Translations under genes and position numbers: made by a program
Notes under the pieces: generated by a model
What the model was told of the DNA's origin: nothing
What the model saw: only the letters and a program-made list of their open reading frames with translations
Databases searched by the model: none
In this document: positions 1-39,290 of the stretch, one piece after another
Layout of the letters: every line of letters starts with the position of its first letter
How positions within the stretch are numbered: position 1 is the first letter of the stretch
Source of the DNA: Candidatus Nitrosopumilus sp.
Lineage (GTDB): Archaea > Thermoproteota > Nitrososphaeria > Nitrososphaerales > Nitrosopumilaceae
Direction: 5' to 3'
DNA: 39,290 nucleotides
Assembly (NCBI GenBank): GCA_020431995.1
Contig: JAGQHE010000038.1
Coordinates: 1-39,290, forward strand

Positions 1-171
1 GGTGGGCAGACGGAACAATTACTGAATCTGAATTCCTGTCTGGCATCGAGTTCCTGGTTGCAAACGGAATCATCGGGGTTCCGCCAACATCTGTATCTTC
101 TGAATCATCAGAAGGCGTTCCTGCCTGGGTGAAGAACAATGCAGGCTGGTGGGCAGACGGAACAATTACTG
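1..171 (+). repeat. Tandem coding repeat, period 147 nt
   Basis: Bases 1-24 recur without mismatch at 148-171, and the frame is kept (147 nt = 49 codons). Sequence after the identical block diverges at synonymous and conservative positions. This is a repeated protein module, not a mobile element. Confidence 0.85.
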
Positions 172-800
172 ACAGCGAGTTTCTAAATGGTATCCAGTAT
201 CTGATTAAGACTGGGCTGATATCTGTCTCTGCAAGCCCCCAGCCCCCAAAGGTGACATCTGAAGCGCCAAAAAGCACAGACTCTGAACTGGCCGCACTTG
301 AAGCGCAACTAGAAGAATGCTCTGAAATCAAAAAAGCCTATGAAAGGCTTAACTGTGAAAGATCTGCAAAGGACAAAATCACTGCATATAATTTCAAACT
401 GATCTCAGATGCTTATCAAGCTGGCCCTGTTACCTTCTTTTGGCCTGGTCTTGGGACTGAGGGAAACAGCTTTGAAATTACGTCCTCTGGTCAAGCAATG
501 CTCCGACTAAGAATATTGGTTGAGAATACTGGCTCTCAGACTGAGGCGCTGTTTTGCACGGGGCCTGCCGTATGTAACTACGATGTCACAAATGGCGTCA
601 AGGATTTTAAATATTCAGGAATGGATTTCACCAATGGCCAAGTTGTAATAAAGCCAGGAGAAACTAAGATGTTCAATATGTTCTTTGGACCAAATATTGG
701 AGGTGGAGGAACTACATTTGAATATGACTCCGAAAAAGATTACTACTTTAGAGGCAGTGAATCATTTGGAAGCGTTTCTATCCCGTTAAATTTGGGATAG
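3..800 (+). CDS. Exported repeat protein, C-terminal part (partial)
   Basis: The frame is open from the left edge, so the start and any signal peptide lie outside the window. The visible protein begins with two copies of a roughly 49-residue repeat centred on WWADGTITDSEFLNGIQYL (the first copy is cut by the edge). The repeat is familiar from predicted secreted or cell-surface proteins of Nitrosopumilus-type archaea. A short Ser/Pro linker follows, then a Glu/Lys-rich helical stretch (ELAALEAQLEECSEIKKAYE), then about 130 residues of beta-rich sequence that could be an Ig-like domain. There are no catalytic motifs. A binding or surface-structural role is inference. A T-run follows the stop. 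Confidence 0.75.
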   Translation, partial: WADGTITESEFLSGIEFLVANGIIGVPPTSVSSESSEGVPAWVKNNAGWWADGTITDSEFLNGIQYLIKTGLISVSASPQPPKVTSEAPKSTDSELAALEAQLEECSEIKKAYERLNCERSAKDKITAYNFKLISDAYQAGPVTFFWPGLGTEGNSFEITSSGQAMLRLRILVENTGSQTEALFCTGPAVCNYDVTNGVKDFKYSGMDFTNGQVVIKPGETKMFNMFFGPNIGGGGTTFEYDSEKDYYFRGSESFGSVSIPLNLG

Positions 801-803
801 GCA

Positions 804-816
804 TCTTCTTTTTTTT
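804..816 (+). terminator. T-run terminator
   Basis: An uninterrupted run of eight T (809-816) begins a few bases after the stop of the repeat protein. This is the usual form of an archaeal intrinsic terminator, with no hairpin needed. Confidence 0.5.
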
Positions 817-883
817 GACGGAAAGCACTGATCTAGGTCTTGATGAGAGAGATTAAATTTCCGCATCTGACTTGGAATGACAG

Positions 884-1636
884 ATGAGTGATCACGATCG
901 ATCCCAATTGTCAAATTATGGGATTTATACAATCGGTGAAAACCTTGAGTTCACTTTTCCCAACGTTGAGATCAATGTTGAAAGAATTGGCGAACATGTC
1001 TTTTCTTACACCCGGAAAGACGCAGAGGACAACATACTCAAAAAAATAATCCCAATCAAATCTCCTGACCTGGCCATTGAACTGTGTCCGATTAGACCCT
1101 TGAATCACCCTGCAAGGCGAACGAGCCATGTCTATCTTGATTTTGAATCGCCTGTCTTTCTGTCTGAAGGCTCCGCTGCCACAGTATTTGTCAGATGCCC
1201 TATAGAGATCGGCGTGTTTTTAGTCCATGGGCAGCATAAAGATTCACTTGACTGGTTCACATGTGACCCAATAAACTCGAGATTCTGTTTATATGGCTCC
1301 CCCGAATCTGGAACTCTTTGCAAATACACGAATTCGGAAATAGTCGAATCATATGAAGACTCCATTCCTTTTCATAATGCAATTCTGAAAATTGACATTA
1401 AAAACGAATTAGACAAGGGCTACACAATCTCTAAAATTGTCTTCCCAATAACTAGCAATTCCCTGTATTATAAAAATTCCAAAGCAATAATTGACTCGCT
1501 TACTGCCACGCTCAGAAAGAAACTGACCCTTGAAATCATTGACATTGATGTGACCCACGCCCAAACCGATTGGACCGAATCCCCGACTTTTGAGATGGCC
1601 GAAAGCGTAAAGAGCATAGATATGGGTGTTGACTGA
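884..1636 (+). CDS. DUF432-like protein coupled to MscS
   Basis: A 250-residue protein without signal peptide or membrane segment. Its overall look, including the YLDFESPVFLSEG and PIEIGVFLV strands, matches my memory of the archaeal DUF432 family, whose function is unknown. The ATG at 884 follows an AT-rich box (852-860) by roughly 28 nt. The stop overlaps the start of the MscS channel gene by one base (TGATG), so the two are almost certainly co-translated. A cytoplasmic or membrane-peripheral partner or regulator of the channel is a context-based inference. The family name comes from recollection and would need a profile search. Confidence 0.7.
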   Translation: MSDHDRSQLSNYGIYTIGENLEFTFPNVEINVERIGEHVFSYTRKDAEDNILKKIIPIKSPDLAIELCPIRPLNHPARRTSHVYLDFESPVFLSEGSAATVFVRCPIEIGVFLVHGQHKDSLDWFTCDPINSRFCLYGSPESGTLCKYTNSEIVESYEDSIPFHNAILKIDIKNELDKGYTISKIVFPITSNSLYYKNSKAIIDSLTATLRKKLTLEIIDIDVTHAQTDWTESPTFEMAESVKSIDMGVD

Positions 1637-2460
1637 TGGCGTTTGAGTTCCTGCAAAGTCTAGCTGACATTGAAATCACGGGAGGGCTGACTGTTCTTTC
1701 CCTGCTTATTGGCGGAATTATAATGGGCGTGGGAATAATTCTGGCAAGAACAGTGCGGCTGTTGTTTTCAAAGTATTATGCCCCAAAGCTTCCGCAAGAC
1801 ACTGCAAAAAACTTTGGCAAGCTGATTTACTTTGGAATAATTATCCTGTCATTCCTAGTTTTCACATCGACTACAGGCGTTGACTTCTCAGGACTGCTTG
1901 TTGCAGGCGGGATCTTTGGAATTGTGATTGGTTTTGCAACACAATCTGTCGTCTCCAATCTTATTTCCGGCATTTTCCTGATGATAGAAAAACCTGTAAA
2001 GCAAGGCGACAAAATTGAGATCCCAGGCTCTGATATTACCGGCACCCTGCTTGATATCAGCACTTTTTCTGTACGTGTCAGACGATTTGATGGCACAATA
2101 ATTCGCATTCCTAACGAATCATTTTTTACGTCAAACATCCGTTCACTTTCCTCCACTCCGGTTAGAAGATCGGAGGCAATTGTAGGAATTGCCTATAAAG
2201 AAGACATTGACGGTGCCATATCTGTAATTGAAAAACAAATTCGCAAATCTATGGCGTTTGTTTTGACTCTGCCAAAACCTGAATTTCGCGTCAAAGATCT
2301 TGCCGATTCAAGTGTCAATATAGAAATATTGGTGTGGCATCCCAGGGATGACTGGGATCAGGTGGGCCCACACTTACTAAAAGTTGTTAAAAACGCACTT
2401 GATGATGCCGGAATTGAAATTCCATTCCCACAGCGTGCCATATGGCAAGCAAAGGAATAG
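1636..2460 (+). CDS. Small-conductance mechanosensitive channel (MscS family)
   Basis: A 274-residue MscS-type channel that would open on membrane tension to release solutes under hypo-osmotic shock. Three hydrophobic segments fill about residues 15-110. The last is Gly/Ala-rich and leads into GFATQSVVSNLISG, the pore-lining TM3 typical of the family, followed by the EKPVKQGDKIEI start of the beta domain and a C-terminal alpha/beta cytoplasmic part. Length is normal for a minimal MscS. It overlaps the DUF432-like gene by one base. Its stop lies 3 nt from the convergent stop of the next gene, so any termination signal must sit inside coding sequence. Confidence 0.93.
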   Translation: MAFEFLQSLADIEITGGLTVLSLLIGGIIMGVGIILARTVRLLFSKYYAPKLPQDTAKNFGKLIYFGIIILSFLVFTSTTGVDFSGLLVAGGIFGIVIGFATQSVVSNLISGIFLMIEKPVKQGDKIEIPGSDITGTLLDISTFSVRVRRFDGTIIRIPNESFFTSNIRSLSSTPVRRSEAIVGIAYKEDIDGAISVIEKQIRKSMAFVLTLPKPEFRVKDLADSSVNIEILVWHPRDDWDQVGPHLLKVVKNALDDAGIEIPFPQRAIWQAKE

Positions 2461-2463
2461 GAA

Positions 2464-2745
2464 TCATTTTTCAATGATGCCTGATTGTTTGCTGATTCTT
2501 CTTTTCTTAACCAACGCAAACATGATCATCCCGACATTGATAATTGAAATGATCTCAATCAGGTCTACCCCGTACAGGAACCAGTCTATCACCGGATGAA
2601 TCCTTGAAACAAGTCCTGCCTCCAGCATAATGTCTGCATTCCATATCATGTGTGGAACCTGAATGAATTGTATTATGGCAATGAGAATCACGCTGCCTAA
2701 GATCTTGTTCTCATACCAGTTCCAAAACCTGTTCCATGCATTCAT
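2464..2745 (-). CDS. Small membrane protein, unknown function
   Basis: 93 residues with two or three hydrophobic segments (about 14-32, 50-66 and 63-80) and a basic, Lys/Arg-rich C-terminus. I do not recognise a family. A TATA-like box (minus-strand GTTTATTAC, about 2767-2775) lies 26 nt before the ATG, supporting a leaderless start at 2745. Beyond that box lies a cluster of CTAAT/ATTAG boxes. It converges on the MscS gene with a 3-nt gap, so a connection with the channel is possible but unproven. Confidence 0.6.
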   Translation of the reverse strand: MNAWNRFWNWYENKILGSVILIAIIQFIQVPHMIWNADIMLEAGLVSRIHPVIDWFLYGVDLIEIISIINVGMIMFALVKKRRISKQSGIIEK

Positions 2746-2784
2746 GATTTAAGTCCGCTGTTAATTGTAATAAACAGTGTGAAA

Positions 2785-2847
2785 ATTAGATGAAACTAAT
2801 TAGACTGGACTAACTCTTTGTTTTTCTTATCTAATTCTGATTAGATG
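2785..2847. promoter_or_regulatory. Cluster of CTAAT/ATTAG boxes upstream of the 2745 gene
   Basis: Within 63 nt there is ATTAGATG (2785-2792), the palindrome CTAATTAG (about 2796-2803), the inverted repeat CTAAT-TCTG-ATTAG (2831-2844), and ATTAGATG again (2840-2847). They lie just upstream of the TATA-like box of the minus-strand membrane protein gene, where archaeal activator or repressor sites are often found. The regulator is unknown. Confidence 0.4.
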
Positions 2848-2932
2848 CAGTTTGCCAACACGGTTCTTCACGTCCACCTATCTTACCAAATGACCAAGCA
2901 AAAACAGTGTTTTGATAACTGCAATGATCCCA

Positions 2933-2970
2933 GTTAGCACTAGTCATAACTTTAAGAGATGTTCATATAT
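2933..2970 (+). promoter_or_regulatory. Promoter A: GTTAGCACTA element plus TATA box
   Basis: GTTAGCACTAGT at 2933-2944 is followed, 30 nt after its first base, by the TATA-like TCATATAT (2963-2970). The same decamer at the same distance from a TATA-like box occurs at 4071 and 4554. The expected transcription start is about 2990-2995, giving a leader of about 100 nt before the flavin-binding protein gene. Confidence 0.6.
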
Positions 2971-2975
2971 CAAAC

Positions 2976-3092
2976 ATGATTGGAGATGATGGGTTGAAAT
3001 CTGTTCAAAGGCGTCATAATTGTGGAAAAGAATCGCAAAGGCTGCCACGTGACTGTCTTTGCTACGAGTCATTTTTCAAACAGCCGAGGTGA
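2976..3092 (+). CDS. Possible upstream ORF before the PNPOx gene
   Basis: An open frame with ATG at 2976, or TTG at 2994 (27 nt after the centre of the TATA box, so a leaderless start would fit), gives 38 or 32 residues. It stops at 3092, four nt before the ATG of the flavin-binding gene, and its stop codon lies inside that gene's Shine-Dalgarno-like GAGGTGA. It could be a leader peptide or a chance frame in a 5' leader. The peptide resembles nothing I know. Confidence 0.25.
   Translation: MIGDDGLKSVQRRHNCGKESQRLPRDCLCYESFFKQPR
3040..3092 (+). promoter_or_regulatory. Putative leader hairpin next to a ribosome-binding site
   Basis: GGCTG (3040-3044) can pair with CAGCC (3081-3085). Nested inside, GTGACT (3049-3054) can pair with AGTCAT (3067-3072) with one G-U pair. 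The outer stem touches GAGGTGA (3086-3092), the Shine-Dalgarno-like sequence that decides the start at 3097. The structure could control access to that site. It matches no riboswitch class I recognise. Confidence 0.35.
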
Positions 3093-3096
3093 ATCC

Positions 3097-3531
3097 ATGC
3101 AGAAATTATCTCCTGATGAGTTAGACAGTATGGTTTATGATGAGAAGATTCCTATCAGAATTGCTTTTGTCAAGCCTGACGGAATTCCAAACGTTGTTTC
3201 CCTCTGGCATGTTATACTGAATGGAAAAATTTACTGTGCTACACAAAAATCTGCAAAAATAGTCTCATTTCTCAAAAATAACCCTAGATGTGGATTTGAA
3301 ATCGCATCTGATAAACCTCCTTACAGGGGAGTACGTGGGGAAGGGCACGTCAACATTGTTGAAGAAAATGCAGTGGATATTCTTGAACTCTTGATCGAAA
3401 AATATCTGGGAAAAAAAGAATCAGCGTTATCAAAATTTCTTAGAGACAAATCCGCATCTGAGGTATCTCTTGAAATCACTCCGCAAAAAATTCTACATTT
3501 CAATTATTCAAAAAGAATGAGGGATATATGA
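3097..3531 (+). CDS. Pyridoxamine 5'-phosphate oxidase-like flavin-binding protein
   Basis: 144 residues with the split-barrel layout of PNPOx-related proteins: PIRIAFVKPDGIPNVVSLWH, then KIYCATQKSAKIVSFLKNNP, then the GVRGEGHVNI strand. Such proteins bind FMN or F420 and reduce or sequester varied substrates; the substrate here cannot be read from sequence. A GTG at 3022 would add 25 residues, but I chose ATG 3097 because GAGGTGA ends 4 nt before it and the extension carries no family sequence. A 41-residue zinc ribbon gene starts 3 nt after its stop, suggesting an operon. Its promoter carries the GTTAGCACTA element. Confidence 0.8.
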   Translation: MQKLSPDELDSMVYDEKIPIRIAFVKPDGIPNVVSLWHVILNGKIYCATQKSAKIVSFLKNNPRCGFEIASDKPPYRGVRGEGHVNIVEENAVDILELLIEKYLGKKESALSKFLRDKSASEVSLEITPQKILHFNYSKRMRDI

Positions 3532-3534
3532 AAA

Positions 3535-3660
3535 ATGACCGAATGTGATAGCTGCCCAACATGTGGCTCAAAAAATTTTGTAACAACTGAGAACAACACA
3601 AATTCAGGCATGATCTACAAAAACGAATGCAATAACTGCAAAAAATTCTGGTACATCTGA
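3535..3660 (+). CDS. 41-residue zinc ribbon protein
   Basis: ATG at 3535 begins 3 nt after the stop of the flavin-binding protein gene. The product has CPTCGSKNF near the N-terminus and CNNCKKFWYI at the end, two CxxC knuckles spaced like a zinc ribbon, plus an extra Cys at residue 4. This small protein is probably co-translated with its neighbour. It could be a metal-binding partner or a nucleic-acid-binding adaptor; the function is unknown. Confidence 0.7.
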   Translation: MTECDSCPTCGSKNFVTTENNTNSGMIYKNECNNCKKFWYI

Positions 3661-3708
3661 TGTCTGTGTTGATCTTTGGAAATTTTAATCCTGATTGAGG
3701 CCCTGATC

Positions 3709-4038
3709 ATGAGAATCTGGGACATTCCGCCTGAAAAACTGTGCAGAAATCATCTTCTGGGAGAGCACCGTGAACTTCATGCGATGTGGGTTGTGATTAC
3801 ACAAAAAAAGAAAGGGTATTCTATGCACCCTGAGACAATCCGTTGGAAAGGAAAACTATGTGCCCTATATCTTAGGCACGAAGCACTGGCTAAAGAAATG
3901 CGCTCTCGCGGATATGCGCATAATAGCCCACTTGACAAACAAAAAGCCACTGGGAAGCACGTTCAGGACAGATTCGTTGATTCCCCACTAAAACAAGTAT
4001 TGATTCTAAAATCAAAAAGATGCGACTGCAAAATATGA
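3709..4038 (+). CDS. Pyrimidine-dimer DNA glycosylase-like protein
   Basis: 109 residues beginning MRIWDIPPEKLCRNHLLGEH, which closely resembles proteins in the pyrimidine-dimer DNA glycosylase (T4 endonuclease V-related) family. The HLLGEHRELHAMW segment holds the helix in which the T4 enzyme carries its conserved Glu-His-Arg region. An upstream in-frame start at 3676 would add 11 hydrophobic residues, but an AT-rich box (about 3682-3688) lies 24 nt before ATG 3709, so a leaderless start there is more likely. Repair of UV photoproducts is the family role; activity of this short archaeal form is inferred. Confidence 0.7.
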   Translation: MRIWDIPPEKLCRNHLLGEHRELHAMWVVITQKKKGYSMHPETIRWKGKLCALYLRHEALAKEMRSRGYAHNSPLDKQKATGKHVQDRFVDSPLKQVLILKSKRCDCKI

Positions 4039-4070
4039 TCTGTTCTTATTGGCAGTCCGAATGCCGAATG

Positions 4071-4107
4071 GTTAGCACTAGTGTCAAAGTTATCCCTAGG
4101 TTATATG
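4071..4107 (+). promoter_or_regulatory. Promoter B: GTTAGCACTA element plus TATA box
   Basis: GTTAGCACTAGT at 4071-4082 is identical over 12 nt to promoter A. TTATATG begins at 4101, 30 nt after the first base of the element. The GTG at 4127 lies about 24 nt after the box, fitting a leaderless start. Confidence 0.65.
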
Positions 4108-4126
4108 CTATGATGCCTAAATACGA

Positions 4127-4441
4127 GTGAGGAGAAATGCAACAAACAAAAAAACACCACAGCTCAAGTTTATGGCGATCTTGGCTGCCGCAACTTCAGT
4201 AATACTGATCTTGACAATCACTCCTTGGAATATCGTTCCAATTCAAATTACTGAAGACGTGACTGTCATCGCTGTTACGGATTTTGGCTGTGTTGCAGAG
4301 TCTGTCATGGGGCTCTCTGTCGTTGTTTCTGACTGTAGCGCAAAAGTTGGAGATGTAACATCTGCAACTTTTTACGTTCCTGCCAAGGAACAAAACGAAT
4401 ATGATAGAATTCAGGATAAGCTAGCAATGGTTAATCCATAA
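4127..4441 (+). CDS. Membrane-anchored small protein, unknown
   Basis: 104 residues with a basic N-terminus (RRNATNKK), one hydrophobic segment at about residues 14-38, and a short outer domain with two Cys (GCVAESVMG and SDCSAKVGD) that could form a disulphide. No family was recognised. GTG is the only usable start after the in-frame stop at 4118, and it sits at leaderless distance from promoter B. A six-codon ORF beginning at 4110 stops over this GTG (GTGA), but its ATG is too close to the TATA box to be in the transcript. Confidence 0.6.
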   Translation: MRRNATNKKTPQLKFMAILAAATSVILILTITPWNIVPIQITEDVTVIAVTDFGCVAESVMGLSVVVSDCSAKVGDVTSATFYVPAKEQNEYDRIQDKLAMVNP

Positions 4442-4506
4442 CTCTATCTTTAAAATTTATTTTTCAAATTATGATTTTTTATAATATCTCCTGTGTTTAA
4501 TGCTTG

Positions 4507-4551
4507 ATGGATTTTTTTGATCCTCCCCAGTACGATTACAATTATTCATAA
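4507..4551 (+). CDS. Possible 14-residue leaderless micropeptide
   Basis: TTTATAATAT (about 4477-4486) is a strong TATA-like box, and ATG 4507 follows its centre by 25 nt, the spacing seen at leaderless genes here. The frame MDFFDPPQYDYNYS stops at 4551, three bases before the next GTTAGCACTA element. It may be a real peptide or a promoter for a non-coding transcript. Length alone cannot decide. Confidence 0.25.
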   Translation: MDFFDPPQYDYNYS

Positions 4552-4553
4552 AA

Positions 4554-4590
4554 GTTAGCACTATGAAAAAAACTTGCTTTTGGTTAAAAG
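4554..4590 (+). promoter_or_regulatory. Promoter C: GTTAGCACTA element plus TATA box
   Basis: GTTAGCACTA at 4554-4563 is followed by TTAAAAG starting at 4584, again 30 nt after the first base of the element. The expected transcript start is near ATG 4612 (short leader ORF), upstream of the membrane protein at 4644. Confidence 0.6.
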
Positions 4591-4611
4591 TAATGTCTTG
4601 AATTTTTCGTT

Positions 4612-4647
4612 ATGGGTAACTGCATTTTACGGAATGATTCCAAATGA
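4612..4647 (+). CDS. 11-residue leader ORF overlapping the 4644 gene
   Basis: ATG 4612 is 25 nt after the centre of the promoter C TATA box. The frame MGNCILRNDSK stops at TGA 4645-4647, overlapping the ATG of the membrane protein gene (ATGA). This arrangement suggests leaderless translation of a short peptide followed by re-initiation. Coding status is unproven. Confidence 0.35.
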   Translation: MGNCILRNDSK

Positions 4648-5276
4648 AGGGCCATGTGGAGTCATTGATCGTCTTTTCATTAATGGCCGGAATCCTCCTG
4701 CCTGCCAGACTCCTTTTCGTTCAATATGTTTCGGATGATTGGCTTGGTTCCTTTGGTGTGATATCTGCACTTTCACTGTCTGTGATAATTCTCGTAAAGA
4801 AGAAAAAACTTGGCGCGTTTGGTCCTATGCTTGAGCGGCAAATGTACAAATTTCAGGAGGGTAAACGTGGAATTCTGATTTTTGGTGAATCTGTTTTTCT
4901 TCTTTTGTTATTGGGCTGTATGATATTTGCGATTCATCAGGGCAATCTTGCTTCCACTGATCTTGATGACTTATCCCCTGACAATTCGCCCTCTGCCAGT
5001 TTGCCTGATGACATACTGGATTATGCGGATGGTTGGGGTGTTGAGGATTGGTTATACGGGTTTTTAATGGCACCTGTGGGGTTTTTAACGGCATTTCCTC
5101 AAATGAGCATCGTTATTGCCACTGTTGATCAAAGATTAGATGGGTGGCTAATGCATTTCTATACTGTAGGGTTCGTTGAATATGTGGAGTTATTAGGAAT
5201 TTTAATTTTCTACCGGCTCTCTTTTTCTAGAAAACCCAGTCCGTCATCTACTGTTCATGCAAAGACTCCTGTCTAG
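4644..5276 (+). CDS. Multi-pass membrane protein, unknown
   Basis: 210 residues. Hydrophobic segments lie at about 7-27, 36-52, 78-98 and 180-196, with a weaker one at 139-163. An acidic, Asp/Ser/Pro-rich loop (about 104-126) lies between the third and fourth strong segments, and the tail is Ser/Pro-rich. No known domain was recognised. An in-frame TGA at 4635 excludes an earlier start. Expression is probably driven by promoter C, which it shares in type with the flavin-binding protein and the 4127 gene. It converges on cysS with a 66-nt gap containing T-runs. Confidence 0.6.
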   Translation: MKGHVESLIVFSLMAGILLPARLLFVQYVSDDWLGSFGVISALSLSVIILVKKKKLGAFGPMLERQMYKFQEGKRGILIFGESVFLLLLLGCMIFAIHQGNLASTDLDDLSPDNSPSASLPDDILDYADGWGVEDWLYGFLMAPVGFLTAFPQMSIVIATVDQRLDGWLMHFYTVGFVEYVELLGILIFYRLSFSRKPSPSSTVHAKTPV

Positions 5277-5342
5277 GACTGCCTGCATGATCTGTCTTCG
5301 AATTAATTTTTTAGTCTTTCATGGACTGATCGTCGCGTGGGA

Positions 5343-6734
5343 CTATGCACCCTGTTCTTTGATGTTCTCTTTCTTCATCCAAACTGTACCTGTTCTGTGA
5401 TCGATCATCTCTACGCCCATCTCATTTAACACGTCTCTTATTTTGTCTGCTTCCGCAAACTTTTTTTCTTTTCTCAGTCTTTCCCTGCTCATAACCAGTT
5501 CGTCAATCTCATGTTTTTCATCTTCCGTCATTTTTGGAATGATCAGCCCCAAAACCTCCATCATCCTATTCATCTCTGCTCTGATACTGTTTGCCTCTTT
5601 CTTGCCTATCTTCTCTTCTGCTGCCAATCTGTTCCCCTCCTTGACTAGTTGGAAGAATGCCGATAATGCAAGATGCGAATTAAAGTTATCTTCTAGGGCA
5701 TTGTCAAATTCTTTGCCTATCTTATTGACAGTCCCATCTATCCCATCGTGGCTCTCGGCATCTGCATGAATCAATTCATAGTGGCATGTTTCTACCTGCC
5801 TCCATTTTACAAGGTTCTCTTTTAGCAGTTCTTCGGAGTAGTCAATCGGTTTGGAATAATGGCCTGACAAACAAAACAGTCTGATCACATTGGGACCCCA
5901 ATTTTCTAGCACGTGCTTGATTGATTTCATATTTCCTATTGATTTTGACATCTTTTCGCCGTTTATTGTGACCATTCCCACATGCATCCAAATCTTGGCA
6001 AATGGACTTCCTGTGCATGACTCTGATTGCGCAATCTCGTTCTCATGGTGCGGAAAAATCAGGTCTCGTCCGCCGCCATGTATGTCAAAATTCTTGCCAA
6101 GATATTTTATGCTCATTGCAGAGCATTCGATATGCCATCCTGGCCTTCCTTTCCCCCACGGGCTGTCCCATGATGGTTCAACATCTGAGAACTTCCACAC
6201 TGCAAAATCCAAGGGGTTTTTTTTTGTCTCGTCGATTTCTATTCTTGAACCTGATTGAAGTTCGTCTGTTTTCTTTTTAGATAATTTCCCGTATTCCGGA
6301 AATCTGGATACCTCGAAATACACCCCGTTCTTTGTCGCATATGCCATCTCCCTTTTGATTAGTTCTTCGATGAACCTGATGATATCTTTGATGTGCTCTG
6401 TTGCCTTGGGATAGTTTGTCGCTCTCTTTACATTTAACCCATCAAAATCCGTAAAATACCTCTCAATGTATCTTGTGCTGATGCTGTCTGCTGTCACATT
6501 CTCCTTATTTGCACGATTGATTATCTTGTCATCAACATCTGTAAAATTCTGAATGAATTCCACATCTATCCCCTTGCTTTCAAGATACCTTCTTAAAACA
6601 TCAAAAACTATGATTGTCCTTGCATGTCCTATGTGTGATTCGTCATACACTGTAACTCCGCAGAGGTAGATTTTTACTTTTTTTGAAACGTCTACCGTTT
6701 GCTCTGAATTTGACAGCGTGTCCTGGAGTCTCAT
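5343..6734 (-). CDS. cysS: Cysteinyl-tRNA synthetase
   Basis: 463 residues, the normal length for CysRS. It charges tRNA-Cys with cysteine in the cytoplasm. The HIGH motif is at residues 34-37 (DESHIGHART) and KMSKS at 261-265. Zinc-site residues are visible as C25, C204 (HIECSAM) and the HHENE segment at 229-233. The C-terminal helical region and short Lys/Glu-rich end are present. The ATG lies 2 nt after the stop of nadE on the same strand, so the two form an operon transcribed from before nadE. Confidence 0.97.
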   Translation of the reverse strand: MRLQDTLSNSEQTVDVSKKVKIYLCGVTVYDESHIGHARTIIVFDVLRRYLESKGIDVEFIQNFTDVDDKIINRANKENVTADSISTRYIERYFTDFDGLNVKRATNYPKATEHIKDIIRFIEELIKREMAYATKNGVYFEVSRFPEYGKLSKKKTDELQSGSRIEIDETKKNPLDFAVWKFSDVEPSWDSPWGKGRPGWHIECSAMSIKYLGKNFDIHGGGRDLIFPHHENEIAQSESCTGSPFAKIWMHVGMVTINGEKMSKSIGNMKSIKHVLENWGPNVIRLFCLSGHYSKPIDYSEELLKENLVKWRQVETCHYELIHADAESHDGIDGTVNKIGKEFDNALEDNFNSHLALSAFFQLVKEGNRLAAEEKIGKKEANSIRAEMNRMMEVLGLIIPKMTEDEKHEIDELVMSRERLRKEKKFAEADKIRDVLNEMGVEMIDHRTGTVWMKKENIKEQGA

Positions 6735-6736
6735 TC

Positions 6737-7525
6737 TCAGGCCTCCAGCTTTGGCGTCGCTGCTCTTTTGTGCTCGCTGTTTGCATTTAGCCTGTGAATT
6801 TTCTCAATCGTATCTTTGCAAATCCCTGTGATTTTTTCTGTTTCTGAGACTGATAATTTTTTGTCAAACATGCAATATAGGATAGAATCTATCTCCTCAT
6901 ATGAGATTCCTATCTCTTTTTCTGCTTCATGCTCTTTCCATAAATGCGGGCTGCTCTTCTTTGAGATTACCTTTTCCGGCACTCCTAGATGTTTTGCTAT
7001 TTCCCTTACTTGCAGTTTGTATAACGATATGATTGGCGTGATGTCGGCTGCACCGTCACCAAATTTTGTAAAGTATCCTATCAAGTATTCGCTTTTGTCA
7101 CTTGATCCCAGAACCAGATAATTCCTGACGTTGGCATAATAATACAGGATGTTTGTTCGTACTCTTGCACGGAGATTGCCCCTGGCTTTTTCGTTTGGTT
7201 CCAGATACATCGTATATTCTTTTATAATTGGATTTATGTCGATTAGCTTGTACTCGATCCCAGTCAATGCAATCATTTTCAGTGCATCCTCAGTCTCCGT
7301 GTCCGGTGTTATTGATGTGTCTGGCATGATTAATGCCAGCGTTTTCTCTTTTAGCTTTCTTTTACAGATGTATGCCAAAACTGCGGAATCTATCCCCCCA
7401 CTTAATCCGAGAATCACCCCATCTGCGTTATTCTTGGCCACTTGTTCGGAAACAAATCGCTCGATGTTCTCGATGATTTTGGGATAGTCCTGATTGATGA
7501 TCTCGTTGACGATGTCTTGATCCAA
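6737..7525 (-). CDS. nadE: NH3-dependent NAD+ synthetase
   Basis: 262 residues. It amidates deamido-NAD+ to NAD+ with ATP and ammonia, the last step of NAD synthesis. The PP-loop SGGIDS is at residues 42-47, followed by LIMPDTSITPDTETEDA and the SDKSEYLIGYFTKFGDGAADI block typical of the family. There is no glutaminase domain, so ammonia is used directly, as expected in an ammonia oxidiser. The start is TTG at 7525. A TATA-like stretch on the minus strand (about 7541-7556) fits a leaderless transcript. It precedes cysS by 2 nt. Confidence 0.95.
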   Translation of the reverse strand: MDQDIVNEIINQDYPKIIENIERFVSEQVAKNNADGVILGLSGGIDSAVLAYICKRKLKEKTLALIMPDTSITPDTETEDALKMIALTGIEYKLIDINPIIKEYTMYLEPNEKARGNLRARVRTNILYYYANVRNYLVLGSSDKSEYLIGYFTKFGDGAADITPIISLYKLQVREIAKHLGVPEKVISKKSSPHLWKEHEAEKEIGISYEEIDSILYCMFDKKLSVSETEKITGICKDTIEKIHRLNANSEHKRAATPKLEA

Positions 7526-7699
7526 CAGTAACTTTTCAAAATATGTATGAATAAAACTTTGTCTGTATCTGATTGCGAATCATCTTATCTGGCATACGCT
7601 TCAGCGTGCTGTCTTTTGGTATTGTGGAGTGCAGCATGTCTCATGTTTGCTACGAAAGATTCATTCTTCTTCGCATGAGCCTAATTTTCTAACTTTGTC
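7526..7699. other. Intergenic region with several overlapping small frames
   Basis: Between the Rieske gene and nadE there are open frames on both strands: plus 7547-7678 (43 codons, hydrophobic centre) and minus 7637-7536 (33 codons, ending 10 nt before the nadE start). At most one is likely to be real and I cannot choose. A palindrome ACGCTTCAGCGT sits at 7596-7607. The nadE promoter is at the left end. Confidence 0.3.
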
Positions 7700-8002
7700 T
7701 CAGATGTCTACGTAGATGCCATCATCTCTTGACTCTACTGGATATGTTTCAAGTTTCACGTCCTTGAGATAATCTGTCAGTTCACCCGTCTTGATGTTGT
7801 AATGCCAAAAATGCAAAGGGCACTCTACAATGTCTCCTTCTAATTTTCCTGGCGCGATTGAGCCGTCTTGATGAACACAAAGATCATCAATTGCATGATA
7901 TCCGCCTTGATTGAAAATCGCAATTTGTTTTCCGTCTATCTTGAAGGCCTTCCCCTTCCCAGCGGAAACTGCCCCTTTGTCGGCAATTTTCTTCCAAGTC
8001 AA
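7700..8002 (-). CDS. Rieske-type [2Fe-2S] ferredoxin
   Basis: 100 residues, a single soluble Rieske domain. Cluster ligands are C42 and H44 (LCVHQDG) and C61 and H64 (CPLHFWHY), fitting CxH...CxxH. There is no membrane anchor or signal peptide, so it resembles the small ferredoxin components that pass electrons to oxygenases or reductases rather than a bc1 Rieske protein. The partner cannot be identified here. The start is TTG at 8002, 26 nt after an AT-rich box (about 8023-8033). It is divergent from ahcY. Confidence 0.92.
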   Translation of the reverse strand: MTWKKIADKGAVSAGKGKAFKIDGKQIAIFNQGGYHAIDDLCVHQDGSIAPGKLEGDIVECPLHFWHYNIKTGELTDYLKDVKLETYPVESRDDGIYVDI

Positions 8003-8022
8003 TGTTCATTTGACACGCTTGT

Positions 8023-8060
8023 CATTTATTTACATTCGCATGATAGAATTTTATAGTATA
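8023..8060. promoter_or_regulatory. Divergent promoters of the Rieske gene and ahcY
   Basis: On the minus strand an AT-rich box (8023-8033, read GTAAATAAATG) lies 26 nt before the Rieske TTG. On the plus strand TTATAGTATA (8051-8060) lies about 22 nt before the ahcY TTG. The 75-nt gap therefore holds both promoters, and both genes appear leaderless with TTG starts. Confidence 0.6.
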
Positions 8061-8077
8061 ATCTGAAGTCTGAACTA

Positions 8078-9319
8078 TTGAGTAAAGTAAAAACCAGTTC
8101 AAAATTAATTCAGGAAGGAAAATTATCGTATCAATGGGCTAGATCTCACATGCAAATTCTTGACAACACAATTAACCGCTTTAAAAAATCAAAACCTCTC
8201 AAAGGCATTACTCTCGGTTTCTGTTTGCACATTACAAAAGAAACATCTGTTTTGCTGATGGGTGCCAAAGAACTGGGAGCTACTGTCGCATGCTGTGGCG
8301 GAAACCCGTTAACCACTCAGGATGGCATTGCTGCATTTTTGGCATCACAGGGAATCCACGTATATGCCTGGCACGGCCAGTCTGTCAAAGAATATGATTG
8401 GTGCATTGATCAAGTGTTGCAACATAAACCAGTCATCTTGACTGATGACGGGGCTGACATGAATATCAAAGCCCACTTTGATAAGAGGTTTAACACCATG
8501 AAAATTCTGGGCGCAACTGAGGAAACCACTGCGGGTGTGACTAGAATCAGAGCCGTGGAAAATCAGGGCAAACTCCGCTATCCTGTGATCCTAGTTAATG
8601 AGGCGTACACGAAACATATGTTTGACAATAGGTATGGTACTGGGCAAAGTACCATTGACGGATATCTCCGTGGAATGAACCTTCTCATGGCATCAAAACG
8701 CGTCGTGGTAGTCGGATATGGCTGGGTTGGACGTGGCGTTGCATCCAGATTTCATGGGATGGGCTCTAAAGTGATTGTTACTGAGGTTGATCCAATAAAG
8801 GCACTTGAAGCTCATATGGATGGATTTGAGGTAATGCCAATGTCACAAGCAGCCAAGATTGGTGACATGTTTGTGACCTGTACTGGAATGACCAGTGTTA
8901 TCAGGAAGGAGCACATCTTGCAAATGAAAAATGGCGCAATCATGGGCAATGTCGGTCACTTTGACGTGGAAATCGATAGTAAGTTCTTACTCAAGTCATC
9001 AAAATCCGTCAAAGAAGTAAGGCCAAATCTTGATGAATGCGTGCTGAAGAATGGAAAAGTGGTCTATCTGATTGGGCAGGGTAGACTTGCAAACCTGATT
9101 GCGGCTGAAGGCCATCCACCAGAGGTGATGGCGCAATCTTTCTCAAACCAAATCCTATCCATTCTGTACATCCTCAAAAACCACAATAACATGGAAAACA
9201 AAATTATCAGTGTGCCTGAAGAAATTGACAGGCAAGTAGCAGTAGATGCACTAAACGCAATGAATGTCAAAATTGACAAACTTACTTCCGAGCAAGTAAA
9301 ATACGCCAATAGCTGGTAA
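8078..9319 (+). CDS. ahcY: S-adenosylhomocysteine hydrolase
   Basis: 413 residues. It cleaves S-adenosylhomocysteine to adenosine and homocysteine, removing the product that inhibits SAM-dependent methyltransferases. Family marks include the NAD-binding VVVGYGWVGRGVASRF loop, the AVENQGKLRYPVILVNEAYTKHMFDN active-site region with its conserved Lys and Asn, and GNVGHFDVEID. It ends in NSW rather than the bacterial/eukaryotic Tyr-containing tail, as other archaeal forms do. The start is TTG at 8078, shortly after a clear TATA-like box. metG follows after 39 nt. Confidence 0.96.
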   Translation: MSKVKTSSKLIQEGKLSYQWARSHMQILDNTINRFKKSKPLKGITLGFCLHITKETSVLLMGAKELGATVACCGGNPLTTQDGIAAFLASQGIHVYAWHGQSVKEYDWCIDQVLQHKPVILTDDGADMNIKAHFDKRFNTMKILGATEETTAGVTRIRAVENQGKLRYPVILVNEAYTKHMFDNRYGTGQSTIDGYLRGMNLLMASKRVVVVGYGWVGRGVASRFHGMGSKVIVTEVDPIKALEAHMDGFEVMPMSQAAKIGDMFVTCTGMTSVIRKEHILQMKNGAIMGNVGHFDVEIDSKFLLKSSKSVKEVRPNLDECVLKNGKVVYLIGQGRLANLIAAEGHPPEVMAQSFSNQILSILYILKNHNNMENKIISVPEEIDRQVAVDALNAMNVKIDKLTSEQVKYANSW

Positions 9320-9358
9320 GCTTCTTAACCTCAATACTGTTTAACTGTTTGATACCTG

Positions 9359-11014
9359 ATGAGCAAGAAAGCTATTGTCACAAGTGCATTGCCCTATGCA
9401 AATGGCGAAATCCATCTTGGTCATGTTGCATCAACTTATCTTCCAGCCGATGTGACTACCCGGTTTTTAAAACTGAGTGGGATTGAGGCTTACTATGTTT
9501 GCGCGTCTGATGACTTTGGCACGCCGATTCTGATTCAGTCTGAAAAAGAAGGAAAGACTCCTGCGGAATACGTGGCCCATTGGAATAAACGCGATTACGA
9601 AGACTTTTCTGCATTTAACATACATTTTGATTATTTCTACAAGACTAGCTCATCTGAAAACATTGCCTTTGTACAAGACGTATTCAAAAAACTGAATGAT
9701 TCAGGGTACATCTATGAGAAAGAGATAATCCAATTTTACTGCGATGCCGACAAGAAATTCTTGCCTGATCGATATGTCAAGGGCGTCTGCCCATACTGCA
9801 AGGCTGAAGATCAATACTCTGATTTGTGCGAAAGCTGCGGACGCGTTCCAGATGAAATAACAGATCCAAAATGCTCGCTTTGTGGCCGGCCTCCGACGAA
9901 AGAAAAAACAACGCATTATTTTTTCAGGCTGACTAATTTTGGAGACTCTTTATCAAAATGGCTAGATGAAAACGAGCATCTTCAAAAAGACGTAAAAAAG
10001 TATGTCCAGAACTGGATCAAGTCTGGCCTGATTGACTGGGATGTCACCCGTGACATTTCTTGGGGGGTTCCAATCCCGCTTGCTGATGCAGATGGCAAGG
10101 TTTTCTATGGGTGGTTTGACAACCATCTGGCATACATTTCAACTGCATTGAAATTTCTTGGAGATAGAGGAATTGACGGCAAAGAATTTTGGAACTCTGC
10201 TGACATTTACCACTTTATTGGAAAGGACATCGTATACCACCATTACCTCTTCTTGCCTGCAATGCGCTTGGGCATTAACAGCGAGTACAAGCTGCCTGAC
10301 TATATCCCAACGCGAGGCCATCTAACACTTCAAGGAAAGAAGATCTCAAAAAGCCGAAACTGGTACATCGGACTGAAGCAATTCCTGGAATACTATCCTG
10401 CAGACTATCTTAGGTTCTATCTTGTGTCTATCAATCCTTACTCTCAAGATGATCTAAATTTTGACTGGGATGACTTTACCACTAGGATCAATTCCGAACT
10501 GATTGGGAATCTTGGAAACTTTGTCAACAGAGCTCTCGGGTTTACTAAAAAATCGTTTGAAGGAAAGGTCCCCGAAATTGAATCCTTTGATGAGAAAGAC
10601 TTGGAGGCAGAGGAAAAAATCAAAAACCTCTCTGGCGAGGTCGGCTCCCTCCTAGAGCAGAACCACCTTGACCGGGCTTTGAAGAGAATCATGGAATTCT
10701 CATCCTTCTTCAATCAGTATTTCCAGCACAAAGAGCCTTGGAAGTTGGGACCTGGAACCACAAACTGTGTGTTCCTTTCAGTCAATGCTGCAAGAAGTAT
10801 GGCCATTGCACTGTTCCCATTCTTGCCCGAGTCATCCCAAAAAATCTGGACTCAGCTTGGACTGAATGAAAACATCCAGAACTCTTCCTGGGCTAGTATG
10901 TCAGAGTTGAATATCCTGCCCGGGCATGTTCTGGGTGATGCTTCTCCATTGTTTACAAAGGTAGAGATATCTGATGTGGAAAAACACAAAAAGAATCTGG
11001 GGCCCTCCAAGTGA
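9359..11014 (+). CDS. metG: Methionyl-tRNA synthetase
   Basis: 551 residues. It charges initiator and elongator tRNA-Met. The HIGH-type motif is HLGH at 19-22 and KISKS at 328-332. A zinc knuckle domain carries C144, C147, C157 and C160 with a second partial pair C172/C175, the MetRS arrangement with two knuckles. The C-terminal anticodon-binding helices are present but no tRNA-binding domain is fused. The stop overlaps the next gene's GTG by four bases (GTGA). Confidence 0.96.
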   Translation: MSKKAIVTSALPYANGEIHLGHVASTYLPADVTTRFLKLSGIEAYYVCASDDFGTPILIQSEKEGKTPAEYVAHWNKRDYEDFSAFNIHFDYFYKTSSSENIAFVQDVFKKLNDSGYIYEKEIIQFYCDADKKFLPDRYVKGVCPYCKAEDQYSDLCESCGRVPDEITDPKCSLCGRPPTKEKTTHYFFRLTNFGDSLSKWLDENEHLQKDVKKYVQNWIKSGLIDWDVTRDISWGVPIPLADADGKVFYGWFDNHLAYISTALKFLGDRGIDGKEFWNSADIYHFIGKDIVYHHYLFLPAMRLGINSEYKLPDYIPTRGHLTLQGKKISKSRNWYIGLKQFLEYYPADYLRFYLVSINPYSQDDLNFDWDDFTTRINSELIGNLGNFVNRALGFTKKSFEGKVPEIESFDEKDLEAEEKIKNLSGEVGSLLEQNHLDRALKRIMEFSSFFNQYFQHKEPWKLGPGTTNCVFLSVNAARSMAIALFPFLPESSQKIWTQLGLNENIQNSSWASMSELNILPGHVLGDASPLFTKVEISDVEKHKKNLGPSK

Positions 11015-11769
11015 CTATGAAACCGGTTCCACGGATCTCTACCCGGGGGTATTATGATCTGACTAGCGGAAAGACCCTGAAAACCGACTCGTACCGTCTA
11101 TACCCAAAAAAGGATTTTGAGAGTCTGATTGGCTCAAAAGAATTCTCCATAATGATACATGGGTTGAGAAATGACAGTGCCGGGGCTATCGCCAAAGTGC
11201 TGCTTGCAAAAAATCGACTACGTAGACTGGGATACCGTTTCCCTGTAGTCGGGTTCAGTTATGACTCCAACACCACCGGCGCACATTTGATCAAACATGC
11301 AAAACGCTCACTTGCAGCAGGACAAGCCATTGCAAAGAAAAATGGGCGAAACCTTGGGAGGTTTATTGAGGATTTCAAGATTGCGAGTCCCAAAACCCGG
11401 ATTAATCTGATGGGGCACTCTTTAGGCTCTCAGGTAATTCTTAGCACGTTGGAATACCTTGCAAAAAAGAAACAAAATCACGGGATTGTTTATGGCGCAT
11501 ATCTTTTTGGCGCATCCATTACCGAAGACGTCCCTTCTTCTAAAAAATACGGGAAGATAATTCAAAATGTCCTTGAAAAGAAAATCACGAACTATTATGC
11601 TCCCACCGACGAGGTGCTGTCCTGGGCTGACAACAACGGATACGTGAAAGGGCCGCTAGGCCTCCATGGCGCAACTGGGAAACCTGTCACAAAGTACCGG
11701 CAAAAACTGGTCAGGCCAAAAAATCACCGATTTGCGAGCTATGCTGCAGTTTTAGACTCGTTTCCGTGA
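11011..11769 (+). CDS. Alpha/beta hydrolase-like protein
   Basis: 252 residues with an alpha/beta-hydrolase triad: nucleophile S137 in GHSLGS, probable acid D200 (PTDEVLSW) and H239 (KNHRF). An HG pair (IHG, 50-51) could form the oxyanion hole. The overall layout, including the YLFGASI strand after the elbow, resembles uncharacterised serine hydrolases of the DUF726/DUF900 kind. No signal peptide is present. The start is GTG 11011 overlapping the metG stop, or ATG 11017. The substrate is unknown; an esterase or lipase role is inference. Confidence 0.75.
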   Translation: MTMKPVPRISTRGYYDLTSGKTLKTDSYRLYPKKDFESLIGSKEFSIMIHGLRNDSAGAIAKVLLAKNRLRRLGYRFPVVGFSYDSNTTGAHLIKHAKRSLAAGQAIAKKNGRNLGRFIEDFKIASPKTRINLMGHSLGSQVILSTLEYLAKKKQNHGIVYGAYLFGASITEDVPSSKKYGKIIQNVLEKKITNYYAPTDEVLSWADNNGYVKGPLGLHGATGKPVTKYRQKLVRPKNHRFASYAAVLDSFP

Positions 11770-11808
11770 CATCTTTATCCGCTAGTATGATTCATCCGTC
11801 ATCCTTTA

Positions 11809-11943
11809 ATGTTGATCCTTGTTAGTTGTCTTGGCATGACACTTGGCATTCATCCTCTGAGTCGCAACGCGATACTGTATCACTTGCGCGTCTTGGATGA
11901 TTATGCAGATGCTTCTGAGGATCTATCTGAATACCCTTGCTAA
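11809..11943 (+). CDS. Possible 44-residue small protein
   Basis: The open frame starts MLILVSCLGMTLGIHPLSRN and ends in an Asp/Glu-rich tail. It lies alone between the hydrolase and the SelB-like gene. No clear TATA box sits at the leaderless distance and no Shine-Dalgarno sequence is present, so support is weak. No family was recognised. Confidence 0.25.
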   Translation: MLILVSCLGMTLGIHPLSRNAILYHLRVLDDYADASEDLSEYPC

Positions 11944-11997
11944 GGTGATTCCGAAGCCCAAAAATAACTTCATAAGAACGGATTTTGACTCAAAACC

Positions 11998-12918
11998 ATG
12001 GTCAAGTCCATAAATTTTGTGGTCCTTGGCAAGCAAGATCTTGCGTCTGAATTTGGCAAAAAGGGCACCGTCACTGATCTTTCTCTTTATGATCGAAAAG
12101 AGTCTGATGTCATTAAAACATGGGTTGCCCCTAGTGGCTTTCCTGACAAAATTCAGCCTCTGTTTCAGGCAATCAATTTGGCAGAATACGTGATATTTCA
12201 TGTGGATAAGCTAAACAAATTTACTGGAGAGCAAATCATTGCACTTGACTCACTGAAAAAGGAAAAGGGGATACTGTCCCACACATTTGATGTTGATGAG
12301 TCAAAGCTGGACTTGATGATCAAAGGGACAGTAGTTGAAAGATACGTCAAAGCTGAACCTGGCAAGATAAAGGACGCAATGGACAGGTTTGAGCCGCTGA
12401 CAAACGATGACCCTCCAGAAATGGTAATTGATCATTGTTTTGACGTAAAGGGTGTTGGCACCGTGATCCTAGGCAAGGTCACACATGGAAAAATAAAGCA
12501 ATATGATAACCTGAAACTGTACCCTGCAGGAATTGACGTGTTGATCAAGTCTATCCAGATGCATGATGATCCTGTTGAAGAATCCATATGTCCTGCAAGG
12601 GTTGGCCTTGCAGTCAAGGGGGTAAAACCCGACGAGGTAGGTCGTGGGGACATTATTGCCAGGGAGGGGACAGTTGATGTCAAGACGGAAATTGAGCTTG
12701 ATTTTCAGAAGAGCCCTTTCTACAAAAACGACATTGCGGAGAACCAGGGCTGCCTGGTAAGCATTGGCCTGCAAATCAAAGCCGCGAAATTCTTGTCCAT
12801 ATCGCCGCTGAGACTCTTATTTGAAAAACCGATTGCGTGCAAAAAGGATCAAATTGCAGTGGTTTTGAAACCCGAGTCGTCAAGTATCAGAATTCTTGGA
12901 AGCGGCCACATCCGATAG
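11998..12918 (+). CDS. Archaeal SelB-like (EF-Tu family) protein lacking GTPase motifs
   Basis: 306 residues. The middle part is a recognisable EF-Tu domain 2 (VGTVILGKVTHGKIKQYDNL to VGLAVKGVKPDEVGRGDII), followed by a domain 3-like beta barrel. The N-terminal part occupies the position of a GTPase domain but lacks GHVDHGKT, DxPG and NKxD; only a vestige (FVVLGKQDLASEFGKKG) remains. This fits the archaeal SelB-like family (aSelBL), described as an elongation-factor relative that lost GTP binding. A role in translation or RNA binding is plausible but unproven. nadM lies 35 nt downstream on the same strand. Confidence 0.8.
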   Translation: MVKSINFVVLGKQDLASEFGKKGTVTDLSLYDRKESDVIKTWVAPSGFPDKIQPLFQAINLAEYVIFHVDKLNKFTGEQIIALDSLKKEKGILSHTFDVDESKLDLMIKGTVVERYVKAEPGKIKDAMDRFEPLTNDDPPEMVIDHCFDVKGVGTVILGKVTHGKIKQYDNLKLYPAGIDVLIKSIQMHDDPVEESICPARVGLAVKGVKPDEVGRGDIIAREGTVDVKTEIELDFQKSPFYKNDIAENQGCLVSIGLQIKAAKFLSISPLRLLFEKPIACKKDQIAVVLKPESSSIRILGSGHIR

Positions 12919-12953
12919 ACTGGTTTAATAAAATCAACAGCGCACTCCTAACC

Positions 12954-13484
12954 ATGCGCGGTTTGATGATGGGCAGGTTTCAGCCTTTCCATTTGGGTCA
13001 TCTGGATCTGGCAAAGCAAATTCTTGGCGAGTGCGATGAGGTCATAATTGCCATTACCAGCTCTCAATTCAACTATCTTGAGAAGGACCCATTTACTGCA
13101 GGTGAGCGAATTGAGATGATTCACAACTCCCTAAAAGACGCATCGCTTGATCTGGGAAGGATCTTTGTCGTGTCGCTTGAAAACCAATTCAATGTCGCGA
13201 CGTGGGCATCATACCTAAAATCGGCATTGCCGCATTTTGACAAGGTCTACAGCGGAAATGATTACGTGTCGATGCTCTTGTCTGACTCTGGCATGGATGT
13301 GATCAAGCCTGTCTTTCTTGACCGCCCCCAACTAAATGCTACAAAAATCCGCAACATGATAATATCTGATGAGAATTGGAAGGCCTTGGTTCCAAACGCG
13401 GTATGTGATCTGCTTGTAAAAATTAACGCCAAGAACAGGCTAACTGTAATATCTCAGACTGACACAAAACCTACTGAACACTGA
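12954..13484 (+). CDS. nadM: Nicotinamide-mononucleotide adenylyltransferase, archaeal type
   Basis: 176 residues. It joins NMN (or NaMN) and ATP to form NAD+ (or NaAD). GRFQPFHLGH near the N-terminus is the HxGH nucleotidyltransferase motif, and LNATKIRNMI is the C-terminal ATP-binding motif. A frame open from 12837 overlaps the previous gene, but ATG 12954 fits the family start and lies about 26 nt after TTTAATAAAA (12923-12932). The stop overlaps the ATG of a 39-residue zinc ribbon gene by one base. Confidence 0.94.
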   Translation: MRGLMMGRFQPFHLGHLDLAKQILGECDEVIIAITSSQFNYLEKDPFTAGERIEMIHNSLKDASLDLGRIFVVSLENQFNVATWASYLKSALPHFDKVYSGNDYVSMLLSDSGMDVIKPVFLDRPQLNATKIRNMIISDENWKALVPNAVCDLLVKINAKNRLTVISQTDTKPTEH

Positions 13485-13603
13485 TGGAACCAGTACGCTC
13501 TTGCCCTATTTGTCCAAAATGCGGATCAAAGAGATTCATCAGACTGCCTGGTCAGAAGGTCACCGTAAAGTGCCGTTTGTGCAGTATGGTAATCGAGATT
13601 TAA
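13484..13603 (+). CDS. 39-residue zinc ribbon protein
   Basis: ATG 13484 overlaps the nadM stop (TGATG), so it is very likely co-translated. The protein has CPICPKCGSKRF and CRLCSMVIEI, two knuckles with CxxC spacing (C7/C10/C13 and C30/C33). It is like the 41-residue protein at 3535 in size, layout and position after an enzyme gene. Function is unknown; a binding or regulatory subunit is possible. Confidence 0.7.
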   Translation: MEPVRSCPICPKCGSKRFIRLPGQKVTVKCRLCSMVIEI

Positions 13604-13606
13604 GTG

Positions 13607-13966
13607 CTAGACACGATTGCAAAAACGGCACACAAAATTCATGTCATGTGCCTCTTGCCAATCATTGACTGATACAAACCCGCTGATGATTTGTATGAAC
13701 AAATCATTCGCTCTTCTTTTATTCAAATCCTGCAAATGCTGATTATGAGCAATCATAATGATCAAAACAAACCAAGTTGGGAAGAAGTGCAAGGACTGTC
13801 CTGGATATTTTACGAGGACTAGGTTTTCCTTATCACGATCAGAATACTGGACTCTGAAACCGTTGTATCGAGAACCCTGTTGTAGACTAGGACATGGAAT
13901 TTGAACTCCTGCGAAAAGAACAGGGTTTGCTTGAATGCCAACGACCTGTGATCGGATACTGTCCAT
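13607..13966 (-). CDS. Candidate hypothetical protein (overlaps the 14106 frame)
   Basis: An open frame of 119 residues. The second half is the more protein-like, with a charged helix (QDLNKRRANDLF) and a CRFC end. ATG 13756 would give only that 49-residue half. The first half overlaps the 13819-14106 frame on the same strand in another phase, so both cannot be full-length genes. It may be a short gene or the tail of a frameshifted one. Confidence 0.3.
   Translation of the reverse strand: MDSIRSQVVGIQANPVLFAGVQIPCPSLQQGSRYNGFRVQYSDRDKENLVLVKYPGQSLHFFPTWFVLIIMIAHNQHLQDLNKRRANDLFIQIISGFVSVNDWQEAHDMNFVCRFCNRV
13686..13707. repeat. Inverted repeat ATGATTTG / CAAATCAT
   Basis: A perfect 8-bp inverted repeat with a 6-nt loop between the nadM-zinc ribbon genes and the minus-strand hypothetical frames. 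It could be a terminator for either direction or part of a structured RNA. Confidence 0.45.
13742..13759. repeat. Hairpin ATTATGA-GCAA-TCATAAT
   Basis: A 7-bp perfect stem closed by a GCAA loop (GNRA type), 35 nt after the preceding inverted repeat. The tetraloop class suggests a folded RNA more than a DNA operator, but the stem is AT-rich. Confidence 0.4.
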
Positions 13967-14106
13967 GAAGAATCAGGCAGTAATTGATCTTGGATGTATG
14001 ATGTAAAACTCTCATCATATGTTGCCCAGTTTGGCGCAAAAGGAAATGCAATACCTGTTAAACAGGACGTTTCTAAACATACTACGTAGCCAGAAAACTG
14101 TGTCAT
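13819..14106 (-). CDS. Candidate hypothetical protein, 95 residues
   Basis: The frame begins at ATG 14106. The C-terminal half alternates hydrophobic residues as in beta strands (FKFHVLVYNRVLD, ESSILIVIRK). Lys and Glu are scarcer than in the window's clear proteins. A perfect palindrome (14129-14143) lies 23 nt upstream, at promoter distance. No family was recognised; support is moderate at best. Confidence 0.4.
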   Translation of the reverse strand: MTQFSGYVVCLETSCLTGIAFPFAPNWATYDESFTSYIQDQLLPDSSWTVSDHRSLAFKQTLFFSQEFKFHVLVYNRVLDTTVSESSILIVIRKT

Positions 14107-14128
14107 GTGTCATATTGGAGAAGAAACA

Positions 14129-14143
14129 CTGCTTTTGAAGCAG
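14129..14143. promoter_or_regulatory. Palindrome CTGCTTTTGAAGCAG
   Basis: A perfect inverted repeat (6-bp arms, 3-nt centre) 23 nt upstream of the minus-strand frame starting at 14106. Size and position suit an operator overlapping a promoter. The binding protein is unknown. Confidence 0.4.
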
Positions 14144-14177
14144 CCTGATTCGTAGAGGATCTTGGAGTTACTGAATA

Positions 14178-14273
14178 TTGAAAATTCTTTTGGACGATAG
14201 ATGGTACCTCATAAAATTTGAAAAGCGACAACGGCAAACCAAAAGAAGATTCACAAAAAAGATGTGGAATTGA
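14178..14273 (+). CDS. Possible 31-residue basic protein
   Basis: A TTG-initiated frame, MKILLDDRWYLIKFEKRQRQ followed by a strongly basic end (TKRRFTKKMWN). The composition looks protein-like, but there is no TATA box at leaderless distance and no good ribosome-binding site. It could be a remnant of a longer gene. Apart from this frame and the palindrome at 14129-14143, I see nothing in 14107-14351. Confidence 0.25.
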   Translation: MKILLDDRWYLIKFEKRQRQTKRRFTKKMWN

Positions 14274-14351
14274 CTGTCGCTAGTATTTTACGTTTGTAAT
14301 CTGCCTGATTTTGTTTCCATTGAATTTTATGTCCTTAAAACATCACCATGA

Positions 14352-15320
14352 ATGGAAAAGATGAAGATTGTTGCTATCGTGGCGATTGTGGTTGTTCTGG
14401 CCGGCATTTCAGGAATGTCTTTTTTACAAAATGATTCTGATAGGCCTAACGAAATGATATTTTTTACATTGCAAGGAGATGACGCTGTTTCTTCTTTTCC
14501 AGTTGGGAATGCTTGGATTGCAGGAGAGCAGATGACTTATGTGTCCACAATTAAGAGCGGGCTTTTGGTGCTTGCATCAAGCAGTGCAAGCGACACCGTC
14601 TTTGCCTTCAACGGCAAAACAGGCGAGACAATCTCATCCTTTCATGTCGGAAAGACGCCAAAGGGCGTCAAGATCAAGCCTGACGGAAATTTTGCATTTG
14701 TGGCAAATGAGGGCTCAGGCTCGGTCACTGTAATAGATCTCGTGCTTGGGAAAATCCACACCGAGATTCCAGTTGGCAAAGTTCCCCATAACATAATTTT
14801 TCATCCTGCAGATGATCTTGCTTTTGCCACTCTTCAGGGAGAGGACAAGATAGCGGTCATTGATACGAAAAACTTTGAAATGGTTTCGTCTATTCAGATT
14901 AGCGGTATTCCACACAACTTGGACATATCTCCAGACGGAAATTTTCTCTATGTTACAAGCATTGCAAAAAACGATGTTGCGGTAATTGATCTGGAGAGCA
15001 AGGAAATTGTCAAGAGGATACCTGTCAGTGCCGGCCATCATGGAATTGACGTTTCAAATGACGGGCAAAGAATCTATGTTTCGGGAATTGGTTCGGACAA
15101 GGTAAGTGTGATTGATGCCAAGTCGCTAGAGGTGATAAAACAAGTCAATGTAAGCCAAGGCCCTCATGGGATTCGAGCAAGTGCGGATGGCTCCAAAGTC
15201 TATGTCGGGGTAACAAGCACAAATAAAATCCTGGTCTTTGATGCCAATACATTTGACATTAAAGACGAAATCCAAACAGGAAACACTCCGTTTTGGTTGG
15301 CGGTTACGGGAAACCCGTAA
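14352..15320 (+). CDS. Exported YVTN-type beta-propeller protein
   Basis: 322 residues. An N-terminal hydrophobic segment (about 4-26) should anchor or export it. The remainder is a run of about 42-residue repeats of the YVTN/surface-layer beta-propeller type: SDTVFAFNGKTGETISSFHV, GSVTVIDLVLGKIHTEIPVG, DKIAVIDTKNFEMVSSI, NDVAVIDLESKEIVKRIPVS, DKVSVIDAKSLEVIKQVNV, NKILVFDANTFDIKDEIQTG. There are no haem (CxxCH) or copper motifs. A surface binding or scaffold role is likely; the ligand is unknown. An AT-rich stretch near 14325 sits about 25 nt before the ATG. Confidence 0.85.
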   Translation: MEKMKIVAIVAIVVVLAGISGMSFLQNDSDRPNEMIFFTLQGDDAVSSFPVGNAWIAGEQMTYVSTIKSGLLVLASSSASDTVFAFNGKTGETISSFHVGKTPKGVKIKPDGNFAFVANEGSGSVTVIDLVLGKIHTEIPVGKVPHNIIFHPADDLAFATLQGEDKIAVIDTKNFEMVSSIQISGIPHNLDISPDGNFLYVTSIAKNDVAVIDLESKEIVKRIPVSAGHHGIDVSNDGQRIYVSGIGSDKVSVIDAKSLEVIKQVNVSQGPHGIRASADGSKVYVGVTSTNKILVFDANTFDIKDEIQTGNTPFWLAVTGNP

Positions 15321-15386
15321 ATCTTGAGGTTCTGATGCTGTGACGCATGCGCTTTAGTTAATATTTGCATTATCTGTGCCAAAGTC

Positions 15387-16385
15387 ATGGCAAAAACATG
15401 GAAAGACGACGAAATCAGTCTTGACCCAATCAAAAATCAGACAGTCGCTGTGATCGGTTACGGAATACAGGGTGACGCACAGGCTAACAACATGAAAGAC
15501 TCTGGTCTTAATGTGATAATTGGCCTTAAAGAAGGCGGCAACAGCTGGAAAAAGGCAGTATCTGACGGACACAAGGTGATGTCTGTAGCAGATGCTACAA
15601 AACAGGCTGACATCGTGCACATACTGATTCCAGACATGATTCAGGGCCAAGTATACAAGGATGAAATCGGGCCAAATCTTTCTGAAGGAAAGGCATTGTC
15701 ATTTTCCCATGCAGCTGCAATCTATTGGAAATGGATTCAAGCCCCAAGCAACGTTGATCTTATCATGGTTGCACCAAAGGGGCCTGGCTCCAAAGTTCGA
15801 GAGACATATCTTGACAACTTTGGAACCCCTGCAATAGTTGCAGTCGAACAAGACTTTACGGGAAAGGCTTGGGATAGGACATTGGGAATTGCAAAGGCAA
15901 TCGGCAGCGCCAGAGCTGGGCTGATCAAGACCACATTCAAAGAAGAAGTGGAAACTGACTGGTTTGGTGAGCAAGCTGACCTTTGTGGCGGCGCGGCATC
16001 TATGGTCACAAATGCGTTTGAAACTCTGGTTGAGGCAGGATACCAGCCGGAAATTGCATACTTTGAAGTCTTACATGAGCTCAAGCTCATTGTGGATATG
16101 ATTCAGAGATACGGGATCAATGGAATGTGGAGGCGCGTAAGCGAGACTGCAAGATACGGCGGTTTGACTCGTGGGCCAATGGTCATGGATTCTGCAAACA
16201 AGGAGAACATGAAAAAAGTTCTTACCATGATTCAGGATGGCACGTTCAACAGTGAGTGGATTTCAGAATACCAGAAAAACGGAAAGGACTCATTTGACAA
16301 GTACATGAAAGAATATGATGCTCATCAGATTGAAAAAGTTGGCAAACAAATGCGTAAAATGATGTGGCCTGATTCCACAGAATAA
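15387..16385 (+). CDS. ilvC: Ketol-acid reductoisomerase
   Basis: 332 residues, class I length. It isomerises and reduces 2-acetolactate and 2-aceto-2-hydroxybutyrate with NADPH in valine, leucine and isoleucine synthesis. GYGIQG at 24-29 is the nucleotide-binding loop. The VAPKGPGSKVRETY block and the Mg-binding QADLCGG and FEVLHELKLIVD regions are intact. ATG 15387 is preceded by an AT-rich TTTAGTTAATATTT at promoter distance. Its stop is 10 nt from the convergent stop of the B12-binding mutase subunit. Confidence 0.97.
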   Translation: MAKTWKDDEISLDPIKNQTVAVIGYGIQGDAQANNMKDSGLNVIIGLKEGGNSWKKAVSDGHKVMSVADATKQADIVHILIPDMIQGQVYKDEIGPNLSEGKALSFSHAAAIYWKWIQAPSNVDLIMVAPKGPGSKVRETYLDNFGTPAIVAVEQDFTGKAWDRTLGIAKAIGSARAGLIKTTFKEEVETDWFGEQADLCGGAASMVTNAFETLVEAGYQPEIAYFEVLHELKLIVDMIQRYGINGMWRRVSETARYGGLTRGPMVMDSANKENMKKVLTMIQDGTFNSEWISEYQKNGKDSFDKYMKEYDAHQIEKVGKQMRKMMWPDSTE

Positions 16386-16395
16386 TCTCTTTTTC

Positions 16396-16818
16396 TTATA
16401 TTTTTCTTAACTTGGAGACCCCTGTTGTTATGTGTTCGATAATTGTTGGCAATGACGTACCTGGACCAAACACATGATCCACTCCTGCCTTGATCAAGTC
16501 CTTGTGATCTATTTCGGGAATTACTCCCCCTCCGACAACAAGCACATCTTTGATCCCTTTCTTTTTTAGGGCCTTTACGACTCTTGGAAAAAGTGTCCCA
16601 TGTGCGCCGTTCAACAAACTCATTGCGACTGCATCGACATCCTCATCCTCCGCAATTTGTGCAATTCTGTCTGGGGTCGCAAAAAGTCCTGAATAGATCA
16701 CTTCCATCCCTGCATCTCTGAATGCCCTGCATAATACAAGGGCTCCCCGGTCATGGCCGTCAAGACCAAGCTTGGCAACCAATATCTTGATGCTTCGAGA
16801 CGCAGTTTTTTGCTTCAT
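16396..16818 (-). CDS. mcmA2: Methylmalonyl-CoA mutase, B12-binding small subunit
   Basis: 140 residues forming a stand-alone cobalamin-binding domain. The DxHxxG motif is D20, H22 and G25 (GLDGHDRG), where His ligates the cobalt. The SLLNGAH and VVGGGVIP loops complete the site. With the large subunit encoded at 23716 it would interconvert methylmalonyl-CoA and succinyl-CoA, a step of the archaeal 3-hydroxypropionate/4-hydroxybutyrate cycle. It is encoded about 7 kb from the large subunit and on the opposite strand. A TATA-like TTTTAAAATAT (about 16841-16852) precedes the ATG. Confidence 0.93.
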   Translation of the reverse strand: MKQKTASRSIKILVAKLGLDGHDRGALVLCRAFRDAGMEVIYSGLFATPDRIAQIAEDEDVDAVAMSLLNGAHGTLFPRVVKALKKKGIKDVLVVGGGVIPEIDHKDLIKAGVDHVFGPGTSLPTIIEHITTGVSKLRKI

Positions 16819-16921
16819 GGTTATAGGTAACTTTGGGATATTTTAAAAGGTTTATTTGATTTTCTCTCATGTCTATCTCTTCAAATATATTGATTCAATC
16901 ACTCAGGTAGAGACGTAAGAT

Positions 16922-17185
16922 ATGACTGAGGATATGTGTGATTTTTGCAAGGGTGTTGGCTCTTCTGGTCCAAACATGTGTGTGTATTGCAATGGGACTG
17001 GGGAATGGAATCAGGCTGCACAGGCATACATAAAAAATCATATCTGCCAGTGCATCGTACTTGATAGAAAATTCTGTCCTGTCTGTAACAAGGCATGCCA
17101 CCATGACACAACATTGAACCCAAAACAAAAGATCGACCCAGGCTATGGAGGCATGTCCTCACGAGAAATCACAGTAACGATATAG
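16922..17185 (+). CDS. Cys-rich protein with DnaJ-type CxxCxGxG motifs
   Basis: 87 residues. CDFCKGVG and CVYCNGTG are two DnaJ-like zinc-finger repeats, followed by CQC and FCPVCNKACHHD, giving a second likely metal site. No J domain is present, so it is not a co-chaperone by itself. It starts 104 nt from the divergently transcribed B12-binding mutase subunit. It could serve as a zinc-binding adaptor or small chaperone; the function is unknown. Confidence 0.7.
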   Translation: MTEDMCDFCKGVGSSGPNMCVYCNGTGEWNQAAQAYIKNHICQCIVLDRKFCPVCNKACHHDTTLNPKQKIDPGYGGMSSREITVTI

Positions 17186-17441
17186 AACGGATCTACTGCA
17201 ATTTTTACAAAACATTGTGAAACTCACCCAATGCTTGTCAGTCTGGGGTATTGATGACCCATCATGATCCTTCTGACGCTGCTGATCTTTGGGTTCATTC
17301 CAAACTGGATGTCTGAATCAGTCCAAATCATGTGGAAAATGATGGCGTCGATGATTCTCATAAAAACAGCGATTGCCTGATCATGGTAGCTGATAATCGA
17401 AAATACTCATCCTTCATATACACGAGAACGTAATTCAAGTC
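17186..17441. other. Intergenic region before the TFB leader
   Basis: It contains one hydrophobic plus-strand frame (17264-17380, 38 codons, starting MILLTLLIFGF) without a convincing promoter. The TATA-like TTCATATAC (17413-17421) probably serves the TFB transcript. Nothing else was seen. Confidence 0.3.
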
Positions 17442-17504
17442 ATGTCAAAGTATGGAAAACAAACTTACGTTTTGGAATTATTGGTTAGCAGGATGTATCT
17501 TTAA
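17442..17504 (+). CDS. 20-residue leader ORF upstream of TFB
   Basis: ATG 17442 lies 25 nt after the centre of the TATA-like box at 17413-17421, as at leaderless genes. The frame MSKYGKQTYVLELLVSRMYL stops 11 nt before the TFB ATG. It may be a translated leader that tunes TFB production; this is inference from position. Confidence 0.35.
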   Translation: MSKYGKQTYVLELLVSRMYL

Positions 17505-17515
17505 GGACGGCTAGC

Positions 17516-18430
17516 ATGGATTCTTTTAGCCAAAACTCTAATTGTCTGCGTTGTGGAAAAAACGCTATTCTTGTCGATGAGGTTACTGGTGAACAATTCT
17601 GCGGCAAGTGTGGATATGTGATTACTGAAAAATCGCAAGAATCAGGGCCTGAGTGGAGATCATTTCAAAAAGATGGAGGAGCGGATCCTGCAAGAACTGG
17701 GGCTCCATCGTCTCTGATGATACACGACATGGGACTGTCCACTGTGATCAATCCTTTAAACAAGGACGCCTCTGGAAAACCGCTTTCAACATCAATGAAA
17801 AGCACTATTGAGAGACTCCGAACCTGGGACAGCAGAAGTCAGGTACATGCACCTGTTGATAGAAACCTAAGACAGGCACTCAGTGATCTAAATAAATTAA
17901 AAGATAAAGTATCTGTTCCTGCAAACGTACTGGAAAAAGCAGCCTACATTTATCGAAAAGCACTGGAAAAAAAACTGGTTCGTGGAAGATCCATCTCTGC
18001 GATGATTGCCGCGTCTTTGTATGCCGCATGCAGGGATACCGAAACTCCTAGGACTCTCAAAGACATATCTGACGCCGCTAATGTCAAGCGAAAAGATATT
18101 GCAAGATGCTATCGATTGCTACACCACGAATTAGAATTAAAGATGCCTGTAGTGGACTCAATCCAGTGCATTGCACGAATTTCCAGCAAGCTTGAGATAT
18201 CTGAGAAAACAAAAAGATATGCAGTCAAGGTGTTAAAAGATGCACAGGAACGTAAAGAATCTGCTGGCAAGGATCCTATGGGATTGGCTGCAACCGCCTT
18301 GTATCTGTCATGTGTTAAAAATGGCGTATCAATCACGCAACGGGATCTTGCAGAAGCTGCAGGTGTCACCGAAGTTACTATCAGAAACAGGTACAAGGGA
18401 TTGAAGGCAGAACAGTCACCAGACCTCTGA
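17516..18430 (+). CDS. tfb: Transcription initiation factor IIB (TFB)
   Basis: 304 residues. It binds the TBP-TATA complex and recruits RNA polymerase. The N-terminal zinc ribbon has C10, C13, C29 and C32, followed by the B-reader/linker region (about 50-100). Two cyclin-like repeats follow (about 110-200 and 205-300), the second carrying a recognition helix (ITQRDLAEAAGVTEVTIRNR). Nitrosopumilus-type genomes usually carry several TFBs; which promoters this one serves is unknown. A GTTAGCAGGA sequence in its leader resembles, but does not match, the element of promoters A-C. Confidence 0.96.
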   Translation: MDSFSQNSNCLRCGKNAILVDEVTGEQFCGKCGYVITEKSQESGPEWRSFQKDGGADPARTGAPSSLMIHDMGLSTVINPLNKDASGKPLSTSMKSTIERLRTWDSRSQVHAPVDRNLRQALSDLNKLKDKVSVPANVLEKAAYIYRKALEKKLVRGRSISAMIAASLYAACRDTETPRTLKDISDAANVKRKDIARCYRLLHHELELKMPVVDSIQCIARISSKLEISEKTKRYAVKVLKDAQERKESAGKDPMGLAATALYLSCVKNGVSITQRDLAEAAGVTEVTIRNRYKGLKAEQSPDL

Positions 18431-18561
18431 CCTGATTGGATGCTGTTTGTTTTTCAACGGTTCTCAGACACGTCAATATGAATCAAAAATGCCGCTATGT
18501 GTCTTGCACAGCACACAAGAGCGTACTGATTAGTTATATCCAAAAAATACCTACAGAAGAT

Positions 18562-18891
18562 ATGCAAATCTTAAATCAACTAAAAATTGAAGAATCCAAA
18601 AGTAAAGAATCTTTTCTTGAAGTACTTTCTGACAAATACTGCCGCTCTATTTTGGAGGCGATAATGGATTCGCCAAAATCCGCAATTGAAATATCTCATG
18701 AGAAATACATCCCTTTGAGTACCGTATACAGAAGAATTCAACTGCTGCACGATTCAAAGATGATTCAAACATCTGGTGTTATCACAGAAGAAGGAAAGAG
18801 ATTATTTTTGTACAGAAGCAAAATCAAAGAGATCAACACAAGCTTTCATGATGGAAAAATTGACGTGAATATAGTCTTCAACAAAGAATAG
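18562..18891 (+). CDS. Winged-helix transcription regulator
   Basis: 109 residues with one ArsR-like winged helix: LEVLSDKYCRSILEAIMDSP, AIEISHEKYIPLSTVYRRIQ (recognition helix), LLHDSKMIQTSGVITEEGKRLFLYRS (wing). There is no ligand-binding domain and no metal-binding Cys pair. The frame is open from 18436, but a TATA-like GTTATAT (18534-18540) lies 25 nt before ATG 18562 and the upstream extension is not family-like, so I take 18562. It follows TFB on the same strand by about 130 nt with its own promoter. Its targets are unknown. Confidence 0.8.
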   Translation: MQILNQLKIEESKSKESFLEVLSDKYCRSILEAIMDSPKSAIEISHEKYIPLSTVYRRIQLLHDSKMIQTSGVITEEGKRLFLYRSKIKEINTSFHDGKIDVNIVFNKE

Positions 18892-18899
18892 CACGTTGT

Positions 18900-19487
18900 T
18901 TAGCAGATATGTTCACTAAAATCCCCGCCCAATGCAATTGTTGCGATTACCGTGGACTCGGTTGTTTGACATTTCATTTTGGATTCTGGTAGGAATTCCC
19001 TGAAAATCTCTTGAAGCAGCTGTTCTGTGAATATTGACCAGTTGCCGCCCAACTCGTGCTGGATGATAAAATGATGCAGATCCCCCTCTACTCTGTGATC
19101 TGATTTCATTCCTGATGCCTTCATATAGTCTTCAAGAGTCTCAATGCATTTTTTCAAGTCATAGCCTCCTTTGATGAATAATACTGTGTCTTTGATCACT
19201 GGTTTTATCACGTTGATTATCTCGTTAATTTCTGCTGCCGTCATCTCGATTCCTAGCATGTCAAGAATTTTCTTTGGCACTGGAATCATTCCTATTTTTG
19301 ATGCAAATCTGTCCCATTCGATGTATTTCTCTAAAATCTGCCTTGCCATTACGTTGTGAGATATGTTGTGGTTCATTGCCTCTGCCTCTATCTCTTCGAC
19401 TAATTTGACGGGAAGCCTGTAAGTGACACTACGTGTCTTCTCTTTTTTTACCGGATACTGCTGACGCTTTACTGTGCTTGAATCCAA
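18900..19487 (-). CDS. Ribbon-helix-helix protein with conserved C-terminal domain (paralogue 1)
   Basis: 195 residues, TTG start. The N-terminus has the MetJ/Arc-like pattern RSVTYRLPVKLVEEIEAEAM followed by a second helix (ISHNVMARQILEKYIEW), suggesting a DNA-binding dimer. About 130 residues follow that align by eye with the protein at 25501. Shared points are WDRFASKIGMIPVPK vs WEKYERKVGLLPMTK, FIKGGYD vs FMKGEYT, and HHFIIQHELGGNWSIFTEQL vs VIFKIQHDLGKNWSLYVKTL. The C-terminal domain is unrecognised and may sense a ligand. Its regulon is unknown. Confidence 0.7.
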   Translation of the reverse strand: MDSSTVKRQQYPVKKEKTRSVTYRLPVKLVEEIEAEAMNHNISHNVMARQILEKYIEWDRFASKIGMIPVPKKILDMLGIEMTAAEINEIINVIKPVIKDTVLFIKGGYDLKKCIETLEDYMKASGMKSDHRVEGDLHHFIIQHELGGNWSIFTEQLLQEIFREFLPESKMKCQTTESTVIATIALGGDFSEHIC

Positions 19488-19647
19488 CTAATACTTGCTT
19501 CACATGGGACCAGTTATAAAGATGGTTTATTTGCTCACGAATGCCTGTTTTCAAATCTGATAATCGTAAATATTTTTAAAATGATTTTCCTGCATATCTG
19601 CTTTGAGGAAATAAATTTGAAAACGTCCAGATTTGTTTATCTGAGGT

Positions 19648-19809
19648 ATGGGCAAATACTGTGAGCATTGCGGGAAATTCATGAAAAACTTTGAGGTGAC
19701 TCATTGCTCTGATGAATGCTTGCTTTCGTCAATAAAAAACAGCTCTTCTCTTACTGGCAACTGGATTGATGCAATAGTGTGGGATGAAAGAACTGATCCA
19801 TGGACATAA
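19648..19809 (+). CDS. 53-residue zinc-binding protein
   Basis: ATG 19648. CEHCGKFM (C5/C8) and HCSDECL (C20/C24) form a likely zinc site, followed by a short Ser-rich linker and an acidic, Trp-containing tail (DAIVWDERTDPW). The layout resembles C-terminal zinc hooks of the 'treble-clef-like' kind, but I cannot name a family. It ends 54 nt before the M1 aminopeptidase start, which has its own AT-rich box. Confidence 0.6.
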   Translation: MGKYCEHCGKFMKNFEVTHCSDECLLSSIKNSSSLTGNWIDAIVWDERTDPWT

Positions 19810-19863
19810 CAGATTTGTTGACGATAGAAAATATTCTTAAAGTGTATCCAAATCATCCTAAAT

Positions 19864-22365
19864 GTGGATTTAATTCCTATAAACTACCGTCTTACGCTTG
19901 AGCCTGATCTCAAGAGATTTACCTTTGTTGGATCTGAGACTATTTCTGTAGATTGCAAAAAAGCAACAAAAATCATCACCATGCATTGCGCTGAGCTCAA
20001 AATTCTTTCATGCCAAGTAAAATTTTGTAACAGGGTCATCAAATCGACTCCCAAAATAGTAGAAAAAAGCGAGCAACTCCAGATATCTTTGGGGGAAAAA
20101 ATCATGGGTATTGCTACGATCGACTTGGAATTTCAAGGAATCTTAAACGACAGACTGCTTGGATTTTACCGCAGTCAGTATAAGCAAAACGGGAAGATAA
20201 AGTACCTTGCAACCTCCCAGTTTGAGGCGGCAGATGCCAGACGCGCGTTCCCATGTTGGGACGAGCCGGAAGCAAAGGCAACATTTGACATCTCTATTGT
20301 GGCCGATAACAAATTTACTGCAATATCAAACATGCCAGTCAAATCAAAGAAAAAAATCGGCGGCAAGACCGTCTACCACTTTGCGCAGACTCCGATTGTA
20401 TCGACATATCTGATTTATATTGCAGTTGGTGAGTTTGAGTATCTTTCAGGTAAGGCTGGCAAAATACAGATCAGAGTTGTAACCACCAAAGGAAACAAGT
20501 CAAAAGGAAAGTTCTCGCTGGAACTAGGAAAAAAACTCCTTGCCTCATATGAAAAATATTTTGGAATAAAATACCCGTTGCCAAAGCTTGACCTGATTGC
20601 GGTGCCTGATTTTGCGGCTGGTGCCATGGAAAACTGGGGTGCAATAACATTTAGAGAGACAATTCTGCTTTATGATCCTAAAACGTCTTCTACCCGAACC
20701 AAACAATACATTGCAGAAGTGATCTCGCACGAGATCGCGCATCAGTGGTTTGGCAACTTGGTCACAATGAAGTGGTGGAATGATCTGTGGCTAAATGAAA
20801 GCTTTGCCACCTTTATGGCCACAAAATTTGTTGATCAGTTTTATCCTGAGTGGGATTTGTGGAATCAGTTCGTAGATGATGCGATGAATGTTGCAATGGG
20901 ACTAGATTCCCTGAAAACCACTCATCCAATAGATGTCAGGGTGAACTCTCCTGCAGAGATTAGGGAGATTTTTGATGCGATATCCTATGACAAGGGCGGA
21001 TGCATTCTGCGGATGCTGGAATCCTATGTGGGGGAACCAAACTTCCAAAAAGGACTCAAAAAATATCTCTCTGATTTCAAATACAAAAATGCCAAGGGAG
21101 AAGACTTGTGGGACGCAATAGGCAAGGCCTCAAAAATGCCAGTGTCTTCCATGGTCAACACATGGCTAAAGCAACCCGGCTTCCCTCTTGTGGAAATTGA
21201 TCAAGACGGTGACACCCTAAAGATAAGACAGAAAAGATATCTGCTAGAGCCTGATAAAAAATTCAGCAAGGGCCTGTGGTCAATTCCATTATCATTGGGA
21301 CTGGAAAATGAAATTTCTAAAAAATTATTTTCAACTAAAACTCTTTCCATAAAACTACAAAAGAACACTTTGGGCTTTGTAGCAAATTATGGACGAAAAG
21401 GGTTTTACCGTGTAAAATATGATGAAGGAATTTTACTTGATCTCAAAATGCTGATTGATGAAAAGCGCATTCCTGTGATTGACAGGTGGGCAATTCAAAA
21501 TGATTTGTTTTCCCTTTGTGTTTCAGGTGACGAACACGTTAGAAACTACCTTGATTTTTCAGACGCGTACTTTGAAGAAGATAGCTATCTTGCATCAGTC
21601 AACGTGGCACATAACCTTGCCTCATTGTATTTCCGTGCTTTTGATGAAACATTTGTGGAAGAAATCAGAAGTTATGCAGTGAATTACTTTAGAAAGATTT
21701 TATTCCGTATAGGTTGGGAGCCGCAAAAATCTGACAAGCACACTGATGCAATGCTTCGTGCATTTGTTATCGCTACACTGGGTAAAATGAATGACGAAGA
21801 GGTTACAGAAAAAGCCTTATGCAAATATGGGGAATTCCTAAAATCCCCGAGCTCGCTATCGCCTGATCTGGTGGAGCCCGTATGTTCAATTGCTGCATGG
21901 AATGGTAATTTAAAAACGCATGCTGAGCTTGTGAAACTGTATCGAAATGCAAAAACGATGGAGGAAAAACTCCGATTCCTTGGGGCTATGTGCGGGTTCC
22001 AAGACACAAAACTTTTGCTCAAATCACTTGACTTTTCCCAAACTGCAGAAGTCCGTTCACAAAACATGCAACTGCCTATCATGAAAGTTGCTGGAAACCC
22101 ATACGGTGATAAAATTCTGTGGCCTTGGCTGAAGAAGAACTGGAAGAATCTGAACAAAAAAGTTGGCCAGGGCAATCCGCTGTTTAATAGAATCGTGGCA
22201 AGTATTGCGTCTGTTGCAGATGACTCTATGGAAAAAGAGATCAAGGCATTCTTCAAAAATAACCCTACTCCTGGTACTGAGAGAACGCAATTGCAGACTC
22301 TTGAGAGAATCAGAATAAACTCACAATTTCTTAGAAATATGAGAAAAGAGTTCAAGCATGGCTAA
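19864..22365 (+). CDS. M1 family zinc aminopeptidase (tricorn-interacting-factor type)
   Basis: 833 residues. It removes N-terminal residues from peptides and probably completes the breakdown of proteasome products in the cytoplasm. The GAMENWG exopeptidase motif is followed by the zinc motif H289-E290-x2-H293 and E312 (LNESFA). The N-terminal beta saddle, catalytic domain and long C-terminal helical domain (about 450-833) are all present. GTG start at 19864; the ATG two bases earlier is out of frame. A TTAAAG box lies about 25 nt upstream. The last 8 nt overlap the next gene. Confidence 0.95.
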   Translation: MDLIPINYRLTLEPDLKRFTFVGSETISVDCKKATKIITMHCAELKILSCQVKFCNRVIKSTPKIVEKSEQLQISLGEKIMGIATIDLEFQGILNDRLLGFYRSQYKQNGKIKYLATSQFEAADARRAFPCWDEPEAKATFDISIVADNKFTAISNMPVKSKKKIGGKTVYHFAQTPIVSTYLIYIAVGEFEYLSGKAGKIQIRVVTTKGNKSKGKFSLELGKKLLASYEKYFGIKYPLPKLDLIAVPDFAAGAMENWGAITFRETILLYDPKTSSTRTKQYIAEVISHEIAHQWFGNLVTMKWWNDLWLNESFATFMATKFVDQFYPEWDLWNQFVDDAMNVAMGLDSLKTTHPIDVRVNSPAEIREIFDAISYDKGGCILRMLESYVGEPNFQKGLKKYLSDFKYKNAKGEDLWDAIGKASKMPVSSMVNTWLKQPGFPLVEIDQDGDTLKIRQKRYLLEPDKKFSKGLWSIPLSLGLENEISKKLFSTKTLSIKLQKNTLGFVANYGRKGFYRVKYDEGILLDLKMLIDEKRIPVIDRWAIQNDLFSLCVSGDEHVRNYLDFSDAYFEEDSYLASVNVAHNLASLYFRAFDETFVEEIRSYAVNYFRKILFRIGWEPQKSDKHTDAMLRAFVIATLGKMNDEEVTEKALCKYGEFLKSPSSLSPDLVEPVCSIAAWNGNLKTHAELVKLYRNAKTMEEKLRFLGAMCGFQDTKLLLKSLDFSQTAEVRSQNMQLPIMKVAGNPYGDKILWPWLKKNWKNLNKKVGQGNPLFNRIVASIASVADDSMEKEIKAFFKNNPTPGTERTQLQTLERIRINSQFLRNMRKEFKHG

Positions 22366-22762
22366 ACTAGGTCCTCCAATATTCCTTGGCGCGTTCACAG
22401 TCCTGGCAATATTGTTTCTTACCGGATATGGGACTGACGACAAAGAAATCCTCAGGCAGACATTTAGTCTTGAGGCGATCTACTATGATTCCGGACATGT
22501 TGAAGTGTCTTACCTTGATAACTCTGGCAAGACAAATTCGGTCGTAATGGAAATCCTTGGAATGGACGAATCGTTCCACAAAACATTCTATGACTCTGAA
22601 TTCATTGAGATCATCCCGTTTCCAAATGCGCCAAAATATGGCTGGGCAATTCATCCTGTGGTCTTGGAAATAGATCATGATGAATTAGGCCACATCCAAC
22701 TCAAAACAGAGATCCGCCCACTTGGAGATCCCGCCCCTCCTGTGATTTATGGGAGATCATAG
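22358..22762 (+). CDS. Membrane-anchored hypothetical protein
   Basis: 134 residues. One N-terminal hydrophobic segment (about 6-25) acts as signal or anchor, followed by a beta-rich outer domain (IYYDSGHVEVSYLDNSG, VVLEIDHDELGHIQLKTEI). No family was recognised. The start overlaps the end of the M1 peptidase gene by 8 nt, suggesting co-translation. A functional link to the peptidase is not otherwise supported. Confidence 0.6.
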   Translation: MAKLGPPIFLGAFTVLAILFLTGYGTDDKEILRQTFSLEAIYYDSGHVEVSYLDNSGKTNSVVMEILGMDESFHKTFYDSEFIEIIPFPNAPKYGWAIHPVVLEIDHDELGHIQLKTEIRPLGDPAPPVIYGRS

Positions 22763-22801
22763 ACGTCCACAAGATTTTATTGCGCCGTTTGAGAACACGT
22801 T

Positions 22802-23719
22802 ATGTTGGACTTATCAGATTTGAAGAAAGGAAAACGCGGAACCATTGCGAAAGCAATATCCATTATTGAAAATGACCAAAAAGAAGCAAGAAAAATCCTG
22901 AAAAGTATCTTCAAGGATACTGGACACTCTATGATCATCGGAATTACAGGTCCTGCAGGAGCTGGAAAAAGCTCGCTGATTAACAAAACAGCCGTTGCCA
23001 TGAAAAAACTCGGCACCAAACCGGCTGTTCTTGCAATTGATCCGACCAGTCATGTTACTGGGGGAGCAATACTTGGTGATCGTGTGCGAATGAGCGAATC
23101 CACTGATTCTGGAACATACATCCGAAGCATTGCATCAAGGGGTGCAACTGGGGCGGTCTCACGTTCTCTGCGGAACAGTATTCGTGTCTTGGAGTATGCT
23201 GGATTTGATCCGATCATCATTGAAAGCGTCGGAGCTGGACAAACCGAGGTTGAAATATCAAACATCGCAGACATCATCGTTGTCGTTTTTAACCCTAATA
23301 CTGGGGATAGCATCCAAACAATCAAGGCGGGTCTAACTGAGATTGGCGACATCTACCTTGTTAACAAAAGTGATCTAAGCGGATCAAATCAGTTGTTTGA
23401 TGCTGTACGGGATTTTATCGGTGACTCTGTTCGAAATCCGATAATTTTAAAAACTTCTGTAAAAAAGAATTCTGGCATTACCGAGTTTGCCAAGGCACTA
23501 AAAGAAATGATGAGTGCTAAAAAGAAACTCAAGAACGACAAAGACTCTGAAAGGCTGGAAACCGAACTAAAAGATATTGTTTTAAATAACATGAGGGAAA
23601 AGATTGATGATATGTTGCATTCTGACAAGACGTTTTCAAAATATCTCAAAAAATTACAATCAAAAAATATCGATCCTTTCGAAGCTGGAGATCAAATCAC
23701 AAAATCGTTGCTAAAGTGA
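22802..23719 (+). CDS. meaB: MeaB-type GTPase, methylmalonyl-CoA mutase chaperone
   Basis: 305 residues of the MeaB/ArgK G3E GTPase family. It loads adenosylcobalamin and protects the B12 mutase. The Walker A motif GPAGAGKS is at 50-57. DPTSHVTGGAILGDRVRM is the switch region, ESVGAGQTEVEI the base of switch II, and LVNKSDLSG carries the NKxD motif. The stop overlaps the GTG start of the mutase large-subunit gene (GTGA), so the pair is coupled. Confidence 0.95.
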   Translation: MLDLSDLKKGKRGTIAKAISIIENDQKEARKILKSIFKDTGHSMIIGITGPAGAGKSSLINKTAVAMKKLGTKPAVLAIDPTSHVTGGAILGDRVRMSESTDSGTYIRSIASRGATGAVSRSLRNSIRVLEYAGFDPIIIESVGAGQTEVEISNIADIIVVVFNPNTGDSIQTIKAGLTEIGDIYLVNKSDLSGSNQLFDAVRDFIGDSVRNPIILKTSVKKNSGITEFAKALKEMMSAKKKLKNDKDSERLETELKDIVLNNMREKIDDMLHSDKTFSKYLKKLQSKNIDPFEAGDQITKSLLK

Positions 23720-25326
23720 ATGGTATGGCCGAGAAAAAATCCACAAAAGCAAAAGAATCTGGCAAGAAAATCTTTACTGATTCAGGGTTTGCAGTAAAGC
23801 GCATTTATCAAAAGTCTTCAAAGAAGAGGCCTGTTGAGGATTCTGGAAAATATCCGTTTACTAGGGGGATTCACCCTGAAATGTTCCGTGAAAGATTTTG
23901 GACTATGAGGCAGTACTCTGGGTTTGGAGATGCCAAACTTACCAATGAGCGCTTCAAATTCATGCTTGAAAAAGGACAGACAGGTCTTAGCATGGCATTT
24001 GATCTGCCTACTCAGATTGGATATGATTCAGATTCACCGCAAGCTGAAGGAGAGGTAGGCAAAGTAGGAGTCTCAATCACATCCATCAAGGACATGATGA
24101 CTGCCTTTGATGGCATACCTCTTGGCAAAGTCAGCTCTTCGATGACAATTAATTCCACTGCCTCAACGCTGCTTGCGTATTATATTGCAGTTGGCGAGGC
24201 CCAAGGATTCAAAAGCCATGATCTGCGTGGGACCACTCAAAATGATATTTTGAAAGAATACATTGCTAGAAACACCTACATTTACCCGCCACAACCATCC
24301 ATGAGATTAATTGGCGACATGATAGAATACTGTGCACAAAAAGTCCCGTCATGGTACCCTGTCTCAATATCTGGATACCATATGCGAGAGGCCGGATGCA
24401 CTGCCACACAAGAAATCGCGTTCACATTGGCAAATGCCATTGCGTACATTCAGACTTGCTTGGACAAGGGATTAAAAATTGACGATTTTGCACCGCGTCT
24501 CTCATTCTTCTTTTGTTGCACCATAGAGTTCTTTGAGGAAGTTGCAAAGTTCCGAGTCGCAAGAAAGGTATATGCAAAAATTCTAAAAGAAATGTTTCAT
24601 GCAAAAAACCCCCGTTCGTTACAATTAAAATTCCATACTCAGACTAGTGGCGAATCTCTGACTGCACAACAGCCAAATAACAACATTGTACGTGTCGCAA
24701 TTCAGACGATGGCTGCAGTCGCTGGTGGAACCCAGTCACTTCACACCAACTCCAGAGACGAGGCACTTGCGCTTCCAACCCAAGAGTCTGCCAAGATTGC
24801 GCTTAGAACACAGCAAATTGTGGCTCATGAGAGCGGAATAACAAAGACAGCTGATCCATTAGCCGGTTCTTACTATCTTGAGGAACTATGTGACCAAATT
24901 GAGGCTGATGTCTGGGCATATCTGAAAAAAATCCAAAAAATGGGTGGCTCTGTAAAGGCAATTGAGAAGGGATTCTTCCAATCTGAAATCAGGGCAAACG
25001 CATACCGTCTTAAAAAAGAGACCGATGATGGCGAGCGAATTATTGTTGGTGTAAACAAGTATGTTGAAGAAGAAGAGCAACCTGACTTGCTCAGGATTGG
25101 CGGAAAAATAGAGATTCAACAAAAGAAAGCGCTCAAAGAACTGCGTTCATCCCGAGATGCTAAGAAATGGGAAGACGCGCTTTCAGCAATGAAAAGTGCA
25201 GCTGACACTGAGGAAAATCTGATGCCTTACATTATCACGGCTGCAAAGGCATTTGCTACTACTGGTGAAATCAGTAACACGTTCAGAGAGGTATTCGGTG
25301 AATATCGTCCAAAAGAGGTCTTCTAA
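23716..25326 (+). CDS. mcmA1: Methylmalonyl-CoA mutase, large subunit
   Basis: 536 residues, the substrate-binding TIM-barrel part without a B12 domain. Marks include RQYSGFGDA, MAFDLPTQIGYDSD, the RGTTQNDILKEYIARNTYIY block and catalytic-region H222 (SGYHMREAG). It pairs with the B12-binding subunit encoded at 16396-16818. In the 3HP/4HB cycle it makes succinyl-CoA from (R)-methylmalonyl-CoA. The GTG start overlaps meaB; ATG 23725 is an alternative three codons in. The N-terminal 25 residues are Lys-rich. Confidence 0.96.
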   Translation: MNGMAEKKSTKAKESGKKIFTDSGFAVKRIYQKSSKKRPVEDSGKYPFTRGIHPEMFRERFWTMRQYSGFGDAKLTNERFKFMLEKGQTGLSMAFDLPTQIGYDSDSPQAEGEVGKVGVSITSIKDMMTAFDGIPLGKVSSSMTINSTASTLLAYYIAVGEAQGFKSHDLRGTTQNDILKEYIARNTYIYPPQPSMRLIGDMIEYCAQKVPSWYPVSISGYHMREAGCTATQEIAFTLANAIAYIQTCLDKGLKIDDFAPRLSFFFCCTIEFFEEVAKFRVARKVYAKILKEMFHAKNPRSLQLKFHTQTSGESLTAQQPNNNIVRVAIQTMAAVAGGTQSLHTNSRDEALALPTQESAKIALRTQQIVAHESGITKTADPLAGSYYLEELCDQIEADVWAYLKKIQKMGGSVKAIEKGFFQSEIRANAYRLKKETDDGERIIVGVNKYVEEEEQPDLLRIGGKIEIQQKKALKELRSSRDAKKWEDALSAMKSAADTEENLMPYIITAAKAFATTGEISNTFREVFGEYRPKEVF

Positions 25327-25500
25327 TTAGACTTTTCATGCATTTATTTTCAAAAGTATGCTCAATAAAAGCATCTGTTAGAAATAAATCCAAAACTGCT
25401 ATCAAAAATAATCTGTTGCTGTGAAATTGAATCAAATAAAAACTCAGATATGGACTATCTTTTTTATTCCAGATTGACTCCTATTCTTATTAGAAAGAAA

Positions 25501-26031
25501 ATGGGGTTGGAAGATAAAACAAAAACTGTCTCACTCAGACTATCCTCTTCTTTAATTGAAGAAATAAAACAAGAAGCAGGGTTTGAAAAAATTAACTTCA
25601 ATGCCTTAGTTTCAAAGATATTGGGCAATCATATTCTCTGGGAAAAATATGAAAGAAAAGTTGGATTGTTGCCAATGACAAAACCTTTTGTAAAATATGC
25701 TGTTGAAAAACTAACTGAAAAAGAAATTATTCATTTGGCAGAGGTGATAGAAAAAGATACTTTTTCAGATATACTCAATTTTATGAAAGGTGAATATACT
25801 GTTGAAGATTTTATAGAGATTCTGCGTACCTGGCTTCATGTTGCTTGGATGCAACATGACATAGAAAAGAAAAACAATACTGTCATCTTTAAAATCCAGC
25901 ACGATTTGGGGAAAAATTGGTCTTTGTACGTAAAAACTTTAGCCACTGAATTGTTTTATGACATTTTGGGAAAGAAATTAGAGGTAAAATTAACTAAAAC
26001 AACAATAACTCTTGTTTTTCCTGTAGTGTGA
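25501..26031 (+). CDS. Ribbon-helix-helix protein with conserved C-terminal domain (paralogue 2)
   Basis: 176 residues from ATG 25501; ATG 25450 would add 17 hydrophobic residues with no counterpart in paralogue 1. The ribbon-helix-helix start is KTVSLRLSSSLIEEIKQEAG with a second helix INFNALVSKILGNHILW. The C-terminal domain matches the 18900-19487 protein in order and spacing, including QHDLGKNWSLY. Codons look more AT-rich than those of neighbouring enzymes, and the gene sits in an AT-rich stretch, so recent acquisition or relaxed selection is possible. Confidence 0.65.
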   Translation: MGLEDKTKTVSLRLSSSLIEEIKQEAGFEKINFNALVSKILGNHILWEKYERKVGLLPMTKPFVKYAVEKLTEKEIIHLAEVIEKDTFSDILNFMKGEYTVEDFIEILRTWLHVAWMQHDIEKKNNTVIFKIQHDLGKNWSLYVKTLATELFYDILGKKLEVKLTKTTITLVFPVV

Positions 26032-26644
26032 TCACAATTCGATTTTTTCCGGTCATGATATTACAATGCGCTTTGTGCTGAACGCTGCTTGTTGTGTCAT
26101 CATAATGATTTTATTCTGCCATGGAAAGTTTTGGACATTCTGCTATTGGCAAATCAACTTTGCCGTGATCAATTATCTAATGCGCTATTGAATCGATACG
26201 CGCAAATTTTGTATTGATTTGAAGCCCTTCTTTTTTGCATCTTCTTTTCGCTTGTTCTTGTTTAATTCCGAATTTGCTTTTCCGTGATCTTTTTATCTGA
26301 TTTTGTTTCAAAAAAATAAAATTTGGGAGGAATTTTGTAAAGACATTCAATTATCGTTAAATTGCCGCTGAATTTCTTTGCTAAATCAGTACATCAAAAG
26401 TTCTCTTTGTATGTACAAGTGTGATTATGGCAACTGTAATGTTCTTGAACAGTTTTTCCAACAGATATCTGAAAAAACCTCATTTGAATCTACAACACAC
26501 ATTGTATTACATTGTGTTGCTACTACTATATCTATTCAAAAACAGATAATGTCATCATGAATCAAAAAGAGGTGATAAAACAAGCATAGTTAACAAATCA
26601 GATTCCCCCTCTCTTTTTTCTGGTTTGTTGTTTGCTTCTAAACT
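26032..26644. other. AT-rich region with no clear gene
   Basis: About 600 nt of AT-rich sequence. A plus-strand frame (26378-26560) is low complexity and has no promoter. An imperfect inverted repeat (CAACAC ... GTGTTG) lies at about 26490-26517. GAGGTGAT, resembling a ribosome-binding site, occurs near 26570 without a start at the right distance. The best small candidate is the minus-strand frame 26177-26311. Confidence 0.35.
26177..26311 (-). CDS. Possible 44-residue basic protein
   Basis: TTG 26311 starts a very Lys/Arg/Gln-rich frame (IKRSRKSKFGIKQEQAKRRC). An AT-rich TTTACAAAA (about 26334-26343) lies at leaderless distance. A-rich sequence stays open by chance in several frames here, so confidence is low. 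Confidence 0.3.
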   Translation of the reverse strand: MKQNQIKRSRKSKFGIKQEQAKRRCKKEGLQINTKFARIDSIAH

Positions 26645-26848
26645 ATGGCACAAACTTGTATTGGATTATGTGAACGACTGAAGACTGTTTCTGTTAAGAA
26701 CGGTTTACGATATTCCTCTGGTCAGAAGCGATGTTCGCTGTGTGCCCATTATTTTTACATTGATGGTTGTAGGTGCCCATGTTGCAAAACTCGATTAAGA
26801 TCCAAGCCTAGAAGTAGACACAAAAATAAAAATTTTGAAAATGGTTGA
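26645..26848 (+). CDS. 67-residue zinc-ribbon protein
   Basis: MAQTCIGLCERLK, then GLRYSSGQKRCSLCAHYF, then CRCPCCKTRLRSKPRSRHK. The Cys pairs form one or two zinc sites, followed by a basic tail suited to nucleic acid. Proteins of this look (TCIGxCE ... GQKRC ... CPCC) are common in ammonia-oxidising archaea as multiple small paralogues; that statement is from memory. The function is unknown. Confidence 0.75.
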   Translation: MAQTCIGLCERLKTVSVKNGLRYSSGQKRCSLCAHYFYIDGCRCPCCKTRLRSKPRSRHKNKNFENG

Positions 26849-27006
26849 TTTCATGCATCCTGTACTGCATCATTGTACTTCACCCAATATCTGAATCCTA
26901 TGACTTGGCATTTTCTAAGAACGCGTATCAGTTATTTCCTCATGTACAGTTCGTGGAATATAGAATTTTATGCGTGTAAAAATGAATGACCGGATGGCTG
27001 TGAAAG

Positions 27007-27219
27007 TTGATCCAAAAAGAACCGCGCCCATATCATTTCCAAAAGGCGTATAAGAACACAATAATCTGTGCACTGGCAATCGTGATTGCGATTCTAACCG
27101 GATTCTTGGTACTCACAAATTATAACTGGTTCTCTCAAGAGTGGCTGATCGGACTGGGCATGATTGTGGGTAGCATTGCTTCCTTTGGACTCTTGATATA
27201 TCTGAAAATTAAAAAATAA
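27007..27219 (+). CDS. Two-segment small membrane protein
   Basis: 70 residues with two hydrophobic segments (about 16-35 and 46-66) joined by a short aromatic loop (TNYNWFSQEW), and a Lys-rich end. The only early start is TTG 27007, because a stop lies two codons upstream. An out-of-phase ATG at 26994 opens 19 codons only. No family was recognised. Confidence 0.55.
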   Translation: MIQKEPRPYHFQKAYKNTIICALAIVIAILTGFLVLTNYNWFSQEWLIGLGMIVGSIASFGLLIYLKIKK

Positions 27220-27255
27220 AACCAATTAATACTGAATAATTCATGGGTGTTTTAG

Positions 27256-27651
27256 ATGAAAATTGATCATATTGCAATTGCAGTAAACGATGTGGAAGAA
27301 TCTGCCAAAGTATACCAGAAAGCATTGGGGGTTGACAGCGTTGAGTTTGAAACGGTAGCGTCTGAAGGCGTCAAAGTCGCAATCATTCATTTGGAAAATG
27401 GCCGGGTGGAACTGATGCAACCAACAAATGATTCAAGTCCAATTAAAAAATTCCTTGACAAGAAAGGTCCTGGACTGCATCATATGGCGTTGGAGACGGA
27501 TGACATCGAAGGCGAAGTAGATCGTATGGAAGGCTGCGGCGTTCAGTTTCTAGGTCAGATCAGGCCTGGCTCTGCTGGAACTAAAGTTACTTTTATTCAT
27601 CCAAAGTCACTGCATGGCGTTTTGGCTGAGCTCTGCTCTCACCCAAAATAA
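27256..27651 (+). CDS. mce: Methylmalonyl-CoA epimerase
   Basis: 131 residues of the vicinal-oxygen-chelate fold. It interconverts (S)- and (R)-methylmalonyl-CoA, feeding the mutase. Metal ligands are visible as H5 (KIDHIAIAV), H76 (GLHHMALE) and E125 (GVLAEL). Length and the C-terminal VTFIHPKSLHGVLAEL are typical. It lies 1.9 kb downstream of the large mutase subunit but is separated from it by the regulator and small genes. Its stop directly abuts the stop of the convergent XRE-CBS gene. Confidence 0.95.
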   Translation: MKIDHIAIAVNDVEESAKVYQKALGVDSVEFETVASEGVKVAIIHLENGRVELMQPTNDSSPIKKFLDKKGPGLHHMALETDDIEGEVDRMEGCGVQFLGQIRPGSAGTKVTFIHPKSLHGVLAELCSHPK

Positions 27652-28257
27652 CTATTCCATCATCTTCAGAGTGTCTGAAGCAGTGATTATTCCTACAATC
27701 TTTGATTTCTTTGAGACCAGAATGCATTTTGAGTATCTGATTAGAGGCACCAGTACGTTTGCAGGCGTATCAAAATCCACGATTGGTGGGGCCGGATCCA
27801 TGGTATCTGCAAGCTTTGCTTTTTTCAATTCGGCCTCCCCCAAATCTGCCAAGTGCTTCACGATGCCGTCCTCAGATATCACTCCGACAACATCTGCGTT
27901 GTCAAATATTGGAATCTGACTGATTGATGATTGGTGCATTTTCTTGATTGCATCGTGTAGGGTGTTAGTCGGTTTTAATTTCACTATGTCCTTACTGCAA
28001 AAATCCCCTGCTGTGTGCGATGAGGATTCCCCCTCCAGTTTTGCCAGGCTCTCAAAAATCTTCTTTGCTGTCTCGTAACTTGGTTGGCTCCTTCCAGACT
28101 CTATTTGGTTTATCATCGAAGTGCTGACCCCGGTCATGGTGGCAAGTTTTTTTTGCGTTATTCCTATCTTTTGCCTAATCTGCTTTATCGAATCAATTCT
28201 AGGCAGCAACTTATTCAAAATTACGCTCAGTTGGCTTATCAACATTTGGAATGGCAA
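27652..28257 (-). CDS. XRE-type helix-turn-helix regulator with paired CBS domains
   Basis: 201 residues. The HTH region runs from about residue 21 to 75 (IKQIRQKIGITQKKLATMTG, STSMINQIESGRSQPSYET). Two CBS motifs follow (about 85-140 and 145-201; SQIPIFDNADVVGVISEDGI and CILVSKKSKIVGIITASDT), which usually bind adenosine nucleotides or SAM. It is probably a transcription regulator sensing energy charge or SAM. Start is TTG 28257, with ATG 28245 as alternative. It converges on the epimerase gene with no spacer. Confidence 0.9.
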   Translation of the reverse strand: MPFQMLISQLSVILNKLLPRIDSIKQIRQKIGITQKKLATMTGVSTSMINQIESGRSQPSYETAKKIFESLAKLEGESSSHTAGDFCSKDIVKLKPTNTLHDAIKKMHQSSISQIPIFDNADVVGVISEDGIVKHLADLGEAELKKAKLADTMDPAPPIVDFDTPANVLVPLIRYSKCILVSKKSKIVGIITASDTLKMME

Positions 28258-28354
28258 GGATATTGAGATCGGCCTATAAGAAATTACATGATTACGTTTT
28301 CAGTCTTTATCATTTCAAGAGAAATTATTTGAATTCAACAGCGCAAGCCGCCTT

Positions 28355-28367
28355 GGTTTTCAAAACC
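28355..28367. promoter_or_regulatory. Palindrome GGTTTTCAAAACC
   Basis: A perfect 13-nt inverted repeat about 100 nt upstream of the XRE-CBS gene, between it and the end of the 57-residue gene at 28455. It may be an operator for the XRE protein itself or a terminator-associated structure. Confidence 0.35.
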
Positions 28368-28454
28368 TGGCCTGAATCTAAATTGCATTATGCTGAAAAG
28401 CCTCCTATCGCATAAGTTATCTCACTGCAGATCTGATCAGGACTTTGAACTACA

Positions 28455-28628
28455 TTAGAGCAATGATTGAATTCGGATGTTCACGTCATTTGATGTAATC
28501 TTCTTTCCATGATTCTTGCAAACCTGCATGATTTCTTTATAGGGTGGTTTCTGAGAATCTGAATGAAAATAACAGTACATCAATTTTGCAAAACATTCCG
28601 CGTTGCATCCTAGTGTATTGTAAGTCAT
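28455..28628 (-). CDS. 57-residue protein coupled to the C2H2 finger gene
   Basis: ATG 28628 overlaps the stop of the zinc-finger gene (ATGA), a strong sign of co-translation. The product has a Cys-rich first third (GCNAECFAKLMYC), then a charged helix (PPYKEIMQVCKNHGKKITSN) and an Ile/Arg end. No family was recognised. The Cys residues could join a metal site, perhaps with the finger protein. Confidence 0.5.
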   Translation of the reverse strand: MTYNTLGCNAECFAKLMYCYFHSDSQKPPYKEIMQVCKNHGKKITSNDVNIRIQSLL

Positions 28629-28750
28629 GACTGTACGTCCAATTCACTTTGCTTTCTTTTTACACCCCACCCGTGCTCTGTTTTCAAATGCGCTTCTAGA
28701 TTTCTAGGGGACTCCAAAACCTTGTTGCAAATCAGACACCTGTAACTCAT
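28625..28750 (-). CDS. 41-residue C2H2 zinc-finger protein
   Basis: The protein is essentially one classical finger: C5-x2-C8-x12-H21-x4-H26 (YRCLICNKVLESPRNLEAHL), followed by a basic tail (VKRKQSE). Single C2H2 fingers occur in archaea and bind DNA or RNA or act as protein contacts. A TTTAAA box (28776-28782 on the minus strand) lies about 28 nt before the ATG. It is divergent from the phasin-like gene and overlaps a 57-residue partner. Confidence 0.7.
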   Translation of the reverse strand: MSYRCLICNKVLESPRNLEAHLKTEHGWGVKRKQSELDVQS

Positions 28751-28875
28751 GGAACTAAGCTCATGCCAAATTCGGTTTAAAGGTCTTGGTTATAATGAAA
28801 ACAACATTCACAGACAAGATATGTGATTTGATTTTTTACCAATATGCTTAAGTTCGGATATTTTCTAGAAAAGTT

Positions 28876-29286
28876 ATGGTTAAAAACGAAGGCAGTCAAA
28901 ATGGCTTTGATGTTGTAGCGCAAATCTGCAAAAAATATTTTGCCGAGATTGAAAACTCAGTCCCTCATATTCAACAGGTGCTGTTTGATTTTCAAAATGA
29001 ATCTTATAAAACATGGAAAAATGCTGTAAACGCAAACATATCACTACAAAAGGAATTCATGAGCAATTCTAAACTTGATCATGCATTCCCTGAATCGTTT
29101 AAAATTCTCATTGAGAATCTGAGCGAAGAAACCGTAAAGTACAGATCATTATGTAACAAAATTATCATCTCTACAATCGAGTCTGGAAAGCAAAATGTCA
29201 AGACATGGAATGATAATGCTGATGCATTTGTAGATCTAAATAGGAAAATAATGCACTTCTGGCTAACCACGTCTGACCAAAAGTAA
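28876..29286 (+). CDS. Phasin-like helical protein
   Basis: 136 residues predicted almost wholly helical, with amphipathic heptad-like stretches (YFAEIENSVPHIQQVLFDFQ, ETVKYRSLCNKIIISTIESG) and repeated aromatic residues. This resembles phasins that coat polyhydroxyalkanoate granules. Ammonia-oxidising archaea are known to carry PHA synthase genes, but none is in the window. The assignment rests on composition and length only. Confidence 0.5.
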   Translation: MVKNEGSQNGFDVVAQICKKYFAEIENSVPHIQQVLFDFQNESYKTWKNAVNANISLQKEFMSNSKLDHAFPESFKILIENLSEETVKYRSLCNKIIISTIESGKQNVKTWNDNADAFVDLNRKIMHFWLTTSDQK

Positions 29287-29377
29287 TTTTGTGCCCAAGC
29301 CGAATGTTTTGCATTTTACTCTTTGGTCAACAAAATTGTTTTTTGGCTTCTATTTTTTAAAAAAAACAATTAAAACC

Positions 29378-29743
29378 GTGCAAAAATTAGAGGAACCCAG
29401 TCCTGAAAGTAAGTTCTGCAGTAGGATTCTAGATCTTGATGCGTCAATACGGTTTGCAGGGATTCTGTGCAAATGCGGTAGATTAAAGGCGTATCGTAGA
29501 AAAAAAGGAATGACTCCACAACTCAATGTTCCTGAAACAAAACTGTTACATCGTGAGGCATTGCTAAAGGCAAAAATGAATCGGGTTTTTGATAAACCAC
29601 TTGGAAAAACAAACTGGTCTGTAGAGTCGCGTGATCGTGTGAAATGGATTAATGTTTATCATGAAAAGGACATCATACTGATCTCTACAGAAATCGCGTC
29701 AAACCACGACGAAATTGTACAAAAAATTCTCTCAATGCTGTAG
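29378..29743 (+). CDS. DUF6659-like protein (paralogue 1)
   Basis: 121 residues from GTG 29378. It aligns by eye with the protein at 35624: ILDLDASIRFAGILCKCGRL vs IVDVDPAIRFAGVINDKGRL, then a charged helix, then a strand pair (VKWINVYHEKDIILIS vs VNFSIYHRKNVITMEF). The beta-alpha-beta pattern would suit a roadblock-like fold. The family name DUF6659 is from memory. A GTG at 29291 would extend it by 29 hydrophobic residues, but TATTTTTTAAAA (29351-29362) lies about 23 nt before GTG 29378, and the paralogue has no such extension. Confidence 0.6.
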   Translation: MQKLEEPSPESKFCSRILDLDASIRFAGILCKCGRLKAYRRKKGMTPQLNVPETKLLHREALLKAKMNRVFDKPLGKTNWSVESRDRVKWINVYHEKDIILISTEIASNHDEIVQKILSML

Positions 29744-29760
29744 TTTTCTGATGTTCTGTA

Positions 29761-32457
29761 TTACTTTCGCTTGGGCTTTGCTTTGGCCGTGGACTTTGCT
29801 TTAGATTTGGATTTTGGCTGCTCTATTGCGGCTTGGGCGGCAGCTACTATTGCTATCGGAATTCTGTGCGGTGACGCACTTACGTAACTAAGACCTGCGC
29901 CATGGCAGAATTTTATTGAGCTAGGGTCTCCTCCATGCTCTCCACATATTCCTACCTCCATGCCAGGTCTGACTCTGCGACCTGCCTCAATTCCAATTTT
30001 TATCAAACTGCCTACCCCGTTGACATCGATTGATTGGAATGGGTTTCTCTCTAGCAGCTCTTTTTCCATGTATTCTGGAAGGAACTTGCCTTCCACGTCT
30101 TCTCTGCTGAAGCTAAATGTGCCCTGTGTCAAGTCATTGGTACCGAAGCTGAAGAATTCTGCAGTGTTTGCAAGCTCGTTTGCAGTCAATGCCGCCCTGA
30201 CAACCTCGATCATTGTTCCAAAATTGATTTTTAGTTTCATCTTGTGTGTGCTCTCCATCTCTTTTTTGACTGAATCATAAATCTTCTTGATGTGGTTCAG
30301 TTCTGCAACGCTGCTGATCTGTGGAATCATGATCTGTGGATGGGCCTTTACCTTTTTCTTTGTCAGCTCAACTAATGCTTCAAAGACTGCACGAATCTGC
30401 ATTTCATAAATCTCAGGATACGTGATTCCGACCCTGACTCCTCTGTGTCCCATCATTGGATTGACTTCTGCAAGCTCCCTTGCTCTCTTTAGGACGGTTT
30501 TTGCTGCGTTGGCTTCGCTAGTCTCATTTCTTAGTTCTAATTTGCGAATTTTCTCCGAAAGCTCTTCAGGGTTTGGTAAGAATTCATGCAATGGTGGGTC
30601 TAGCAGTCTAATCGTGACCTCGTACCCTTCCATTGCTTGCAGTATCTCAATAAAGTCGCTCTTTTGTAACTCGCCGAGTTTCTTGAGGATCTTACTTCGC
30701 TCCTCAATGTTTTCAGCCATGATCATATCTACGAATAAGTTAATTCTGTCGCTTCCATTGAACATTCTCTCGGTCCTACACAGTCCAATTCCTTGGCCTC
30801 CGAACTCTCTTGCAAGTCTTGCCCCTTCTGGCGTGTCTGCATTTGCCCTGATTCCTATCTTTTTTGCCTTTTGGGACCATTCCAGAATCTGCTTGAAATC
30901 CGCATTGACTTTTGGCTCTATTGTCGGGATATCTCCAATATACACGATGCCTGTGCTTCCGTCGATGGTAATAGAATCGCCTTCTCTTACTATTTTGCCG
31001 TCTACGCTACACTGCTTGTTATCTGTATCTATCTTTAATTCAGAACATCCGACAATGCACGGCTTGCCCATTCCTCTGGCGACTACTGCTGCATGAGACG
31101 TTTTACCTCCCCTGCTGGTCAAAATCCCGACTGATTCGAAGAATGCTGGAACGTCTTCAGGTTTTGTCTCTTCCCTGATTAGGATTACTTTAGCGCCATT
31201 CTCTCCCATTGCAGTTGCCCTCTTTACGTCAAGCACTGCAATCCCGCTGGCAGCTCCTGGCGATGCCGCGATGCCTTTTGCTAACTGTGTATAGTTTTTA
31301 ATCTGTTCAGGATCGATTCTTTTGTGCAACAGTTGCTCTAATTGCTCTGCATGCAGTCTTGTGATTGCCCTGTTCTTGTCAATCAGCTTTTCTTTGACCA
31401 TGTCCACTGATGTTTTTACCATCCCGGACGCATTCATCTTTGCATTTCTTGTCTGTAGCAAATAGAACTTCCCTTGCTCTATTGTAAACTCGATGTCTTG
31501 CGGCTCTTTGTAGTGCTTTTCCAGTCTTTCACATGTCTGTGCCAGCTGTTTGTATGATTGGGGCATCTCTGTCTTCATCTCGTCTACCTGTTTTCCTGTT
31601 CGCACACCAGCTACGACATCTTCTCCTTGGGCATTGATCAGGTACTCGCCGTAAATCTTTCTGGTCCCGTCCCCTGGGTTTCTTGTAAAGACAACACCTG
31701 TGGCACAATCATTGCCCATGTTTCCAAATGCCATTGATACTACGTTCACCGCGGTTCCGTCTGCAATGTCTTTTGTAATGTTATTCTTCTCCCTGTAAAC
31801 AATTGCCCTTTCCCCCATCCAGCTGCCAAAGACTGCTTTGATTGCAAGCTCTAGCTGCTCTGTTGGGTCTGTTGGGAACTTCCTGCCTGTATGGCTTTCA
31901 CAAATTCGCTTGTACTGTGAAACTATATCTTTTAGTGACTCTTCGTTTATGTCGCTGTCGGCTTCTACGTTTTGTTTTCTTTTTGCGGCGTTTAGCACCT
32001 CGTCAAACTTCCTGTCATCCACTCCGAAGACTACCTTGCCAAATAACTGGATGAACCTTCTATAGGAGTCCCATGCAAATCTGGGATTGCTACTTTTTTC
32101 GGCCAGTCCTAATACTGTCTGATCGTTTAATCCTAAATTCAATATTGTATCCATCATGCCTGGCATGGATATTGCTGCCCCTGATCTGACTGATACTAAC
32201 AAAGGGTTTGATTTTGAATTCCATTTCTTTCCTGTCCTCTTCTCAATCTTTGCAATGTTTTTCTTTACCTCTGCCATGAGTGTTTTTGGCAGCTTTTTGT
32301 TATTCTCATAATACCTGTTACAGACTTCGGTAGTGATTGTAAACCCTGGCGGTACTGGCAATTTCAGTCTGGTCATCTCACACAGGCCAGCTCCTTTTCC
32401 TCCTAGGAGTTTCTTGTTTTTACCGTCTCCCTCGTCATAAAAATAAACCTGTTTCAT
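29761..32457 (-). CDS. ppdK: Pyruvate, phosphate dikinase
   Basis: 898 residues. It converts pyruvate, ATP and phosphate to PEP, AMP and pyrophosphate, giving the entry to gluconeogenesis from cycle-derived carbon. The ATP-grasp domain fills about 1-340 (GGKGAGLCEM, VRSGAAISMPGMMDT). The phosphohistidine domain carries catalytic H455 in GGKTSHAAVVARG. The PEP-binding TIM barrel includes RTERMF, FFSFGTNDLTQ and GICGEHGGDP. The last roughly 18 residues are a Lys/Ser/Ala tail (KSKSKAKSTAKAKPKRK) not part of the fold. An AT-rich box lies about 24 nt before the ATG. Confidence 0.97.
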   Translation of the reverse strand: MKQVYFYDEGDGKNKKLLGGKGAGLCEMTRLKLPVPPGFTITTEVCNRYYENNKKLPKTLMAEVKKNIAKIEKRTGKKWNSKSNPLLVSVRSGAAISMPGMMDTILNLGLNDQTVLGLAEKSSNPRFAWDSYRRFIQLFGKVVFGVDDRKFDEVLNAAKRKQNVEADSDINEESLKDIVSQYKRICESHTGRKFPTDPTEQLELAIKAVFGSWMGERAIVYREKNNITKDIADGTAVNVVSMAFGNMGNDCATGVVFTRNPGDGTRKIYGEYLINAQGEDVVAGVRTGKQVDEMKTEMPQSYKQLAQTCERLEKHYKEPQDIEFTIEQGKFYLLQTRNAKMNASGMVKTSVDMVKEKLIDKNRAITRLHAEQLEQLLHKRIDPEQIKNYTQLAKGIAASPGAASGIAVLDVKRATAMGENGAKVILIREETKPEDVPAFFESVGILTSRGGKTSHAAVVARGMGKPCIVGCSELKIDTDNKQCSVDGKIVREGDSITIDGSTGIVYIGDIPTIEPKVNADFKQILEWSQKAKKIGIRANADTPEGARLAREFGGQGIGLCRTERMFNGSDRINLFVDMIMAENIEERSKILKKLGELQKSDFIEILQAMEGYEVTIRLLDPPLHEFLPNPEELSEKIRKLELRNETSEANAAKTVLKRARELAEVNPMMGHRGVRVGITYPEIYEMQIRAVFEALVELTKKKVKAHPQIMIPQISSVAELNHIKKIYDSVKKEMESTHKMKLKINFGTMIEVVRAALTANELANTAEFFSFGTNDLTQGTFSFSREDVEGKFLPEYMEKELLERNPFQSIDVNGVGSLIKIGIEAGRRVRPGMEVGICGEHGGDPSSIKFCHGAGLSYVSASPHRIPIAIVAAAQAAIEQPKSKSKAKSTAKAKPKRK

Positions 32458-32756
32458 TTTTTACGATTAATCAATCTAAAAAAGGGGGTATTAAACTAAT
32501 TCACTGTTGATGTACAAAAGTACCGTTCTGATTCTGAATTATTTTTATGATCTCAACTGCTGATCTTGTGAAAGTCTGGCTACTGGATATGTCTCAGCAT
32601 TTTTGCAAGAATTTGCCTGCCTGGAAGGCATCCAATCTTTCACCGTCAGTAGCCTTACGGAGAGAATAAATCAAAAAACATCTCAACTGCATGAACTAAA
32701 ACCTGGTTTTTGACATCAACATTTATCCAGCATTTTTCTTAACGAATAAGGATTCC
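32458..32756. other. Intergenic region between ppdK and the permease
   Basis: The left end holds the ppdK promoter. A 40-codon plus-strand frame (32547-32669, starting MISTADLVKVWLLDMSQHFC) reads plausibly but has no TATA box at the right distance. TCTCAACTGC occurs twice (about 32551 and 32681). Nothing else was recognised. Confidence 0.3.
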
Positions 32757-34067
32757 ATGTCTGAATTGAAAAGAACCATTGGAACGTTTGGAGCTGCATC
32801 TGTAGGAATTGCAAATATTATCGGCGCAGGGATTTTCGTGCTAAGCGGAGTGGCTGCCGGGATTGCAGGTCCTGCAGTAATACTGTCCTTTTTGATTGCA
32901 GGCGTGATCGCAATGCTCACCGCATTGTCTGCAGCAGAGCTTTCGTCATTTATCACGGATACGGGTGCAAGCTATGCATACACAAAAAGAGCGTTCGGAA
33001 GATTCTGGAGTTTTCTTGTGGGCTGGTTCAAGTACTTTGATTACATGATAGGAGGCGCAGCAGTGTCAGTCGGGTTTGCTGCATACTTTACGTCCATGTT
33101 TGGATTGGAGGGTGCATTGCCTATGCTGCTTGCAGCAGTTGGCTTGCCAACAGTACTGTGTCTGCTAAACATCTTGGGGGTAAAGGAAGCGACAAAGGCC
33201 ACGTCTGTAATGGTTCTGATTAAGATTTTTGCCATTACTATGTTGCTGATGCTTGGTGGCTTTTACCTTGCTCAACATTTTGATGTCGGACATTATACCC
33301 CGTTTTTTGCTACTGGTTTTGGAGGCATGCTGAGCGGTGCTGCGGTGATATTCTTTGTATTCATCGGGTTTAACACGGTTACCATGATGTCTGAGGAAAC
33401 AAAAAACCCTCAAAAGACAATTCCAAAAGCACTGATGCTGGCATTTGCAGTGACCTTTGTTCTCTACATATGCGTGGCTGTCCTTTTGGTGGGCATACTT
33501 GACTGGCATGACGAGGCAAAGGACGCTCACCCTTTAAGCAGTATTGCGTCCATCGTATCTGACAATCAAATGTTTTTTGATTTTGTTTCGTTCTCAGCTC
33601 TGATTGCCGCCGGCTCCGTGGTCCTAAGCAGCATACTTGGTGGGACCAGAGCCAGTTTTGCGATGGGCCGAGATCATTTGCTTCCGCACCATTTTAAAAA
33701 AATCAGCAAAAGGTTTGGAACACCGTACGTGTCCATAATAATAGGATGTCTGATCATCATAGTTTTTGCAGGATTGTTTTACAATAACATTGATACCGTT
33801 GCATCAATAGTTAATTTTGGCAGCCTTTTTACGTACCTCTTTGTTAACCTGGCACTGATCAAACTGAGAAGAACTGAGCCTGATACCAAGCGCCTCTTCA
33901 AGGTTCCGATGTATCCTGTAGTCCCAATTCTGGGAGCAGCAAGCTGCATAGGGCTGATGTACTTTCTCAGCGATTCGGCAAAGCTTGTATCTGCTGTATA
34001 CGCGGTGATTGGCTTGGCGATGTATTTTTTTATTTTTAGAAAAACAAAACCGATCCCAAGCGACTAA
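32757..34067 (+). CDS. APC-superfamily amino acid permease
   Basis: 436 residues with about 12 hydrophobic segments. The N-terminal GAASVGIANIIGAGIFVLSG is the APC signature in TM1. GFNTVTMMSEETKNPQKTIPKAL (TM6 and following loop) is likewise diagnostic. It probably carries amino acids or related cations across the membrane; the substrate is not deducible. It stands alone with its own promoter and is followed by about 50 nt before the small minus-strand gene. Confidence 0.93.
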   Translation: MSELKRTIGTFGAASVGIANIIGAGIFVLSGVAAGIAGPAVILSFLIAGVIAMLTALSAAELSSFITDTGASYAYTKRAFGRFWSFLVGWFKYFDYMIGGAAVSVGFAAYFTSMFGLEGALPMLLAAVGLPTVLCLLNILGVKEATKATSVMVLIKIFAITMLLMLGGFYLAQHFDVGHYTPFFATGFGGMLSGAAVIFFVFIGFNTVTMMSEETKNPQKTIPKALMLAFAVTFVLYICVAVLLVGILDWHDEAKDAHPLSSIASIVSDNQMFFDFVSFSALIAAGSVVLSSILGGTRASFAMGRDHLLPHHFKKISKRFGTPYVSIIIGCLIIIVFAGLFYNNIDTVASIVNFGSLFTYLFVNLALIKLRRTEPDTKRLFKVPMYPVVPILGAASCIGLMYFLSDSAKLVSAVYAVIGLAMYFFIFRKTKPIPSD

Positions 34068-34118
34068 TCTCCCGCAAATATGCAATCCCTGACGCGGTGA
34101 GATGATGCCTATGGTAAC

Positions 34119-34238
34119 TCACGTGATTATCAGCGGCTTTAAAAATTTGAGATAGAGTATTCCGTCCTCAAGCATTGTCAATCGCAACCCAAGAACATTG
34201 ACCGTTTTTGGAGTCTTGGGTCGAATAATCTTTGACAT
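34119..34238 (-). CDS. 39-residue basic small protein
   Basis: ATG 34238 lies about 25 nt after a TATA-like TTTATTTA (minus strand, about 34259-34266). A second ATG at 34247 is too close to the box. The product MSKIIRPKTPKTVNVLGLRL continues into a leucine-rich end (EDGILYLKFLKPLIIT). No family was recognised. It could be a small nucleic-acid- or membrane-associated protein. The coding-like composition and promoter spacing are the support. Confidence 0.4.
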   Translation of the reverse strand: MSKIIRPKTPKTVNVLGLRLTMLEDGILYLKFLKPLIIT

Positions 34239-34301
34239 GACGAACATATGATGATCAGTAAATAAAGAATTGCTTAACAATGTTAAATTTTATTTATTGC
34301 G

Positions 34302-34327
34302 TGCATGCCAACCGTTCATCGCATGCA
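34302..34327. promoter_or_regulatory. Inverted repeat TGCATGC ... GCATGCA
   Basis: Perfect 7-bp arms with a 12-nt spacer, immediately upstream of a plus-strand TATA-like TATGTATAAAC (about 34334-34344). The position suits an operator. The transcript it would control has no clear gene. Confidence 0.4.
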
Positions 34328-34363
34328 AAGGGCTATGTATAAACAGAGATCGTAACACTGAGT

Positions 34364-34410
34364 GCAGGTCAGAGCTGGAAAAAAATCCAGTTTGATGAAA
34401 GAAAACCTGC
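34364..34410 (+). ncRNA. Possible structured RNA after an orphan promoter
   Basis: Starting about 24 nt after TATGTATAAAC, GCAGGT (34364-34369) can pair with ACCTGC (34405-34410), enclosing a perfect CTGGA-TCCAG hairpin (34375-34390). The transcript would run antisense into the end of the UspA gene at 34458. It could be a small or antisense RNA. A weak GTG frame (34362) also begins here. Confidence 0.3.
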
Positions 34411-34457
34411 CATTCTTGTTTGATGCAAGGTGTGATGACTCTAAATTTTATGATCAG

Positions 34458-34892
34458 TCATTTTATGATCAAAACCGGACACTTTGCTTTTTGCATGACG
34501 CCATTACTTACGCTGCCAAGCAGTATCTTGTCAAAATTGCCTCTTCCAGAGGATCCCATTATAAGAAGATCAATCTTTTTGGATTCTGCAAATGATATGA
34601 TGGACTTTACTGTGTTGCCTGATTCTATTATCTTGAACTCTATTGGTACTGAATTCTTTTTTGCAATGCTTTCTAATTTGGAAAACAGTTCTTCCGTTAT
34701 CTTTTTTGCCTTCCTCATGATGTCTTTGTTGATTCGCTTATCGATGTACCATCCGCCTAAGTTTGAAATGTCAAGGCAACTCACTACTCTGATATGCGAG
34801 TCATGCTGTCTTGCCAGTTCCACTGCCTTGTTGAAAGCGCGCAGAGAAGAAACTGATCCATCATAAGGAACTAGGATTTTCTTAAAAGTCAT
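34458..34892 (-). CDS. UspA-family stress protein (1)
   Basis: 144 residues of the universal stress protein fold. FKKILVPYDGSVSSLRAFNK opens the domain, and GSSGRGNFDKILLGS near the C-terminus fits the ATP-binding G-x2-G-x9-G-S motif, so it probably binds ATP. Such single-domain proteins respond to energy or stress state. Its ATG directly follows the stop codon of the second UspA gene, with which it forms a tandem operon. Confidence 0.93.
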   Translation of the reverse strand: MTFKKILVPYDGSVSSLRAFNKAVELARQHDSHIRVVSCLDISNLGGWYIDKRINKDIMRKAKKITEELFSKLESIAKKNSVPIEFKIIESGNTVKSIISFAESKKIDLLIMGSSGRGNFDKILLGSVSNGVMQKAKCPVLIIK

Positions 34893-35324
34893 CTATTTTA
34901 CCACCATCACTGCGCATTTGGCCTGCTGTGCTATGCTGTTTGCGACACTTCCTAGGATTAATTTGTTCAGGCCTGTTCTGCCATGCGAACCAATCACTAT
35001 GAGATCTGTCTTTTTGGAATTTGCAAGACTGACTATCTCTTTTACGATGGAGGTCCCCTGCTTGATTTTTACGGAGATTGGAATGTTGAGACTTTTTGCA
35101 GTTTGCTCAAGATTGTAAATGTATTTTTTGGCAGCATCCTGTTGCTTTTTGATTGTCTGAGGGTTTATCTTGGTATACCCCTTAATTGCTGAATACTCGC
35201 CTTCTATGACCGTAAACACTGTGATCTTGGAGTTGTCTTTTTTTGCAATACCCAATGCTTTTCTAAATGCCCTGTTAGAGAAATTTGTTCCGTCATAGGG
35301 AACTAGAATATTCTCAAACACCAT
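34893..35324 (-). CDS. UspA-family stress protein (2)
   Basis: 143 residues. FENILVPYDGTNFSNRAFRK and GSHGRTGLNKLILGS mark a UspA domain of the ATP-binding class. It is the first gene of a two-gene tandem with no spacer. The two copies differ over most of the middle helices, so the duplication is old. Upstream AT-rich sequence (about 35340-35355) may be the promoter. Confidence 0.93.
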   Translation of the reverse strand: MVFENILVPYDGTNFSNRAFRKALGIAKKDNSKITVFTVIEGEYSAIKGYTKINPQTIKKQQDAAKKYIYNLEQTAKSLNIPISVKIKQGTSIVKEIVSLANSKKTDLIVIGSHGRTGLNKLILGSVANSIAQQAKCAVMVVK

Positions 35325-35582
35325 CTGTTCTATACGGTTAGTTTTAATTTAAAAAGGATTCCTAATTCCCAAAAACCAACTGCAAATGACTAGATCAAAG
35401 CAGCGGCAATAAAACCTGCCAACATTGGGGGACATGTGATGGATTTACGTCATCTCAAGGACTTGCTGCTGATCTGCAGTTAAAGATCTGAATTGGATTT
35501 TCCGAGTTCCGGATTGTTGTCTATTAAGTCTTCACTAACTTTGTTAATCGATGGTTATTACTTTGATTCACAAACCAAACGC

Positions 35583-35624
35583 ATGGACAAAAAGATGTCA
35601 GAAATCGTAACTGGTGAGAAATAA
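35583..35624 (+). CDS. 13-residue leader ORF before the DUF6659-like gene
   Basis: ATG 35583 lies 26 nt after the centre of the TATA-like GTTATTA (35554-35560). The frame MDKKMSEIVTGEK ends TAA at 35622-35624, overlapping the ATG of the next gene (TAATG). Its codons include GGTGAG, the Shine-Dalgarno-like sequence for that gene. A translated leader with coupling is likely from layout; it is not shown experimentally. Confidence 0.4.
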   Translation: MDKKMSEIVTGEK

Positions 35625-36043
35625 TGCTGCAGACAATACAGTCAGAAAAATATCTGAAAGACACGTGTAAAAAAATTGTGGATGTTGATCCTGCCATTAG
35701 GTTTGCCGGAGTCATAAATGATAAGGGCCGCCTAGTCACAGGAGCAACAAGAGATAATGTTCGGTTCTATGTTGATAGAAGAGAACGTGAGATGCTATTC
35801 ATGGAAGTGGCATTACGTACAAGAATGCTGTGTGAGTTTGACTCGTCACTTGGCATAGTGAATTTTTCCATATATCACAGAAAAAATGTTATCACGATGG
35901 AATTTCTGTTAGAAAACAAGACCATCTATGTCTCGGCTGAAAAAGAAATGAACCTGAACAAAATCCCGTTCAGAATTCTTGAACTTGTAAAGAACGAAAA
36001 TGCGCTACGTGGCATGGCATGTGAAGACAAGGATGTTTTTTAA
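35624..36043 (+). CDS. DUF6659-like protein (paralogue 2)
   Basis: 139 residues. IVDVDPAIRFAGVINDKGRL and the NFSIYHRKNVITMEF strand pair match the protein at 29378. The size and pattern would fit a roadblock/longin-like small alpha/beta fold, but that is inference. GGTGAG 7 nt before the ATG is a good ribosome-binding site. The JAMM protease gene begins inside its last codons (ATG 36033), so the two products are made together and may act together. Confidence 0.65.
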   Translation: MLQTIQSEKYLKDTCKKIVDVDPAIRFAGVINDKGRLVTGATRDNVRFYVDRREREMLFMEVALRTRMLCEFDSSLGIVNFSIYHRKNVITMEFLLENKTIYVSAEKEMNLNKIPFRILELVKNENALRGMACEDKDVF

Positions 36044-36458
36044 AACAAAAAAACCGGGACCTGCGGGTCTTGTCGTAAAAACCAAACGAGAAATAAAACT
36101 GAAAAAAGAGGTTCTGGACAGCATCTTGTCATACTGCCAAATGAAACACCCTGACGAAGGAATTCTTATTCTGCGTGGAAAATCAGATAAAGGCAATGTC
36201 CTAATTGACGGCCTGGTCATGCCTCCTTTTGCCTTTGGTGCCCACTCGTCTTCAGGCTTTCCACGCCACATGCTTCCAGGAGATATGAGTTATGTGGGGA
36301 CTGTCCATTCGCATCCAAGTGGATCCGCAAAGCCGTCTGTGGCTGATCTGAATAACTTTTTTGAATTGATCTCACTTATTGTAAGATTTCCGTATGGCGA
36401 TGATGATGTTTTTGCATGGAACAGCAATGGCGTCGCTGTGACCCTGACAATAATCTAG
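36033..36458 (+). CDS. JAMM/MPN+ metalloprotease
   Basis: 141 residues. The JAMM zinc site is complete: E42 (DEGILILRG), H92 and H94 (TVHSHPSG), S102 and D105 (SVADL), giving HxHx7Sx2D. In archaea such proteins cleave ubiquitin-like modifiers (SAMP/Urm1 type) from proteins or process them. No ubiquitin-like or E1-like gene is in the window. ATG 36033 overlaps the DUF6659-like gene by 11 nt. A start at 36000 would put more residues inside that gene and is less likely. It converges on tpiA with a 13-nt gap. Confidence 0.88.
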   Translation: MFFKTKKPGPAGLVVKTKREIKLKKEVLDSILSYCQMKHPDEGILILRGKSDKGNVLIDGLVMPPFAFGAHSSSGFPRHMLPGDMSYVGTVHSHPSGSAKPSVADLNNFFELISLIVRFPYGDDDVFAWNSNGVAVTLTII

Positions 36459-36471
36459 CCGCAATCTTGTA

Positions 36472-37128
36472 TCATGCCATTGACTTGGCAAACTCAGACA
36501 TGATCTTGCCCCAATCCTTTGCCTTGACTATCCCGCTTGCCACTAGTATCCCTTTTGATCCTAGCTCGATAGCCTTTGCAACGTCTTGGCCTGAAACAAT
36601 CCCTGCACCGCAAAGCAACTTTGTGTTGTTTTTTGCACTTTCTACTGCCTTGACGGCTTTTTCAATCATCTCTGGTTTCTCTTTTGATACTGCCTTTCCA
36701 GATCCGATTAGCTCTGGAGGCTCTATTGCAATGTAATCCGGATTTAATTTTGAATACTTTTTTACTTCTGCGACATCTTTTACACACACAATCGATGTCA
36801 TCTTCAGTTCTTTTAATTTCAGAACCAGTTTCTGAATCTCACTGCCTGGGATCCTGTGCTCGCTGTGGTTGATCAGTGATCCGCTGACTCTGGACTTTTT
36901 TAGTAGTTCCGGAATGACATAGCCTGTCGTGCTTCCGACCTTGGAGTCGTCAACATGTTGTGCAAAAATCGGAATTGAACTGTCTGCAACCAGCCCTATT
37001 AGGTGCTGGGGCGGGGATATTGCGATTCTTACGTTGTATTTCTTGGAAATCTTTTCAGCTGTTCTCACAAACTTGATGATCTCTTTTCCTGCAACCTCCT
37101 CATAGTTTTTGCAGTTGATTACAAACAT
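36472..37128 (-). CDS. tpiA: Triosephosphate isomerase, archaeal type
   Basis: 218 residues, the short archaeal form. It interconverts glyceraldehyde-3-phosphate and dihydroxyacetone phosphate. The catalytic Lys is in FVINCKNYEE, His in IFAQHVDD, and Glu in YIAIEPPELIGSG. The phosphate-binding LLCGAGIVSG and GILVASGIVKAKDW loops are intact. It lies 33 nt after the semiSWEET gene on the same strand and probably shares its transcript. Confidence 0.95.
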   Translation of the reverse strand: MFVINCKNYEEVAGKEIIKFVRTAEKISKKYNVRIAISPPQHLIGLVADSSIPIFAQHVDDSKVGSTTGYVIPELLKKSRVSGSLINHSEHRIPGSEIQKLVLKLKELKMTSIVCVKDVAEVKKYSKLNPDYIAIEPPELIGSGKAVSKEKPEMIEKAVKAVESAKNNTKLLCGAGIVSGQDVAKAIELGSKGILVASGIVKAKDWGKIMSEFAKSMA

Positions 37129-37161
37129 CCTCGTCAGTCTCCCCGCATTCTATTTAATTCT

Positions 37162-37449
37162 TTATTGCTTCTTTTGCAGAATCATGTCGTATTTCCTTTT
37201 CATTACAAGAACTATGAACATAAGGATTATTGCCGCGATATTTGTCCCGACAATGAATATGTCTGATACTATTATCCCATAAATTAGCCACAATATTGCG
37301 CCAGACGAGATAAATATCATTAAAAATTTTGAAATGTCTTTCATGCTCTTTGTCTTGTATCCTTTGTAAATCTGCTCTACCCATCCTGTCAGGATGAGCA
37401 CTCCTGCTGCAATTCCTAATATGGTGAGAAGTGTCCCGTCAACCTCCAT
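37162..37449 (-). CDS. SemiSWEET-like (PQ-loop family) transporter
   Basis: 95 residues with three hydrophobic helices (about 7-24, 41-60, 64-83). GWVEQIYKGYKTKSMKDIS is the diagnostic segment between helices 1 and 2, with Gln where PQ-loop proteins have Pro-Gln. Such proteins dimerise to move small sugars. The substrate is unknown. It lies between polB (8-nt gap) and tpiA, all on the minus strand. Confidence 0.85.
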   Translation of the reverse strand: MEVDGTLLTILGIAAGVLILTGWVEQIYKGYKTKSMKDISKFLMIFISSGAILWLIYGIIVSDIFIVGTNIAAIILMFIVLVMKRKYDMILQKKQ

Positions 37450-37457
37450 GCCTTATC

Positions 37458-39290
37458 CTAGCTCCAAAAAAACTGGTCCATTCCAGTCTGCTTTGGCTTT
37501 CCAAGTATTACGTCAAAATCCAAGTCCATCGACGACGTGATTTGCTCAAGCGTTGCCTCCATAAACTCCATGTATTTTTTTGAGTCGATCTCTTCTTTTT
37601 TTGCCATCTCGACTGGCTTTACGCCAGGTTTGTTTAGGATCTTGACAAATGATATCTTGTCGCCCCTTTTCACTTCTCTTATTGTCTCAAGCTGCTTTGC
37701 CGCCCTGATGTGTTGCGGGATTGTCTTGACATATTCAGATGGTGCCTTGCTTAGCATCACGTTAAATGTCAGGTCTTCCAGCGGTATCTCCTTGGCCTCT
37801 ACTCTCCTGCCGCATGTTGCAATTTTTTCTGATATGTCTTTTTTTGCCTTTACAAAATCCTCTACTGTCTGGACCTTGGACAGCACATCAAGCAACTCAT
37901 AAAACAATTTTTTAATAAACGGGGGCGTATGTGATTTTTTCCCCGTTAGCCCCTTGACATCTACCTTTCCATCCTTGGTTACCCCCAGATAGTTCTTCTT
38001 TCTGTTGCTTAGCACACAATACCTGTAGACTTTATCAATCTCTAAATCCACCCCGTGATCCTTTTTTGCCTGCTCGATTACCTTGTGAATCTGCTCCTCG
38101 TTTGGCTTTTTGATGAACAATGAGTCTGTATCCCCGTAGAGCACTTTGATTCCATTTTTTTCGCAGTTGCTGATCGTTTCAAGAATCGTGTATCTGCCTA
38201 TCGCGGTTGTTGCTTCTGCTACCGGAAGAAAATACAAAGGAAATATCTCTGCGCCCATCACCCCATAGCTGGCATTAAGAATCACCTTGAGTGCTTGGCT
38301 GACTACAGTATATTGCTGTCTTTGGTCATCTGTAAGTGTAGGTTTCTTTGATAGGCTCTTGTAGTAGTTTACCCTCAAATCCCTCAGCGAACCAATTATC
38401 ATTGAGGTCAGGCCATTTTTCTTTGTACATGCCCAATGGTTTGTCTGCGGAATCGTGTTCTTCTTGCATTCCTCATGAACGCATCTTACTGTCTCATAAG
38501 ACAGGTTCCTGACCTTGATTATGCTGGGATACAGGCTTGCAAAGTCCATGACTACCACGTCAAAGTGAATTCCTTCTCTGGGCTCTACGACCAGCCCTCC
38601 TCTGTATTTCTTATCCTTGATTACCGCATCTGACATTACTCCCTCTGATCTTCTTTCAAGCTCCTCTCTTTTTGGAATCAGGCAATTCCTTCTCCTGTGC
38701 TCGTAATACAGCAGGCTTCTTATCCACTGGGAAACCCCCATCCTTGCAATGTCGTCAATTGGCATCCTGCCGATTCTTGCAATGATTACAAGCAAGTCCA
38801 TCAGCAGATCCTTGTTAAAGCTGGTAAGCTCGTATGTCAAAAGAGCGTCATTGTAGCAATAATTTGCAGTCTGATAGAGGGATAGCTGGTCAAACTCAAG
38901 GCCATAGTCTATCTTTTCTTTTCCAAGCAGCGCCTTTGAGACGCTGTTCAATGAAAAGTCCGTGTATTTTTGGCTAAATGCATAGATCTGAAATGAGCGG
39001 TTTGAAAGTGTCCTGTACAAATCAAGATGCACACCGCTCTTCAGTGTGGCAGAGTCTCTCATCATGTAAAATGGGTTGTCTGAGTTCTTAATCCCGAGCC
39101 TCTCTGCTCTGTTGTACAGATATGGCAAATCAAACTCGTCCCCGTTATATGTGACGACAAATGGAAACTCTTTGACTATCCCAAACGCGTCTTGTATCAT
39201 TTCTTTTTCCTTGTCTGCATCATAGAATGTGATCTTGACGTTCTGTTCAAGCTCGTTTGTCCCCTCCTCTGTCCCCTCTGTTCTTAGTAC
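37458..39290 (-). CDS. polB: Family B DNA polymerase, C-terminal part (partial)
   Basis: The frame remains open to the right edge, so the N-terminus is missing. Present are Exo II (TYNGDEFDLPYLYNRA) and Exo III (YNDALLTYEL) of the 3'-5' proofreading domain, polymerase motif A (DFASLYPS), motif B (KVILNASYGVMGAE) and motif C (YGDTDS) with its two catalytic Asp residues, and the thumb. The C-terminus ends QTGMDQFFWS, a PCNA-binding PIP box. This is a replicative or repair polymerase. It heads a probable operon with the semiSWEET gene and tpiA. Confidence 0.96.
   Translation of the reverse strand, partial: VLRTEGTEEGTNELEQNVKITFYDADKEKEMIQDAFGIVKEFPFVVTYNGDEFDLPYLYNRAERLGIKNSDNPFYMMRDSATLKSGVHLDLYRTLSNRSFQIYAFSQKYTDFSLNSVSKALLGKEKIDYGLEFDQLSLYQTANYCYNDALLTYELTSFNKDLLMDLLVIIARIGRMPIDDIARMGVSQWIRSLLYYEHRRRNCLIPKREELERRSEGVMSDAVIKDKKYRGGLVVEPREGIHFDVVVMDFASLYPSIIKVRNLSYETVRCVHEECKKNTIPQTNHWACTKKNGLTSMIIGSLRDLRVNYYKSLSKKPTLTDDQRQQYTVVSQALKVILNASYGVMGAEIFPLYFLPVAEATTAIGRYTILETISNCEKNGIKVLYGDTDSLFIKKPNEEQIHKVIEQAKKDHGVDLEIDKVYRYCVLSNRKKNYLGVTKDGKVDVKGLTGKKSHTPPFIKKLFYELLDVLSKVQTVEDFVKAKKDISEKIATCGRRVEAKEIPLEDLTFNVMLSKAPSEYVKTIPQHIRAAKQLETIREVKRGDKISFVKILNKPGVKPVEMAKKEEIDSKKYMEFMEATLEQITSSMDLDFDVILGKPKQTGMDQFFWS

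Follow-up and report, generated by a model that had tools for sequence, protein, structure and literature searches.

A decamer repeated upstream of three transcription units

The stretch of DNA analysed (hereafter, the window) comprises 39,290 nt of a Candidatus Nitrosopumilus sp. genome (GenBank assembly GCA_020431995.1, contig JAGQHE010000038.1, positions 1 to 39,290 of the forward strand). The decamer GTTAGCACTA occurs in it as an exact match at positions 2933, 4071 and 4554, always on the plus strand, and a scan of the window allowing up to one mismatch returned no further match. The T that opens a TATA-like box (TTCATATA, TTATAT and TTAAAA, respectively) lies exactly 30 nt downstream of the decamer's first base in all three instances. 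A first-pass annotation, made from sequence alone, had claimed both this arrangement and the absence of the decamer before any other gene of the window, and both claims held; the look-alike at position 17484 reads GTTAGCAGGA. The genes and features are listed below, where distal and proximal boxes are the two halves of the bipartite element described in the next section.

129..800, plus strand: NAGWWADG-repeat protein; its 5′ side is cut by the contig start and its own promoter is outside the window; regulon member in relatives
2933..2943, plus strand: distal box, site 1 (GTTAGCACTAG); precedes the zinc-ribbon/PNPOx unit; kept in 22/22 PNPOx orthologs examined
2963..2971, plus strand: TATA-like box, site 1 (TTCATATA form); proximal repeat degenerate; in relatives, GAGCACTA-TTCATATA
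3022..3531, plus strand: PNPOx / F420-dependent PPOX-class protein (Pfam PF01243; NCBIfam TIGR03618 below cut-off)
3538..3660, plus strand: small zinc-ribbon protein of the PNPOx unit (Cys pattern; Pfam matches weak)
3676..4038, plus strand: pyrimidine dimer DNA glycosylase (UV repair) of the PNPOx unit (Pfam PF03013, E 5.9e-27)
4071..4081, plus strand: distal box, site 2 (GTTAGCACTAG); kept upstream of 104-aa orthologs
4090..4099, plus strand: proximal box, site 2 (TTATCCCTAG), 18 bp after the distal box; in relatives, TTACCTCTAG, TGGTCACTAG
4101..4106, plus strand: TATA-like box, site 2 (TTATAT)
4127..4441, plus strand: ORF for a 104-aa membrane-anchored protein with two Cys; conserved element target
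4554..4563, plus strand: distal box, site 3 (GTTAGCACTA); precedes the gene for the 210-aa membrane protein; TTRGCACTA without mismatch in the 13 closest loci
4584..4590, plus strand: TATA-like box, site 3 (TTAAAAG)
4612..4647, plus strand: leader ORF (MGNCILRNDSK), starting at +57; its stop overlaps the ATG of the 210-aa gene
4644..5276, plus strand: ORF for a 210-aa multi-pass membrane protein

The 104-aa protein has no Pfam match, and the 210-aa protein has none in either Pfam or NCBIfam. PNPOx orthologs start at MQKL, and the real start of the PNPOx gene may be further in than 3022.

Some structural details emerge when these genes are set beside their relatives. A leader ORF of 7–15 codons precedes the 210-aa gene in most relatives (L263-L268, L271), exactly 57 nt from the distal box, and the sequence of the leader peptide is not conserved. 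Orthologs of the 104-aa gene begin with ATG CAA CAA ACA at +65; the window copy (4127-4160) has that ATG out of frame, a CAA/AAC-rich run being some 7 bases shorter, and the reading frame is regained with a GTG at +55. This frame shift is either a real indel or an assembly error. In relatives, the space from the element to PNPOx also holds a gene for a small, Cys-rich zinc-ribbon protein, of which the window (2994-3090) keeps a 32-codon, TTG-started remnant (LKSVQRRHNCGKESQ...).

GTTAGCACTA is the sole 10-mer in the window with at least three same-strand copies within 2 kb and a TATA-like hexamer at one common offset, and Markov controls yielded no comparable 10-mer (0/30). The first-pass annotation had held that equal abundance of the decamer elsewhere would refute a regulatory role. 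Genome-wide, the bare decamer is indeed not enriched (4 copies vs 9 for the reversed-pattern control), and the fourth copy, C110:8491, is inside a coding ORF. The signal resides in position, spacing and conservation, and the count is not informative: we accept the decamer as real because it is conserved, where word count alone would not convince. The lack of enrichment is what speaks for a coincidence, or for a local promoter duplication without regulatory meaning; against either stands the fact that, throughout the family and the phylum, the element is conserved at orthologous promoters that are unlinked, which leaves this explanation next to no room.

The decamer is one half of a bipartite, TATA-phased element

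In relatives, GTTAGCACTA is seen to be the distal half of a conserved bipartite element in fixed phase with the TATA box. The complete element consists of TTRGCACTAG and, 18-19 bp later, a second copy, TTAKCAYTAG, which abuts the TATA box on its upstream side. The distal box is near-invariant and its TATA distance fixed across promoters, and the proximal box is variable: it is degenerate at all three window promoters, where it is evident only from relatives, and is poor at sites 1 and 3 as well as at many photolyase units (see below). The initial statement that the sequence between decamer and TATA box is not conserved must be amended on this point. Most commonly, the start codon lies ~57 nt from the element's first base, implying that the transcripts are leaderless or nearly so.

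Orthologs of the PNPOx protein were collected by protein search in genomes of the same genus. The element was present at the expected distance to a TATA-like box in 22/22 promoters examined (the window's own counted), in the variant forms TTAACATTA in one and TTACCACTA in another; in many of these loci, the promoter of the next gene also carries it. Upstream of the 210-aa membrane protein gene, exact TTRGCACTA occurs at the same TATA distance at 13/13 closest loci (again counting the window's own); the element is missing at all seven distant homologs of this protein, whose genomes lack the regulator described below. With many loci of the 104-aa gene, all three window genes have orthologs whose promoters keep both element and spacing; lack of such conservation had been named as a second ground for refutation. 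What defines an archaeal regulon operator, i.e., sequence and spacing kept at orthologous promoters and missing where the regulator is missing, is met. The proposal of a regulator-binding site in fixed phase with the promoter is supported by comparative genomics, with the qualification that the site is bipartite; there are no binding data.

In four Nitrosopelagicus-like loci (L092, L093, L094, L152), a perfect bipartite element with TATA box stands upstream of conserved sequence in which no ORF is obvious (GTGTATAGTTATA...); this sequence could possibly encode a very short peptide or give rise to a small RNA.

Reach of the element

The bipartite pattern gave 50 matches vs 5 in the reversed control in 60 genomes of the genus, and the TATA-extended pattern, TTAGCACTAN{12,15}CACTAN{1,2}TWWA, gave ~80 matches vs 1 in the control in 150 genomes of the family. 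A search of 84,980 prokaryote species genomes with the strict bipartite pattern returned 51 stretches, 51/51 consistent with Nitrososphaerota; judged by record titles, no match amongst these 84,980 genomes fell outside that phylum. Matches occurred in Nitrosopumilus, Nitrosarchaeum, Nitrosopelagicus, Cenarchaeum, Nitrososphaeraceae and Nitrosopolaris, and two stretches titled only “archaeon” encode the B12-binding regulator. In all likelihood, though without binding data, the element is a real DNA control site confined to the phylum of ammonia-oxidizing archaea.

A regulon with a probable light/UV theme

Scanning the genome and related genomes located the element at many further genes that share a functional theme. 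The small regulon of three units envisaged at first holds as a regulon but is larger than three genes. In addition to the PNPOx/zinc-ribbon/pyrimidine-dimer-glycosylase unit and the 104-aa and 210-aa membrane proteins, genes preceded by the element encode NAGWWADG-repeat secreted proteins, an NAD(P)-epimerase, a phytoene-desaturase-like FAD oxidoreductase (amine-oxidase/desaturase-like), UDG, a nitroreductase, a DUF1059 protein and several conserved unknowns, as well as a B12-binding protein of ~280 aa. Most of them are gathered in one ~20 kb island in complete genomes. Photolyase is present in 17/60 genomes of the genus, and all photolyase genomes that were also scored for the regulator have it; the photolyase transcription unit opens with a distal box in ~10/15 loci, usually with a poor proximal copy.

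Because pyrimidine-dimer glycosylase, photolyase units, UDG and an FAD desaturase-like enzyme are among the targets, the theme of the regulon is likely a light/UV response, a better reading than the “stress or redox response” suggested from the window; responsiveness to light itself is inferred. A likeness of a ~185-aa regulon protein to the DICT domain was considered and dropped, as Pfam gave no match even at E 10.

A B12-binding protein co-occurs with the element and carries it

The ~280-aa protein combines the Pfam domains B12-binding (PF02310) and B12-binding_2 (PF02607). Its gene is outside the window, elsewhere in the genome (G000:C90:4479-5315). For 43 promoters of this candidate regulator, chosen by protein only, we scored the bipartite element as present when at least 13/15 positions matched: it was found 56-59 nt from the ATG in 38/43, vs 0.05% of shuffles. 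Amongst 150 genomes of the family, 45 have both element and regulator gene, three the element only, 34 the gene only and 68 neither; the corresponding numbers in the genus are 24, 0, 12 and 19. At least one of the three element-only family genomes (G067) looks like a chance match, and the 34 gene-only genomes are mostly accounted for by sites, e.g., TTAGCATTAG, that the strict pattern does not catch. For most regulon genes, close orthologs are likewise missing from genomes that have no regulator; where such a genome does retain a distant epimerase, the promoter of that gene has no element. Shared ancestry inflates the p-values of co-occurrence, as related genomes are not independent; the pattern nonetheless recurs in several genera.

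Some genomes harbour a second, diverged regulator paralog of ~38% identity (G006:C1:795431-796264, G023:C14:32045-32875, and others); the element is missing at the one promoter of it that was checked (L261). A TFIIB-family (TFB) paralog is found near the regulator in several genomes (L079:4839-5744, L241:3462-4373, L244:13929-14849), and a Peripla_BP_2 substrate-binding protein adjoins the epimerase/regulator pair (L079:145-1062, L241:9961-10902, L244:9859-10788). The latter is BtuF-like by appearance and may possibly tie the island to cobalamin uptake.

The element could have a different reader, e.g., a dedicated TFB paralog or an unidentified factor, with the B12 protein merely one of the targets. 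In favour of this, the proximal box coincides with the BRE position read by TFB, the regulator or island has a TFIIB-family gene as neighbour, and there is no DNA-binding evidence for the B12 protein; this neighbouring TFB paralog is the chief competitor as reader of the proximal box. However, a TFB reader leaves unexplained the distal copy of the same sequence, which is better conserved than the proximal one, and no properly oriented element was present upstream of the TFB gene in the loci mapped. In nearly every genome, a site is found at the B12 gene itself, and this gene tracks the presence of the element. We deem a different reader unlikely.

The candidate regulator has a CarH-type cobalamin domain and an unassigned N-terminus

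Both signatures that define CarH (PMC8156234) are met in an alignment of 16 regulators. In the adenosyl-capping motif Wx9EH, W128, E138 and H139 are invariant; in the cobalamin motif ExHx2Gx41SxV/Tx22-27GG, E173, H175, S220, T222, G248 and G249 are invariant and G178 is conserved at ≥90%, with spacings of 41 and 25. The 16 sequences also retain the GxxW/EH/GxxH light signature (PMC11796333). The cobalt-ligating His next to the Trp of light-state TtCarH is missing; the generality of this bis-His state has been doubted (PMC11796333). In an AlphaFold model (pLDDT 87), the closest solved structures are photocobilin and Thermus CarH, and Foldseek matched the model to TtCarH structures at E ~1e-11, fulfilling the expectation of a four-helix bundle plus a Rossmann cobalamin domain. 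CarH also ranked first in NCBIfam, far below the cut-off. The C-terminal half is likely an adenosylcobalamin light-sensing domain of the CarH/photocobilin type, as predicted by the model; that it responds to light is inferred.

Alternatively, the protein might sense cobalamin supply or redox state rather than light, the regulon being a general oxidative-damage response. Cobalamin-binding domains are not restricted to photosensory proteins, the targets include several generic flavin/F420 redox proteins, and a Peripla_BP_2 binding protein adjoins the regulator. Against this, Wx9EH is invariant, a motif described as CarH-defining and missing in MetH (PMC8156234), and UV-specific repair enzymes are amongst the targets. 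This alternative appears improbable.

The N-terminal 66 residues form, in the model, a basic three-stranded beta-sheet (~+7 in 41 residues). The domain is not MerR and has no Pfam, PDB, DNA-binding family or fold match; a fold search with it alone returned only noise. A resemblance to the N-termini of IS1634-type transposases was considered, and no search result backs this likeness.

A putative light-responsive operator

We favour, by a modest margin, the reading of the element as the operator of an autoregulated, CarH-like, probably light-sensing regulator. The conserved element, its spacing, the regulon content, the regulator's own site, the co-occurrence and the CarH signatures have been established computationally; direct binding, the light response and the sign of regulation are inferred in the absence of binding data. 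The basic N-terminal beta-sheet domain would read the DNA. CarH occupies direct repeats overlapping the promoter as an AdoCbl-dependent tetramer in the dark and is released by light. By analogy, in the dark, an AdoCbl-loaded oligomer sitting on the two direct repeats, the proximal of which occupies the BRE position, would block TFB/TBP. Light would cleave the Co-C bond, the oligomer would fall apart, and the genes for repair and photoprotection, together with the regulator's own, would be transcribed by derepression. Simple BRE occlusion is hard to square with the poor proximal box of window sites 1 and 3 and of many photolyase units, and we prefer repression to activation only slightly, leaving the sign open.

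Indeed, the same cobalamin regulator may possibly be an activator which, from the distal box and in fixed phase, brings TBP/TFB to promoters that lack a normal BRE, in light or upon a change of AdoCbl state. In support of this, the distal box is near-invariant at a fixed TATA distance everywhere and the proximal box is variable, even poor at sites 1 and 3 of the window; factors that contact the basal machinery typically do so in fixed phase. On the other hand, a second copy of the same sequence covers the BRE position, the known CarH proteins repress in the dark (PMC8156234), and a weak proximal box, as at window-type promoters, may simply mean weak repression.

The inhibition of archaeal ammonia oxidation by light helps to set where in the ocean nitrification takes place. 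How ammonia-oxidizing archaea sense light is, to our knowledge, not known, and the literature searched is also silent; the element may be a route by which these light-sensitive organisms respond to sunlight. For the broader proposition, i.e., that they have a dedicated B12 photoreceptor regulator, with a DNA-binding domain outside known families, that governs a TATA-phased photoprotection regulon via TTAGCACTAG repeats, we see the case as evenly balanced. No archaeal B12 photoreceptor is known to us. If true, cobalamin photoreception would extend to archaea with a new DNA-binding domain, and this would be one of the few regulons defined in the phylum of ammonia-oxidizing archaea. A sensor candidate, an operator and a target list make light sensing directly testable in cultured Nitrosopumilus.

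Comparison with known systems

The open-access literature searched holds no description of an archaeal cobalamin photoreceptor or of this motif; a text search for TTAGCACTA returned unrelated papers only, and our search for diel or light transcriptomes of these archaea turned up none with usable data. Amongst ammonia-oxidizing archaea, common upstream motifs have been reported for Nitrososphaera viennensis under copper limitation, TTCSGSMTTTGWACYANT and RATTTAAABATAGATTTAAATAATAAS (PMC7785015); their sequences are dissimilar to ours, ruling them out as the same element. Archaeal upstream-activator sites at the BRE/TATA edge (e.g., Ptr2 of Methanocaldococcus) are positioned, like our element, at a fixed distance upstream of BRE/TATA. 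However, those known to us are palindromic HTH sites, whereas here a direct repeat is found and activation has not been shown.

With CarH/LitR, the bacterial B12-dependent photoreceptor repressors, the archaeal system shares the B12-binding_2 and B12-binding domains with invariant Wx9EH and ExHx2Gx41SxTx25GG, a direct-repeat operator overlapping the promoter (a defining trait that is met, the proximal repeat here abutting TATA), a target set of the repair/carotenoid type, and the inclusion of its own gene in the regulon. It differs by the archaeal TATA/BRE promoter, by repeats 18-19 bp apart vs the 11 bp tandem of CarH, by the lack of the His after the Trp, and by a light response that is only inferred here. 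The archaeal regulator has a basic three-stranded sheet of no known family in place of the MerR winged helix, and we do not count it as a member of the CarH/LitR family because this defining domain was tested for and not met. Photocobilins (SasPcob, PDB 8j2w/8j2x) are the best structural neighbours of the cobalamin domain and likewise have no His next to the Trp. They carry a C-terminal biliverdin-binding domain and have no established DNA-binding role, whereas the archaeal regulator is without such an extension and is linked to promoters.
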